From Chloroflexi bacterium HGW-Chloroflexi-2 (GTDB lineage: Bacteria; Chloroflexota; Anaerolineae; Anaerolineales; Anaerolineaceae): a stretch of DNA of 64,000 nt. Position 1 is the first letter of the stretch, and each line of letters opens with the position of its first letter. Location of the stretch: assembly GCA_002840735.1 (NCBI GenBank), contig PHBY01000009.1, forward strand, positions 101,699-165,698. The letters run 5' to 3'. Position numbers and translations under genes: made by a program. Under the pieces are notes generated by a model. That model was not told the DNA's origin. It worked only from the letters and a program-made list of their open reading frames with translations, and made no database searches. This document shows positions 1-64,000 of this stretch, one piece after another.

Positions 1-150
1 ATACCAATAATAACTTTCGAATCCAATAAATTCATTACTCTTCTCTCGTTATATTTATAGTTTATCATAATCTGGTTGTCTAACATCATATTTTAAGTCT
101 TTTTCGTCAAACAAATGTACTCATTAATGCGGTATTTTTATCATCAATTT

Positions 151-189
151 AAAAAAAGAACTCCTGTTTTTAGCAGGAGCTCTTTTTTT
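151..189 (-). terminator. Intrinsic terminator, bidirectional-looking, downstream of htpG
   Basis: AAAAAAAGA-A-CTCCTG...CAGGAG-C-TCTTTTTTT hairpin flanked by A/T tracts, just beyond the htpG stop. Confidence 0.85.
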
Positions 190-201
190 AATTTCTGAGT
201 T

Positions 202-2076
202 TTATTTTTTCAATGCAACTTCAATGATTTTGTTAACTCTTTTCACTAAATCAGCACTATTTGGTTGAACTCCTTCAGCCATTAAGGCATTTTCATAAAG
301 CTGTTCAATGACTAATTCCCGTACAGGATTAATTCCTTTAATTCCTGCAAGATGCTTAATAATTGGGTGATTGGGATTGATTTCCATAATTCTCTGGGGA
401 GAGTCAAACTCTTTTTGTAAATAGCGATATGCTTTCTGAATTTCCGGACTGGGACTGCCTTCGGAATCTACCAACCTGACAGGTGATTCAACTAATTTTT
501 TGGTTGTTCTTACTTCTTTAATTCGCTCATTCAGTGTTGTTTTGAAAAATGTCAGGAGTTCGTTTAATTCATTTTTATCAACTTCCTCTTCTTCAACTTT
601 CTGTTCTTCACCGGATTTTTTTTCAGGTAAATCCAAATCTTTTGAGGTTACATTTGTGAGATCAAATTCTTTGTACTTATTTACACGCATGAGAACAAAT
701 GGATCAATTGGATCCGTGAATGTAATAACATCTACATTTTGTTGTTTGAAAATTTCTAAATGGGGTGAATTGATGGCAGAATTTTCATCCTCGGCAATAA
801 TATAATAAATCTTCTTTTGGTCTTCTACCATTGCCTGTACATAATCATCGAGAGATTGCCAGGATGAATTCTTTTTGGTTGTTCTAACTTTCATGAGGGA
901 TAATAATTGGTCATCATATTCAGAAGTTGATGCCAGACCTTCTTTGATGAAGAATCCGAATTCTTTCCAGAAGGAATCATACTTTTCCGAATCGGTAGAT
1001 TTCAGATTCTCGAGATATTCCAATACTTTTGATGAGAGAATTTTCTTGATTTGAGCAATAGCTTTTGTGGATTGGAAGGCTTCCCTGGAGACATTTAACG
1101 GAATATCTTCAGAGTCAACTACTCCTTGAATGAACCGCAAAAATTCCGGTAGTAAATCTTTGGTAAACTCCTGGATCATAACTTTTCTTGCGTATAGTTT
1201 TAATCCATAATCCTTTCTCTCGGAGAACAAGTTAGGTTCTGCAGTTGATGGGATATACAATAAACCATACATTTGGATTGGAGCATCTATTGAAAGATGT
1301 AAATGACCTAAGGGTTCATTAAAATCCAAAGTAAATTGGTTATAGAAATCTTTATATTCTTCAGGTTTTACCAGATGGGGTTGTTGTCGCCAGATGGCTG
1401 TTTGGCGGTTGATTTGTTCATCATTTTCATTGAGATAAATTGGATAGGGAATGTAGTCTGAATGTCTTTTGATGATTTGTCTGATGCGATAATCTTCTAA
1501 ATATTCGGACGCATCCTCTTTTAAGTGCAAAACGATGTCTGTTCCGCGGGAATCTTTTTCGCCTTTTTCAATGGTATAGGTTTCACCACCATCAGAAATC
1601 CAATGGATTGGCTCATCCGCTTTATCATACGACCGGGAGATAACCTCGATTTTGTCTGACACCATGAATGCTGAATAAAAACCCACACCGAATTGACCAA
1701 TGATATTGCTGAGATCAGAATCACCAGATTTTGCTGCAGCTTCAATAAATTCCCTTGCGCCTGAATGGGCAATTGTACCCAGATTTTGCATAATTTCATC
1801 CTGGTCCATGCCAATGCCTGTGTCAGTAATAGTGATGGTCTTTTGATCTTTGTTAATTTTGATGGTAATTTTGGGTTCAATATCTGGATCCAATACATCT
1901 TTATTCGTCAGTAATTCAAAATTTAATCTGGAAATTGCATCAGATGCATTCGAAATTAATTCTCTTAGAAAAATATCTCTATCCGTATAAAGAGAGTGAA
2001 TTAATATATTTAATAATTGGCGTGTTTCTGCTTTAAAATGATGTTTTTCGGTTACTGTTGGTGTTTCATTACTCAT
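202..2076 (-). CDS. htpG: Molecular chaperone HtpG (Hsp90)
   Basis: ORF track; full-length Hsp90 motifs (ELISNASDAISRL, DTGIGM, IGQFGVGFYSAFMV, NVSREAFQ). Confidence 0.97.
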   Translation of the reverse strand: MSNETPTVTEKHHFKAETRQLLNILIHSLYTDRDIFLRELISNASDAISRLNFELLTNKDVLDPDIEPKITIKINKDQKTITITDTGIGMDQDEIMQNLGTIAHSGAREFIEAAAKSGDSDLSNIIGQFGVGFYSAFMVSDKIEVISRSYDKADEPIHWISDGGETYTIEKGEKDSRGTDIVLHLKEDASEYLEDYRIRQIIKRHSDYIPYPIYLNENDEQINRQTAIWRQQPHLVKPEEYKDFYNQFTLDFNEPLGHLHLSIDAPIQMYGLLYIPSTAEPNLFSERKDYGLKLYARKVMIQEFTKDLLPEFLRFIQGVVDSEDIPLNVSREAFQSTKAIAQIKKILSSKVLEYLENLKSTDSEKYDSFWKEFGFFIKEGLASTSEYDDQLLSLMKVRTTKKNSSWQSLDDYVQAMVEDQKKIYYIIAEDENSAINSPHLEIFKQQNVDVITFTDPIDPFVLMRVNKYKEFDLTNVTSKDLDLPEKKSGEEQKVEEEEVDKNELNELLTFFKTTLNERIKEVRTTKKLVESPVRLVDSEGSPSPEIQKAYRYLQKEFDSPQRIMEINPNHPIIKHLAGIKGINPVRELVIEQLYENALMAEGVQPNSADLVKRVNKIIEVALKK

Positions 2077-2135
2077 TATTATCCTCCTGAATGCATAGTC
2101 AGCTCAATCATAATTCATATTTATTAGATTTTTAT

Positions 2136-2166
2136 AAAAAAACGGGTTTTCAAATTAGAAAACACG
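2136..2166 (-). terminator. Putative intrinsic terminator for the epimerase gene
   Basis: On the minus strand CGTGTTTTC-TAATTT-GAAAACCCG followed by TTTTTTT. Confidence 0.6.
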
Positions 2167-2190
2167 CACAATTGAATTCAACCCAAATAA

Positions 2191-3207
2191 TTACAAATAC
2201 CGCTCTTTAACTGCAGGTAGAAGATACTCATTAAATGCCCGTTCCTGATCAAAATCTGGACGCCAGCCCCAGTCGGTTGTGGCAGCGCTATCATCTACAT
2301 CAGCCGGCCATGTATCTACGATTCCCTGCCTGGCGATATCAGGCTCAAAAGTAATATCAGCATTTGGAAATGCTTTTATCACGATATCGTAAAATTCCTG
2401 TGCAGAAGGATTGAAACTTGTGACATTGTAGACTAAATTGGATAAATTACTCTGGTCAGCTTTTTCCAGTTCCAACAGTGCTTTGATCGCATCAGGCATG
2501 ACCATGAAGGGAAGTTGAGTGTCCGGTCTGACAAAACAGCGATATTCTTTTCCCATGGCTGCATGATGGAGCATTTCAGGACAATAATCACTGGTACCGC
2601 CAGTTGGGGTTGTAACAGCAGAAATCAAGCCTGGGAACCGAATGGCGCGAAAATCAATTCCAATTGGGTTTTTGTCGGCGGCTAATTGTCGATAATATTT
2701 CGTGTAGTAACGCCCTAATTGCTCACAATATAATTTATTACAGCCATACATGGTGGTTGGTTGACACCAGATTTCCTCTTTGATTTTACCTGAAGCGTTT
2801 TTGGTGGCAATATCAGGCAAGCCATAAACTGCAATCGAGCTAGGATAGAGAAATTTAACCGGTTTTCCCTGCCAGGTAGCTTGCTCCACAGCCAAACGTA
2901 AAAGATTTAGGGTTCCCTCAACATTAACGCGGTGGGCTGTTTCAGGATTGTATTCTGCTTTTGTTGAAAGAATGGAAGCCAAATGGTATATTGTTCGGAT
3001 TTCATACTCTGCAACCAACCTGCCAAGTAACATTTGGTCAAGAATGTCTCCCTGAATAAATCTTTCGCACTTAGACCTTAGATCGTCATCCAGAGGCATT
3101 ACGTCCAGGGCAAGAATGTGTGTTTTTTCATTTTCGGCAAAATGGGAAATCAATCCATGTCCAATTTCTCCATTTGCCCCGGTGATCAGGACTACTTCCT
3201 TTCTCAT
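2191..3207 (-). CDS. NAD-dependent epimerase/dehydratase (SDR; L-threonine dehydrogenase/UDP-sugar epimerase-like)
   Basis: ORF with Rossmann GANGEIG and YGCNK (YxxxK) motifs; start set to MRKEVV because AAGGAG lies just upstream (track start 3252). Confidence 0.85.
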   Translation of the reverse strand: MRKEVVLITGANGEIGHGLISHFAENEKTHILALDVMPLDDDLRSKCERFIQGDILDQMLLGRLVAEYEIRTIYHLASILSTKAEYNPETAHRVNVEGTLNLLRLAVEQATWQGKPVKFLYPSSIAVYGLPDIATKNASGKIKEEIWCQPTTMYGCNKLYCEQLGRYYTKYYRQLAADKNPIGIDFRAIRFPGLISAVTTPTGGTSDYCPEMLHHAAMGKEYRCFVRPDTQLPFMVMPDAIKALLELEKADQSNLSNLVYNVTSFNPSAQEFYDIVIKAFPNADITFEPDIARQGIVDTWPADVDDSAATTDWGWRPDFDQERAFNEYLLPAVKERYL

Positions 3208-3323
3208 TAAAATTCTCCTTATACTGAAAAATGGGGATGTAAATATGATCAATTAGATAATATGAATTAATTGTAATCAAATTATTGATTTCCCATAGAT
3301 ACTATTTGTACTGAAATTAATAT

Positions 3324-3350
3324 AAAAAGCTCAGCAGAGCTGAACTTTTT
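3324..3350 (-). terminator. Intrinsic terminator downstream of secF
   Basis: AAAAAG-C-TCAGC-aga-GCTGA-A-CTTTTT hairpin. Confidence 0.8.
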
Positions 3351-3372
3351 ATCAATTTATAAGACTTTTGAA

Positions 3373-4308
3373 TTAACCGGCAACCGTTTCTTTTTTCTTG
3401 AACCAATTCTTCCATTCTTTGTTTTCCCATACTACCAAAAGGGGTGCTGCGACAAATATGGAAGAATAGGTACCACTGAATAGACCAACCAACAAAATCA
3501 CAGCAAATTCACGCAAGGTTATTCCACCAAATAATGCTAAAGCCAGAAGCATAAATTCTACAGTCATTAATTGTGTGTTTATAGATCGTTGTAAAGTTTG
3601 AATGATAGAGTGGTTTACCAATTTTTCGAATTGTAATTTTCTGAATATGGTACTGTTTTCTCTAATGCGATCAAACACTACGATTTTATCCTGAACAGAG
3701 AAACCAATAACCGTTAATAATGCTGTCAGGAACATTGAATCGACCTGCCAACCAAATAATTTTCCACCTATAGCGCTTAAGCTGACAACAATCAGAACAT
3801 CGTGGATCATCGCCAAAATGCCACAGATACCATAGCGAAAAGCATTGGTGATTCCTCTAAAAGCGAAGGTGATATATATTACAACCGCTAATGCAGCAAT
3901 TCCTACAGCCACAGCTGCGCGTTGAGTAACCTGTTCAGCAATAACAGGACCAACACTTTCAAATTGATTAACTATTATTTGATCATTGGTCATTGCCTCA
4001 AGTTGGGTAACAATATCACCTTTAACCTGTTCGTCCATAAATGGAGAGCGGATGACAAGAATTGTGCGTTGACCATTGGTATCTGCAGCAGTCTGGACTG
4101 AAACTTCTTCGAAATTGTAATCTTCATATATGGCTATTACTTCTTCAGTGCCAGGTAAGTTAGGCGATGAATATTGTAATTCTAATAAGGTACCACCTTT
4201 GAAATCGACTGCCAGGGGTAAACCATCAATCACGATGATGACCAAACCCACCAGAATAAAAATTATTGAAATTGCGAAGAATAAATAACGTTTTCCTAAT
4301 ATATTCAT
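3373..4308 (-). CDS. secF: Protein translocase subunit SecF
   Basis: DFKGGTLLELQ, multi-TM, FSVQDKIVVFDRIREN motif; adjacent to secD. Confidence 0.95.
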   Translation of the reverse strand: MNILGKRYLFFAISIIFILVGLVIIVIDGLPLAVDFKGGTLLELQYSSPNLPGTEEVIAIYEDYNFEEVSVQTAADTNGQRTILVIRSPFMDEQVKGDIVTQLEAMTNDQIIVNQFESVGPVIAEQVTQRAAVAVGIAALAVVIYITFAFRGITNAFRYGICGILAMIHDVLIVVSLSAIGGKLFGWQVDSMFLTALLTVIGFSVQDKIVVFDRIRENSTIFRKLQFEKLVNHSIIQTLQRSINTQLMTVEFMLLALALFGGITLREFAVILLVGLFSGTYSSIFVAAPLLVVWENKEWKNWFKKKETVAG

Positions 4309-4323
4309 TATTTACACCCTTTC

Positions 4324-5700
4324 TTAAATGCCAAACCATTTCAAATGATTTTCAGGATGTTTGATGACATCAAGTGAAATTGCCAGGAATGTTCTGGTAA
4401 CAAAAATTGCTGAAAATAAACTGACGCCGACCCCTAACGCTAAGGTTATGGCGAAACCTTTAACAAAACTTGCACCAAATGTTGAACCGAACCAGAAAAG
4501 AATCGAACATGTTATAAGGGTAGCTATGTTTGAATCTCTAATCGATGGCCATGCTCGTTTCCAACCCAACGCAATGGCTTGTGAAAGTGTGCGACCATTG
4601 CGAAGTTCTTCTTTTAAGCGTTCAAATATGAGGATGTTTGCATCCAACGCACTTCCTGTACTCAAGAGAAAACCAGCAATACCCGGTAAAGTTAAAGTAA
4701 CAGGAATTAGCCTGAATAATGCAAATGTGATCAATGCATAAATAATGATTGAAAAATCAGCTAATATGCCAGGGACTTTGTAGAAAATTGCCATGAATAA
4801 AGCCACCAAAGTGAAGCCAATCAAACCGGCTATTAAACTTTTTTCCAGAGAGTCCTGTCCAAGCGTTGGACCAATGACTCGTATTTGTTCAACGACCAAA
4901 GGAATGGGCAATGAACCATAACGAAGTTGAACAGCCAATGCATTGGCTTCATCAATCGTAAAAGATCCAGTTATTGTTCCAGTTCCTTCGGTGATTGCAG
5001 TAGAAATTGTGGGTGCGGAGATCAATTTATTATCTAAGACAATCGCTAAAAATTTCCCAATGTTGTTAGTGGTATGCTCGGCAAAAATATCACGACCAGC
5101 CCTCGTGAGTTCAAAATTAATTTCATATGTATTGGCAATAGGGCTGTTGACTCCTACTGCTTTAAGATCGATGCCGGTCATAACCGTGTGGAAGACAGGT
5201 TTTTCCGTTTCACCTGTGTCCGGATCAATACTCAGGGATGCAGGAGAAGGAACGGCTGTAACCTTAGTTGTGGAAGTGAAATCGGTGACAATTTCATCGC
5301 CTGGTAAGAAACCGAATAAATTATCTCCAATATCCACAAATTCAAGCACGCCAGTCTGTTTGATTTGTTCAATGACGTCTTCAGCATTACTCGCGCCAGG
5401 GAATTCGCCAACAATCCGGTTACTACCGGCTACTTGAAAAACGACCTCGCTAACCCCTAATCCATTGGATCTGTTTTCAAGAATTTGTCGGGCAACTTGC
5501 AATGATTCGCTGGTTATTTCAGAATCTTCAGGAAGATCTGCTTTTAATATTACTTGCATACCTCCACGAAGATCCAGACCCAAGACGGTTGAAATTGATT
5601 TGTTTATTAATGGAATTTGAGAAGTCGAGGGAAGATCAATCCATATCACTGCGGCAAGCAGGACAAGAATGAGGATCAGATTGGTATAGCGTCGCTTCAT
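4324..5700 (-). CDS. secD: Protein translocase subunit SecD
   Basis: [45 protein letters not shown] motifs; start refined to MKRRYTN with GGAGG upstream. Confidence 0.95.
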
Positions 5701-5896
5701 GGGAAAATAGCCTCCAGTCCTAGTATCTGCAGCCTTAAAGCTGCACAACCCGAAAATTATACACTCATATTTATGTTATGTGTAGGAATCGAACTGAAAA
5801 CTCTGTTACTCGATCATTACAAACTATCTGCATCAACGAGTTTGTAGATTTGCTTCGTTATTAGAAAAAAAAATTAAAACGCTTCTGGAAATCGCA

Positions 5897-6892
5897 TTAA
5901 TAAGAGAAATCTTGAAACTCCTCGGCAATTAATTGACAAATTGCGTAATAGCCCCAATCATCCCATTCTTCTTGTACACCAATTCCAGAAAGATCCAGAT
6001 AATTCTTAAAAATCAGCCCCCCCTTAAATAATTCAAACATTTCTTTTGCTCCGCGTTCGATGATTGAACGATCGCCAGTAGGTAGGATTTTTTGTATGTC
6101 GATGGGACTGAATAAAGCAGCCTTATGCATTTTTAATAAAGCTGATAGTTCAGGCATGTTGTAAACTGTTGGTTGATCAAATTGGAATGCATCAACTCCA
6201 ATTTCTAGAAGATCTGGGAGAATTGACCAGTTTTTACCACATGAATGCATAAAGATTTTTAAACCGTAATCATGGGCAATTGAAAACAACCTGGCATATT
6301 CGGTCTTGAAATAATATCGAAACATTTTAGGACTGAATAACAGCCCTGTTTGAGTTCCCATATCCTCACCCAGAAATATCCCATCTGCACCATTATTTCC
6401 CGCAAGATGGATTTTTTGTTCATAAACATCAGAAATAATCCCGTGTAAACGATTTAATTCAAACGGATTTGCTGCCATGTCGAGAAAATAAACGCCCATA
6501 TCCCGAATGTAACGTGCATTATCAAAAATCCAACCACCAAGAACAGCTAATTTAAATTTATCTGAAGGTTGACTAAATAGGTCTTTCATTTCTCTTGCAC
6601 AGTCAGGGTGTGAATAATCAGGAGCTTGTAATCGCTCCAGATCACTCCAATCTTTAATAAAAGGTTGAAAGATTTCTCCTTTTTGAGATCCAATTGCCAT
6701 TCTATGCCAGATATTTCCCCATTCATCATCGTAATATTCGCGATCACCTTCTATCCATCGTTTTTGATGATAATTGTGAGGTTTCAGCTCTGTAAATAAG
6801 AAATCACTGACTCGATTACGATCAAAATCCAAGCCTGGTCGTGGAGGATTCTCGTGATTAATATTGGCTAAAATAATTTCTTTCGAATTCAT
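5897..6892 (-). CDS. Uroporphyrinogen decarboxylase (URO-D) family protein
   Basis: URO-D/methyltransferase-like barrel pattern (MHSCGKNWSILPDLLEIGVDAFQFDQP). Confidence 0.8.
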   Translation of the reverse strand: MNSKEIILANINHENPPRPGLDFDRNRVSDFLFTELKPHNYHQKRWIEGDREYYDDEWGNIWHRMAIGSQKGEIFQPFIKDWSDLERLQAPDYSHPDCAREMKDLFSQPSDKFKLAVLGGWIFDNARYIRDMGVYFLDMAANPFELNRLHGIISDVYEQKIHLAGNNGADGIFLGEDMGTQTGLLFSPKMFRYYFKTEYARLFSIAHDYGLKIFMHSCGKNWSILPDLLEIGVDAFQFDQPTVYNMPELSALLKMHKAALFSPIDIQKILPTGDRSIIERGAKEMFELFKGGLIFKNYLDLSGIGVQEEWDDWGYYAICQLIAEEFQDFSY

Positions 6893-6899
6893 TTGACTA

Positions 6900-7808
6900 T
6901 CACCTTATACTGGCACTTTCTTCTTGAAATAAATTCATAAATTTCATTCCATATTCAACATAATTTTGGTATCTCACTAAATCAATAGGTTTTTCTGATT
7001 GTTCATGATGTATTACAGAAAGGTGTGGTTCAATTGAAAAACCTCCATCATATTCTGTCTTCAATAAATCGTTAACAATTTTCCTTACATCACCATGGCC
7101 CTCTCCAGGAAAGGTGAAATACAACTCAGGAAATATCTGGTCTGTCTCTTTAATAAATATGCAATCTTTGATATGAACATATTCAATGAATTCTCTGACA
7201 TTAGAATAAAATTCCCAGGAAGATTGTTTTTTATAAGGTGTTTTGCCTATGTGATTGTCCGTACCAACTGGATTGCCCGTATCGAAAACCAATTTGAAAT
7301 TTGGTGAATGGATTTTGTCCAGCAATCGCAGTGTGTGAATATGAGATAATCCACCATAATTCATACAGTTTTCGTGTAGGTACATAATCCCCGCATCTTC
7401 ACAGATTTTTACTAAAAGAGACAATTTCTCAAATATGAGTTTTTCGATGTCTGGAGAGTCTGGTTCAACATCTTTAACGATTTTGAAGCTCATACTACGT
7501 AAATACTTTGTTCCAATGCGCTGCATCCGGGTTATTGCCCGGTGGAGTGATTCAAGATTTTCCTGAAAACCTGCTTCATCCCTTGGATCTTTACTCCAAT
7601 TGGCGATAGCACTGCCAAAACAATTAATTCTCACTTTATTTTCATCTAGTTTTTCACAAACATGATCGAATTCATACTCACTGATTTCTGTAGTATTAAT
7701 ATTATTAATTGAGCGTGATTCGATATGATTCCATCCCAGTGCTAAAGTTGCTTTTATTTGGGTTTCTATTGAATCTCCTGCTTCATCAGCAAATCCGGTG
7801 AAGTACAT
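6900..7808 (-). CDS. Sugar phosphate isomerase/epimerase (xylose isomerase-like TIM barrel)
   Basis: ORF with LHENCMNYGG, FDTGNP, YVHIKD motifs. Confidence 0.82.
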   Translation of the reverse strand: MYFTGFADEAGDSIETQIKATLALGWNHIESRSINNINTTEISEYEFDHVCEKLDENKVRINCFGSAIANWSKDPRDEAGFQENLESLHRAITRMQRIGTKYLRSMSFKIVKDVEPDSPDIEKLIFEKLSLLVKICEDAGIMYLHENCMNYGGLSHIHTLRLLDKIHSPNFKLVFDTGNPVGTDNHIGKTPYKKQSSWEFYSNVREFIEYVHIKDCIFIKETDQIFPELYFTFPGEGHGDVRKIVNDLLKTEYDGGFSIEPHLSVIHHEQSEKPIDLVRYQNYVEYGMKFMNLFQEESASIR

Positions 7809-7852
7809 GTTTCCTCCAACGTTTCTTATTTAGTTCATTATTTATGAACCAA

Positions 7853-9025
7853 CTAATTCCCAAAGGATTTTGAAATATCTGGAATCAGTGAAATTCCAGG
7901 TAATTTCTTGACTTTGGAATTGCGAACCTTTTCTTCCAATTTTCTTTTAAACAACTCGGAATCCATTGGTAAAAGAATTTTATTATTTAATAACGATGAC
8001 AAAAGGATTGAATTACTCAATTGAAGCTGGTTTAATCCTTCTTCTCCATGAACAATTAATTCTTCTCTTCCACGAATTGCATTCACAAAATTTTCGATAA
8101 TAATCTTATGACCTGGTAAGCCATGATGCTCAAAAGGTATTTCTAATTCAGCGGATTCTGTAAATGCATATGGATCAATGGAGGTTTGAATTTGTTTTAA
8201 CATTGAGATTTTATTCTTCCAAAATGTCAGGATATTATTTTCAAATACTAATTTTCCTTTTTCTCCAATGATTTCAAGGCGATTAGTGCCTGGTGATTCA
8301 CCAGTGGATGTTATAAAATGACCTACCATGCCATTTTGATATTCAAAGAATGCGGTAACTTCATCCTCAACTTCTATTTCATGATACTTTCCAAAACCAG
8401 CAAATGCAGTTACTTTTTCAGGCATACCAAAAAACCATTGAAAAAGGTCGAGATTGTGAGGACATTGATTAATTAATACACCTCCGCCTTCCCCTTTCCA
8501 GGTTGCGCGCCAATCTCCATTATCATAATAACTTTGGTTGCGGAACCAATTAGTAATAATCCAGGTGGCTCGAATTAATTTCCCTAATTCACCATCGTCT
8601 AACATACTTTTAATTTTTTTCCAATAACCGTAGGTGCGTTGTTGAAACATGATCGCAAATTTCAGATCGGAATGATGCTTGATTGCTTCTTTATATGCCT
8701 CAACCATTAATTTTCCATCACTCATATGGGCTGCAATCGGTTTCTCAGTAAGTACATGAATTCCGTTATGAAAACAATCGATAGCAATAGGTGAATGGTC
8801 ATAATGCGGCGTTGAAATCAGTACCCCATCCAATTCCACAGAATTTAACAAATCCCGATAATTGGTAAAGAATTGGGTATTGCAAGTAGAAAGAATTTCC
8901 ATTCTTTCAGGAATAAGATCGCAGATGGCAACTAGTTGGACACCAGTCATTGTCTGAATATCCTTGACATGTTGGCTTCCCATAGCACCGACACCTATAA
9001 CCGCTAACCGAATATCTTTCTCCAT
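7853..9025 (-). CDS. Gfo/Idh/MocA family oxidoreductase
   Basis: N-terminal Rossmann AVIGVGAMGSQHVKDI, EKPIAAHM, GGGVLINQCPHNLDLFQW motif. Confidence 0.92.
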   Translation of the reverse strand: MEKDIRLAVIGVGAMGSQHVKDIQTMTGVQLVAICDLIPERMEILSTCNTQFFTNYRDLLNSVELDGVLISTPHYDHSPIAIDCFHNGIHVLTEKPIAAHMSDGKLMVEAYKEAIKHHSDLKFAIMFQQRTYGYWKKIKSMLDDGELGKLIRATWIITNWFRNQSYYDNGDWRATWKGEGGGVLINQCPHNLDLFQWFFGMPEKVTAFAGFGKYHEIEVEDEVTAFFEYQNGMVGHFITSTGESPGTNRLEIIGEKGKLVFENNILTFWKNKISMLKQIQTSIDPYAFTESAELEIPFEHHGLPGHKIIIENFVNAIRGREELIVHGEEGLNQLQLSNSILLSSLLNNKILLPMDSELFKRKLEEKVRNSKVKKLPGISLIPDISKSFGN

Positions 9026-9097
9026 TTGAGGCCTCCTGAGACTACTTTTTAAGATAATCTTTATTTGATTGAGTGGCTATTGTCAAACGATCATAAA

Positions 9098-9919
9098 CTA
9101 TTGGTCAATATTCAATCTCCGTCTTGTGTTTCCTTGCGTGCGACGATAATCACCTGGCGTTACACCAGTATATTTACGAAAGACATGTGTAAAATGACTG
9201 AAATTGGTATAACCCACCTGAAGACTGATTTCAGATATTGGTAACGAACTCTCTAATAGTAATTGTTTCGCACGATCAATACGTAATTGGATCAATCGTG
9301 TTGATATTGGCACGCCGGATGCGTTTCGAAAAATCCTTGCCAAATGAGAAGGCGATATATGAAATACTTTAGAGAGATCTTCTCGACTGATATTTTTGTA
9401 TAAATTCCGCCTTAAATACGCATCAATTTGATTGAACGCTTCATTTTGAGTATGTACATTTAGTTTAGATATATTTTCAGATTGAAAAAGAGACTTTGTT
9501 TTTCTTTCTAATCCAATTAAGATGCGCGTAACAAGTGCTTCTACAAATTCGTAGGTGTTTTCTCCTGGCTTATTGATTTCGTTAATTAAAGTGTTTAGAT
9601 CGAAACGTAATTCATTGGGAATATTTACAATTTTGTCTGCCAAACCATCCAAAATGAGATGATGATTTTCAAATAAAACATAAAAATATCCGATTGATTT
9701 ATTATGATATTTAGGAGATCGCATTACTCCGGGAGAAATGAGAATTGAGTCATCTGGTTGGAGGGTAAAAAATCTTTCATTGCATGAAATGTCAACGTTG
9801 CCATAAACGACACAATACCATTGGAATATGGAATGAGTGTGCGGAGGAATGTTATAGGAAGACCCTGCTTCGTTATACACAATTTCCCTGATTCTAATTG
9901 GAGAATTGTTGGTTTCCAT
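9098..9919 (-). CDS. AraC family transcriptional regulator
   Basis: N-terminal cupin-like region and C-terminal double HTH (FHISPSHLARIFRNASGVPIS...VGYTNFSHFTHVFRKYTGVTPGDYRR). Confidence 0.93.
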   Translation of the reverse strand: METNNSPIRIREIVYNEAGSSYNIPPHTHSIFQWYCVVYGNVDISCNERFFTLQPDDSILISPGVMRSPKYHNKSIGYFYVLFENHHLILDGLADKIVNIPNELRFDLNTLINEINKPGENTYEFVEALVTRILIGLERKTKSLFQSENISKLNVHTQNEAFNQIDAYLRRNLYKNISREDLSKVFHISPSHLARIFRNASGVPISTRLIQLRIDRAKQLLLESSLPISEISLQVGYTNFSHFTHVFRKYTGVTPGDYRRTQGNTRRRLNIDQ

Positions 9920-10087
9920 TTCATAATTATATTTGTAAAATACCTAATCAAGAAAAAATGAAGGAAAAACGAATAATTCATGGAAGTTGGGTCATACCAT
10001 TTTTGTCAGTTGAAGAAACTGGCTTTTCTTGAATTGTACTCAAAGATACTTATAAAGGTAAATTGTCAGAGTTACTGTCTGGATTGC

Positions 10088-10117
10088 TTGACATTTTTTA
10101 ACCCCTGAGATTATAAT
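10088..10117 (+). promoter_or_regulatory. Putative sigma-70-type promoter for rpmF
   Basis: TTGACA - 18 nt - TATAAT upstream of rpmF. Confidence 0.6.
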
Positions 10118-10170
10118 TTGACGGCTTAACTAATTAGTAAATAACTGAATCTTCAGATAGGAGTAAGAAA

Positions 10171-10365
10171 ATGGGTCCGCAGCCAAAAAGGAAAATTTCA
10201 AAAGGTCGACGTGATCGACGTCGTGCACATGACAGCCTCACCGCCGCATCACTGGTTCAATGCAGCAATTGTGGTGAAATGCGTTTATCACACACGATTT
10301 GTCCATCATGTGGACATTACCAGGGACGAGAAGTTGTCCAGGTAGAAAAAGAAAAGAAAAAGTAA
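10171..10365 (+). CDS. rpmF: 50S ribosomal protein L32
   Basis: 64 aa; GPQPKRKISKGRRDRRRAHDSL and CSNCG...CPSCGHYQGREV. Confidence 0.96.
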   Translation: MGPQPKRKISKGRRDRRRAHDSLTAASLVQCSNCGEMRLSHTICPSCGHYQGREVVQVEKEKKK

Positions 10366-10371
10366 AAAAAG

Positions 10372-10395
10372 AAAACTCCGCAAGGAGTTTTTTTT
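10372..10395 (+). terminator. Intrinsic terminator after rpmF
   Basis: AAAACTCC-gcaa-GGAGTTTT followed by T tract. Confidence 0.9.
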
Positions 10396-10600
10396 ATAGA
10401 GCCCAGGCAATTAAAAGACCCAGAAACCCTATCACTATTCCTAAATGAAGTAATAAATTTGATTGAGTAACCCAATTATTAGAGACCAAACTTAGGATAA
10501 AATTTAAGATCACTAAAATAATAGCAATGAAAATCAACAAACCTTTCCGGTTGGAAAAAAAAGTTGAAAGTTTTGATAATATTTTGGACAAATTGGTCAT
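10394..10600 (-). CDS. Small membrane protein, unknown function
   Basis: Hydrophobic two-TM ORF; start refined to MTNLSKIL immediately after the hflX stop, so likely translationally coupled. Confidence 0.5.
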   Translation of the reverse strand: MTNLSKILSKLSTFFSNRKGLLIFIAIILVILNFILSLVSNNWVTQSNLLLHLGIVIGFLGLLIAWAL

Positions 10601-10601
10601 T

Positions 10602-11945
10602 TCATTCTTCTTCATCATCAAATCCAGCATTTGAAAAATAATGTTCGAACAACGAAACATACCTCGCAGGCATTTTCCCTTCAATCATCACACCGCCTTT
10701 TTTATGAGCGATCATTTCTATTTTTCCCTGTTCATGAAAAATTGAAATCAAACGACCTTGTTGATAGGGTAAATTTACTTTTACAGGGATATAACTGAAA
10801 AACAACTCATTTTCCACCATTTTTAACAGGTCATTTACGCCAATACCGGTTTTAGCTGAGATGGCAATTGCATCTTTATAATCATGTGACATTTCCTGTG
10901 CTAAATCTGGGTCCGGAAGTTTATCAATTTTATTAAGAACGGTTATGGTGGGAATGTGATCCGCCTTTAAAATGGATAAAGTTTCCTGAACAGATTGCCA
11001 TTGTGATTGAGCACTGGGATGGGTGATGTCTACGATGTGCAACAATAAATCAGCTTCATTTATTTCTTCCAGGGTAGCTCGAAATGCTGCAATCAATTGG
11101 GTAGGAAGTTTTTGAATGAAACCGACTGTATCTGTAAACAAACTAACATTATTATCGGGCAATATAACGCGCTTCGTAGTTGGATCTAACGTAGCAAATA
11201 ATTGATTCGCAACATAAACATCTGCTTTGGAAATGAAATTTAATAAGGTTGATTTACCTGCATTCGTATAACCGACCAGTGCAACGGTTGGTATCTGTGA
11301 TCGTTTTCTTTGTAATCGGTAACGACTGCGATGAGATCTTACTTTTTCCAGTTCCTTTTTCAAATTGGAAATTTTGTTGCGAATTTCACGGCGGTCAACC
11401 TCAAGCTGTGTTTCACCCGGACCTCTTAATCCGACACCACCGACACTTCCGGTTCGACCAGCGCCACCACCAGCCTGTCTGGCAAGATGTGTCCATGCCC
11501 GGGTTAATCGGGGTAATCGATATTCATATTGCGCTAATTCAACCTGTAATATTCCTTCTCTTGTATCCGCGTGTTGAGCAAAAATATCTAAAATCAAAGC
11601 AGTTCGATCAATAATATGCACTTTGTCGCCAAAACTCTTTTCTAATTCCCTTTGATGTCTGGGTGATAATTCCTCATCAAAAACAACTACATCTGCCTGG
11701 GTTTCATCGACAAGCGCAATCACTTCCTGAACTTTCCCAGAACCAATGAAGGTCTCGGGATTGGGATGCGAGAGGCTTTGGGTTGCTTCACCAACAACCT
11801 CCAATCCAGCTGTGGATGCCAGAAGACTCAATTCCTCTAATGAATCTTCCAATGAAAGCCAATTGTTCTGGTTGTAAATATCAACCCCAACTAATAAAGC
11901 TTTTTCGTTCTTCATTCTTGTGGGTTCTGGGTTTTTCTTTGACAT
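10602..11945 (-). CDS. hflX: GTPase HflX
   Basis: HflX N-domain and GTPase motifs (GGAGRTGSVGGVGLRGPGETQLEVDRR, GYTNAGKSTLLN, NKIDK). Confidence 0.96.
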   Translation of the reverse strand: MSKKNPEPTRMKNEKALLVGVDIYNQNNWLSLEDSLEELSLLASTAGLEVVGEATQSLSHPNPETFIGSGKVQEVIALVDETQADVVVFDEELSPRHQRELEKSFGDKVHIIDRTALILDIFAQHADTREGILQVELAQYEYRLPRLTRAWTHLARQAGGGAGRTGSVGGVGLRGPGETQLEVDRREIRNKISNLKKELEKVRSHRSRYRLQRKRSQIPTVALVGYTNAGKSTLLNFISKADVYVANQLFATLDPTTKRVILPDNNVSLFTDTVGFIQKLPTQLIAAFRATLEEINEADLLLHIVDITHPSAQSQWQSVQETLSILKADHIPTITVLNKIDKLPDPDLAQEMSHDYKDAIAISAKTGIGVNDLLKMVENELFFSYIPVKVNLPYQQGRLISIFHEQGKIEMIAHKKGGVMIEGKMPARYVSLFEHYFSNAGFDDEEE

Positions 11946-11952
11946 ATTTTTC

Positions 11953-13140
11953 CTATTTAGCTTTCATCCAAAGCTTGATTCTTTCCATCGCTTCCTGAAT
12001 TCTCTCTGTTTTGGTACCTAAAGAGACTCGTAAATAACCTTCTCCGTATTGTCCATAAACAACACCTGGGGTCATACTTACACCGGTATCTTCTAATAAC
12101 TGGTTGCAGAAAAACATACTATCTTCAAATCCATCAGGTAGTTTGGCCCAAATATAAATTGCGGCGGGAGGAGTATCGACTTCGAATCCTGCTTCTTTTA
12201 ATCCATTGACAACAATATCTCTTCTGGTTTGATAAATCGTATTTCTACTGGATAACCAGGACTGATCACCTGTGATGGCGGCAATTCCAGCATCGATGAC
12301 AGGTGCAAATTGTGAAGAATCCATCTGGCTTTTATAGGTATGAATGTAACCAATAATGTCGGCATTCCCGACAGCCATTCCTAATCGCCAACCTGCCATA
12401 TTATATGATTTGGATAATGAATTGAATTCAACCGCGACATCTTTTGCTCCTTCAACCTGAAGAAGACTGGGGGCAATATAGTCATCAAAGCAAACATCCA
12501 CATATGGCGCATCATGCGCAATAATGATTTGATTCCTTTTGGCGAAATCCACAATTTTTTCAAAGAATGAAAATGGTGCTATGGCTCCGGTAGGATTATT
12601 AGGGTAATTGATCCAGAATAGTTTTGTTTTCTGAATTATTTCTTGTGGAATGGATGACAGGTCCGGCAAAAAGCCATTTTCCTTTAGCAGTGGCAGCGTG
12701 TAGATAATACCTCCGGCAATTTTTGTGCTGGCTGAATAGACCGGATACCCAGGGTCAGGAACAATCACATAATCTCCTGGATTTACCAGCACCTGGGTCA
12801 TGTTGAATAAGCCTTCTTTAGAACCTATCAATCCTACCGTTTCAGTGGAAGGATCTAATTTAACACCAAATCTTTTTTCATAATAATATGCGATTGCTTT
12901 CCGGTATTCTAAGCTTCCACCCATGGGAGTATAGCCATGCTTATCGGGTAAGGCTGCGGATTGGGTTAGTTTATCAATGATAAATTTTTCAGGAGGCAAA
13001 TCCGGTGATCCCATATCAATTTTTATAACATCTACTCCATTTTCCTGAAGTTGAGAAATTTTTTTTGCCAGCGTAGCAAAGTAATATGGTTTGAATGATG
13101 CTATTCTTCCAGCTGGTTTGATAAAAGAATTATTTGTCAT
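11953..13140 (-). CDS. PLP-dependent aminotransferase class I/II (LL-diaminopimelate aminotransferase-like)
   Basis: NYPNNPTGA, SLSKSYNMAGWRLG (PLP lysine) motifs. Confidence 0.88.
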   Translation of the reverse strand: MTNNSFIKPAGRIASFKPYYFATLAKKISQLQENGVDVIKIDMGSPDLPPEKFIIDKLTQSAALPDKHGYTPMGGSLEYRKAIAYYYEKRFGVKLDPSTETVGLIGSKEGLFNMTQVLVNPGDYVIVPDPGYPVYSASTKIAGGIIYTLPLLKENGFLPDLSSIPQEIIQKTKLFWINYPNNPTGAIAPFSFFEKIVDFAKRNQIIIAHDAPYVDVCFDDYIAPSLLQVEGAKDVAVEFNSLSKSYNMAGWRLGMAVGNADIIGYIHTYKSQMDSSQFAPVIDAGIAAITGDQSWLSSRNTIYQTRRDIVVNGLKEAGFEVDTPPAAIYIWAKLPDGFEDSMFFCNQLLEDTGVSMTPGVVYGQYGEGYLRVSLGTKTERIQEAMERIKLWMKAK

Positions 13141-13155
13141 AAAATCATTTCCTCA

Positions 13156-14343
13156 CTAGTTATTTTCCGGTAATTTATCCAAAAGCGGTAATAAAATATG
13201 GAAGGTTGAGCCTGGAAAATCTGTCTCACTATAGCCGGAAGACTCAACCCAGATTGAACCTCCGTGTGCTTCTGCAATTCCCTTTGCGATGGGAAGCCCC
13301 AGGCCTGGTCCACCACCTTTGAATTTTGTTTTACTACTGGAATGTAAGGCTATGTTACCGAGTCGATTAAATTTTTCAAAGATGATTGCCTGATCTTCCT
13401 GGTTTATACCTATGCCAGTATCGGAAATTAAAACCTCGATAAAACCGGTTAATTTTCTACCGTTGATGTTAATTATTCCACCATCAGGAGTGAATTTAAT
13501 TGCATTAATGACTAAATTTTTAAATAATTGTATTAGGCGTTCAGAATCGCCATAATTCATTAAGTTGTAGCCATCAAAATCATGAATATTTATTGAAATA
13601 TCGCGTTCCTTACTCACCGGCGAGAGTTCCAGCAGCACGAATTCAAGAATTCTATTCAACCAATAGGGCTGATAATTAAGAATTAATAAATTATTCTCCA
13701 ATAATGAAACATCAATCATATCTTCAATAATTCCACGCAATCGTTTTGACCCGTTCAAAATCCCATTCGTAAATACCAATAAATCATTATTGTTTTGTTT
13801 TAATATCACATCAATCAACATGGATGTGTACCCATCAATTAATGTCAATGGGGTTTTCAATTCATGTGCTGCCACATCCACAAAATTACTCTTACTTTCA
13901 TCCAATTTTGCCAGGTCTGATCTCGCTTTATCTACTTGTTTTGAAAGATATTGGATTTTTTTGTTTGTCTCGATATTTGCAGTTTTATTGAATAAATATG
14001 AGTATATTGGTAATAATGTTGTGCTCAGTTGTACAGTTTGTTGTGCTTCGGTGTTTTCTACAATCGTTTGATGGATAATCAATACCAATTGATTAATAAA
14101 TTCATTGATAATAATTCTATCTTCTTCTAAATCAGTTTGAGTTAATGAATTTGCCCATGTTTCAAGCAATGGATCAAACCAGGATGGATTTCCAGTATCA
14201 ACAGTTTGAAGAAGGTGGTTATAGAAAGATTGAAACTGATCCGATATTTCATCCTTGAGTAGTGATCCCTTTGTTAATTCAAGCACGACCCTGTTTTCTA
14301 TAATGGGAAAAAGATTCTGCAATATTTCTGTTGGTTTCGGCAT
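13156..14343 (-). CDS. Sensor histidine kinase (HisKA + HATPase_c), no adjacent response regulator
   Basis: DVAAHELKTPLTLIDGY H-box, NAIKFTPDGG N-box, GGGPGLGLPIAKGI G-box. Confidence 0.9.
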   Translation of the reverse strand: MPKPTEILQNLFPIIENRVVLELTKGSLLKDEISDQFQSFYNHLLQTVDTGNPSWFDPLLETWANSLTQTDLEEDRIIINEFINQLVLIIHQTIVENTEAQQTVQLSTTLLPIYSYLFNKTANIETNKKIQYLSKQVDKARSDLAKLDESKSNFVDVAAHELKTPLTLIDGYTSMLIDVILKQNNNDLLVFTNGILNGSKRLRGIIEDMIDVSLLENNLLILNYQPYWLNRILEFVLLELSPVSKERDISINIHDFDGYNLMNYGDSERLIQLFKNLVINAIKFTPDGGIININGRKLTGFIEVLISDTGIGINQEDQAIIFEKFNRLGNIALHSSSKTKFKGGGPGLGLPIAKGIAEAHGGSIWVESSGYSETDFPGSTFHILLPLLDKLPENN

Positions 14344-14383
14344 ACTTGAAGTTTATGATAGTTAATAAAGTTTTTCCAATGTT

Positions 14384-15250
14384 TTATGGCACTAATAACC
14401 AATGATATATTGTTTTTCCAATAATCTCTAGGCTTTCAGGTGATAATTTATCAATCGTATCTTGAGATGTATGCCAATAAGAGTAATCAAAATCAATAAT
14501 ATCAATGGCTGTAATTCCATTTTCGATGAATGGAATGTGATCATCCAGAATACTATGTCTGAATTCAGGTATGAAATATTCACCATAACCAAGATTGGCG
14601 GCGATATCCCAAATTTCTTTTTGGAGATTAACATCTGAATTTCTTTCATAATATACATTCAGATCTGTATCTCCGATCATATCCAGAATTACTACAGCAT
14701 CCGGTTTGTCTTCCAATGTTTTTACAAAACTTCTGGATCCTAAAATCCAATCCCATCCATCAATATTGCCTTGATCCTCTGCATCAAAAAAAACAAACAA
14801 AATGTTCTTATTGAGGTCAGGCGGTAGCACTCTTGCAAGTTCCAATAATACTGCCACACCAGACGCGCCATCGTTTGCACCTAATATAGGTTGAAGCTGG
14901 TTAGCGATGTTTGTATCTTTGTTTGCATAAAACCGAGAATCGTAATGTGCACCGATGATGATCCATGGCTCAGCAGTTGTTGTTGGATATTTTCCGATAA
15001 TATTTTGAATCAAATATCCGTTTACTTCCTCGGATTGAATATCTACTGTCCAGCCAAAAGAATTTATTTCTTCAGTAATCAATTCAATTGTTTTTTGATG
15101 CGCTTCACTGCCAGGGGTGCGTGGGCCGAATTCAACCTGTGATTTCGCATAAAGGTAAGCATTCTTCCCATCAAATTCAATGGTTGGTTTTTCATTACAA
15201 CTCACGAGGAAGATCGTCAGGAATATGAATAAAAAAAATCGTTTGATCAT
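14384..15250 (-). CDS. M28 family peptidase, predicted lipoprotein
   Basis: Lipobox [38 protein letters not shown] motifs. Confidence 0.88.
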
Positions 15251-16605
15251 AGTGATAATTCCGGAAAAATTTCTGATAAATAAATTTCCAAACTCTTTTT
15301 CGCCTCCTGTGCGTATAACTTTGCCCGTTCTCTTTTGCCTTTTGCATTTATAAGAGGAAGAATTCCAAAATTAGCTTTCATTGGTTGAAAATCACGCATA
15401 GATGCATGGGTGATGTAATGAACCAATGCACCCAGCATCGTTTGTTTTGGTAATTCCAATAATTTGTGTCCAGATAAATATCTGCTCATATTAATTCCAG
15501 CTAATAATCCAGTGGCTATGTTACCTACGTATCCTTCTACACCGGTGATTTGCCCAGCAAAGAATAAATCATTACGCTGGTTAAATTGTAATGTTGGTAA
15601 TAATAAATTCGGTGAAGCAATAAATGTATTACGATGCATTTGACCGTACCTGGCAAAAGTGGCATTTTCCAGTCCCGGTATCATTTGGAAAACTCTTTTC
15701 TGTTCTGAAAATTTTAGATTGGTCTGAAAACCAACCATATTATATAAGGTTCCAGCTATATTATCCTGTCGTAACTGTAAGACAGCATATGGTCGCTTTC
15801 CTCCGTGAGGATTCCAAATTCCTACAGGTCGCAACGGTCCAAATGCCAATGATTTTTCACCACGGTTAGCCAATACTTCAATGGGTAAACAGCCTTCGAA
15901 ATATTGGTCAGAACCGGCTTTAACACCTTGATTAATTTGGGATTCGAAATTCTTTAATTCAATCCTCTGCGCATTTGTTAGTTCAAACACAAATCGATCA
16001 TATTCTTCTTTTGAAAATGGACAATTTATGTAATCACCTGATTCCTCTTCATCTTTTTGATACCGGGAAGCTCTAAAGGCAATATCCAGGTTAATGGATT
16101 CATAATTGATAATGGGGGCTATTGCATCATAAAAAAATAAATTGCATGAATTTGTAATTTGAGAAATGCTTTGACTGAGTGTTGAAGATGTCAATGGACC
16201 AGATGCGATTATGGTGGGGTTTGAAGGGATCTCTTTCACTTCTTCTCTAAATATTTTGATATTTGGATGTGTAGAAAGGATTCTGGTTACTTTTCCTGAA
16301 AAGAGATCTCGATCCACTGCCAATGCTCCACCTGCGGGTAATTCAAATTCATCCGCAATTTTCATCAACAATGAGCCCAAGCGACGTAATTCATTTTTTA
16401 AAACGCCAGCAGCGCGATCAGGCAAATTTGACCCTAATGAATTTGAACAAATTAATTCAGCAAAATAATCGGTCGTATGGGCACCCGTCTGAATCAGAGG
16501 ACGCATCTCATATAAATTGACCTGGAATCCAGCCATTGCCAGCTGGTAAGCTGCTTCACTGCCTGCCAGTCCAGCGCCAATTACAGTAACAGTTTTATTT
16601 TCCAA
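15247..16605 (-). CDS. trmFO: Methylenetetrahydrofolate--tRNA-(uracil-5-)-methyltransferase TrmFO
   Basis: [53 protein letters not shown]. Confidence 0.96.
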
Positions 16606-16646
16606 ATTCAGTACCTCGGTTCATATTTTACATCATAAAATCCGTC

Positions 16647-16662
16647 TGGCATATAACTTGCA
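16647..16662 (+). promoter_or_regulatory. Predicted sigma-54 (-24/-12) promoter upstream of rpoN
   Basis: TGGCATATAACTTGCA; GG and GC dinucleotides 12 nt apart, matching TGGCAY-N-TTGCA/T; identical 16-mer at 21238. Confidence 0.85.
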
Positions 16663-16705
16663 ACTTTGAAGCATATCGATATACTTAATCAGTGAGGACA
16701 AAACC

Positions 16706-18103
16706 ATGTTCCAATATCAATATCAGGTACATAAACCAATAACCACAGCGCACCTTGCGCAAACCATGACATTATTATCTCTCTCGGCATTTGAACTCAA
16801 ACAGCAGATCGATTCTGAGTTAGCGTCGAATCCAGCCCTGGAGATCATTGAAGAGAGACGATGTCCTCATTGCAAGCGGGTATTACCCGATAATGGTGCC
16901 TGCCCTATTTGTTCACGTCCAATGAACACTGATGTTGATGAGCCGATTGTTTATGTTTCTCCAATGGAAGACTTTATTCCCAGATCAGATTATGATGATT
17001 CTGATTATTCTGAGGAACCATTCTCTCCGGTAACGGATGACTTAACCAGCTATGTGATCAAACAAATCGCGCCGGAATTATCCAAAGATCAACAATTGAT
17101 TGCTGTTCATTTGTTAACAAATCTGGATGATGATGGATTTCTGAGCGTCAATTTGATGGATGTAGCTAGATATTTCCATGTGCCGATTTCAACAATCGAA
17201 GAAGTGCAAAAGATTATCCAATTAGCGGATCCTATTGGTGTGGGTTCAGTCAATCCACAACAGGCGTTATTGGTTCAATTAGAAGTATTATCAGATTCAA
17301 TTACCATTCCTGAATATGCATATGAAATCATCAAAGATTACATGGAATTGTTAAGTAAAAGACAACACCCAGAGATAGCCAAGAGACTAAAAATCAGTGT
17401 CCAAAGAGTGGAAAAAATCGTTGAATTTATCAGTGATAATTTAAATCCATTTCCTGCCCGGTCACATTGGGGTTCTGTTCGTAATCCATCTTCTCCTGAT
17501 ACAAATGTGTACCATAGACCCGATGTTTTAATTTCATTTGCGAATGATGACCAAAAATTGCAATTAATTGTAGAAATTGTAATGCCATACTCTGGTACGC
17601 TTCAAGTGAGCCCACTTTATAAACAAACCATCAAAGAAACCGATGCTGAATTAAAAGATGCCATGAAAGGCGATCTGGAAAAAGCATCCTTATTCGTGAA
17701 ATGCTTACAACAAAGAAATCACACGATGCAGAGATTGATGCATGAATTGGTGATGATTCAAAAATCATACCTTACAAAGGGTGAAAAATACTTAAAACCG
17801 ATTACACGAGCAAGTTTGGCAGAAAAACTTGAAGTTCATGAATCAACGATTTCTCGTGCCGTTTCTGGAAAGTCCGTTCAGCTTCCTAACAAGAAAATTG
17901 TCCCATTAGCCGCTTTCTTTGATCGAAGTCTTTCTGCAAGGACAATTTTACGGGAAATTGTTTCTTCAGAATCCAAACCCCTCAGTGATACTGAGATCCA
18001 GAAAAAATTAGACGAAAGAGGTATTCAGGTAGCAAGAAGAACAGTCGCAAAATATCGAGCTATGGAAGGAATTCTTCCAGCACATTTAAGGCAGGCGCTA
18101 TAA
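16706..18103 (+). CDS. rpoN: RNA polymerase sigma-54 factor with inserted zinc ribbon
   Basis: Region I glutamine/leucine-rich (AHLAQTMTLLSLSAFELKQQID), core-binding domain, RpoN box ARRTVAKYR; C53-x2-C56-x9-C66-x2-C69 in the linker. Confidence 0.95.
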   Translation: MFQYQYQVHKPITTAHLAQTMTLLSLSAFELKQQIDSELASNPALEIIEERRCPHCKRVLPDNGACPICSRPMNTDVDEPIVYVSPMEDFIPRSDYDDSDYSEEPFSPVTDDLTSYVIKQIAPELSKDQQLIAVHLLTNLDDDGFLSVNLMDVARYFHVPISTIEEVQKIIQLADPIGVGSVNPQQALLVQLEVLSDSITIPEYAYEIIKDYMELLSKRQHPEIAKRLKISVQRVEKIVEFISDNLNPFPARSHWGSVRNPSSPDTNVYHRPDVLISFANDDQKLQLIVEIVMPYSGTLQVSPLYKQTIKETDAELKDAMKGDLEKASLFVKCLQQRNHTMQRLMHELVMIQKSYLTKGEKYLKPITRASLAEKLEVHESTISRAVSGKSVQLPNKKIVPLAAFFDRSLSARTILREIVSSESKPLSDTEIQKKLDERGIQVARRTVAKYRAMEGILPAHLRQAL

Positions 18104-18107
18104 ATTA

Positions 18108-20060
18108 ATGAATTCTGAAAAACCAAATTGGTTCAGGGAAGTTATATTAGGGAAAGCACAGGATGAAAGTGCTTTGATATATAAGAATTTGTTAAATGTG
18201 ATCCAGGATCCAGCGATTTTTATTGATATACCTCGCAAAGAAATCCTCAGTTTTAATGTAAATTTTCAAAAATTAACTTCATATTCTCCTTCAGAATTAT
18301 CTGATTTACCGGTTGATTTGTTATTTAATTTGGATGGAATCCAAAATTCCTTTTTTAATGAGCCATTTACGTTTGAGATAATCAAACGAAACAAGCAAAC
18401 CGTTGATGGATTTGCATGGAAATATGGGATTGACGAAAAAAACTCAAAATGCGTGATTGTATTTAACGAAGAGCAAGAATTTGTTGAGAAGCAAAAAGCC
18501 TGGCAAGATCAACTTTTCCTGACAATGCAACAATTATTGAGGTTGATTGAAGATGATGATTTGATGGATGCTCTGCATAAAGCAGTGAAAATAATTGAAA
18601 ACTTCTTTGAGACACCCCATGTAACCATTTATCAGGTTGATAGTAATATTCCCGAATTAACACGAATACCGGGTGATACCGATAGCGATTTGCTTCCGTT
18701 TACATTGCCGTCCAGTGATATTCGACTGGATCAAAAAACGACAATCTGGACAGCAGGCCATCGGGTAATGACCGAGTTACATAAAATTGCACGAATCAGT
18801 AACTTATCCTATCTCGGTACTTCTGCTCTGGGTCCGGGAAAAAGTGCATCTGCATTATTGGTTGTGGGGCAGCAAAAAAAACAACCACCAAAAAATTTAC
18901 ACTCAATCCTGGAAATGTTTTCTGCAGCCATTTCATCCATACTGCAATATTTCATTCTGGTGGATGCTTTGCGATCAAAAATTGACAGTCAGGATTGGAT
19001 GATCAGAGTAAATAATGAAATCCTTGATCATGTCCAGGATGGAATTATCATACTGAAACCTGATTTGAAAATCTGGATGATTAATCCAAGCGCTGAGATT
19101 CTGCTAGGTTATCAATCGCGTGAAGTATCAGAACAAACCATTGATAACATACTGATAGGTCCAGACAACTTTTTTCCATTATTAGAATCTGCCAAAAACG
19201 ATTTTGGTATTCATCGACTTGGGATTGTTTACATTCACAACAGAAATGGCGATTCAGTTCCTGTCGATGCCAGAATTGTACCGGTTACTCAAAACAACAC
19301 CTTATTATCGATCATTATTTATTTGCGCGATGTAAGTGAAAATGAAGAAATAAAAACACGCGCACAACAATTAGAACACAGGGCAGTTTTAGGCGAATTT
19401 ACCGCAGTTTTTGCGCATGAGGTTCGCAACCCCATTAATAATATTTCCATGGGACTCCAGATCCTTTCCAGGAGTTTCAATGAAGACCAAAAAAATAAAG
19501 ATATGGTGGATCGTATGATCCATGATTGCGATCGACTAACACATCAGATGGAAGCTGTTCTAGCATATTCAAAACCATTTGACGCAAAATTTGAATCGGT
19601 TGATATTGCGATTCTATTACAGAGGATTTTGGATCGCTGGAAACCCAGAATGGCGAGAGTTGGAGTTCAGGAATTTTTTCAAAAATCAGATGATTTACCC
19701 ATGATCTCTGCCGACCCAAGATTGTTGGAACAAGTTTTTACGAATTTGATCGGGAATGCTGTTGAAGCCATGGCTGCTAGTGAGAAAGGAACTCTGGCTG
19801 TTCACATTGACATTTCCAGAACAATCTCGAATTACCCGCAAATTGAAGTGAAAATCATTGATAGTGGACCCGGCATTCCTGAGGAAGTTCGTGGACATGT
19901 TTTTGAGCCATTTGTTACAACCAAAAAAACCGGAACCGGTTTAGGTTTAGCGATCAGTAAACGTATCATGACTGCTCATCGTGGTAATATTACGGTTGAG
20001 TCATATCCAGGTGGAGGAACAGTGTTTGCTGTTTATTTACCGATCAAACAAGGAGAATAA
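18108..20060 (+). CDS. Cytoplasmic PAS/GAF sensor histidine kinase (NtrB-like)
   Basis: PAS-GAF-PAS-HisKA-HATPase order; AVFAHEVRNPINNISMGLQ H-box, GTGLGLAISKRI G-box; no obvious TM segment; starts 4 nt after rpoN stop. Confidence 0.92.
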   Translation: MNSEKPNWFREVILGKAQDESALIYKNLLNVIQDPAIFIDIPRKEILSFNVNFQKLTSYSPSELSDLPVDLLFNLDGIQNSFFNEPFTFEIIKRNKQTVDGFAWKYGIDEKNSKCVIVFNEEQEFVEKQKAWQDQLFLTMQQLLRLIEDDDLMDALHKAVKIIENFFETPHVTIYQVDSNIPELTRIPGDTDSDLLPFTLPSSDIRLDQKTTIWTAGHRVMTELHKIARISNLSYLGTSALGPGKSASALLVVGQQKKQPPKNLHSILEMFSAAISSILQYFILVDALRSKIDSQDWMIRVNNEILDHVQDGIIILKPDLKIWMINPSAEILLGYQSREVSEQTIDNILIGPDNFFPLLESAKNDFGIHRLGIVYIHNRNGDSVPVDARIVPVTQNNTLLSIIIYLRDVSENEEIKTRAQQLEHRAVLGEFTAVFAHEVRNPINNISMGLQILSRSFNEDQKNKDMVDRMIHDCDRLTHQMEAVLAYSKPFDAKFESVDIAILLQRILDRWKPRMARVGVQEFFQKSDDLPMISADPRLLEQVFTNLIGNAVEAMAASEKGTLAVHIDISRTISNYPQIEVKIIDSGPGIPEEVRGHVFEPFVTTKKTGTGLGLAISKRIMTAHRGNITVESYPGGGTVFAVYLPIKQGE

Positions 20061-20065
20061 ATCAC

Positions 20066-21229
20066 ATGGGTTATACCGTCTTGGTAGTGGATGATGAAGA
20101 GAATGCAAGATCAAACCTGGAAGCATTTTTAACTCCCTTAGGATACGAAGTGGTTGGAGTGGGTACTCTTTCGGAAGCACGCACCGAGATTCAGAAAGGC
20201 AATTGTGATGTTGTGCTTTTAGATGTTCAATTGCCAGATGGCTTTGGTCCAAATTTGTTATATGAAACATTAAATATGCAACTGAGACCTCCCATGATAT
20301 TGATAACAGGTTTTCCGGATATAGAAATAGCTGTTGAAGCGATGCGAAATGGTGCGCACGATTTCTTAATAAAACCCATCAAATTGGATCGACTTGAGCT
20401 TTCCATCCAAAGGGCTCTGGAAATTGTCAGAATGCGAAGAGAATTGGCATTGTTCCAAAACACTCAAAAGAATAGTGTTCAGTTTGTGGCAGGAGACAAT
20501 CCAAAGATTAAACATGTTCTGGGTCAGGCTGAAAGGGCAGCGTCTATGTCAGTCTCTGTGTTAATTACAGGAGAAACTGGGGTGGGGAAAGACGTTTTGG
20601 CAAATTACATTCATAGTGTTGGTCCGCGATCACATAAAATGTTTGTTGCAATTAACTGTGCTGCTATTCAGAGTACCATGCTTGAGTCCGAATTATTCGG
20701 TCACGAATCTGGCGCTTTTACGGGTGCTGATAAACGAAAACACGGACTTATGGAAACAGCCGATGAGGGTGTGCTGTTTCTGGATGAAATTTCCTCCATG
20801 CCTTTGGATATGCAAGCTAAATTGTTGCGTGCCCTGGAATCAAAAGCATTTCGAAGAGTTGGTGGTAATAACTTGATTAATGTTGATGTTCAGGTATTAG
20901 CAGCATCTAACCGTAATCTTAATCAAATGATTGAGAACAATGAATTTCGTTCGGACTTATATTATCGATTACGGGTGGTAGATTTGCATATTCCACCGTT
21001 GCGAGAACGAAAAGAAGATATTCCAGAATTGGTTGGTTTCTTCATACGACAAAAGAATTCAAAAATGGGTGTAAATATAGTTGATATCACCCCACACGCC
21101 ATGGAAAAATTAATGGCTTATAACTGGCCAGGAAATATTCGTGAATTAAGCAATGCAATTGAAAGTGCGATGTTGTTTTGTGATACAGGTGTAATTGAAG
21201 TGTCAAATTTGCCCCTGAACCTGCAATAA
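20066..21229 (+). CDS. NtrC-type sigma-54-dependent response regulator/activator lacking C-terminal HTH
   Basis: Receiver (LLDVQLPDG), Walker A GETGVGKD, GAFTGA loop, Walker B GVLFLDE; ends at 387 aa right after the AAA+ lid, without a Fis-type HTH. Confidence 0.94.
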   Translation: MGYTVLVVDDEENARSNLEAFLTPLGYEVVGVGTLSEARTEIQKGNCDVVLLDVQLPDGFGPNLLYETLNMQLRPPMILITGFPDIEIAVEAMRNGAHDFLIKPIKLDRLELSIQRALEIVRMRRELALFQNTQKNSVQFVAGDNPKIKHVLGQAERAASMSVSVLITGETGVGKDVLANYIHSVGPRSHKMFVAINCAAIQSTMLESELFGHESGAFTGADKRKHGLMETADEGVLFLDEISSMPLDMQAKLLRALESKAFRRVGGNNLINVDVQVLAASNRNLNQMIENNEFRSDLYYRLRVVDLHIPPLRERKEDIPELVGFFIRQKNSKMGVNIVDITPHAMEKLMAYNWPGNIRELSNAIESAMLFCDTGVIEVSNLPLNLQ

Positions 21230-21237
21230 ATCACTGT

Positions 21238-21253
21238 TGGCATATAACTTGCA
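21238..21253 (+). promoter_or_regulatory. Predicted sigma-54 (-24/-12) promoter of the TPR-protease operon
   Basis: TGGCATATAACTTGCA, identical to the element upstream of rpoN; 35 nt before the next ORF start. Confidence 0.87.
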
Positions 21254-21258
21254 TCATA

Positions 21259-21288
21259 CCTCTAGAAGAATGATCTGGAGGTTTTTTT
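21259..21288 (+). terminator. Hairpin + T7 tract overlapping the predicted sigma-54 start site; possible terminator of the rpoN operon / leader element
   Basis: CCTCTAGA-agaatga-TCTGGAGG (8-bp stem, one G-U) followed by TTTTTTT; 3' arm contains the GGAGG SD of the next gene. Confidence 0.5.
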
Positions 21289-21600
21289 ATGATAAAAGAG
21301 GATTTAATCACATTGCTAACACTCGTTTTTATGGGATTAGGATTAATTACATTCATAACCGGTTTCATCGTTTTATTAACCCGTGTCTTAGGTAAGGGCA
21401 TTTCCCAAATTGCCAAAGAAACCCAAAAAGTTGTTCAAAAAGGAATAACTGAAGAAATTGCTTCCATCATAGGAAATGCATCAGTCCTTATAGATTCTTT
21501 AAATCAGATGGTGACCACCGCTGCTGGTATTGGTGTATTTCTGATGATCTTAGGTGTTTTATTGATGGCTGGATCCTTCGCATTATTCTTACGATTCTAG
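21289..21600 (+). CDS. Small two-TM membrane protein, unknown function
   Basis: 103 aa; TM-like segments at both ends flanking an amphipathic helix-rich centre; GGAGG SD. Confidence 0.75.
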   Translation: MIKEDLITLLTLVFMGLGLITFITGFIVLLTRVLGKGISQIAKETQKVVQKGITEEIASIIGNASVLIDSLNQMVTTAAGIGVFLMILGVLLMAGSFALFLRF

Positions 21601-21621
21601 ATTATTCATAAAGGAGTATTA

Positions 21622-24600
21622 ATGAATACAACATTATTTTTCCAATCCTTAAAGGATAGTCTGAATGAAAACGATCAGAAAATTTTGATTGAATCTGCAA
21701 AACAAGACAAATTGCTTCTGAAGCAAATCAGAAACAATGATTTTTTTATGCAATGTGTCGAATCCTTCGGAAAATCCTTAGATAAATGGTCACTGGGTAA
21801 AGTGGCGATGTCGTCGGTGAATTCGAAAATTGAGTTATTGGGAAAAGATGTGAAAGAAAAGCACTATCTGAAAAATGCAATTTCTATTTTGGATGAAACA
21901 TTTAAGAATCATTCCAAAGAAATTGATTTTCAGAGAGCAACTTACATTGCACTCGCTTTATTCGAAAGAAAAAGAAAAAATCAGTCCTGGACTGGATTGC
22001 TTGAAGAACTATCCAATGGATTTTCCCGTAAATCAACATTATTGACCTGGCGGACAAGTCTGGCAATTCTATACAGTTTGACCGATTTCGATGATGATCT
22101 TCTTCAAGCTTTAATTATTGGCAAAGATCCTTATATTGGTGTTAGTTTTGTTAATCATATTCTAGCCACACAATTAATCCCCCAAAAAGAAAAAGCACTC
22201 AGGTTAGTAAGATTATTAGAAAAACAATCTTTAGAGACACAGATTATATGGGTACATACCTTGCCAAACCAGGTCTCCTATTTAGCAAACCAAATCTCAA
22301 TAGTTCTGGAAGAATCGAAAATCTTTTCAAAAAGCATAAGTGAATCTCACACCAATCAGGGTTTTGATTTTGTCTCAAAATTTGATCCAGCATTCAAAGA
22401 AAACTTACTCAATGGATTTCGATATCAACTTGAGAAATCACCACTTCAGGCAAAATCAAATTTCTTAAATGCCAGGGAGAAACTGCAACAAATTCTAAGA
22501 TTAATCGATCTAAATATCATTTCTCAATCCTATAACGAAGTTCATGATGATCTGATGACTTATTTGAACGAACCAAAATTTAATGATCTGGCTTTTAGTC
22601 ACCTGGTTGATGAAAGTAAGTCTTTGAATGATGGAAAACCAAATTTTCCTAACAAGGGGATATTATCAAATCTGACTTACGCCTGTGAGGTACAGAAAAA
22701 AGGTGATGGATTAAAAGCCAGGGAAATTGGAGAAAAACAATTCAATAACTGGTTTAATGCATTAAAAGTTGAATGGCCATCATCTGAAACTGTATCTTAT
22801 TTACACAATTTGGATCATAAAAAAATTATTCTCTTACTTAATTCACTTGGTTTAAATGGTTTGAGTGCGGAATATATTAAATTTCTTTCAACAATATCTC
22901 TTTCAATGGATGAGATGCAGGAAGAATTAATTCAAGGGCTTCAGACTTTGAATTTAATAGATGAAGCTTATAGTGAATTAAAAATGTCCTTAAACAACCA
23001 TGAAAGTCAAGAGAAAACATACAAGAATATTTTTGGTTTATTATCCAAAAGTAAAAATTGGAATGCTTTATTTAGCGAGTGGGAAAATTACGCTCAATCT
23101 TATTTGATGTCACAGGAAGATTGGATAAATTATGCCCAAGCAGCTTTAAACGCAAACCAACTGGAAAAAACCAGAGTCCTTCTTGAAAAAATGAAATCAG
23201 AAGGAGTAAATCGTACCCAGATCGATGTCATAAGTGGGAAACTGTATTATTCAGAAGGGGATTATGAAAAAGCCAGAGCCATTCTGGAAGAAACAACGAT
23301 GAGATTACCAGAATATGAAGAAGGTTGGACTGTCTTAAGTGATGTATACAAAAAAATGGGACTGTTCCAGAAATCCATGGAAACGCTTCGATCAGCTGTT
23401 TTAGCTATCCCCAATTCTTCGCAAATTCACTTCAATTTAGCAAAAGCGTGTATTGATCAGGAATTATTTGCGGAAGCTCTACCTTATATTCGAAAAGCAG
23501 TAGGATTAAATCCTGATAATTCTTTCTATACTCTTAATTTAATCCAAACATTGCAAACTCTTGGCAGAACAGATGAAGCTGATCTGATCTTGAGTCAGGG
23601 ACGACAAAAATGGCCATTTGATCGAGAAATTGCATTCGTTGATGCTGTCCGTCAGGTTGAAAAGCAAAACCGTGATGCTGCCCTGGTGGCTTTTGATGTA
23701 GCAATTAATTTACATGATGTGAATACTCCTATCAATAAACTATTATTGTATGTTCAAACAATACTGGGTGATCGCCCTGAGAAATTTCTTCCAACCGATG
23801 GAAAGCACAATGAAATAAGTAATTTATTGAATGCCCAGAAAATTCTTCAAACAGCAATAAAAGAGGGTTCGGATGATACGAATTATTTGCAATTGGTTCT
23901 TGGTGAAGTGTACTATTTGACAGGTGAAACAGAAGCCGCCAATTCTATATATACAAAATTGGTCAATGATTTCAAATCTAACCAGATCCACCAGTCATTG
24001 CTTTGGAGAGTATATGCTGGTTTGGGTCTCGTCAAAATTGATTTGTGTGAGGTCGATAGTGGTATTGCTGCTTTGCAGGAGGCTGATCAATTAAATCCAA
24101 AACATTTAGGTATAAAACAAAAAATAGCTGAAACTTATCTATCAGCTTCATTAACCAATCAAGCTGAAGCCAAAGCAGAAGAGATTTACCAGATGGGTTC
24201 TACAGACATTGAGAATTTGTTGTGGTACTCAAACTTTATGGCTAAATTGGGGAATGCAAAAGGAGAAATCCAAGGGTTAGAACAGATTTTACATTTTGAC
24301 CCAGTAAATTCAATCGCTATTACCAGATTGGCAAATATCTATATTACCAATGGAGATCTAGATCGGGCAAATGAGGTACTGGAGAAATTAAGTGGAGCAG
24401 AAAATCTTGAAAACCACGATTTAAGAAATGCCGTAATATCATATCTGCGAATTGGTAAATATCTGGAAGCATTAAATTGGTTCAATAAAACTGTTGATAA
24501 CCAGAACGGTGTGGAGATAAAGAAAAGAGTTATTGAAAAAATATTCCTATTGATGACCAATCAAAATTGGGATACAGCGCTGGCAGAGATCCAGAACCTT

Positions 24601-26976
24601 AAAAGGACAACTTCAAATTCAAGAATATTGTCCTCATTGGAAGGAGAATGTTTATACAAAAAGGGGGATTATTCTGCCGCGATTTATGCGTTTGATGCTG
24701 CTTTTTCTTTCCCATCAGATGATAAAACTCCAGTACAAGAATATCTGCAAAATGATTCTTTGATCCCAGCTAATTGGCTAGAAAAGAAAATTAAAGATTT
24801 CTCAATTCTGCAATTCCTTACCAATTCACACAAGAAAAAATTGGAATTCGATCAATGTCTGGAAATGATCGACAGAATGATCAAAATCAATCCAGAAGAA
24901 CCGTGGCTCTACTTAATGGGTGCAGAATTTTCCCTGCAATTAACGGACTATGATTTAGCTTCCAATTATCTTCTGAGATATAGAAACACCTGCACATCAG
25001 AAAATGTCGAATTGGATACAGATCTATATGCAACGGCTTTAGATTTTGCAAGTGCGTTCCTGGATGATCGCGAATACCGGTTATCCTTTAAAGATGACGG
25101 GTCTAAAAATGAATTAAGAAAAGTTCTGAAAGCTCATTATTTACTGGATAAGAATTTATTTGCTGATGCCAATCAATTTTTCAAAGAGACCAGCATCGCT
25201 AATGAACAACCATTCAAGACGAACACAGATGATCCATACGGTGATATAAGAGAATCTGTTCACAGAAGACTGTCTCTGTTGTTGGTTTGGAGGTTGAACG
25301 ATTATCCAAAAGTAGCGAAATTATTAGAACAATTTGAGACTGAAAATATCGAAAAAGCATACTTGAATCTGGCAATTGAATTTACCTACGGAGCCATGCT
25401 TGATATTTTCGAAAAAAATGGCATTCATTCCCATCGAAGTAGTGTGCTTGATAAGGAAATTATGGATCCACGCACAATAAGCTCGTTGCTTACCATTATC
25501 AACCGTAACGGGAAGACAAAAGCGATTAAAAATATTGAGAACCTCCAAAAAATAATCATCGATAAAGATTACTCTACTGCATTTAGTTTGATCAATTCCA
25601 AAACACTACCTAAATATATGAATTTTGTTCTAGTGAATTCTATGATGAAAGCTGATAAATCAGAAATGATCAGCGAATATATTTCAAATTTCAGGACTGA
25701 ATCCTACGAAAAATTGTTCTACTTGATTAACAACCAAACCATGAGTTTGAAAGAAAAAATGGCTTTCATAAATTCTCAAATTCCGACAGATGATCCAGTC
25801 TGGTTGATGGAAAGTTCGAATATTTATGAAAAAAATGGAAATTTACACGAAGCGATCGAATTAGCGGAACAAGCATATAAAATTTGGCCAGATGAGGATA
25901 ATTGGAGAATTCGAATAGCAAAACTTTATCAAGAGTCAGGTGATTTTGAGAGTGCAGACCAATATTGGAAGAGCATTTTAACGAACTCAAAAAATCCAGA
26001 AAGTGTAATTTATCAATACACAAATTTATTGCTGGAAAACAAAAAAGCGCTTGAGGTGGTTGAGTTATTGGATGAGTATAAAGGAAAAATTCCTGAAACC
26101 TATGATTTCCATGCTTCGTATGCAACAGCCAACTTAATACTGAAATCCTTTGAAAAGAGTATGATTTCTATTCAAGCGGCTAGAAAATTCAAACCGGTTT
26201 CCAACGAATTAGACTATTTAGAAGCAGAAGCATTTTACTTGAATGGCGAAGATGAAAAATCGAAAAATAAAATTTTTGAAATACTTCAAAATAATCCCAG
26301 ATATGAACTGGCATACATTCTACATTCAGTGATTTTAAGAGAAGCTGGCAAATCCAGTGAAGCTATAAAAATAATCAATAATGGATTGGAAAAATGCTCG
26401 GATAGCAAAGGACTGCAAATCGAAAAAATTAAGATTCTGAAAGCACTGGATGACATTTCCAATGGATTAATGTTGGCTTCAGAACTTTCTCAAAGGTTCC
26501 CAAATGATATTGAAGTCTTGAAAATCCTGGCTAATCTTTATCACGATATCGAAGACTTTCAAGCTGCTGAAGTTGTCGCCAGGAAGAGTTTACACTTACA
26601 ATCAAACCAACCAGATATTCATCTATTATTAGGGAAAGTTGCAAAACATCAGGGTCAGCTCGATCAAGCATTGAATCATTTTTCAAAAGCTGCCATGTCA
26701 ATTGCTGAAGGCGTTGAACCCTGGTTGGAAATTGGTGATATCTATCAGGACCAACAAGAAACTGAAAAAGCTTTGGAATCTTATCGAGAAGCATACTCAC
26801 GTAATGACAAAGATTATAGAGCTTTTTATAAGACTGGTCTTTTATTGCGAGATCTCAAAGATTATCAAGGTGCAGAAAAAATGCTTAAGATTGCATCTTC
26901 TCTTTCACCGAAAGATACAAATATTCGTCGCCAATTAGCTGGTGTAATTGCATTGAATCTGGTTCACTCTTCATAG
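21622..26976 (+). CDS. Very large TPR-repeat protein (1784 aa)
   Basis: Single uninterrupted ORF with many TPR-like helical pairs (e.g. YYSEGDYEKARAILEETTMRLPEYEEGWTVLSDVYKKMG; PDIHLLLGKVAKHQGQLDQALNHFSKAA). Confidence 0.9.
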   Translation: MNTTLFFQSLKDSLNENDQKILIESAKQDKLLLKQIRNNDFFMQCVESFGKSLDKWSLGKVAMSSVNSKIELLGKDVKEKHYLKNAISILDETFKNHSKEIDFQRATYIALALFERKRKNQSWTGLLEELSNGFSRKSTLLTWRTSLAILYSLTDFDDDLLQALIIGKDPYIGVSFVNHILATQLIPQKEKALRLVRLLEKQSLETQIIWVHTLPNQVSYLANQISIVLEESKIFSKSISESHTNQGFDFVSKFDPAFKENLLNGFRYQLEKSPLQAKSNFLNAREKLQQILRLIDLNIISQSYNEVHDDLMTYLNEPKFNDLAFSHLVDESKSLNDGKPNFPNKGILSNLTYACEVQKKGDGLKAREIGEKQFNNWFNALKVEWPSSETVSYLHNLDHKKIILLLNSLGLNGLSAEYIKFLSTISLSMDEMQEELIQGLQTLNLIDEAYSELKMSLNNHESQEKTYKNIFGLLSKSKNWNALFSEWENYAQSYLMSQEDWINYAQAALNANQLEKTRVLLEKMKSEGVNRTQIDVISGKLYYSEGDYEKARAILEETTMRLPEYEEGWTVLSDVYKKMGLFQKSMETLRSAVLAIPNSSQIHFNLAKACIDQELFAEALPYIRKAVGLNPDNSFYTLNLIQTLQTLGRTDEADLILSQGRQKWPFDREIAFVDAVRQVEKQNRDAALVAFDVAINLHDVNTPINKLLLYVQTILGDRPEKFLPTDGKHNEISNLLNAQKILQTAIKEGSDDTNYLQLVLGEVYYLTGETEAANSIYTKLVNDFKSNQIHQSLLWRVYAGLGLVKIDLCEVDSGIAALQEADQLNPKHLGIKQKIAETYLSASLTNQAEAKAEEIYQMGSTDIENLLWYSNFMAKLGNAKGEIQGLEQILHFDPVNSIAITRLANIYITNGDLDRANEVLEKLSGAENLENHDLRNAVISYLRIGKYLEALNWFNKTVDNQNGVEIKKRVIEKIFLLMTNQNWDTALAEIQNLKRTTSNSRILSSLEGECLYKKGDYSAAIYAFDAAFSFPSDDKTPVQEYLQNDSLIPANWLEKKIKDFSILQFLTNSHKKKLEFDQCLEMIDRMIKINPEEPWLYLMGAEFSLQLTDYDLASNYLLRYRNTCTSENVELDTDLYATALDFASAFLDDREYRLSFKDDGSKNELRKVLKAHYLLDKNLFADANQFFKETSIANEQPFKTNTDDPYGDIRESVHRRLSLLLVWRLNDYPKVAKLLEQFETENIEKAYLNLAIEFTYGAMLDIFEKNGIHSHRSSVLDKEIMDPRTISSLLTIINRNGKTKAIKNIENLQKIIIDKDYSTAFSLINSKTLPKYMNFVLVNSMMKADKSEMISEYISNFRTESYEKLFYLINNQTMSLKEKMAFINSQIPTDDPVWLMESSNIYEKNGNLHEAIELAEQAYKIWPDEDNWRIRIAKLYQESGDFESADQYWKSILTNSKNPESVIYQYTNLLLENKKALEVVELLDEYKGKIPETYDFHASYATANLILKSFEKSMISIQAARKFKPVSNELDYLEAEAFYLNGEDEKSKNKIFEILQNNPRYELAYILHSVILREAGKSSEAIKIINNGLEKCSDSKGLQIEKIKILKALDDISNGLMLASELSQRFPNDIEVLKILANLYHDIEDFQAAEVVARKSLHLQSNQPDIHLLLGKVAKHQGQLDQALNHFSKAAMSIAEGVEPWLEIGDIYQDQQETEKALESYREAYSRNDKDYRAFYKTGLLLRDLKDYQGAEKMLKIASSLSPKDTNIRRQLAGVIALNLVHSS

Positions 26977-26984
26977 GAGAAAAC

Positions 26985-29498
26985 ATGGAATTTTCATACC
27001 CAAAACATGACGAAAAAATCAACCGTGGAACAGTAATTCAACTTATTGTTTCGGCACTTCAAAACAAAAAATTTGTTTTTGGGCGGCAATTAGCGCAAAA
27101 ATGGTTGTCTTATTATCCTGGTGATCTCACCGTCCAGTATTATTTAGCCTTGTTTTATCAAAAAGAGAATCAGCTTGAATTAGCAGCCGATGTAACCAGA
27201 AAAATTATTGAGACCGATCCCGAATATTTGTCGGCTCATGAGCTTTTTGTAACCTTACCTATTGCGGATGAAGAAAAAGATCTCTCATCGGCTTGTATTC
27301 ATGTTTTGGGTGGAGTCACCAAAAATAAAAGTGCCTTACCTGCCTGGGGTCCTGCTTTGCGCGTTGTAAAGAAATCGATTGGCAAAGAAAAATTTGATAA
27401 CGCCGGTGATTTAATGGTGAGGATATTATCATTGAAATTAGATAATCCAATCATCAATTTGTTTCACCTAAAATCTATATATTTCCAGAAGGATGCTAAT
27501 TCAGTTAGAAATTTAGCAGAGATTTATCACAACAAATGGCCGAACACTTTATTTTATAAGTTGATCCTGGCTGAACAATTACTGGAAAGTGGTGAAGAAG
27601 AAGAAGCAGTAAATTTACTACATGATTGTGTGGCGAAAGATTCATCCGGTCAAATTGCGCGTAGATTGTGGGGAGACCAACATGTTTTCTTGCCATTATG
27701 GCCTGATGAGCTGAGTGTTCGATTTGACTTTCAGGTTCCTGGAGAGGTTGCCTCTGACATGGGATGGAACCGTTTGCCAGAAGGTAAATTTGAAGAATCG
27801 AATTATGTTTATGGTGATCAGACAGAAGAACCATCGAAAAGTTTTTCCGGTGAACCACGCAGCAAAGCGTTTATGGAAGCTGAAAAAGAATTTCAGCGGA
27901 TTGCAAAATCGATTAAGAAGGATTTTAGTGGGAAATTAGATGGTCGCTTTCCAGTCTATGTAATCATGACAACCAAAACTGGAATGATCCAGCAGTATGG
28001 TCAACAGACATATAACGTGATCACCCAATCCATGTCACAGATCAATCAAGTTCTACAGAAAAAATCCGGATGGGATAGTTTAATTTTCATACCTGATGAC
28101 TCAAAAACACAACAAAAGTTAAACCTTGCTCCGATTACAGTAATTGATCCATGGAAAATCAAATTAGCAATCCATGATTTGGATAAAATGCTGGCCAAAA
28201 GAGGTGAGAGAATTGGCGCAATGTTAATTGTTGGAGGTAATGAGGTAGTGCCATTCCACCGCTTACCAAATCCAACAGATGATGTTGATGACGAAATTTA
28301 TTCTGATAATCCATATGGTAGTTTGGATAATAACTATTTTGTCACCAGTTGGCCATTAGGTCGAGTTATTGGTGAAAAAGGACAGGACGCAGGTTTACTC
28401 ATTCAACAGTTACGACAAATCGTAAAATTTCACATGCAGCCGAAATCAGTCAACAAAGTATGGGAACGGATTGTCAGGTCCTTCACCAACATCTTTACCT
28501 ATAAATATTTATCAAGTTTCGGATATTCTGCATCCGTTTGGAAGAGATCATCAACGACCGTTTATAAAGCTTTAGGAGAATCCAAATCCTTATATATTTC
28601 TCCAAACGGCAAAAAACAGTCTTTGACAAAACAAGATTTAGTGTCTGTTGACTTTGGTTATTTTAACCTGCATGGTTTAGTTGATCGTCCTGAATGGTAT
28701 GGGCAAAGAGATTATTTAGATCCACCTGGAAATGATTATCCTGTGGCTTTATCACCAGATGATTTGATTATTAATGGTAAAGCACCAAAAGTAGTTCTTA
28801 CGGAAGCCTGTTATGGCGGTCATGTTTTTGGAAAGAATGAAAACGAATCGATCGCCCTAAAATATTTATCACTTGGCACCAATGTCGTAATTGGCTCAAC
28901 CAGCACGTCCTATGGTTCGGTTGCACCACCACTGATTGCAGCAGATTTATTTGCTCAACTATTCTGGCAACATATCCGCGAAGGTTACCTGGTTGGCGAG
29001 TCGTTTCAAAGGGCTAAAATCTCCTTTGTTCAGGAAATGATGAATCGTCAGGGGTATCTGGATGGCGAAGATCAGAAGACTTTGATCCAGTTTGTTTATT
29101 ACGGTGATCCATTCTTTATTTATGAAGGCAAAGAAATCCAGATTAAACGTGTCAATTTAATTGATCGACCGGATAAAATCAGGACAATCTCGGATCATAA
29201 AAATGGAGGATCAAGCATGGATATTCCTGAAGAGACGATGCAACACGTAAAATCCACTTTAAAATCATATTTACCTGGTATTGATAATGCTGATGTAAAA
29301 ATGAGTCGACTACAAATTGGTTCATCGAGAACTGTAAGCGCTGATGGTCAGAAACAATCCAAACCAAAAGTGTTAAGTGATAAATTTATGGTTACTGTGC
29401 GGAATCCCATTCAGATTAATCAGAACCGGTATTATCAAATAGCTCGATTAACATTCGACAAAAAAGGCAGCGTTATCAAAGTGGCGATGTCCAGGTAA
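26985..29498 (+). CDS. TPR-containing caspase-fold (clan CD; C25/CHAT-like) predicted cysteine protease
   Basis: N-terminal TPR-like helices; YFNLHG (His563) and VVLTEACYGG (Cys609) followed by GTNVVIGSTSTSYGS; no signal peptide; SD AGGAG 8 nt after the TPR gene stop. Confidence 0.8.
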   Translation: MEFSYPKHDEKINRGTVIQLIVSALQNKKFVFGRQLAQKWLSYYPGDLTVQYYLALFYQKENQLELAADVTRKIIETDPEYLSAHELFVTLPIADEEKDLSSACIHVLGGVTKNKSALPAWGPALRVVKKSIGKEKFDNAGDLMVRILSLKLDNPIINLFHLKSIYFQKDANSVRNLAEIYHNKWPNTLFYKLILAEQLLESGEEEEAVNLLHDCVAKDSSGQIARRLWGDQHVFLPLWPDELSVRFDFQVPGEVASDMGWNRLPEGKFEESNYVYGDQTEEPSKSFSGEPRSKAFMEAEKEFQRIAKSIKKDFSGKLDGRFPVYVIMTTKTGMIQQYGQQTYNVITQSMSQINQVLQKKSGWDSLIFIPDDSKTQQKLNLAPITVIDPWKIKLAIHDLDKMLAKRGERIGAMLIVGGNEVVPFHRLPNPTDDVDDEIYSDNPYGSLDNNYFVTSWPLGRVIGEKGQDAGLLIQQLRQIVKFHMQPKSVNKVWERIVRSFTNIFTYKYLSSFGYSASVWKRSSTTVYKALGESKSLYISPNGKKQSLTKQDLVSVDFGYFNLHGLVDRPEWYGQRDYLDPPGNDYPVALSPDDLIINGKAPKVVLTEACYGGHVFGKNENESIALKYLSLGTNVVIGSTSTSYGSVAPPLIAADLFAQLFWQHIREGYLVGESFQRAKISFVQEMMNRQGYLDGEDQKTLIQFVYYGDPFFIYEGKEIQIKRVNLIDRPDKIRTISDHKNGGSSMDIPEETMQHVKSTLKSYLPGIDNADVKMSRLQIGSSRTVSADGQKQSKPKVLSDKFMVTVRNPIQINQNRYYQIARLTFDKKGSVIKVAMSR

Positions 29499-29530
29499 TA
29501 TTGTCACTGAAAGTTTGATCGCTTATAATC

Positions 29531-29556
29531 ATGGGCAAATCGTTTTGCCCATTTTT
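29531..29556 (+). terminator. Intrinsic terminator of the TPR-protease operon
   Basis: ATGGGCAAA-tcgt-TTTGCCCAT 9-bp stem followed by TTTTT. Confidence 0.85.
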
Positions 29557-29569
29557 AATTGGAGTCTTC

Positions 29570-32302
29570 ATGGAAAAAATCTTTAGTGGAAATGATATTC
29601 GGAAATCTTTTATAGAATTTTTTAAAGAAAGAGGTCATACTGTTGTGGCGTCTTCTTCGCTGGTACCTGGAGGAGATGCCACATTATTGTTTACAAATGC
29701 GGGCATGGTCCAGTTTAAAGAAGTCTTCTTAGGGACTGATAAAAGGCCATATACACGTGCAGTGAACTCCCAAAAATGTATGCGTGTAGCTGGAAAGCAT
29801 AATGATCTTGATGATGTTGGGCGGGATGATTGGCATCATACTTTTTTTGAAATGCTCGGAAACTGGTCCTTTGGCGATTATTACAAAAAAGAAGCAATAG
29901 GTTGGGCGTGGGAGCTCCTCACATCTGTGTGGGGGTTGGATAGGACAAAATTGTGGGTGACCGTCTTCCAGGATGAAAAAAATGAGATTCCAACGGATAC
30001 AGAAGCAGCAGATATTTGGCTTTATCAACCGGGAATGGAAGAAGATCATGTTTTATTCTTTGGAAGAAAAGAGAATTTTTGGGAAATGGCGGATACCGGT
30101 CCATGTGGACCCTGTTCTGAGATTCACATAGACCGGGGGGAAGCTTTCTGTGATAAAAAAGGAGTCCCTGGCCATGTTTGTAAAGTAAACGGGGATTGCA
30201 ATCGCTTCCTGGAATTATGGAACAATGTTTTTATACAATACAATCGATTGAATGAAACTGAATTGGAACCCCTTCCAGCAACACATGTTGATACTGGAAT
30301 GGGATTCGAGAGAATTGTTTCAGTACTTCAGAATGTCGATTCAAATTACAAAATTGATCTTTTGGCGAATTTAATTAAACAGGTTCAAAATCTAACCGGG
30401 ATGAGTGAAAAGGAAGTCTATTCAAACTATACTCCTTATCGCGTTATTTCCGATCATGCACGTGCAGCCACCTTTTTGATTGCAGATGGAGTCGTCCCTG
30501 GAAATACTGGTAGAAATTATGTCTGCCGTATGATTATTCGTCGTGCTGCTCGTTTTGGTGGAAAAATTGGATTAAACAAACCATTTTTAGCCGCAATAGC
30601 CAATGAGGTGATAAAAAGTTATGGTGAAGCATACCCGGAACTGGTTCGAAATCGGGAAACTATTCTCGCCAATCTCACCAGGGAAGAAGAACGCTTTCAG
30701 AAAACTTTGGAAGCTGGACTCAGCAACCTTGAGGAAATTTTTGAATCGCTCAAAAATACAAATGAAATGATTGTTTCAGGAAACGAAGCATTCGAACTTT
30801 ACGCTACTCATGGTCTTCCCCTTGAAATTACCAAAGATATTGCTCGTGAACAAGGATTTGAAGTTGATGAAATCGGATTCAAGAATGCCATGGAGCAACA
30901 TCGATTGGATTCAGGAGCTGGAAAAAATTTCGGTGTCATGGGTAATGATGATGTTGATAATTATCGATACGTTTTTGATCAACTTGTGAAAAATGAAAAA
31001 ATTTCGAAAGATGGTGTGCAATACGACCCTTACCATGATTTAGCATTTGAATCAGAAATTCTTGCATTATTTAAAGAGGGTGATGCTATTGAAGCAGCGT
31101 TACCAGGTGATCAGATTGAAATACTGTTACCAAAAACAAGTTTTTACGTGGAATCAGGTGGGCAGGTTGCTGATACTGGTCTCATCCACTCTTTAGATGA
31201 TGAATTTGAAATTGAAGTTCTCGGAATTCGTAGACCTGCAGCTGGAATGATTGTCCATATCGGTAAGGTAATCAAAGGAAAACCAAAAGTTTATAAAAAA
31301 GTTTTGGCGTCCGTCGATGGACAAAGACGAATGGATATCATGAGAAACCATACTGCTACCCATCTCCTTCATGCAGAATTACATAGAGTTTTAGGTGTTC
31401 ATGCCAGACAAGCAGGTTCACTTGTTGCTCCCGACCGATTGCGATTCGATTTTACCCATCCTGATGGATTATCTGCGGATCAATTGGAAGATATCGAAAA
31501 AGGAGTCAATAAAGCCATTTTGGAAAACCATCATCTCAATATCACTCATAAATCTTTGAATGAAGCAATTTCGGAAGGCGCAATGGCGCTTTTCGGTGAA
31601 AAGTATGGTGAAATTGTGCGTACCATAACAATTGGCAATCAGGAAATTTTTTCTTATGAATTGTGTGGTGGTACTCATGTTGATGAAACAGGAGATATTG
31701 GCATGTTTATCATCACGAGCGAAGGCAGCGCTGCAGCCGGAATACGAAGAATAGAAGCAGTGACAGGACGAGCTGCTTATGATTTGGTGCAACGACGAAC
31801 AACTTTATTAAAAACAATTGCTGGCAATTTAAGCACATCAGTAGAAACTGTTGTTGTAAAAGTTGATGGTTTACAAAAAGAATTAGAGAACCTCCGCAGG
31901 GAAAATTCAAGACTGAGACAGTTGCTTGCCAAGGAAACCTTCATTAGGGAATTAGAAGAAGTTAGGATGATTAATGGTGTTCCCGTACATGGACAGATTT
32001 TACCTGGTGCAGATAATGAAGCTTTACGTTCTATGACAGATTTATTCAGAGAGAAATATTCATCAGGGGTTGTTGTTGTCGCCTCGATCATTGATGGAAA
32101 ACCAATGTTGGTCGCTTCTGTGACGGAAGATCTAGTAGCTCGTGGAATCCATGCAGGTAACCTGATTAAATATCTTGCAGGATTTGTAGGTGGCGGTGGT
32201 GGAGGGAAACCCACACTGGCACAAGCGGGTGGTAAAGATGCTCAGAAATTACCAATTGCCATATCAAAATTGTATGATTACATAAATGACAATCTAAAAT
32301 AA
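29570..32302 (+). CDS. alaS: Alanine--tRNA ligase
   Basis: FTNAGMVQFKEVFLG, HHTFFEMLGNWSFGDY, HTATHLLHAEL, CGGTHV; start refined to MEKIFSG because the track start lies inside the upstream terminator. Confidence 0.97.
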   Translation: MEKIFSGNDIRKSFIEFFKERGHTVVASSSLVPGGDATLLFTNAGMVQFKEVFLGTDKRPYTRAVNSQKCMRVAGKHNDLDDVGRDDWHHTFFEMLGNWSFGDYYKKEAIGWAWELLTSVWGLDRTKLWVTVFQDEKNEIPTDTEAADIWLYQPGMEEDHVLFFGRKENFWEMADTGPCGPCSEIHIDRGEAFCDKKGVPGHVCKVNGDCNRFLELWNNVFIQYNRLNETELEPLPATHVDTGMGFERIVSVLQNVDSNYKIDLLANLIKQVQNLTGMSEKEVYSNYTPYRVISDHARAATFLIADGVVPGNTGRNYVCRMIIRRAARFGGKIGLNKPFLAAIANEVIKSYGEAYPELVRNRETILANLTREEERFQKTLEAGLSNLEEIFESLKNTNEMIVSGNEAFELYATHGLPLEITKDIAREQGFEVDEIGFKNAMEQHRLDSGAGKNFGVMGNDDVDNYRYVFDQLVKNEKISKDGVQYDPYHDLAFESEILALFKEGDAIEAALPGDQIEILLPKTSFYVESGGQVADTGLIHSLDDEFEIEVLGIRRPAAGMIVHIGKVIKGKPKVYKKVLASVDGQRRMDIMRNHTATHLLHAELHRVLGVHARQAGSLVAPDRLRFDFTHPDGLSADQLEDIEKGVNKAILENHHLNITHKSLNEAISEGAMALFGEKYGEIVRTITIGNQEIFSYELCGGTHVDETGDIGMFIITSEGSAAAGIRRIEAVTGRAAYDLVQRRTTLLKTIAGNLSTSVETVVVKVDGLQKELENLRRENSRLRQLLAKETFIRELEEVRMINGVPVHGQILPGADNEALRSMTDLFREKYSSGVVVVASIIDGKPMLVASVTEDLVARGIHAGNLIKYLAGFVGGGGGGKPTLAQAGGKDAQKLPIAISKLYDYINDNLK

Positions 32303-32403
32303 TCAATTTTTTCTTTGCAATTACAAAATCAGGTAGCACTATAGTTCCACCTGATTTGTCTATAGTTTATTTGTTGCCACGGAATTATCGTATATTTTTG
32401 TGT

Positions 32404-33816
32404 TTAAACATTATTTAGATAGTCCAGCATTAATCTAATCCCAAAGCCATTCGCACCTTTTGGTTGATAATTTTCAGCCTTCGTACTGATGGCTGCACCA
32501 GCAATATCAATATGTGCCCATGGTACATCTGATTCAATAAATTGTTTTAAGAAAATGCCGCCCATAATGGGATGACCTTCACGGCCACCAGAATTCTTTA
32601 AATCTGCATCTTCGCCTTTGATAAATTCGAAATAATCATCATCCAAAGGCATCGGCCAGAGTCTCTCAAAAGTAATTTCGCCGGATTTAAATAATTGGTC
32701 TGAAAGTTCTGGGTTATTTGAAAAAAGACCAGCACGAATTTTTCCCAATGCCGTCACAATTCCTCCTGTTAATGTTGCAAAATCAATAATACATTGAGGT
32801 TGGAAATTGCGTTGTGCATAGGTTAAGCCATCTGCTAAAACTAATCTGCCTTCTGCATCGGTTGATAGAATTTCTACTGTTTTTCCCGATAAGGTCTTGA
32901 TTATATCGTCTGGTCGATAAGATTCGTGTGAAATCATGTTTTCAGCAGCACAAATAATACCAACAACATTCTTGGGGATCTTAAGCATAGAGGCTGCGAG
33001 AATTGTTGCCAAAACAGTGATTCCACCCATTTTATCGAATTTCATGCCTTTGATTCCATCAACCGTTTTTATTGAATAACCACCTGTGTCAAAAGTAATT
33101 GCTTTTCCGACAAGAACAATCGGTTTTTCATTGGTTGGATTTTCAGCATTGTATTCAAGCACAATCATTCTTGGCTGTGAGGTGCTACCTTTTCCGACAG
33201 AAAGAATTGCTTCAGCACCTATTCGTTCTAAGTCTTTTTCATCAAAAACTTTTACTTTTAAATTATATTTCTCAGCCAGTCCAACACAGATCTCAGCCAA
33301 AGCAGGTGGATTAATTACATTTCCAGGTAATTGACCTAACTCTCTGGCATAATTGACGATTGAGGAAATTTTCTGAATTTTTATTATTTCATTTTTAAGA
33401 GTGATTTCTTCGCTTCCTATCATCAAATTTATCTTCTCAACAGGTGATTCCTTTTTGAAATATTCAAAACTATAGTTTCCGAGGAAAAAACCTTCAAAAA
33501 ATGTGAATAAATCTGAGACCTGTAACGATTTTATTATTTCTTTTTGAAGAAATAGTTTCAGAATATTGTGTGATCTCAAAAATTTTGCCAGTATACCCCC
33601 AAGTTTTCTCCATCTGTCAGTGGACAATTTCTCTTTTTCGCCGGCATTCAGGATTAATTTCTTGCCGCCATTCCCTTCAGAAATATTTATTTCTCCAAAG
33701 GAATATTTTATTGGGGAGTCATCAATCGAATATTGAATTGATAGGTCAAAATATTCATGATGTTCTTTTGATTCATTGAACACTAATACAACCAATTCCG
33801 AAAATTCTACTTTCAT
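32404..33816 (-). CDS. pepA: Leucyl aminopeptidase family (M17)
   Basis: GKAITFDTGGYSIK, NMISHESYRPDDII, STDAEGRLVLADGLTYA. Confidence 0.93.
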   Translation of the reverse strand: MKVEFSELVVLVFNESKEHHEYFDLSIQYSIDDSPIKYSFGEINISEGNGGKKLILNAGEKEKLSTDRWRKLGGILAKFLRSHNILKLFLQKEIIKSLQVSDLFTFFEGFFLGNYSFEYFKKESPVEKINLMIGSEEITLKNEIIKIQKISSIVNYARELGQLPGNVINPPALAEICVGLAEKYNLKVKVFDEKDLERIGAEAILSVGKGSTSQPRMIVLEYNAENPTNEKPIVLVGKAITFDTGGYSIKTVDGIKGMKFDKMGGITVLATILAASMLKIPKNVVGIICAAENMISHESYRPDDIIKTLSGKTVEILSTDAEGRLVLADGLTYAQRNFQPQCIIDFATLTGGIVTALGKIRAGLFSNNPELSDQLFKSGEITFERLWPMPLDDDYFEFIKGEDADLKNSGGREGHPIMGGIFLKQFIESDVPWAHIDIAGAAISTKAENYQPKGANGFGIRLMLDYLNNV

Positions 33817-33831
33817 TTTTTCTCCTGTTCA

Positions 33832-34977
33832 TTAAGAATTAATTTTCCATTCAATAATTTCTGGTGAACATAAAAATCTTACCCTGGGAGCACCTAGACC
33901 TTCCAGTCCAATTCCTCTTGAAATATATAATAAAGTGTCATGAATTTGATAAAGTCCTTTTTGTAGTTTTCGCCCGTATAATGAGCCGGTAAAAATTGCT
34001 CCGATTATCGGAAGGCGAACCTGTCCGCCATGGGTGTGACCCGAAAGCATCAAATCGATTCTATCTTCTCTTCTAAGCTCATAAACCAGATCAGGTGAAT
34101 GGTAAAGAAGAATATTAATGTGGCCCTCTTGCAGTAAAGGAGGTAATTGCTTTATATCTATATGTGGTTGATGTGTACAGGTGATTCCGATGATGTTAAT
34201 ATTATTACCTCCATGATTTAATAAAATATTTGAATTATTGAGTCGCGTTGGATTTAGATTTTTCTCTATTATTTTTATTGTATCTTCGACATCTACAGCT
34301 GAACTTCCAGACACATAGTAAATAGGGGAAATTTTGTTAATTTGATTGAATATACTAATAATATTAGCAATTGCTTTGTTATCGCGAATGTTTGAGAGGT
34401 TTAGAAAATCCCCGGTAAAAAGAATAAATTCTGGTTTTCGACTCTCAACGATTCTTAATAGTTTCTTTTCCCTGATGCCAGGTTGCTCCAGATGAACATC
34501 GGAAATGTGTAAAAAATTAAAAGGTGAAGAAACGGTAGGAAATTTGTGATAAATCGTGGTAATTCTTAATTCTGATGGCTCTTGTATGAAACCATAGAAA
34601 ACGAGTAAAGATCCAAGAATTTGAAAAATCAGATTTATTGGGAATGAAAACCAAATAAACAATGCTCGTAAAAACAATAATACAAGTACTTGTGATTTAT
34701 AAGGACCAAATGAGATTTTTAATTTTGGCAGAAAACCGATTATTAAAGAATCAGTTACAGAAAAGAGGACTAAAAGGAGCCAATTCTCAATATTAAATAA
34801 TGAGAATACTCCTGCAGAAAGAAATAATAATATGAAAAACAAAAAAATTGAAATCTGATTAATTTTTTGAAGGTGTCTTAGTATTCTGTCAAAGGGGTTA
34901 CCTTCTTCTCCCGGAAATTTGTTTCGTGTAACAAAGCTCTTTTTGTCTTCTGGGTTAAGTACTCGAATTTTGGTCAT
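33832..34977 (-). CDS. Membrane-associated metallophosphoesterase
   Basis: N-terminal TM segments; ISDVHLEQPG, FTGDFLN, SGHTHGGQ. Confidence 0.88.
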   Translation of the reverse strand: MTKIRVLNPEDKKSFVTRNKFPGEEGNPFDRILRHLQKINQISIFLFFILLFLSAGVFSLFNIENWLLLVLFSVTDSLIIGFLPKLKISFGPYKSQVLVLLFLRALFIWFSFPINLIFQILGSLLVFYGFIQEPSELRITTIYHKFPTVSSPFNFLHISDVHLEQPGIREKKLLRIVESRKPEFILFTGDFLNLSNIRDNKAIANIISIFNQINKISPIYYVSGSSAVDVEDTIKIIEKNLNPTRLNNSNILLNHGGNNINIIGITCTHQPHIDIKQLPPLLQEGHINILLYHSPDLVYELRREDRIDLMLSGHTHGGQVRLPIIGAIFTGSLYGRKLQKGLYQIHDTLLYISRGIGLEGLGAPRVRFLCSPEIIEWKINS

Positions 34978-35007
34978 CCATTTATTTTACATAAAGTTAG
35001 TTAAATC

Positions 35008-35036
35008 AAAAATCTCCTGAAAACCAGGAGATTTTT
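35008..35036 (-). terminator. Intrinsic terminator downstream of the gcv operon
   Basis: AAAAATCTCCTG-aaaac-CAGGAGATTTTT. Confidence 0.85.
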
Positions 35037-35054
35037 AATAAGAGTGATTGTTAA

Positions 35055-36521
35055 CTAACTATTCTTTTCTGGAATCCAGCAACACAATACCAGATCCTTT
35101 GCAGCTTTTACTTCGTCTAATCTACCAATTGGCGTGTTGTGAGGTGCAGATTTCAAAAGGTCAGGTTCATTCTTTGCTTCTTCTGCAATTTTCAACATGG
35201 CATCAGCAAATAAATCAAGTGTCTGTTTGCTTTCAGTTTCAGTTGGTTCGATCATTAGTGCTTCCGGAACGATGAGTGGGAAGTAGTTTGTCGGTGGATG
35301 GAAATTGTAATCCATCAAGCGTTTCGCTATATCCAGGGCATGGATACCAGGAGCATCAGGCCAGTGTCCTTCCAAGACAAACTCATGCATGCAAAGTCGA
35401 TCATAAGCCAACTTGTAGGTGTCTTTGAGTAATGTCATTAAATAATTGGCATTAAGGACTGATCCTTCGGCTATATTCTTGAGCCCTTCTTTGCCATACA
35501 TACTGATATATGTGTAGGCTCGGACCATCATACCAAAATGACCAAAAAAGGCTTTCATCCTGCCAATGCTCTTTGCCGGCTCAACAAAACCATACAATGG
35601 AGGATAATCCTCAGATCCTTCTTCAAGTATTCCTACAGTTGGACAGGGTAAGAAGTCTTCCAGATGTGCAGCCACGCCGACTGGGCCTGAACCTGGTCCG
35701 CCGCCACCGTGCGGTGTAGAGAATGTCTTGTGCAAATTGAAATGCATAATATCTATGCCAAGATCACCTGGACGAACAACACCTAACAAAGCGTTTAGGT
35801 TGGCACCATCACCATATACTAATCCACCAGCTTTGTGAACAATATTAATAACTTCAACTACATCCTGTTCAAAAAGACCCAACGTATTTGGATTGGTTAA
35901 CATCAAACCTGCTGTGTTTTCATCACAAACAGCCCGTAATGAATCAAGGTCGACGTTTCCATTTTTGTCTGTGGCAACAGGTACGACATCAAAACCACTC
36001 ATGGCCGAACTGGCAGGATTGGTTCCATGGGCTGAATCCGGGATGAGCATTTTAGTGCGTTTTGAATCATTGCGATCTTTGTGATACGCACGAATGATCA
36101 TCACACCAACATACTCACCATGCGCACCAGCTGCAGGCTGTAATGTAATCCCTGGAAAACCACTGATCTCTCCAAGCCAATTCTGGAGATCATACATCAG
36201 CGCAAGGCTACCCTGAACTGTCTCTACAGGTTGGAGTGGATGAACTTTTGCAAATCCTGTTAATCTGGCTGTGACCTCGTTGATGCGAGGATTGAATTTC
36301 ATCGTGCAGGATCCCAGCGGATAATATCCTGTATCGATACTATAATTTAGTTGTGATAGACGAGTGAAGTGTCTGATCACATCAATTTCTGATACTTCTG
36401 GCATAGGAAGTTCATCACGAAGAAATTCCTTCGGTACGTCAAATTCTGGAACATCACTGGACTGGAATTTTACACCAGTTCTGCCAGGAGATGAGATTTC
36501 AAAGATTGTAGGTTCAGTCAT
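35055..36521 (-). CDS. gcvPB: Glycine dehydrogenase (decarboxylating) subunit 2
   Basis: YPLGSCTMKFNPRIN, AAGAHGEYVGV, NLHKTFSTPHGGGGPGSGPVGV. Confidence 0.96.
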   Translation of the reverse strand: MTEPTIFEISSPGRTGVKFQSSDVPEFDVPKEFLRDELPMPEVSEIDVIRHFTRLSQLNYSIDTGYYPLGSCTMKFNPRINEVTARLTGFAKVHPLQPVETVQGSLALMYDLQNWLGEISGFPGITLQPAAGAHGEYVGVMIIRAYHKDRNDSKRTKMLIPDSAHGTNPASSAMSGFDVVPVATDKNGNVDLDSLRAVCDENTAGLMLTNPNTLGLFEQDVVEVINIVHKAGGLVYGDGANLNALLGVVRPGDLGIDIMHFNLHKTFSTPHGGGGPGSGPVGVAAHLEDFLPCPTVGILEEGSEDYPPLYGFVEPAKSIGRMKAFFGHFGMMVRAYTYISMYGKEGLKNIAEGSVLNANYLMTLLKDTYKLAYDRLCMHEFVLEGHWPDAPGIHALDIAKRLMDYNFHPPTNYFPLIVPEALMIEPTETESKQTLDLFADAMLKIAEEAKNEPDLLKSAPHNTPIGRLDEVKAAKDLVLCCWIPEKNS

Positions 36522-37863
36522 TCGTCACCTCCTGTAAGATTTCAACCAGATAATCAATATCATCTTTGGTGTTCATTTCTGTTACGGCTAATAGCATGTG
36601 ATTCTCTAATTCTGGATAATCATTTGATAAATCATAACCACCCAGGATGTCATAATCGAGCAATAATGAATTCAACTCACTGACTGGTTTTGGAGTACGG
36701 ACAACAAACTCATTGAAAAATGCGCCTAAATCAACGACTTCAAAACCTTTTAATTTCGAGATCTGATCTGCAGCATAATGGGCTTTGTCGTAATTGAGTT
36801 TTGCTACTTGCTTCAATCCTTGTTTGCCCAAAAGGGACATATATACCGTTGAGGTTAACGCGATTAAACCTTGATTGGTACAAATATTTGATGTAGCTTT
36901 TTCTCTGCGAATATGTTGTTCACGTGCGGTCAAAGTCAGGACATAACCCTTATTGCCTTTGTTATCGACTGTTTCGCCCACCAATCTACCAGATAGTTTT
37001 CGGACGAATTGATTTTTGGTAGCAAATAAACCCAAATAGGGGCCACCGTACGACAAAGGAATGCCCAGGGGTTGGCCTTCACCTGTCACGATATCAGCAT
37101 CAAATTCAGATGGGGGCTTGATCAAACCCAGGGCTAATGGGTTCACGGATACTGCCAGGATTGCACCCACAGCGTGTACTTGTTCAGCGAAAGCTTTGAA
37201 ATCATGAATTCTTCCAAGAAAATCCGGATATTGGACATAGACGATAGCAGTTTCGTAATCCACCAACTTTAATAAATCTTCATTCTTCTGAAGACCTTCT
37301 ACCGCATTATCGCCAGTGATTTGGATTTTTTCATACCCCTGGAAGTAAGTTTTAATTGTTTCGCGGTAATGGGGATGCAGATATCTGGAGAGAATAAACT
37401 TGTTTCTTTTACCACGAAAATGGTGGTATGCCAAAACACAAGCTTCTGCAGCAGCAGTAGCACCATCATAATGTGATGCATTACTGACATCCATACCTGT
37501 TATCGATGCAACCAACGATTGATATTCAAAGATAGCCTGTAATGTTCCCTGGGATACTTCTGGTTGATAGGGTGTATAGGCAGTTAAGAATTCTCCCCGG
37601 GTTATGATTGCATCCACTGAGGCAGGAATATAATGATTGTAAGCACCAGCTCCAAGGAAACAGATCAGATCATCAGTTGAGTCGTTTGCAATTGCCAAAT
37701 CTTTTAGATTTTGCAATGCTTCCATTTCGGATACAGCTTCAGGAAGATTTAGATCTGGATATCTGAATTCCTTTGGAACATCAGAAAACAAATCTTCAAT
37801 TTTTGATAAGCCGATTTTTTGCAACATTTCATTGCGTTCGGCTTCAGTATTAGGGATAAACAT
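36514..37863 (-). CDS. gcvPA: Glycine dehydrogenase (decarboxylating) subunit 1
   Basis: MFIPNTEAERNEML, FLGAGAYNHYIPASVD, TAYTPYQPEVSQGTLQAIFEYQ. Confidence 0.96.
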   Translation of the reverse strand: MFIPNTEAERNEMLQKIGLSKIEDLFSDVPKEFRYPDLNLPEAVSEMEALQNLKDLAIANDSTDDLICFLGAGAYNHYIPASVDAIITRGEFLTAYTPYQPEVSQGTLQAIFEYQSLVASITGMDVSNASHYDGATAAAEACVLAYHHFRGKRNKFILSRYLHPHYRETIKTYFQGYEKIQITGDNAVEGLQKNEDLLKLVDYETAIVYVQYPDFLGRIHDFKAFAEQVHAVGAILAVSVNPLALGLIKPPSEFDADIVTGEGQPLGIPLSYGGPYLGLFATKNQFVRKLSGRLVGETVDNKGNKGYVLTLTAREQHIRREKATSNICTNQGLIALTSTVYMSLLGKQGLKQVAKLNYDKAHYAADQISKLKGFEVVDLGAFFNEFVVRTPKPVSELNSLLLDYDILGGYDLSNDYPELENHMLLAVTEMNTKDDIDYLVEILQEVTND

Positions 37864-38255
37864 TAGTGGTCTCGCTCTTCACAATAGGTAGTATATGCAT
37901 CAGCGGACATGAGGGATTCTAATTCAGATGAATCGCTTAATTCAACCCTTACCATCCAGGCCCGTCCAAATGGGTCAGCATTAACCGCTTCAAAATCATC
38001 TGTTAATGCTTCGTTAATTTCTACCACCTTGCCAGATACTGGTGATGAAACATCTGCGGCAGCTTTTACAGATTCGAGCGTGACTAGTGAGTCGCCCTTA
38101 GAAAATTCATCTCCCGGTTCGACAAGGAATTCTAAGTATACAATATCTGAAAGTTGAGATTGGGCGTAGTCAGATACCCCAATGGTGGCAACATTTCCTT
38201 CTACGTTAACCCATTCATCGGTCTTTGCAAATTTAAAATTACTTGGATTTGACAT
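37863..38255 (-). CDS. gcvH: Glycine cleavage system H protein
   Basis: HVxxx-like FAKTDEWVNVEGNVATIGVSDYAQSQLSDIVYLE and lipoyl ESVKAAADV. Confidence 0.95.
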   Translation of the reverse strand: MSNPSNFKFAKTDEWVNVEGNVATIGVSDYAQSQLSDIVYLEFLVEPGDEFSKGDSLVTLESVKAAADVSSPVSGKVVEINEALTDDFEAVNADPFGRAWMVRVELSDSSELESLMSADAYTTYCEERDH

Positions 38256-38449
38256 TTTTATGCTCCTTAAATTTATTTAAATTTTTTTTCAAAAATGTAC
38301 GTGATGACTTTGTTTAATGGATTCTACCCAAAAATGAATTAAAAATGTGAAAGTTTTATCCTTTCTTTTCTAAGATATTCGAATTTTAATACATAATCAT
38401 TCTATTAGAATGAAATGGTAAAGTCAATCAATATCCACGTAAAGATAGA

Positions 38450-40012
38450 TTAAAATTTTGATGGGTATCCAGTAATTGATCGAATCTCATCATATAAAGG
38501 TTTCAAGCGTTTATACATCGGAAGATAAACTTTGCGATATAAGTCATCATAAATATTGATATTGTTCAAATTTGGTTCAACTGTTAATCCAATTCTAGTC
38601 ATATTCTTTACGGCTGATTCGAAATCAGTATAATATCCCATCCCTACGGCTGCATCGATGGCTGCGCCTAATCCTGAGGCTTCATAAATATCTGGTCTGG
38701 ATACAGGTAAATTGAAAACATCAGATGTAATTTGCATAGCTGCAAGGCTTTGACTACCACCACCTGCAACTCTAATTTCAGTTATAGGGATTTTGCTTCG
38801 TTTCTCCGTTCTTTCTGCGCCTTCGCGTAGTGCATAAGCAAGCCCTTCAATAATGGAACGATATAAATGAGCCCGGGTATGTACATCGCCAAATCCTATA
38901 ATTGCCCCTTTTGCTTCTGGTCCTGGTTTTTTTAATCCTGGTGACCAGAATGGCTGTAAAACCAGACCCATCGAACCTGGAGGGGCAGAGTTAATTAGGT
39001 CATCAAATAAATCTTCAGCTTCGACCCCCCTTTGAGCTGCCAATCTTTGTTCGTTTAAACCAAATTCTCGTTTGAACCAACTCACCATCCAAAAGCCTCG
39101 GTAAATTTGCATTTCAAGGCTATATCTTCCCGGAACTGCTGAAGGATACGGAGGTATCAAAGGAATGACTTCCGTATATTTTGTGTGGGTGGTATTAATT
39201 GTTGCAGTTGTTCCAAAACTAAGACAGGCCATATTGGGTTCAACGCATCCCGATCCGATTACCTCACAAGCTTTATCCGCAGCGGCTGCGATTAGGGGCA
39301 AACCCGCCGGAATACCAGTTTCCTGACTGGCTTGTTCTGATATAACCCCCAGGGTTTTTGATGCTGGTACAAGCTCTGGAAGAATGTCTTTTGAAACTGG
39401 AACAGCCTGCCATTTCCAATCCCATGGAGATGCCCAATCTTGTTTTTTATAATCAAAAGGAATATAAGCTACCTGGCAACCAATAGAATCAACATACTGG
39501 TTTGTCATTCGGTAGGATAGATAACCAGATAATAGTAAAAATTTATCTGTTGCGTTCCAAATTTCTGGTTGATGTGTTCTTATCCAGTTGCTTTCTGCTT
39601 CTGCTTGCAAATAAGCTACAGTTTCACTCATACCAGTCAGGGCGAATAATATGCCCCAAATACCACTTACGGGTTTTAATCCTTCTGTTCGCCTTTGATC
39701 CAGCCATACGATTGCTGGTCTGAGTGGTTTTCCATTCCTATCTAGATTGATTAAGGTTGATCTTTGTGTTGTGATCGTTACACAGGAAATAGAGTTTTTG
39801 TCCACACCTGGGACAGCCCATAATTTATGACATGCTTCACATAAGGTTTCCCAGAAAATTTCAGGATCGAGCTCAGTCAAGCCTGGTTCTGGGGAAGCGT
39901 AATTATCAATGGTTACTCTCGATTTAAATAAAAGTTTTCCCTGTGGATCAAAAATCATCGCCCTGGTACTTTGAGTACCATTATCTATTGCCAGAATATT
40001 CTCACCGCTCAT
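38450..40012 (-). CDS. FGGY-family carbohydrate kinase
   Basis: [42 protein letters not shown]. Confidence 0.9.
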
Positions 40013-40030
40013 AATTCACTCCCGTTGGTA

Positions 40031-40735
40031 TTAACTAGCGTTTTTCCAGAAGGAAATACTGTCTTTCATCACTTTTTCTGTCAGGCTGTAAACAGTTTCT
40101 GATTTTTGATCTACAAATGCTTTTTGCAGCTCTTTATAAAAATTGTATGAATATATTCGAGCGCGTTCATCATGAAAGTAAATAATTGCTTTTTGAGTAA
40201 ATAATTCTTTGAATCCATTTAATATCAAAGTAAAAATTGGATTGCCCGAAGCCTGGGTCAATTTTAGATGAAGATTGAAATCATATTCTGAATAAATTTC
40301 TGGTGAATCGGAAAATTCAGGTATTGAACTTAAAAAATGAATTACGATTTCAGGGTTATTCTTAAATGCCATAAAGGAGTAAGTTGGGCAAAGTAAGTAT
40401 CGAATTTGCAATAAGTTCTCTACGAAATTTTGTGATAAATGTTCTGGGAACCTGGATATCGAGGATAAAACATTCATATTTCCTTCTGACCAAATATCTC
40501 GGACACGAGTTTGTTTACCTTGATGAATCTCAATCCACCCATCTCTGGATAATCGTTGTAACGCTTCTCTTAATGTTGGTCTCGTAACGCCAATGCGAGT
40601 TGATAATTCCCTTTCGGAGGGTAAGGAACTATTGATTGGAAATACACCATCCAGAATTGCTTTGATTATTCGTTGCTCAGCTAATTCTGCCGGTTTTTCA
40701 GGTTGATCCCATTGCATATCTATTAATCCTTTCAA
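40031..40735 (-). CDS. GntR/FadR-family transcriptional regulator
   Basis: wHTH LPSERELSTRIGVTRPTLREALQRLSRDGWIEIHQGKQTRV. Confidence 0.9.
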   Translation of the reverse strand: MKGLIDMQWDQPEKPAELAEQRIIKAILDGVFPINSSLPSERELSTRIGVTRPTLREALQRLSRDGWIEIHQGKQTRVRDIWSEGNMNVLSSISRFPEHLSQNFVENLLQIRYLLCPTYSFMAFKNNPEIVIHFLSSIPEFSDSPEIYSEYDFNLHLKLTQASGNPIFTLILNGFKELFTQKAIIYFHDERARIYSYNFYKELQKAFVDQKSETVYSLTEKVMKDSISFWKNAS

Positions 40736-40796
40736 AGGTTAGAGGTCTTACCATTTGAGTTTACATCAATATTCTTAATTTTCAACTCTAGAAGTT

Positions 40797-41468
40797 ATGC
40801 CTTCGATGAGGTTTGTTTATAATTTGCTTATGGAGAAAAAATTCAAAATATTTGTGAGTTGGTTCTTGAAGGAATTATATGGATCTTTAGCTTATGGTTA
40901 TGATATTGTCGCCTTTGTTGTTTCATTTGGTAATTGGAATTATTGGACCTATCAAATAAAAAAATTTCTCAACCATGAAGATAAGATTCTTGAGGTTGGA
41001 ATAGGAACGGGAATATTACACAAGAATCTAATAAATAAAAAGTATCAAATTTATGGATGTGATTTGAGCGAAAAAATGATAAAGATCTCATCCAGACGAT
41101 TGAAAGATAAAGGCCCAAAAATTCTAAGAACAAACAACATTAATTTACCATTTAAAAATAGAAGTTTTACCAAAATTATTGCCACTTTTCCAAGCGAATA
41201 TATTTTTTCTGAGGATTTTCTAAATGAAGCCCAAAGACTGTTGAAATTTGGAGGGGAGTTGATTGTTTTATTGAGTGTCAGCTTTGTAAAAAATGATCTG
41301 ATTAGCCTTTTGTATCGAAATCTTTACAAAATAACAGGCCAATCTTTATCCAAATTAGACAGTGAAAGGGTTATTCGAGATCTATTTGGATCAAATTTGG
41401 ATATAAAACTCATTTGGGAACCCTATAAAAATGTCGAGTTATGTTTTGTGACATTAAAGAGTAAATAA
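40797..41468 (+). CDS. Class I SAM-dependent methyltransferase
   Basis: ILEVGIGTGILHKNL, CDLSEKMIKISSRRL motifs. Confidence 0.8.
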   Translation: MPSMRFVYNLLMEKKFKIFVSWFLKELYGSLAYGYDIVAFVVSFGNWNYWTYQIKKFLNHEDKILEVGIGTGILHKNLINKKYQIYGCDLSEKMIKISSRRLKDKGPKILRTNNINLPFKNRSFTKIIATFPSEYIFSEDFLNEAQRLLKFGGELIVLLSVSFVKNDLISLLYRNLYKITGQSLSKLDSERVIRDLFGSNLDIKLIWEPYKNVELCFVTLKSK

Positions 41469-41508
41469 TCATTTTGTTTTAAAGCATATTTATATTAAAA
41501 TCAGGTTT

Positions 41509-42237
41509 ATGGAAATTCAATTAGCAGTAGCCAAGGTTGTAAAGTTTGGTTCATTAGAGAGTGGTGATACATTAGAAATTATTGAAAGGCCCATGGGAGG
41601 AGTATCCTGTATCCTTGCAGATGCTCGTTCTTCAGGCACATCCGCCAAATCTATTTCTTCCATGGTGGTCCGAAAAATTATCAGCTTAATTTCAGATGGG
41701 GTACGAGATGGTGCTGCTGCTCGCGGTGCTTCTGATTTTCTTTTTATGGAAAAAGGTGGTTCATGCAGTGTTTATATGAATATACTTTCGGCGGATTTGC
41801 AGACGCAGACACTTGTTATTTCAAGGAATAATCCAACACCCGTTTTTATTTCTCAATCAGATCAAATCGAGTGTATTTCTAGCGAGAGTATTCCTATTGG
41901 ACATGCCAGGAATATCAGACCATCTATTACCGAAATTAGCTTAATTCCGCGTACTACAGTTGTGCTATACACGGATGGAGTCATGCGAGCAGGAGAGAGA
42001 TTCAGCCAGTCGATTGATTTTTGTTCACTCATTCAGGCTTACCTGGATGAACAGGAACCATCTGCACAATACATCGCGGATGCATTGCTCTCCCACGCAG
42101 TACGTCTCGATCAAAATCAGCCAAATGATGATATGTCTGTTGTAGTGTTGCGAGTTATTCAAAGTTCTGTTGATAATATCAGAAGATTATCTGTCAGATT
42201 ACCATTTGAAAATCAATCTCAAATGGCAGATTTATAA
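41509..42237 (+). CDS. SpoIIE/PP2C-type serine phosphatase
   Basis: LADARSSGTSAK, VVLYTDGVMRAG, NDDMSVVVLRV. Confidence 0.82.
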   Translation: MEIQLAVAKVVKFGSLESGDTLEIIERPMGGVSCILADARSSGTSAKSISSMVVRKIISLISDGVRDGAAARGASDFLFMEKGGSCSVYMNILSADLQTQTLVISRNNPTPVFISQSDQIECISSESIPIGHARNIRPSITEISLIPRTTVVLYTDGVMRAGERFSQSIDFCSLIQAYLDEQEPSAQYIADALLSHAVRLDQNQPNDDMSVVVLRVIQSSVDNIRRLSVRLPFENQSQMADL

Positions 42238-42271
42238 AATTGAGTAGAAATTACTTTAATTAATCTTTGAT

Positions 42272-43348
42272 ATGAATATAGGCTACTTCATCTCATCCCA
42301 TGGATTTGGGCATGCTTCGAGAGCATGTGCAGTGATAGAAAAGCTAACTAAGATTGGTGATACCAATTTTTTCATTTTCACAACAACACCAGAATGGTTT
42401 TTCCAAAATTCTCTTTCTCTTCCGTATGATTACATTGAAACACAAACAGATGTTGGATTGATCCAGACAAATCCATTTATTGAAGATATGGATAAAACAA
42501 TAAAAGCTCTGGAAATATTTTTACCATTTTCTGATATTCGTTATGCTGAATATCTTCGATTTATTTCTAAAAAAAAATTAGATTTAATCATTTGTGATAT
42601 ATCACCATTTGGATTATGGATCGCAGAGAAATTAGGAGTTCCTTCAATTCTTGTTGAAAATTTCACCTGGGATTGGATATATGAACATTACCTGGAACGA
42701 TACCCTAAACTGAATGGTCATATTTCATTTTTGCGGGAAATTTATCAACTACCCAAAATGCATTTTACCTGTGAACCTTATTGTGAAATTTCGAAAAATT
42801 CAATCATTGTTTCTCCCGTATTTCGAGAAACCAGGTCCAGTAGAGAGAAAATTAGAAAACAACTAAGACTTTCAGATGAGGATCTGCTGGTGCTTGTCAC
42901 AATGGGTGGAATTCCGACCGACCATCATGATGGAAATATTTTCGTATCAACAGACAATCTCAAATTTCTGTTTCCAGTCAACAATCCAAATGTCATAATT
43001 GATAATGATAATATTATTTTCTTGTCGCACAATCATCCTTATTTTCACCCCGATTTAGTCAATGCATCAGATCTTGTCATTGGAAAATTAGGTTACAGTA
43101 CTGTTGCAGAAGTATATTCACACACAAAACCATTTTTATTTATTGGGAGAAAGAATTTTCGTGAGTCGAGCGTTCTTGAAAAATTTGTTCGTGAAGAATT
43201 AATTTCAGATGAAATTGAGGTAAATAATATTTTTTCCTTGCAAACTTTAGATAAAATCCAGAATTTGATTTCAACAACCAAAATCAAAAGTCAAACGATT
43301 AATGGCGCAGATCAAATAGCAAACATAATCCATGATAAGTTTTTTTAG
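42272..43348 (+). CDS. Glycosyltransferase-like protein (MurG/UDPGT-fold)
   Basis: N-terminal GYFISSHGFGHASRACAVIEKL and C-terminal ASDLVIGKLGYSTVAEVYSHTKPFLFI. Confidence 0.75.
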   Translation: MNIGYFISSHGFGHASRACAVIEKLTKIGDTNFFIFTTTPEWFFQNSLSLPYDYIETQTDVGLIQTNPFIEDMDKTIKALEIFLPFSDIRYAEYLRFISKKKLDLIICDISPFGLWIAEKLGVPSILVENFTWDWIYEHYLERYPKLNGHISFLREIYQLPKMHFTCEPYCEISKNSIIVSPVFRETRSSREKIRKQLRLSDEDLLVLVTMGGIPTDHHDGNIFVSTDNLKFLFPVNNPNVIIDNDNIIFLSHNHPYFHPDLVNASDLVIGKLGYSTVAEVYSHTKPFLFIGRKNFRESSVLEKFVREELISDEIEVNNIFSLQTLDKIQNLISTTKIKSQTINGADQIANIIHDKFF

Positions 43349-43358
43349 GAGAAAAATA

Positions 43359-45632
43359 CTATTTTTCCTGTTCCCAGGAAACTGAAATGGTTGTTCCCTG
43401 ATTTGTCTGACTGCGAATTTCCAATTCTGCATTTATTGCTACAGCCCGTTCTTGCATAATTCCCATTCCGAGATGGTTTGAAGGAATGTTGGCATCCGAA
43501 ATACCTTTGCCATCATCATTGATGATTAAAACACAGCGGTTGTTTTCTCTTCTCAAACATACCTGTACATTTTTTGCATTGGCGTGTTTTGCAATATTAT
43601 TAAATGCCTCCTGGGCAATGCGATAAAGTGCAATTTTGGTATCTTCTGTTATTTCTGGAATATCTGTCAGATCGACTTCTACTGGAATTCTTGTTCGTCC
43701 GCTCAGTGCTTCAGCAAGTTGTTTTAATAAATCAGAAAACGAAGCATCTTTTAGCGCAGCAGGTCTAAGTTCAAGTAGAAGCGTTCGCATTTCTGCTAAT
43801 GCGCCTCTTGTTAGTTGACGAATTTCTTCCAGTCGTTTTTCACCTTCCAGTGGATTTTTCTTCCACAAACGCGGAATAACTTCTGCAATTATTGTGGCTG
43901 AAAAGAGAGTTTGGGTGACAGCATCGTGTAAATCTCTGGCAAGGCGATTTCGTTCGGCGACAATTGCCATCTCTTTTTCTTGATTTCTCAGACGGGCGTT
44001 TTCAATTGCCAGAGAGACTTGTGATGCCAATGTAAGTCCCAGATAAATATCTTCTTCAGTAAAAGTTGTTAGGTCTTCATAATAAAAAGTTAGAGTTCCA
44101 TAAAGATGTTCATCAATAATAAGTGGAACTATCAAATGACTTTTGTAATAACGTAGAATGGCTTTTGCCCACAATTGTTGAGCAGGAGAAAGTTCTTGAG
44201 GATTATCCAGATAACGTCCAAGTGATTCATAAAGATTTGATACAACCACCGGTTTATTCTCTTTGAGAATAGTTTCGGAACCTCCAGAATAAAATGGCAA
44301 ATCTTGAATAACAGAGAATTCTTCAGGCAGATTGGACGAAGCCTCAGTTATTACTGTATTAGCTTCATAATTTATTTTTCTAATCATTGTGGAAGAAGCG
44401 TTTAATAAATCTCTGGATTGTTCAGCAATGTAATTTAATAATTCTGTTATTTCCATTTTAGAATTCAGCAACCGCAAAATATCCCGCAAGGCTTCGGCAA
44501 TTTTTCTGCGTCGTTCAGCCTCTTCTCTGCGATCGTGTTCTTCTTTATAGAGCCGGGCATTATCTAATGCAATAATCGCACTGTTCGCAAACATTTTTAA
44601 TAATCGCTCATCCTCATATCCCAATTCTCCATCAATTTTATCTGCGACCGAAATTACACCAATTGTCTTCCTTCCAGAAATCAAGGGTACGAATAGAATT
44701 GATTTTACGTTGGATAATCGAATGGCTTCTTTGAAAGCCCCAACTGCATGAGAAACGTCATCAACCAGATAAGGTGAACCGGTTTTAAATGCCACACCTG
44801 CCAGTGAGACGTCTATTGGTATTTCAAAACCAATGGGGAGAAGGGTTTCTCTCTCACCTGAAATAACTTTTAATATCAATTTACCATTTTCATAAAAATA
44901 AACTGTGCCTAACAGTGTTTGGGTAAGTCTACGTGCTTCATCTGCTATAATTTGTATTACATGATCCACATGTAATTCTGAGGTTAATGCTTTTTGGATA
45001 TTTAATAAAGTCGATAATTCATTCGTTTTTTCATTAATTTTTTGTTCCAAGGATAGATATAAATTCTGGATTTTATTTTCATATTTCTTGCGCTCGAAAA
45101 CATTAATGAAAATATTGGCAATATTATTGAAAATTTCCACGGAAACACCATTCCAGGATTTTGACTTTTCATAATTTGTAAATGAAATCCAACCAATCAA
45201 ACTATCCTTAAATATCATTGGAATTAAAAGTGTTGATTTAACATTCTCAAGTTCGAAGAATTTTTGTTCAGGCGAAGGTAATTCCCTGAAATCTTGATCA
45301 GAGGTTATTTGAATGTGATTATTCTCTTTTAATTTGCGGATACAATTCTGACAATTTACTAATAATTCTGTTTTGGTTAAATGATTATGGGTTGGATAAA
45401 AAGCGTCAGATTGCCATTCTATTACAGTAAAATCGATTTCCGGATCAATATTGAAAATAGTAATCTGGTCATTGCCTGTATGATCAGCGATTTGTTTTAA
45501 ACCAGTGAGCACACCATCTAAGAAAAGATTGGTGTCTAAATTGATAAAATGGGTGGAAATCATTCTGACTAGACTTTCCAATTTCAACCTATCAATCAAA
45601 TCGTTTTGATGGTTATCTTTATTTTGTTCCAT
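43359..45632 (-). CDS. Multi-GAF sensor histidine kinase, NarL/DegS type (HisKA_3)
   Basis: Three GAF-like regions; ERNRLARDLHDAVTQTLFSATIIAEVIPRLW; HATPase NIAKHANAKNVQVCL, GLGI-like NHLGMGIMQERA. Confidence 0.9.
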   Translation of the reverse strand: MEQNKDNHQNDLIDRLKLESLVRMISTHFINLDTNLFLDGVLTGLKQIADHTGNDQITIFNIDPEIDFTVIEWQSDAFYPTHNHLTKTELLVNCQNCIRKLKENNHIQITSDQDFRELPSPEQKFFELENVKSTLLIPMIFKDSLIGWISFTNYEKSKSWNGVSVEIFNNIANIFINVFERKKYENKIQNLYLSLEQKINEKTNELSTLLNIQKALTSELHVDHVIQIIADEARRLTQTLLGTVYFYENGKLILKVISGERETLLPIGFEIPIDVSLAGVAFKTGSPYLVDDVSHAVGAFKEAIRLSNVKSILFVPLISGRKTIGVISVADKIDGELGYEDERLLKMFANSAIIALDNARLYKEEHDRREEAERRRKIAEALRDILRLLNSKMEITELLNYIAEQSRDLLNASSTMIRKINYEANTVITEASSNLPEEFSVIQDLPFYSGGSETILKENKPVVVSNLYESLGRYLDNPQELSPAQQLWAKAILRYYKSHLIVPLIIDEHLYGTLTFYYEDLTTFTEEDIYLGLTLASQVSLAIENARLRNQEKEMAIVAERNRLARDLHDAVTQTLFSATIIAEVIPRLWKKNPLEGEKRLEEIRQLTRGALAEMRTLLLELRPAALKDASFSDLLKQLAEALSGRTRIPVEVDLTDIPEITEDTKIALYRIAQEAFNNIAKHANAKNVQVCLRRENNRCVLIINDDGKGISDANIPSNHLGMGIMQERAVAINAELEIRSQTNQGTTISVSWEQEK

Positions 45633-45739
45633 TAATCCTAATCACATTACTTATCTAAAAAAGAAATTATATCGCCTAATATTAAAATACTACGACATTA
45701 TCCGATATAATTCTAAAACAATAATCAAGGGAGGTACTT

Positions 45740-47452
45740 GTGGAAAGAACAGTACCAAAAATTGCTTCTGAAGAAATAGAACTTTATTTACGTACATTGT
45801 ATTCATTACTACGGTCAACCACAGAAATTCAAATTAGAACACTTGAAGAAGTTCATGCTGGAATGAATTCACTATTGCATCCGCTTGCCCGACAATTGGA
45901 TCCAGATACCTCTGCTTTTGTTTACAGTCTTTTGCGGTTGCCAGATTGTATGCCAGATGTTAAGGTTGTTGCTCTGGGTCAGAGTACATCTGTATTTGAA
46001 AACCATGGGTATGCGAATGTCGAAAACTGGATCCCAGTTAATACCAGAGCGAGACGGCGAAGATGCTTTTATGATGGCAAGGAAAAATTAGCTTGTTTTA
46101 TTGCCAGTCGATCCGATATTGAAGATGTTATTCCAGCGATGACTGCATATCAAATTGAGTGGAATAAACTTCATGTTTTTCTGAATCAAGTTCCGTCATC
46201 CTTTGATTTTAAAAGTGTATTGAAAAATCCTACCCAATTCTCGTCATTAGCTGAATTCTTACATTTATCTGAAGAGGATATGAGGAGATTTGAAGTCATT
46301 TGGGGTGATGATTTTCTAGGTTACTTAGAACGAATTAAAAATAAAAAATGTGATTTTCGTGTAAATCTATTGGCGGGTTCTTTGAGTGAATATTGGAGAG
46401 CAACACGTGCCTGGTGGGCTAATATCGAATTATCAAATACATTGATTACCAAAAGACCCGTATATTTCATTTCCAGCAATACCCATTCGATACCAAATTT
46501 ACTCACTGGTTTCGCTTTGAAAAAAGAAGAACTTTTGATTAATTTTCTCAAAAATACTGATGAAAAGAATTTGTACAACGAATTAAAAATTATCAAGAAT
46601 AAACAGGAAGAGGCAAGCCTTGAAAATCTGCTCTATTATGTATTGAAAAAAGCACAACAAACACCGGAATTTGATTACTTAAGAAAAGATCAATCAGACT
46701 ATGAAATTAAGAATGGAATTACAAGAATATTAAGCCAGCATTATTTTGATGTCGATGCTCAAATCATAGAGATCAATAAGATCAATTTTAACGAAGTTGA
46801 TCCCAGATTAAAAAATGGGTCAGATTATTATTTACTTAAGAATAGTGATGCGATTATTTTGAACATTGACTATCCACTTGGGTTAGCAGCTTATAACATA
46901 CTGACAAAAATTGCTGAACATTCCTCTCCAATTCTGGGTGTCTATATCCTGGGTAAAGCTGCAACATTGAATGGAGTTCTTGGGGATGTGATGATTCCTA
47001 ATGTTGTTTATGATGAACATTCACAAAATACTTATATGTTCTGTAATGCTTTTTCTGCCAATGATATTGTTGACGATTTGATTTTCGGGACTGTGCTAGA
47101 TAATCAGAAAGCTGTAACTGTTTTAGGCACGTTCCTTCAAAATGGGAAACTTGCTGAGGTGTTTTATCGAGAGGGCTATTCAGATATTGAAATGGAAGCC
47201 GGACCATATCTTTCTGCGATATTTGAGATGTATCGCCCTACCAGACATCCGGTTAATGAAATTGTGAATCTTTACAACATTAATTTTGATTTAGGCGTTA
47301 TACATTACGCATCTGACACGCCTCTGAGTAAAGGTAAAAACCTGGGTGCAGGCGCTCTTTCGTACTTTGGTATGGATTCAACTTACGCAGCCAGTTTAGC
47401 GATATTGAGGCGCATATTTAAAGTCGAAGTTAATCGGTTGACATCAAAATAA
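45740..47452 (+). CDS. Conserved hypothetical protein, 570 aa
   Basis: Long intact ORF with RBS (GGGAGG); C-terminal region (ILGVYILGKAATLNGVLGDVMIPNVVYDEHSQNTYMF) resembles a nucleoside-phosphorylase-like fold by eye only. Confidence 0.7.
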   Translation: MERTVPKIASEEIELYLRTLYSLLRSTTEIQIRTLEEVHAGMNSLLHPLARQLDPDTSAFVYSLLRLPDCMPDVKVVALGQSTSVFENHGYANVENWIPVNTRARRRRCFYDGKEKLACFIASRSDIEDVIPAMTAYQIEWNKLHVFLNQVPSSFDFKSVLKNPTQFSSLAEFLHLSEEDMRRFEVIWGDDFLGYLERIKNKKCDFRVNLLAGSLSEYWRATRAWWANIELSNTLITKRPVYFISSNTHSIPNLLTGFALKKEELLINFLKNTDEKNLYNELKIIKNKQEEASLENLLYYVLKKAQQTPEFDYLRKDQSDYEIKNGITRILSQHYFDVDAQIIEINKINFNEVDPRLKNGSDYYLLKNSDAIILNIDYPLGLAAYNILTKIAEHSSPILGVYILGKAATLNGVLGDVMIPNVVYDEHSQNTYMFCNAFSANDIVDDLIFGTVLDNQKAVTVLGTFLQNGKLAEVFYREGYSDIEMEAGPYLSAIFEMYRPTRHPVNEIVNLYNINFDLGVIHYASDTPLSKGKNLGAGALSYFGMDSTYAASLAILRRIFKVEVNRLTSK

Positions 47453-47503
47453 AACGATTGAATGCGAATAATCTATAACAATGAAGAGAAATCAGGTGAA
47501 TCA

Positions 47504-47854
47504 ATGAAAAGTCCTTTGGAAGATTTCAAAGAATATAGAGAAAAAATGAATGAACGAATTTTAAACCTCGATCATTTAGGAATAAATCGCTTTTTTAACC
47601 TTGACACAAATGCGTATAAAGAGGGTCATCTGGATAGTAAAACCAAAGAATTACTAGGTCTGGTTGCCTCGATGGTTTTAAGATGCAATGACTGCATCGA
47701 TTACCATATAATTCAATGTGTTCAAGAAGGGTGGGATGATGATTCATTGATAGAGGCTTTTAATGTTGCCCTTATTGTTGGAGGGAGTATTGTTATCCCT
47801 CACTTGCGTCATGCGGTTGAAACACTTGATATGGTCAGAAATGAGGCTAATTAA
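47504..47854 (+). CDS. Carboxymuconolactone decarboxylase/AhpD-like family
   Basis: DSKTKELLGLVASMVLRCNDCIDYHIIQC (CxxC...H); start refined to MKSPLED. Confidence 0.85.
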   Translation: MKSPLEDFKEYREKMNERILNLDHLGINRFFNLDTNAYKEGHLDSKTKELLGLVASMVLRCNDCIDYHIIQCVQEGWDDDSLIEAFNVALIVGGSIVIPHLRHAVETLDMVRNEAN

Positions 47855-48809
47855 TTTGTGCATTCATGATTGTAAATAATGATGACTTCAACTTGCGGGG
47901 GTCATTATGATTGTAAAGTTTCGATCGGAATTCTTTTCCAAGGTTCGATATATCCAGATAAAATTTAATGTATTTTCGAAACAGAATTAAACCACTTTCC
48001 AAACCATAAAATTGAATCATTAAATCAAGATGGTCGGATAATAAATCAAATCTTTGGTTTAAAGTTACTTGATCTGAATCCAAACCTGAGAAAATCCATG
48101 GATTTCTAAGAGCTGCTCTACCAATCATGACGCCATCACAATTCGTTACTTTGATAATTTTTTGTATGTCGCTTAGCGAATTTACATCACCATTGGCCAG
48201 AACGGGAATTTTTACATTTTGTTTTATCTCGGCGATTGCATCCCAGTTTGCTTTACCCTGATAACCTTGTTTTTTTGTTCTTCCATGGACAGAGATCATG
48301 GCACATCCATAATCCTCCAATAATTTTGAAATGGATAAATAATTTAAGGTTGTATCATCCCATCCTAAACGGATTTTTGCAGAAATCGGTATCGTGAGAT
48401 TATTTGTTAATACCGTTAAAATTTGTTTAATTTTCTCAGGTTCTTTCAATAAACCCGCTCCAGCACCGCGGCTTGCCACCGTTTTTGCCGAACAACCCAT
48501 ATTAATGTCGATGAAATCGGGATTTTTTTCAGATAAATATAATGCGGTTTTTAATATCCGATCTGGCGAATTATCAAAAATCTGATAGGCAAATGGCCTT
48601 TGTTCTTCAGAGAAAACGATTTGTTGTGGAAAAAATGGATGGTCATTTAAGTAATCGTATGCATTAATAAATTCAGAAAATATGATCCCTGGATGGAAAC
48701 GTTTTATAATCTCTCTGAACGGATGATCTGTAAGACCATCCATCGGAGCCAGAATTAAATTCGATTTGATTGGAATATCTCCAACTTTGAATACATAATC
48801 TTTTGCCAT
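47847..48809 (-). CDS. dus: tRNA-dihydrouridine synthase
   Basis: LAPMDGLTDHPFREI, DINMGCSAKTVASRGAGAGLL, HGRTKKQGYQG, NGDV, GVMIGRAALRNPWIF. Confidence 0.94.
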   Translation of the reverse strand: MAKDYVFKVGDIPIKSNLILAPMDGLTDHPFREIIKRFHPGIIFSEFINAYDYLNDHPFFPQQIVFSEEQRPFAYQIFDNSPDRILKTALYLSEKNPDFIDINMGCSAKTVASRGAGAGLLKEPEKIKQILTVLTNNLTIPISAKIRLGWDDTTLNYLSISKLLEDYGCAMISVHGRTKKQGYQGKANWDAIAEIKQNVKIPVLANGDVNSLSDIQKIIKVTNCDGVMIGRAALRNPWIFSGLDSDQVTLNQRFDLLSDHLDLMIQFYGLESGLILFRKYIKFYLDISNLGKEFRSKLYNHNDPRKLKSSLFTIMNAQIN

Positions 48810-48895
48810 TTGGCTAATTTTACGCTAAATTTATAAATGGAACAAATTTCAGACAAGATTCGTCTACAATATAACAATTAATTTAGGAGAATAAA

Positions 48896-50074
48896 ATGAA
48901 GAAAGTCTTTGTATATTTATTTTTGGTTGTGATATTTTTGAGTCTGACAGCGTGTAACTTAACCAAACAATTTGGGAATCCATCCGACCCCAGTACTGTG
49001 AGTACACTTGCCATGCAGACTGTACAGGCTTTGGCAACTGAACAGGCTTTTTCAACCATGGTAGCCAATGCAACTGAAGTATCAAATCTTCCAACCATAA
49101 TTGTAGTTGAGCAGACTTCTCCAGCGCTAAATACACCTGTTACGCCTGAATTCGTAGCACCAACGAATACACCAGTACCTACTTTTACACAAATGCCTAT
49201 GGATAAAGCAACTTTTGTGAAAGATGTTACTTTTCCAGATAACACAGTAATCGCATCAGCAACAGTTTTCACGAAAACCTGGAGGTTAAAAAACGATGGG
49301 CAAACTACCTGGACTGCAGATTATGAATTGATTTTTTCAAGTGGTAATGCCATGGAAGGAAATGCAGCCAACAAAATTGGTGTCAATGTAAAGCCTGGTG
49401 AAACCATTGATTTATCGATCGATCTAAAATCACCAACGAATCCAGGAGAATATAAAGGCGAGTGGATGCTGAGAACTCCGGGTGGAAAAATCTTCGGTGT
49501 GGGAGAAAAAGCTGACAAAGCGTTTTGGGTAATCATTAAAGTTGAAAATTATCAAAGTGAAGGTGTCCCCAGTGAAATTTACCCGCTTGATTTTGTAGCA
49601 AAAATTTGCAATGCTCAATGGAAGAGTAATTATTCGGTTGTGCGCATTCCTTGTGACACTGATAAAAGTATGACAAAAGCATATGTTGCAGTTTTATCAA
49701 AGCCTAAACTTGAAAATGGATATCTCGATGATGAAAGAACAATTCATATGCATTTGGAAGGTGATAGCGGTAGTTGGATTCAAGGATTTTATCCAGCTTT
49801 CTTGATAAAAGATGGAGCTTTTTTTTCAACTGTGGTTGGCTGTCTTGATGGAAGTAAATCCTGCAATGTGACGATTAGTTTAGATGCCCGCATTGACGGT
49901 GGCAACCCAGTGAATTTAGGTAAATGGGTTGAAACTTATGATGAAAAACTAACAAAAATTGACGTAGACTTAAGTAGTTATGCAGGAAAAAATGTAGAAT
50001 TTATTCTTGGTATCAGTAATCGCTCGAACGTAATTTCGGATGTATTCTGGCTTGTACCTAGAGTAGTACAATAA
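48896..50074 (+). CDS. Lipoprotein with NBR1-Ig-like domain
   Basis: Lipobox LTAC; FTKTWRLKNDGQTTWTADYELIF...VKPGETIDLSIDLKSPTNPGEYKGEWMLRTPGGKIFG. Confidence 0.82.
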   Translation: MKKVFVYLFLVVIFLSLTACNLTKQFGNPSDPSTVSTLAMQTVQALATEQAFSTMVANATEVSNLPTIIVVEQTSPALNTPVTPEFVAPTNTPVPTFTQMPMDKATFVKDVTFPDNTVIASATVFTKTWRLKNDGQTTWTADYELIFSSGNAMEGNAANKIGVNVKPGETIDLSIDLKSPTNPGEYKGEWMLRTPGGKIFGVGEKADKAFWVIIKVENYQSEGVPSEIYPLDFVAKICNAQWKSNYSVVRIPCDTDKSMTKAYVAVLSKPKLENGYLDDERTIHMHLEGDSGSWIQGFYPAFLIKDGAFFSTVVGCLDGSKSCNVTISLDARIDGGNPVNLGKWVETYDEKLTKIDVDLSSYAGKNVEFILGISNRSNVISDVFWLVPRVVQ

Positions 50075-50109
50075 AAAAAATAATCAAATCATTACTTTTA
50101 TTTCACAAT

Positions 50110-50146
50110 AAAAGAGGTTGTCGAACAACGAATGACAACCTCTTTT
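50110..50146. terminator. Bidirectional intrinsic terminator between convergent genes
   Basis: AAAAGAGGTTGTC...GACAACCTCTTTT perfect 13-bp inverted repeat. Confidence 0.9.
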
Positions 50147-51032
50147 AATTTGGTAATAATACAGTCATTATTTTTTGATAATCCATGACCAAATTGATTA
50201 GGACTTTATTATCTGTAATTTCAAGTATTTCCATTATTGGAATGTCTATTATTTTTTCATCCGATTTTAAAGTACACCAGACTCCAAATCTTTCATCAAA
50301 ATAAGGTATATCTATTAAATGATAAATTGATCGGTCTGATGTATTGATTCTAACTTCGACGGGGGTAACAACATTTTCTTTAAATTGATTTTTCCAAAAA
50401 TTTAATAAATCGGAAAAACTATTAAATTTTTCTCCAATTGAATAATTCTGGAATTTTGTTAACTTGAGCATTAATTCGATTCTATGCTTTTCATCCACAT
50501 TTGCATTTTCAGGTTCGAGAACTGGCATAATTAATTCAGGGTCAAGAAAAGTATAGAATGCAGGGATATTATTATCAATGTTCGTTTTCAAGAGTTCTAA
50601 TGGTATTTTTGATAACGAATTACCTGAAAATGCGATCATAAAGACACTGCTCTCATCATTTGAGTAAAAGTCAATAATTTTTCCTGTAAAACCTGAAATG
50701 AACCTCTCAAGTTCTTCATCGAAGATCCCATCACAAACCTTTACCCATTTATTGAAATGAAAAAAAATTTCCCAGGATAATTCTTTGGCAATTTTTATAA
50801 TGTTTCTGACATCTCTTTTATTTTCAATAAAAATGTGATTTTCAATTTTTACTGAGAATTGAGATTGAAAAAACAAAAAACCTTGGTTAATCAGGTGGTT
50901 TTGATCAGCATTGGTTAAATTAGATGGAATCGAGAAATAAAATAAATCAAATTCCGAATAATTGTTGAATATAGAATCAGGTTTTATTAGATTTCTAAGA
51001 CTTTCGTTGATTTCTAATAAAACTAATTTCAT
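50145..51032 (-). CDS. Hypothetical protein
   Basis: Intact ORF; no recognised domain; ATG start MKLVLLEI chosen over the track's alternative start at 51044. Confidence 0.6.
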   Translation of the reverse strand: MKLVLLEINESLRNLIKPDSIFNNYSEFDLFYFSIPSNLTNADQNHLINQGFLFFQSQFSVKIENHIFIENKRDVRNIIKIAKELSWEIFFHFNKWVKVCDGIFDEELERFISGFTGKIIDFYSNDESSVFMIAFSGNSLSKIPLELLKTNIDNNIPAFYTFLDPELIMPVLEPENANVDEKHRIELMLKLTKFQNYSIGEKFNSFSDLLNFWKNQFKENVVTPVEVRINTSDRSIYHLIDIPYFDERFGVWCTLKSDEKIIDIPIMEILEITDNKVLINLVMDYQKIMTVLLPN

Positions 51033-51181
51033 AAGGTTTCCCAATCAGAAAAAAAGGATAATTTGGTTAAACTAATTTTACATTGAGATGTGGATATAAA
51101 TAGATTCTATTAAATATTCCCATCAGGGATTTATTCTGGTAAAAATAAATGAATAAAAAATTCAACGAAAATGGAGTTTGA

Positions 51182-51628
51182 ATGTCAAAACAAGTTCAGA
51201 AAACGATCAAAAAGAAAAATAACAATAATATTTGGCTCATCTTAGGAGGGCTTGTAATCATTGCATTGGCTGTTATCATTGGTTTTTCACAGAACACTGC
51301 GGACACAAATACATTACCCCTTGAAGTTAGTGTGGAGGATGCATATCAAATGCGCGATAACGGAGCATTTGTGCTGGATGTGCGAGAACTCGGTGAGTGG
51401 GAAGAAGGACACATCCCAGATGCGACATTAATACCGTTGGGACAGTTAGAACGTCGTATGAATGAAATTCCAAAAGACCAAGAGGTAGTAATCGTTTGTA
51501 GATCCGGAAATAGGAGCGCACAAGCGCGAGACATTCTTAAGAATGCCGGTTTCACAAACATCACAAGTATGGACGGTGGGATGAATCAATGGATTGCAAA
51601 ATCCTATGAAGTAGAAATCGGTCAATAA
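51182..51628 (+). CDS. Membrane-anchored rhodanese-like protein
   Basis: N-terminal TM; AFVLDVRELGEWEEGHIPDATLIPLGQL; active-site VCRSGNRS. Confidence 0.92.
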   Translation: MSKQVQKTIKKKNNNNIWLILGGLVIIALAVIIGFSQNTADTNTLPLEVSVEDAYQMRDNGAFVLDVRELGEWEEGHIPDATLIPLGQLERRMNEIPKDQEVVIVCRSGNRSAQARDILKNAGFTNITSMDGGMNQWIAKSYEVEIGQ

Positions 51629-51712
51629 TATTAATTAATTATTCTCTTAAGTTAATGATTCTATAAAATGAGTTTATAGAACTATTGATTATCCGGAAGG
51701 AAGAGGCTGGGC

Positions 51713-52516
51713 ATGAGTAAATATCGGGTAAAACCAGGACAGAAAATAAACCTAAATGATTGGGATCCAGATGATAAATCTGGATGGCCAGAGGGTAAAA
51801 AAGAAGCGAAGGAAGAGTTTATAGAAATTAACAAAGAATTGGAGTCTCTCCAAGAACTTTTGTTTGCTGAAAATAAACACAAGATATTGATTGTGTTACA
51901 GGCTATGGACACTGGGGGAAAAGATGGGGTCATTAGAGCTGTCTTTGATGGTGTTAACCCTGCTGGTGTGCGCGTAGCCAGCTTTAAAGTTCCAACTGAA
52001 GAAGAATTATCACATGATTTCTTGTGGCGCATACATAAACAAACACCAGGGAAAGGTGAAATGGTAATTTTTAACAGAAGCCACTATGAAGATGTACTTG
52101 TGGTTCGTGTCCATAATCTTGTTCCTCAAAATGTATGGGCAAAGAGATTTGAACATATCAATAATTTTGAAAAATTATTAGCAGATGAAGGAACAACTAT
52201 TTTAAAATTTTTTCTGCATATCTCGAAAGATGAGCAAAAAGAAAGACTTCAAGAAAGATTGGATATTCCTGAAAAACAATGGAAATTTTCACCAGGGGAT
52301 CTCAAAGAACGTTTGTTATGGGAAGATTACACCAAAGCATTTGAGGATGTATTGTCTAAAACCTCCAATTCATATGCACCCTGGTATATCATTCCAGCAA
52401 ACCGGAATTGGTATCGAAATTGGCTAATCAGCTCCATTCTTGTGGATGAGTTGAAATCACTGAAAATGAAGTATCCTGATCCGCAAGAGGATTTGAGCAA
52501 GATTAAAATTGATTAA
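51713..52516 (+). CDS. ppk2: Polyphosphate kinase 2 family protein
   Basis: VLQAMDTGGKDGVIRAVFDGVNPAGVRVASFK, FNRSHYEDVLVVRVH, FFLHISKDEQKERLQERL. Confidence 0.94.
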   Translation: MSKYRVKPGQKINLNDWDPDDKSGWPEGKKEAKEEFIEINKELESLQELLFAENKHKILIVLQAMDTGGKDGVIRAVFDGVNPAGVRVASFKVPTEEELSHDFLWRIHKQTPGKGEMVIFNRSHYEDVLVVRVHNLVPQNVWAKRFEHINNFEKLLADEGTTILKFFLHISKDEQKERLQERLDIPEKQWKFSPGDLKERLLWEDYTKAFEDVLSKTSNSYAPWYIIPANRNWYRNWLISSILVDELKSLKMKYPDPQEDLSKIKID

Positions 52517-52523
52517 AATAATA

Positions 52524-52562
52524 AGGAGCCAATATTCATAAATTCCCTGGCTCCTTTTTTTT
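52524..52562 (+). terminator. Intrinsic terminator after ppk2
   Basis: AAGGAGCCA...TGGCTCCTTTTTTTT. Confidence 0.88.
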
Positions 52563-52573
52563 CACTAAAAAAT

Positions 52574-53185
52574 TTAGTTTCCGAACATATCTTCATAATC
52601 CTTCATTGCAGCTTCGACTACCTTCCAGGCTTGTTCAGCACCGAAAACTCCTGCAATAAATGTGGAATCTTCCTTACCGGGAATCAATTTGTATGTACTG
52701 AAATAATGTAGAAGTCGGTCTATCAAAACCTGGGGAATATCTGATAGATCGTGTGCGTTTTGCCAGAAGTAATCATTAAACAAAATTGCAATTATTTTAT
52801 CGTCTGCTTCGCCATCATCTATCATCTGAATACCACCGATGACGCGAGCGGTTAGAATTATTTCAGATTTTGTTATCGGTCTTTCGCTAATCACGCAAAT
52901 ATCTAATGGATCCCCATCACCCTTTGAAGATTTTGGTGAAAGTTGATGCACTCTATTTCCACAATACGTTCTTGGAATAAAGCCATATAAAGATGGGGGT
53001 TGAGAAGATGTTCTTTGAGGGCGGTCTACCCTCAAGTATCCTGTCACTTTATCAACTTCATATTTGACCAGATCAAATGATGAAAGTTCAATAAAAGCAT
53101 TAACTTCTTTTGGTGGATTTGGGCCTGTTTCTAATCCATGCCATGGATGTGGTCGCCATCGATAAAAAGGATTTGGAAAATTCAA
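52574..53185 (-). CDS. ppa: Inorganic pyrophosphatase
   Basis: YEVDKVTGYLRVDRP, YGFIPRTYCG, GDGDPLDICVISE. Confidence 0.93.
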   Translation of the reverse strand: MNFPNPFYRWRPHPWHGLETGPNPPKEVNAFIELSSFDLVKYEVDKVTGYLRVDRPQRTSSQPPSLYGFIPRTYCGNRVHQLSPKSSKGDGDPLDICVISERPITKSEIILTARVIGGIQMIDDGEADDKIIAILFNDYFWQNAHDLSDIPQVLIDRLLHYFSTYKLIPGKEDSTFIAGVFGAEQAWKVVEAAMKDYEDMFGN

Positions 53186-53332
53186 AATTTTCTCCGATTT
53201 GCTATCTTTTTAATTATTATAAACCGTTCTATTGAAATATCACGAGTATTTTATGTGAATGATAGAATGTGCAAGTAATCAATAGTATGCGTATGAGATT
53301 AAACACACAAAAAATACTATAATAAAGTAATT

Positions 53333-53860
53333 ATGAGTCCACGAACAAAAATTGAAAGCAGCTTGTATTATTCCCTTTTGGGTTTTTTTATTAATAAACC
53401 CAGTTATGGTTATGAACTCTACAAATATATTTCTAAAGAAACTTCTTTTTTCAATATCTGGTACTTAAAACAGTCCCAATTTTATGGATTTTTGGAAAGA
53501 TTATTTAACGAAGGCTTTCTTTCTCCAAAATTGATCGAAGGTGAGCAATATCCTGATCGTAAATTATTTACAATTACAGATGCTGGAATCCAACAATTGG
53601 AAAATTGGATCACAACCCCTGTAAAACGTGGGCGTGAAATGAGACAAGAATTTATTGCTAAATTATTTATTGCTCAAAACTTTTATGAGGAAAAAATTGA
53701 ATTACTGGTTGAGAACCAAATGAACGTTTGTCACCAATGGTTAGATGAACAGGATCTTTGTCTCATTAATGAGAAAGATCACTTTCAAATCCTATTAATT
53801 AATTATCGAAAAAAGCAAATTCAGGCAATGTTGGAGTGGCTGAAACAAATTAATTTCTAG
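53333..53860 (+). CDS. PadR family transcriptional regulator
   Basis: PSYGYELYKYI...QSQFYGFLERLFNEGFLSPKLIEGEQYPDRKLFTITDAGIQQLENWI. Confidence 0.9.
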   Translation: MSPRTKIESSLYYSLLGFFINKPSYGYELYKYISKETSFFNIWYLKQSQFYGFLERLFNEGFLSPKLIEGEQYPDRKLFTITDAGIQQLENWITTPVKRGREMRQEFIAKLFIAQNFYEEKIELLVENQMNVCHQWLDEQDLCLINEKDHFQILLINYRKKQIQAMLEWLKQINF

Positions 53861-53915
53861 CGAACCATTACATAAAAAGTCCTGCTTTAATAATAAGAAA
53901 ATCTTCAGAAATTGT

Positions 53916-53953
53916 AAAAAGAGGTTGACTTCTTTTTTTGATTGTCAACCTCT
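53916..53953 (-). terminator. Intrinsic terminator downstream of ndk
   Basis: GAGGTTGAC...GTCAACCTC with A5 on the plus-strand left flank (T tract on minus strand). Confidence 0.75.
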
Positions 53954-53965
53954 CTGTAAAATTTT

Positions 53966-54421
53966 CTAATTATCTCCCATCACCCAATCTTCATCCGCCT
54001 TCTTCCAATTGACGATTTCACTCTTTTCAAACCATAGTAAAATTTCACTTTCGGCATTTTCTGGAGAGTCAGATGCATGTGTAAGATTTCTACTAATTCT
54101 TGAAGCAAAATCATGACGGATGGTGCCTGGTTCTGCTTTGAGCGGGTCGGTCAATCCCATAGTCTGTCGAACCGCTTGCACAGCGAAAGGTCCTTCAAAT
54201 ACCATAGCCATCACAGGCGCAGCAGTAATATATTTGATCAGACCATCATAAAATGGCTTTCCTTGATGAACCGCATAATGTTTTTCAGCAAGACTGACAG
54301 GAACTTGCAGGAACTTTGCAGCTACTAATTTAAGGCCACGTTTCTCAAGTCTCGCCAGAATCTCCCCAATCAATCCGCGTTGAACTCCATCTGGTTTCAC
54401 CAGAACAAAAGTTTTTTCCAA
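53966..54421 (-). CDS. ndk: Nucleoside-diphosphate kinase (TTG start)
   Basis: EKTFVLVKPDGVQRGLIGEI, IRHDFA, NLTHASDSPENAESEI; TTG with GGAGG six nt upstream gives the canonical N-terminus. Confidence 0.95.
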   Translation of the reverse strand: MEKTFVLVKPDGVQRGLIGEILARLEKRGLKLVAAKFLQVPVSLAEKHYAVHQGKPFYDGLIKYITAAPVMAMVFEGPFAVQAVRQTMGLTDPLKAEPGTIRHDFASRISRNLTHASDSPENAESEILLWFEKSEIVNWKKADEDWVMGDN

Positions 54422-54440
54422 TACATACCTCCGATAAAAA

Positions 54441-57400
54441 TTATAATAATAAATCTTCAGCTTTTGAGTATGCGTCAAGCGCATTCTGAAGTTGATTATT
54501 TTTTAAATATGCATCGCCCAAAGCCTGCCATAAATTTATATCAATAGGATAGTGGTGATTTAAGGCATTCTGGATGTTTTCAATAATTGTATCCAATTCA
54601 AAACAGTCACGAATTAATGGATCAAATAAATTGATTGCTTGCTCAATGTTCCCACTATCAAGGAATTTATTAGCAGTTTCCAATTCTTCGAGTCTATTAT
54701 CATTGACCTTTACAGGTTGAGTATCTTCAACCTTCTCTTCCAATTGTGGAATAATCTCTTGCTCATCAATCAAACTTTCCTGTTCATTCGCAGTAGGTTC
54801 AATAATTTGATCTTCCGGTAATGAACTATCCGTGGTTAATTCAAATTTCTGGTCTTCTATTTCCGCAATTTCTTCAGATACTATGCCTTCTTCTGGGTAA
54901 GCAGAAGATAATTCCTCACCTTCGACCAATAAAATGTTATCCTCGATGGTCAATTCAGAAATTAATTCCTCGGGTTCAACATCTTCAATATCCGGTTCGG
55001 GAATTTCAATTTGAGACTCAACAGGATCAATTTCTACCCGGGAAGTTAATACTTCTAAATCTTCTTCAGATTCAATTTCGGAATTTTTTTCATCCAGAAG
55101 CGGTTCTTCATCGATTAATTCTGGCAGAGTACCATTAAAACCATCAATTTCTAAATCTAGCTCCTCAACATAAGGTGTTGTTTGTTTTTCAACAACATCA
55201 GCTTCCAATTCTTCAAAAAGATTTTCAAAATCATGGATTTTTTCTTCACCCTGGTCCATTTCACCTGAGATTTCAACTTTCTCATCTTTAAATGAATCCT
55301 GGACTTCTATTGAAGAAATTCCTTCCAGGGTTGGTGAAGTCACCTGGGATTGAATCTCGTCTGTTTCAATCTCTAATTCTTTCAACCAACCAGGAGTGGT
55401 ATCTAGGTCATCGCCAACATTCTGTGTTGGTTTCGATTCTTCTGATATCCATTCTGGTGGATTTTCGCTTCGATCTTCTGGCTTACTCAGGAGGGTTTCC
55501 TCATCGGCTCCTTGTTTCAAAGCTAATCCTTCCATCCAGGCTAAAGCAGATTCCAATTCATTGTCTTCATCTTCGATTGCAAGTTGACCTTCTTCTTCTA
55601 ATGCTTCTGGCTTTTCAATTTCCAAAGAAGAAAATTCAAGGTCAGGAACGAAATCTTCCATTTTTTGCTCTTCAATTTGAGGAATAGACGTATTTTCAGA
55701 ATCAGTAATTGGTTGGATTTCTTCAATGATTTCTTCAAGTTTTTCAATTTCCGAAGCGGATAATTCTACTTCAGTGTTCACTTCTTCGGTTTCTTGTTCT
55801 TCTGATGAAGAAGATTGCTTATCATCATTTATTTCTGAAGATTGCTCTTCCATAAAAGTTTCTTCATTAATTTCAGCGATTTCTTCAAAATCTAAGGTAT
55901 TATCTATCGTAATTGAATGATCTTTGACTTCATCAAAGCTGATTTTAATATCATCCAATTCGTTTTCGGTTTTTTCATCTGAAATCGATAACCAATCTGG
56001 TAAAAAATCTTGATCTTCTACGGAGTCAAATGAAGATTGCTTGCTTTCATCATCGATCACCGATTTTATCCAATCAGGAATTTCCTCTTTCTTATTTTCT
56101 TCTAAAAATTCTTTTTCTGAATCTTCTTTGTTTTCATCTAATACTAATGAATTTAACCATTCATCATCCATTGAAGGAGCTGGTTTATTCTCTTCTGTTT
56201 CTATTTCTTCGAGTTCATTAATTATTTGATCTAATGAATGTACATTAATCTCTTCTTCTTTTTCCAATTCTTTTTCTATTTCAGAAATTTTTTCAAATGT
56301 CGTTGATTTTGGTACTTCTAAATTGTCAACTTGTTCTTCATCAGAAGATAAATCTTTTATCCAGTCCAGTTCATTATCAAAATTTTCTTCCGAGACTAAC
56401 TCATTAGCTGATTCTAAAGAAGTATCAATTTCATCTTCTTGTAAAGGAATTGAAGAAAAATCGAATCCTTGTAAGGTATCCTCTAACGAGGATTCTTTAT
56501 CATCAGTGAATTCATTTCCCCAACTTATTTGGGACTCATTTTTATTAAAATCGGATTTATCTTTCTCTAAGCTATCAAATAAATCCTCCAGATTTTTGAC
56601 TTCAAATTCATCGACATCTTCTGGAATATTAATACTGGTTTCTGAAGGTGCAATTTCCTGTAGCCATCCTGGAATTTCCGCTGGTTGGATTTCTTCTTCA
56701 ACTTCCTCATATTCACCACGATCTTCAAGAAAGTTGTCACCTTTGCTGCTCGAAATCACGTCTTCTACAGGAAGTATTGGCGGGATGGTAAAGCCTTTTT
56801 CGAGGTTCTCATCTTCCTCGTTTGAAATATTCCATCCAGCGTCCTTGATCCATTCAGGAATATCCTTGTCTTTTTCGTTAGGTTCAGACGGAAATGTAAT
56901 TTCACTCATTTCGTCTTGAGCTTGATCCGGGTTGACAACATCTTTCGGGTTTTCCTCTGTGGGGAGGGGCTCAGTTACAACTTCACTTTCTGCATCTATC
57001 GTTTCTTTTGGTTGACTAACAGTGTCATCAAACCAGTTCGATAAATCCTCGTCAGTGGAATTTTCATGATCCAGGGCAAACCCTATTGATTGTGCCCAGT
57101 CTGGCTGGTCATCAATAATTACACCTGGATCCCAATCTAATAAATCCAACATGATATGTGAATCGGGGACATCGGCAGTAGCTAACGTCTTTTCATTAAT
57201 ATATTGAAAATATGGATCCATATCTATTACTCTTTGGCGAAAAATTTTTTGGTCTTCTTCTCTTGTAGTACCAGGCAGAATTTCAGTCAGAATTTTATTT
57301 GCCTCATAACAATAGGGCAATTTACTAATTAATTTACTGCAGGTCTCAGTGGCTTCTACTTTTTGTCCTAATAGAAAATAAATACGAGCCAAGACAACTT

Positions 57401-57899
57401 CAAGATCAACACGATTGGGGTCCTCAGATAAGGCTGCCCAAATCTCTGCAATTGCCTGATTGTATAATTCACCACGTGTGTACATTCTGACAAGTGCTCC
57501 TCTGGTCAATCTAATTTTTGGTGGGGCTATGCCATCACGATTGGTATACAATCTGCGTAATTCATCCTGAACTGCTTTATTGGAAGGTTGGACTTCAAAA
57601 GCTCGTTCCATATGCCAAATAGCAGCATCGAGGTTATTTTCATCTTCACGGATAATGGACATTCCAATGTGGGAGATAAAATCATCTGGTACGGAAGATA
57701 GTACTCTTTGGAAAATATCTGAAGCGTCGCCGTATTTCTGCTTTTCAAGTAATGCTTTTCCTAACAATCGGTAACTATCAATATGTTTTGGGTACATTTG
57801 AAGAATATGTTTACAATGCCCAATAGCCTGATCGATTTGTCCATTATCTATCAGATTTTCAATTTTCCGGATGTATTCTCTTAATGAAATATTTGCCAT
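54441..57899 (-). CDS. TPR protein with long acidic low-complexity region
   Basis: TPR-like N-terminus (IGHCKHILQMYPKHIDSYRLLGKALLEKQKYGDASDIFQRVL) and C-terminus; about 700 aa Glu/Asp/Ser-rich middle with recurrent P-x-W-[IL] motifs. Confidence 0.88.
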   Translation of the reverse strand: MANISLREYIRKIENLIDNGQIDQAIGHCKHILQMYPKHIDSYRLLGKALLEKQKYGDASDIFQRVLSSVPDDFISHIGMSIIREDENNLDAAIWHMERAFEVQPSNKAVQDELRRLYTNRDGIAPPKIRLTRGALVRMYTRGELYNQAIAEIWAALSEDPNRVDLEVVLARIYFLLGQKVEATETCSKLISKLPYCYEANKILTEILPGTTREEDQKIFRQRVIDMDPYFQYINEKTLATADVPDSHIMLDLLDWDPGVIIDDQPDWAQSIGFALDHENSTDEDLSNWFDDTVSQPKETIDAESEVVTEPLPTEENPKDVVNPDQAQDEMSEITFPSEPNEKDKDIPEWIKDAGWNISNEEDENLEKGFTIPPILPVEDVISSSKGDNFLEDRGEYEEVEEEIQPAEIPGWLQEIAPSETSINIPEDVDEFEVKNLEDLFDSLEKDKSDFNKNESQISWGNEFTDDKESSLEDTLQGFDFSSIPLQEDEIDTSLESANELVSEENFDNELDWIKDLSSDEEQVDNLEVPKSTTFEKISEIEKELEKEEEINVHSLDQIINELEEIETEENKPAPSMDDEWLNSLVLDENKEDSEKEFLEENKKEEIPDWIKSVIDDESKQSSFDSVEDQDFLPDWLSISDEKTENELDDIKISFDEVKDHSITIDNTLDFEEIAEINEETFMEEQSSEINDDKQSSSSEEQETEEVNTEVELSASEIEKLEEIIEEIQPITDSENTSIPQIEEQKMEDFVPDLEFSSLEIEKPEALEEEGQLAIEDEDNELESALAWMEGLALKQGADEETLLSKPEDRSENPPEWISEESKPTQNVGDDLDTTPGWLKELEIETDEIQSQVTSPTLEGISSIEVQDSFKDEKVEISGEMDQGEEKIHDFENLFEELEADVVEKQTTPYVEELDLEIDGFNGTLPELIDEEPLLDEKNSEIESEEDLEVLTSRVEIDPVESQIEIPEPDIEDVEPEELISELTIEDNILLVEGEELSSAYPEEGIVSEEIAEIEDQKFELTTDSSLPEDQIIEPTANEQESLIDEQEIIPQLEEKVEDTQPVKVNDNRLEELETANKFLDSGNIEQAINLFDPLIRDCFELDTIIENIQNALNHHYPIDINLWQALGDAYLKNNQLQNALDAYSKAEDLLL

Positions 57900-58005
57900 A
57901 AGTACCTCCCAGAAATAGTATGCAACATCTTAATTAATTTCGCAAGTACATTACAAATCGAAAATTAACAAGATGAAGAATAAAAAAACTGAAAAGAGAG
58001 GAAGA

Positions 58006-59238
58006 TTAATCTCCCAGGTAGTCTCTTAGTTTTCTTCGAATTACTGGATGGCGTAATCTGCTTAATGCCTGGGCTTCAATTTGTCGTACTCTTTCTCTCG
58101 TTACACCCATTTTGCGTCCAACTTCTTCTAATGTGTACGCTTGACCATCTAAAAGTCCATAACGTAATTGAAGAATTCGAACCTCTCTCGGTGGAAGCCC
58201 ATTTAGAACTTCTTCAAGATGTTGGCGCAATAAATTATATGTTGCGGTATCGTCTGGAGGTGGTGCTTCGTCATCTTCAATAAAATCTCCCAGAACTGAG
58301 TCTTCTTCATCATCAGTCGGAGTTTCCAAAGATAGGGGTCTACGAGCAACCTGTATCATATTTTCCACTTTTTTTGGCGGAACATCCAAAGCTTCAGCTA
58401 ACTCTTCCACACTGGGTTCTCTTCCTAATCTTTGTGTTAATTGGTGCTGGATCCGCAATAATTTGTTGATCTGATCTCCCATGTGGACAGGAACACGAAT
58501 AGTTCTGCCCTGGTCTGCAATAGCTCGTGTGACTGCCTGACGGATCCACCAGGTAGCATAAGTTGAAAATTTATGTCCTCGACGATAATCAAATTTCTTA
58601 GTCGCTCGAATAAGCCCTATGTTACCTTCCTGAATTAAATCCAAAAAAGGTACGCCACGTCCCATATATTTTTTTGCAACACTGATAACCAGGCGGGAAT
58701 TTGCTGTAATTAAGTGTTCGCGTCCATCCCAACCATCTTCAATTAACTTTCGTAATTCAAATCTTCGATGATCAGTAGAACTCCCTTTTGCTAATTCTTC
58801 CCGAGCAATTCTTCCTCGTTCAATTCTCTGTGCTAATTCAACTTCTTCTTCGGCAGTTAATAAAGGAACTCTACTAACTTCTTTAAGGTAAAGACCAATT
58901 GTATCGTCTGTATCTATGTTTTCAAGGTCATCAAAAACAAGTTTTCCAGCTTCTTCGTCCTCATCGAGTTCTTTCTCGTCCACGTCAAGTTCTAAATCAT
59001 CTTCAGCGGGGCCATCTAATGGTGTTTCATCTTCAACATACGGAATACCTGCACTCATTAGAGCAGCAAAGGCTTCTTCTAATTGATCAACATCTTGTTC
59101 AGCCTCAGGGAAAAAATGAAGAATATCATCAATGGTTACATAAGATTTTTGTCTGCCAAGTTCAATCAATCTGGCAATTGCCGGATATTCATTTAATTCT
59201 TCATTATCATCATCTACAACATTTAGGAAATTATCCAT
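58006..59238 (-). CDS. rpoD: RNA polymerase primary-type sigma factor (RpoD/SigA)
   Basis: [54 protein letters not shown]; region 4 [30 protein letters not shown]. Confidence 0.96.
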
Positions 59239-59345
59239 ACTTTAAACTAATCCCTTGAGGTAATTAATTACTAAAGACCATAGGTCCATATCATCAAATA
59301 TTAAGTTTGCACTCTTCAGCATACACTTTTTCATTCTAAAATTCA

Positions 59346-59403
59346 ATAGCAAAAGCTATGGAAAAATGACTGTGCAAATAAACGAGCGGAATTGTCCGCT
59401 CGT
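59346..59403 (-). other. Two small hairpins upstream of rpoD
   Basis: ATAGC-aaaa-GCTAT and ACGAGCGGA-attg-TCCGCTCGT (perfect 9-bp stem). Confidence 0.5.
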
Positions 59404-59574
59404 CTAAAGTTCTAATAAAATTAGCAAGTTAGATATTACAACAAATGAAATACGAAGTCAATAACGAATTTGTGAATTATCTCATTAATTTGATTAGAAA
59501 ATTTTAAGAATTTAATAATAAAAAATAATTTGTATAAATTATGGAAAATTAGTAGGATTTGTGCGAAATTTTAT

Positions 59575-59602
59575 TTGACACATTTATTATTCGGACTAAA
59601 AT
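59575..59602 (+). promoter_or_regulatory. Putative sigma-70-type promoter for the H+-pyrophosphatase
   Basis: TTGACA - 16 nt - TAAAAT upstream of hppA. Confidence 0.65.
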
Positions 59603-59674
59603 AATCTTTTGGGGCTGAGTTCAACAAACTGAATATCTTGTACTATCCAATTTTATCTACTCTGAGGAGGAAAA

Positions 59675-61978
59675 ATGAATATTTTTGGTCTTGCTAGGCA
59701 TGGATTTAACTCTTTCGAACAAATCTCAATGCTTGGAATTATAGTTGTTGCAATAATAAGCCTTGTGTATGCATTTTTACTCAGGAAACATGTCTTGAAA
59801 AAAGATAAGGGAACTGAGAAAATGCAGGAAGTCTGGAATGCAATTCGCATTGGTGCAGAAAGTTATCTATCAAGGCAATTGCGGACAATTATTGCTTCCA
59901 TCGTAATTTTGACAGTTGTTTTGTTTTTCAGCGTTTACGTAGTTCCGCCAAGTCTAGAAGCTCAAGAGGAGTTTGCCGGTCAAAATGTCAGAATGATCAT
60001 CGCTATAGGCAGATCGATAGCCTTTATTATTGGAGCAACCTTCTCCATTCTCGTCGGTCAAATGGGAATGAGAATGGCGATCCAGGCCTCTGTCAGAGCA
60101 GCATCTGCAGCCAGGACAAGCCTGAATGATTCTCTTTCGATTGCTTATTATTCCGGAACATTTACTGGAATGCTTACCGATGGTCTCGGCCTTTTGGGCG
60201 GCACAATTATATTCATGATTTTTGGTAAAGCAGCACCGGATGCATTATTGGGATTTGGTTTTGGTGGAACTCTGGTTGCATTGTTTATGCGAGTTGGTGG
60301 TGGTATTTACACCAAGGCAGCGGATGTCGGGGCGGATCTGGTAGGAAAAGTTGAGCAGGATATACCTGAAGATGATCCAAGAAATGCAGCAGTTATTGCT
60401 GACCTGGTTGGAGACAATGTTGGTGATTGTGCAGGTATGGCGGCTGATATTTTTGAGAGTTACGAAGTTACTATTGTCTCTTCATTGATATTGGGTATTG
60501 TGCTTGTTTCACTGACTGGTGATATGAAATGGATTGTATATCCACTCATCATTCGAGCTATTGGTGTTGTTAGCTCTATTATGGGAACCTTCGCAGTTCC
60601 TATTTGGATGAAATTTCCGATTAAATTCTTACGAGCTCATGACTCGGAAGAAGCCATGTTCCGATCCTATGAAGTTTCAAGTTTCAATACTATTTTGTGG
60701 TCATTCGTTGTCGCGATTGCTTACGCTGGTGATTGGCGATTAGGAATGCTTACGACCATTGGTGTGGGATTGGCCGTTGCGTTTAATCCTCTCACTTCAT
60801 ATTTTACTTCAACAAAGAAACCACCAGTAAAAGAAATTGTGAAATCTGCTGATACTGGTAGCGCAACACTTATTCTATCTGGGTTGGCCGTTGGTATGGA
60901 ATCAAGTGTGTGGGCATTGATTGTGATTTCGATCAGCTTCATTTTTGCTTTGTTGTTGTTCAATGCAGAGGCTCCCATCTACGTAATGTATGCAGTCTCA
61001 ATGATTGGTATTGGTATGCTCAGTCACACCGGTAACAATGTAGCCATGGATTCTTTTGGACCTATTTCCGATAATGCCAATGGTATTGGAGAAATGGCCT
61101 GGCATGGTATGGAAGATAAGGAGACAAAGGAAGCACGGCAGATTATGGCTGATCTTGATGCAGTCGGTAACACGACCAAAGCAATTACGAAAGGTATAGC
61201 CATTGCATCGGCAGTGATCGCGGCAGTAAGCCTCTTTGCCTCTTACATGATTGATGTTGGACGTGTCCAGGTTCAATTAAATGTACCAGTGATTGATTCA
61301 ATTCGGATTTCAGAAACCAATGTTTTTGTAGGATTGTTAATTGGTGGGGCTTTGCCGTGGTTATTCAGTGCACTTAACATTCGGGCTGTCAGTCGAGCTG
61401 CGGGTCAGGTGGTGGATGAAGTTCGCCGGCAATTTAGAATTCCTGGTGTAATAGAAGGTACAGTGAAACCTGATTATGCCAAGGTAGTTGGAATTTCAAC
61501 TGAATCTGCGCAAAAAGAATTAGTCCCAATCGCTTTATTAGCGGTCATCATTCCTTTGATTGTGGGAATGGTTCTTCAAGTCGAGGCTTTGGGAGGATTT
61601 TTGGCTGGTGTAATTCTAAGTGGCCAATTATTAGCAGTGTTCCTATCAAATACCGGTGGAGCATGGGATAACGCAAAAAAATCAATTGAAGATGAACCAC
61701 GTAATCTCCAAGCCAACACAGGTAAGGGATCTGAACGACATAAAGCCGGCGTAGTGGGAGATACAGTTGGAGATCCGTTAAAGGATACCGCTGGTCCTGC
61801 TCTCAACCCAATGATCAAGGTTGTGAACCTGGTCAGTTTATTGGCAGCACCTGTGATCGTTAAGTATCAGGAACTTGGCGTAGTAGGTTGGATTGTCGTT
61901 GTCGTCCTCTTTGCAATAGTTGTCTGGGCATTTTTGCAGAGCAAAAAACCTGTTGAAATCAAACAAACTTTAGAATAA
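59675..61978 (+). CDS. hppA: Membrane-bound proton/sodium-translocating pyrophosphatase
   Basis: DVGADLVGKVEQDIPEDDPRNAAVIADLVGDNVGDCAGMAADIFESYEVT and GVVGDTVGDPLKDTAGPALNPMIKV. Confidence 0.97.
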   Translation: MNIFGLARHGFNSFEQISMLGIIVVAIISLVYAFLLRKHVLKKDKGTEKMQEVWNAIRIGAESYLSRQLRTIIASIVILTVVLFFSVYVVPPSLEAQEEFAGQNVRMIIAIGRSIAFIIGATFSILVGQMGMRMAIQASVRAASAARTSLNDSLSIAYYSGTFTGMLTDGLGLLGGTIIFMIFGKAAPDALLGFGFGGTLVALFMRVGGGIYTKAADVGADLVGKVEQDIPEDDPRNAAVIADLVGDNVGDCAGMAADIFESYEVTIVSSLILGIVLVSLTGDMKWIVYPLIIRAIGVVSSIMGTFAVPIWMKFPIKFLRAHDSEEAMFRSYEVSSFNTILWSFVVAIAYAGDWRLGMLTTIGVGLAVAFNPLTSYFTSTKKPPVKEIVKSADTGSATLILSGLAVGMESSVWALIVISISFIFALLLFNAEAPIYVMYAVSMIGIGMLSHTGNNVAMDSFGPISDNANGIGEMAWHGMEDKETKEARQIMADLDAVGNTTKAITKGIAIASAVIAAVSLFASYMIDVGRVQVQLNVPVIDSIRISETNVFVGLLIGGALPWLFSALNIRAVSRAAGQVVDEVRRQFRIPGVIEGTVKPDYAKVVGISTESAQKELVPIALLAVIIPLIVGMVLQVEALGGFLAGVILSGQLLAVFLSNTGGAWDNAKKSIEDEPRNLQANTGKGSERHKAGVVGDTVGDPLKDTAGPALNPMIKVVNLVSLLAAPVIVKYQELGVVGWIVVVVLFAIVVWAFLQSKKPVEIKQTLE

Positions 61979-62001
61979 TATTTATTAGTTTTTCGTTTGT
62001 T

Positions 62002-62035
62002 AGGCGGAGAAGGTTTAAAACTTCTCCGTCTTTTC
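62002..62035 (+). terminator. Intrinsic terminator after hppA
   Basis: GGCGGAGAAG-gtttaaaa-CTTCTCCGTC followed by TTTTC. Confidence 0.8.
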
Positions 62036-62701
62036 TTAAATATTATCTATCGAAAAAGGGACATCTGTATTTATAAGAATTTTCTGGTCTGTCTCTGGAT
62101 GAAGAAATTCGATGGCAGTAGCATGTAGCATCATCCTATTTACGGAATCATTTAATTTGTGTTGAAATGAAGAAAGATCTTTTGTATAAAGAAGATCACC
62201 AAGAATTGGAAAACCGAGAAAAGATAAGTGCGCTCGAATTTGATGCGTATAGCCAGTATGTGGAATTGCTTCCAAAACAGATAAACATTTTTGCTGATCG
62301 AAATGATGCCTGATGAAGTGAGTTTCGGATGCCTTTCCGGATTGACTTATGATAGTTCGGTGTTTTCGATCTCCATTTATCAAGAGGGGAAATCTGGCTG
62401 TATAAGTTTCCCAATCAGGAATATTATGGGATATAACCCAATATTTCTTTCGAATTAATCTATTTTCAAATTGATGATTAAGATTACGATGTGCTTCCTT
62501 GTTTCTGGCGAATAAGATCACACCGCTGGTCTTTTTATCAAGTCGATGAACTGTCATTAATTCTGGAAATTCAAATTTAAGAAAAGTTTGTAAATTTTCT
62601 TTATTTTTATCATAACCATCGGGAATTGTTCGTAATCCTGATGGTTTGTTTATTGGGATAATTGAATTATCAATGTAAAGGATTAAGTCAGTGAGCATCA
62701 A
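62036..62701 (-). CDS. RluA-family pseudouridine synthase
   Basis: INKPSGLRTIP, VHRLDKKTSGVILFARN, TGYTHQIRAHLSFLGFPILGD. Confidence 0.92.
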   Translation of the reverse strand: MMLTDLILYIDNSIIPINKPSGLRTIPDGYDKNKENLQTFLKFEFPELMTVHRLDKKTSGVILFARNKEAHRNLNHQFENRLIRKKYWVISHNIPDWETYTARFPLLINGDRKHRTIISQSGKASETHFIRHHFDQQKCLSVLEAIPHTGYTHQIRAHLSFLGFPILGDLLYTKDLSSFQHKLNDSVNRMMLHATAIEFLHPETDQKILINTDVPFSIDNI

Positions 62702-62728
62702 ATAAAGGTCAATGCTTAAAAATTAATT

Positions 62729-63568
62729 TCAATCAACAAAATAACTAACTCCTAGAACACCAGGACCTGAATGTGTTAAAAACGCTGGTGGAAGTTCATA
62801 AATTTCGATCGTGTCGATTCCAAGTAGCTGCTTGAAATCCTCTGCAAGCGTTTTTGCTTCTTTTTCAGCGGCTCCATGTTGGATACTGAACATTGAGAAG
62901 CCTTTTTCTTTGCATTCGGAAACGACTAATTCCTTTAATCTTGCAAGCGCTTTTTTGGAAGTACGTTGACTGTCAACTGGTTCAACCTGACCGTTTTTTA
63001 TACTTAGGAGTGGTTTAACCTGGAGGAGACTTCCAAACAGCATTTTTGCTCCACCAATTCTCCCGCCTTTATATAAATATTCGAGCGTATCAACAACAGA
63101 TAGATTTCTTTCTCTGTTTTTTAAATCCTCAACTTTGGAAATGATTTCCTGACTTGAAAAACCTTCCTGAGCATATTTGTTTGCTACTTTCACAATGGTC
63201 GCCAAAGATGCTCCTATGGCTAACGTATCGATTACTTTTATGTCTGCATCAGGGAATTCCTGGGCAGCAACTTCTGCGCTTCTAAAGGTACCGCTTAGTT
63301 TTAAAGACGGTGTCAGGACAATAATGGAATCTCCCTTAGATAGATGTTTTTCAAAAATTGGATTATATAAACTTGGTGGAGGTGCTGCAGTTTTTGGTAA
63401 AGTCGATGATGCGACAAGTTTCTTTAGAAATGTACTTGAATCAATTTCATAATCATCTCGAAACGATTCGTCTCCAAATATGATGATCTGGGGGAAGTAC
63501 TCAATTCCAAGAGCTTTTGCTTGTTCAACAGGAATGCTGGAAGTTGTATCTGCGAATATTGACACCAT
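62729..63568 (-). CDS. DegV family protein
   Basis: FADTTSSIP, PKTAAPPPSLY, LTPSLKLSGTFRSA, YLYKGGRIG, HSGPGVLGVSYFVD. Confidence 0.93.
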   Translation of the reverse strand: MVSIFADTTSSIPVEQAKALGIEYFPQIIIFGDESFRDDYEIDSSTFLKKLVASSTLPKTAAPPPSLYNPIFEKHLSKGDSIIVLTPSLKLSGTFRSAEVAAQEFPDADIKVIDTLAIGASLATIVKVANKYAQEGFSSQEIISKVEDLKNRERNLSVVDTLEYLYKGGRIGGAKMLFGSLLQVKPLLSIKNGQVEPVDSQRTSKKALARLKELVVSECKEKGFSMFSIQHGAAEKEAKTLAEDFKQLLGIDTIEIYELPPAFLTHSGPGVLGVSYFVD

Positions 63569-63596
63569 AGGATTTACCTTTCTAATTGGAAAATAA

Positions 63597-63915
63597 TCAG
63601 GATAATACTAATTGATTTAAGATGCTTTCATCGTGATAAATTCTTCGAATGATTTCCGATAGAGGTGGAGCAATTGAAACCTGTTCAATTTTGGCACAAT
63701 GTTTTGCGCGTTCCGGAAGAGGTAATGTGTTTGTGACAATTATCCGCGCAATTCTAGGATAATTATAAATGAAATTCAGGGTAGAATCCAATAAGTTTGG
63801 AAGTGTTATGTAAAGCCAGACTTTTTTTGTGATACCCTGACCTTATAAAATATTCAACTGTTTTAAAATATTCCCTCCGCTAATTCAATCGTCAATAATA
63901 ATACCTGAGTTTCCC
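63597..63915 (-). pseudogene. Decayed C-terminal fragment of a ribose-phosphate pyrophosphokinase-like gene
   Basis: In one frame: GTKVGNSGIIIDD*ISGGNILKQLNIL*GQGITKKVWLYITLPNLLDSTLNFIYNYPRIARIIVTNTLPLPERAK...VSIAPPLSEIIRRIYHDESI; in-frame stops at 63885-63887 (TGA) and 63843-63845 (TAA). Confidence 0.7.
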
Positions 63916-63918
63916 ACT

Positions 63919-64000
63919 TTAGTGCCCTGAACTAAGCTTATCAATAATGGATTTGGCGGATGCAGGAACCACTGGCTCTAACAAGAGCTCATTTCCATTA
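63919..64000 (-). CDS. C-terminal end of an unidentified CDS running off the window
   Basis: Open frame ...NGNELLLEPVVPASAKSIIDKLSSGH* from the window edge to stop at 63919-63921; too short to identify. Confidence 0.35.
   Translation of the reverse strand, partial: NGNELLLEPVVPASAKSIIDKLSSGH

Follow-up and report, generated by a model that had tools for sequence, protein, structure and literature searches.

What is a large cysteine protease of apparent caspase type doing inside a bacterial cell, encoded directly behind a giant tetratricopeptide repeat (TPR) protein? The gene that raises this question lies in a 64,000-nt stretch of DNA from Chloroflexi bacterium HGW-Chloroflexi-2 (hereafter the window, to whose positions all coordinates refer), and its reading frame begins 8 nt past the stop codon of the TPR gene, as the original prediction for this locus had stated (Table 1). 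Most of what is known of C25 proteases concerns enzymes that are secreted, the gingipains among them. The reading that we favor, with a probability of about 0.55, is that this cytoplasmic C25 protease is controlled by sigma-54, forms one functional unit with a two-TM protein and the giant TPR scaffold, and works in cell division.

Table 1. Features of the locus, in window coordinates (aa, amino acids; TM, transmembrane)
Feature	Position	Strand	Basis
Sigma-54 promoter of rpoN, 16-mer identical to that at 21238	16647..16662	+	consensus match
RpoN, sigma-54	16706..18103	+	Sigma54_DBD 1e-31, Sigma54_CBD 3.9e-31
PAS histidine kinase	18108..20060	+	Pfam
NtrC-type REC-AAA+ sigma-54 activator without HTH domain	20066..21229	+	Pfam; own-genome search
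Sigma-54 -24/-12 promoter of the three-gene unit, TGGCATATAACTTGCA	21238..21253	+	near-consensus match
Small two-TM membrane protein, 103 aa, matching no known family	21289..21600	+	two hydrophobic segments; homologues 5' of TPR gene
Giant TPR protein, 1784 aa, no TM segment	21622..26976	+	Pfam TPR; homologue directly 5' of C25 gene in nearly all class loci
C25-family cysteine protease (predicted), 837 aa	26985..29498	+	ORF; 24/31 homologous cores match PF01364; hhalign to canonical C25 E=1.9e-13
N-terminal TPR-like helices, about aa 13-230	27021..27674	+	weak TPR matches; TPR_16 2.7e-13 in homologue L045
C25 catalytic region, about aa 322-712	27948..29120	+	conserved block in homologue alignment
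His563 codon, predicted catalytic	28671..28673	+	38/39 kept; aligned to canonical C25 His
Cys609 codon, predicted nucleophile	28809..28811	+	38/39 kept; aligned to canonical C25 Cys
Conserved small C-terminal region, aa 763-837, family unassigned	29271..29495	+	conserved L763, P764, T823, G828, K832, S836
Terminator-like hairpin ending the unit, just 5' of alaS	29531..29552	+	

Family assignment and predicted catalytic pair

The original prediction had placed the protein in clan CD, among C25/CHAT/C14-like enzymes, on the basis of an NLHG and an EACYGG motif whose His563 and Cys609 were proposed as a catalytic dyad. Both motifs, the 46-residue spacing from H563 to C609 and the following GSTSTSYGS strand are all present in the reading frame, and the assignment can be narrowed to C25. 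Specifically, Peptidase_C25 (PF01364) is matched by 24 of the 31 homologues in our catalytic-core set, several of them above the cut-off and the best at 5.8e-18, while the window protein itself gives no Pfam C25 match and only weak TPR matches in Pfam and NCBIfam. Profile–profile alignment (hhalign) against canonical C25, represented by C25 proteins of the window's genome and its relatives, returned a probability of 98% and matched the columns of the His and of the Cys: YFNLHG falls on the canonical GHG and TEACYG on the canonical Cys motif, and SDxxY...GRLP and GDP motifs are common to both groups. Three canonical C25 genes of the window's genome (194-258 bits) sit elsewhere.

At the level of sequence homology, then, the window protein is a cytoplasmic C25 protein of clan CD, for which the profile match predicts a caspase-like fold. 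When the PDB was searched by sequence, the single protein matched TPR chains only, and the family profile gave only sub-threshold gingipain matches (E about 0.8); an AlphaFold model of residues 289-837, built from an alignment of four closely related sequences (three relatives), had a pLDDT of 34. The other clan CD families named in the original prediction fit less well. CHAT (PF12770) has no match in the whole genome and one weak match among the 31 family members (E=0.035), and a metacaspase reading is likewise poorer than C25. The predicted cytoplasmic location held up, as we found no signal peptide or membrane segment in the protein and no 19-residue hydrophobic segment; a secreted, gingipain-type C25 enzyme was rejected on this ground. 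The TPR-like N-terminus that had also been proposed is weak in the window protein (TPR_14, E=9e-4, under the Pfam cut-off), clear in one homologue (L045) and missing from several others. The small C-terminal region is probably beta-rich.

With respect to the predicted dyad, 42 of the 397 genomes searched in the class (Anaerolineae throughout this text) carry a relative of the C25 protein, and 39 homologues entered the class alignment. Position 563 is His and position 609 is Cys in all of these except a single homologue, L054, which has Arg and Gly, respectively. In the phylum's other classes, 18 of 19 further homologues keep the His and 15 keep the Cys. We infer that the protein is proteolytically active.

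Several more distant or isolated relatives were encountered. One genome (G177, L069) has a distant relative without TPR or TM genes, and the copy in G325 lies on a 4.9-kb contig that may be contamination. Rhizobium plasmids encode C25 proteins of about 520 aa without TPR neighbors (L161:9980-11548 in NZ_CP088106.1; L162:9989-11557) that are about 26% identical to the core, and plasmid pTA1_2 carries a separate 'caspase family protein' about 4 kb from its C25 gene.

A three-gene unit and its putative sigma-54 promoters

The linkage of TPR and C25 genes is kept in nearly all class loci as part of a longer arrangement, in which a two-TM gene is followed by a giant TPR gene (about 1700-2600 aa) and then by the C25 gene. 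The same order is found in families of other Chloroflexota classes, including Chloroflexia-like families, and the separate giant TPR gene is a steadier partner of C25 than the TPR-like N-terminus of the C25 protein itself. Every genome of the window's family sampled in the class search has the C25 gene, with similar neighbors. One closed genome of that family (G254, L048) has the TM and C25 genes but lacks both the intervening TPR gene and a sigma-54 site. Because relatives at 84-96% identity, from Anaerolineaceae and Chloroflexi MAGs, show an identical gene order, an assembly artefact does not explain the arrangement. Moreover, the hairpin 3' of the C25 gene and a sigma-70-like promoter 5' of alaS make the unit a plausible single transcript. 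In the alaS region (29501-29552), promoter and hairpin both appear to precede the true start, and the listed start of that reading frame at 29531 is probably too early.

The unit is preceded, in order, by rpoN, a PAS histidine kinase and an HTH-less NtrC-type activator. This activator is the sole clear sigma-54 activator in the genome (E=7e-68); three other matches are weak (E from 8e-8 to 5e-6) and come from reading frames of 826-860 aa. A near-consensus -24/-12 site lies 51 bp ahead of the TM gene in the window, and sites scoring at least 13 of 14.5 were found in 13 of 21 upstream regions of TM genes versus 1 of 173 background genes (p=5e-14, with relatedness ignored). In four further loci a maximum-score site stands ahead of an upstream receiver-domain gene.

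A genome-wide search with the sigma-54 pattern gave 17 sites, compared with 4 for a control pattern. All are consensus matches, and those that fall inside genes, of which there are several, are probably due to chance. The 17 include sites at rpoN, the unit, a second ftsZ, the partner gene of that ftsZ, ftsL and a Tad-like pilus operon, where the names ftsL, rsmH, ftsI and Tad were read from the sequences and the gene order. The ftsL site lies between rsmH and ftsL, with ftsI beyond, in the dcw cluster, the main division cluster of Anaerolineaceae (L250:9688, L254:9220, L253:8874); it recurs as an identical 16-mer in one further genome (G272) and at the corresponding place in another (G203). 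More generally, the sigma-54 sites of the window's genome were found again in related genomes. The original prediction mentioned neither the two-TM gene, rpoN, the kinase and the activator nor the sigma-54 promoters and the association with a second FtsZ. New relative to that reading are the three-gene unit, its regulation by sigma-54 and its connection with a second FtsZ.

A second FtsZ and the case for a role in cell division

An ftsZ gene lies a few genes downstream of C25 in 17 of 39 loci, drawn from ten Anaerolineae families, although the unit is not beside ftsZ in the window's own family. Recurring neighbors, identified from representatives, are FtsZ, MraZ, an N-acetylmuramoyl-L-alanine amidase (Amidase_2), a protein with a weak match to DivIVA, and SpoIID, LysM and LytR-CpsA-Psr (LCP) proteins; several of the loci have mraZ, Amidase_2, DivIVA-like, LCP and LysM genes. 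At least two ftsZ genes are present in 37 of the 42 genomes with the C25 gene versus 43 of the 355 without it (Fisher p=2e-24, relatedness ignored). Since 41 of these 43 genomes belong to two families, f38 and f39, that carry extra copies without a C25 gene, we compared the counts with a phylogeny built from 39 FtsZ sequences. A branch with support 100/99 parts the unit-linked FtsZs from canonical FtsZ. The unlinked second FtsZ of the window's family groups with the unit-linked proteins, whereas the extra copies sampled from f38 and f39 (three genomes) branch with canonical FtsZ. Those three genomes (G035, G036 and G068) have two or three ftsZ genes and no C25 unit, and the tandem copy in one of them (G068 C52) is very divergent.

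In the window's genome the second ftsZ is found at L164:9825-10976 (G000 C12), and divergent second FtsZs are also encoded at L165, L166, L047, L171-L173, L175 and L158. The GTP-binding motif is kept in all but one linked copy. In the T7 loop, the second Asp is lost in many members (NxDFAD becoming NxDFxH, N or S), and the window's genome has NVDFSH. The equivalent change in Escherichia coli FtsZ, D212A, reportedly cuts GTPase activity to 7% (PMC8142252), and the second FtsZ may, judging from its loop, be a slow-GTPase FtsZ. An unassigned family of about 440 aa (L164:8469-9806 and homologues) has no Pfam match and no convincing PDB match. Its gene lies 3' of C25 in many families; in the window's family it stands 5' of the second ftsZ, and in one locus (L065) the protein is fused to a SpoIID domain. 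With this gene at both positions, a single ancestral cluster seems to have come apart into two. In the genomes checked from other classes, complete ones included, the unit goes with one FtsZ in every case but one; the second FtsZ is thus associated with the unit at the level of the class and is not required by it. Bacteria with two ftsZ genes are few and the extra copy lies outside the dcw cluster, according to the available portion of a survey of FtsZ evolution (PMC9871819), a portion that does not mention the three-gene C25 system. No C25 protease in cell division is described in the papers found by a search of largely open-access literature.

Gene order, co-occurrence and shared promoters are what a division role would rest on; of these, gene order and shared promoters suggest co-regulation and do not speak to function. 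In the mechanism that we propose, the histidine kinase and the free-acting, HTH-less activator would switch on sigma-54, and sigma-54 would drive transcription of the unit, of ftsL and of the gene for the divergent second FtsZ. In a complex at the membrane, the TM protein and the TPR scaffold would place and gate the protease at the division site, where it would cleave, to a limited extent, a protein of division or of the envelope. Among several candidate substrates, the second FtsZ is a speculative one; with its GTPase loop altered in many members, its filaments may need another route of removal.

The same data also bear on a possible, if unlikely, alternative, namely that the C25 protease belongs to a sigma-54 surface program (wall remodeling, Tad pilus or secretion quality control) and shares regulation and neighbors with division genes while acting outside division. 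One sigma-54 site (L251:1209) lies ahead of a cpaB-like reading frame followed by Tad-like pilus genes, several neighbors of the unit are wall enzymes, and the unit occurs with one FtsZ in other classes. In a broad survey, sigma-54 was found to control the bacterial exterior, with cell division not an enriched category, so a division regulon would be unusual (PMC3162934). Such a program is harder to reconcile with the co-occurrence of the second FtsZ within the class, with sigma-54 sites before both ftsL and the second ftsZ, and with a C25 protein that is cytoplasmic and not exported.

It is improbable that the protein is a non-catalytic scaffold that acts by binding, its dyad being kept for structure. 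The loss of both residues in L054, and of the Cys in four homologues outside the class, in genes that are still intact would fit this idea. Those four all fall in one family (f96: L090, L092, L093, L098), whose loci have no TPR gene adjoining the C25 gene in the sequence examined, and loss of the Cys thus goes with leaving the three-gene unit; elsewhere the dyad is invariant over very divergent proteins.

Known defense operons pair a caspase-like protease with sensor-like and membrane proteins. In a defense or programmed-death module like Craspase (TPR-CHAT; available text of PMC9729208) or gasdermin operons, a trigger sensed by the TPR protein would lead the protease to kill the cell by cutting the small membrane protein or cell proteins. 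Such a module would account for a caspase-like protease whose neighbors are a two-TM protein and a TPR protein resembling a sensor. It is very improbable given that the protease has no PADLOC match and no relatives in viral contigs or phages (plasmids giving only the distant alphaproteobacterial C25 proteins), that it is present with similar neighbors in all sampled genomes of the window's family, unlike patchy defense islands, and that its regulatory partners are sigma-54 and division genes. The original prediction had offered a regulatory or executioner protease instead of a nutrient enzyme; the conserved operon, sigma-54 control and division neighbors favor its regulatory half, and the findings just listed give the executioner half no support.

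Comparison with known systems

If the division role is correct, sigma-54 would gain a regulon for cell division, for which the broad survey saw no enrichment (PMC3162934). The activator, rpoN, the TM, TPR and C25 genes and the second FtsZ with its partner constitute a testable gene set. In its catalytic region the window protein resembles gingipains and other C25 proteins (PF01364) through profile homology, the aligned His and Cys and the shared motifs. It differs from them in being cytoplasmic, without a signal peptide, in its TPR-like N-terminus and in its conserved operon with giant TPR and TM proteins. On the regulatory side, CtcB/CtcC of Chlamydia likewise uses an NtrC-type sigma-54 activator that lacks a DNA-binding domain, although the regulon is a different one, tied there to late development (PMC7482065). 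Craspase, or TPR-CHAT (Csx29), also combines TPR with a caspase-like protease; it belongs to the CHAT family and is CRISPR-guided, and no CRISPR partner was seen with the window unit.

Separase has a helical-repeat region. It is, moreover, a large clan CD protease that acts at cell division, as described in the available part of one account (PMC4626109), but it is eukaryotic, a single chain and cuts cohesin, and no homology with the window protein beyond the clan was seen. A separase-like organization, in which a sigma-54-timed, membrane-placed TPR scaffold and clan CD protease would time a division step or filament separation in Chloroflexota by cleaving a protein of division, perhaps the second FtsZ with its impaired GTPase, is a tentative extension that we consider distinctly unlikely.

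A parallel to the proposed division role comes from HetF of Anabaena, a CHAT caspase-like member of the cyanobacterial divisome that is located at midcell and binds FtsI, and that likewise brings together a caspase-like protein, TPR and membrane parts and septal division in a filamentous bacterium (available portion of PMC8406250). Unlike the window protein, HetF is of the CHAT and not the C25 family and is a single polypeptide that includes the TPR, TM and protease parts, and that portion of the source describes no link to a second FtsZ or sigma-54. Should our favored reading hold, it would give a caspase-type protease a part in the cell division of bacteria from a large phylum that has been little studied and would stand as a second case beside HetF, drawn from another protease family.
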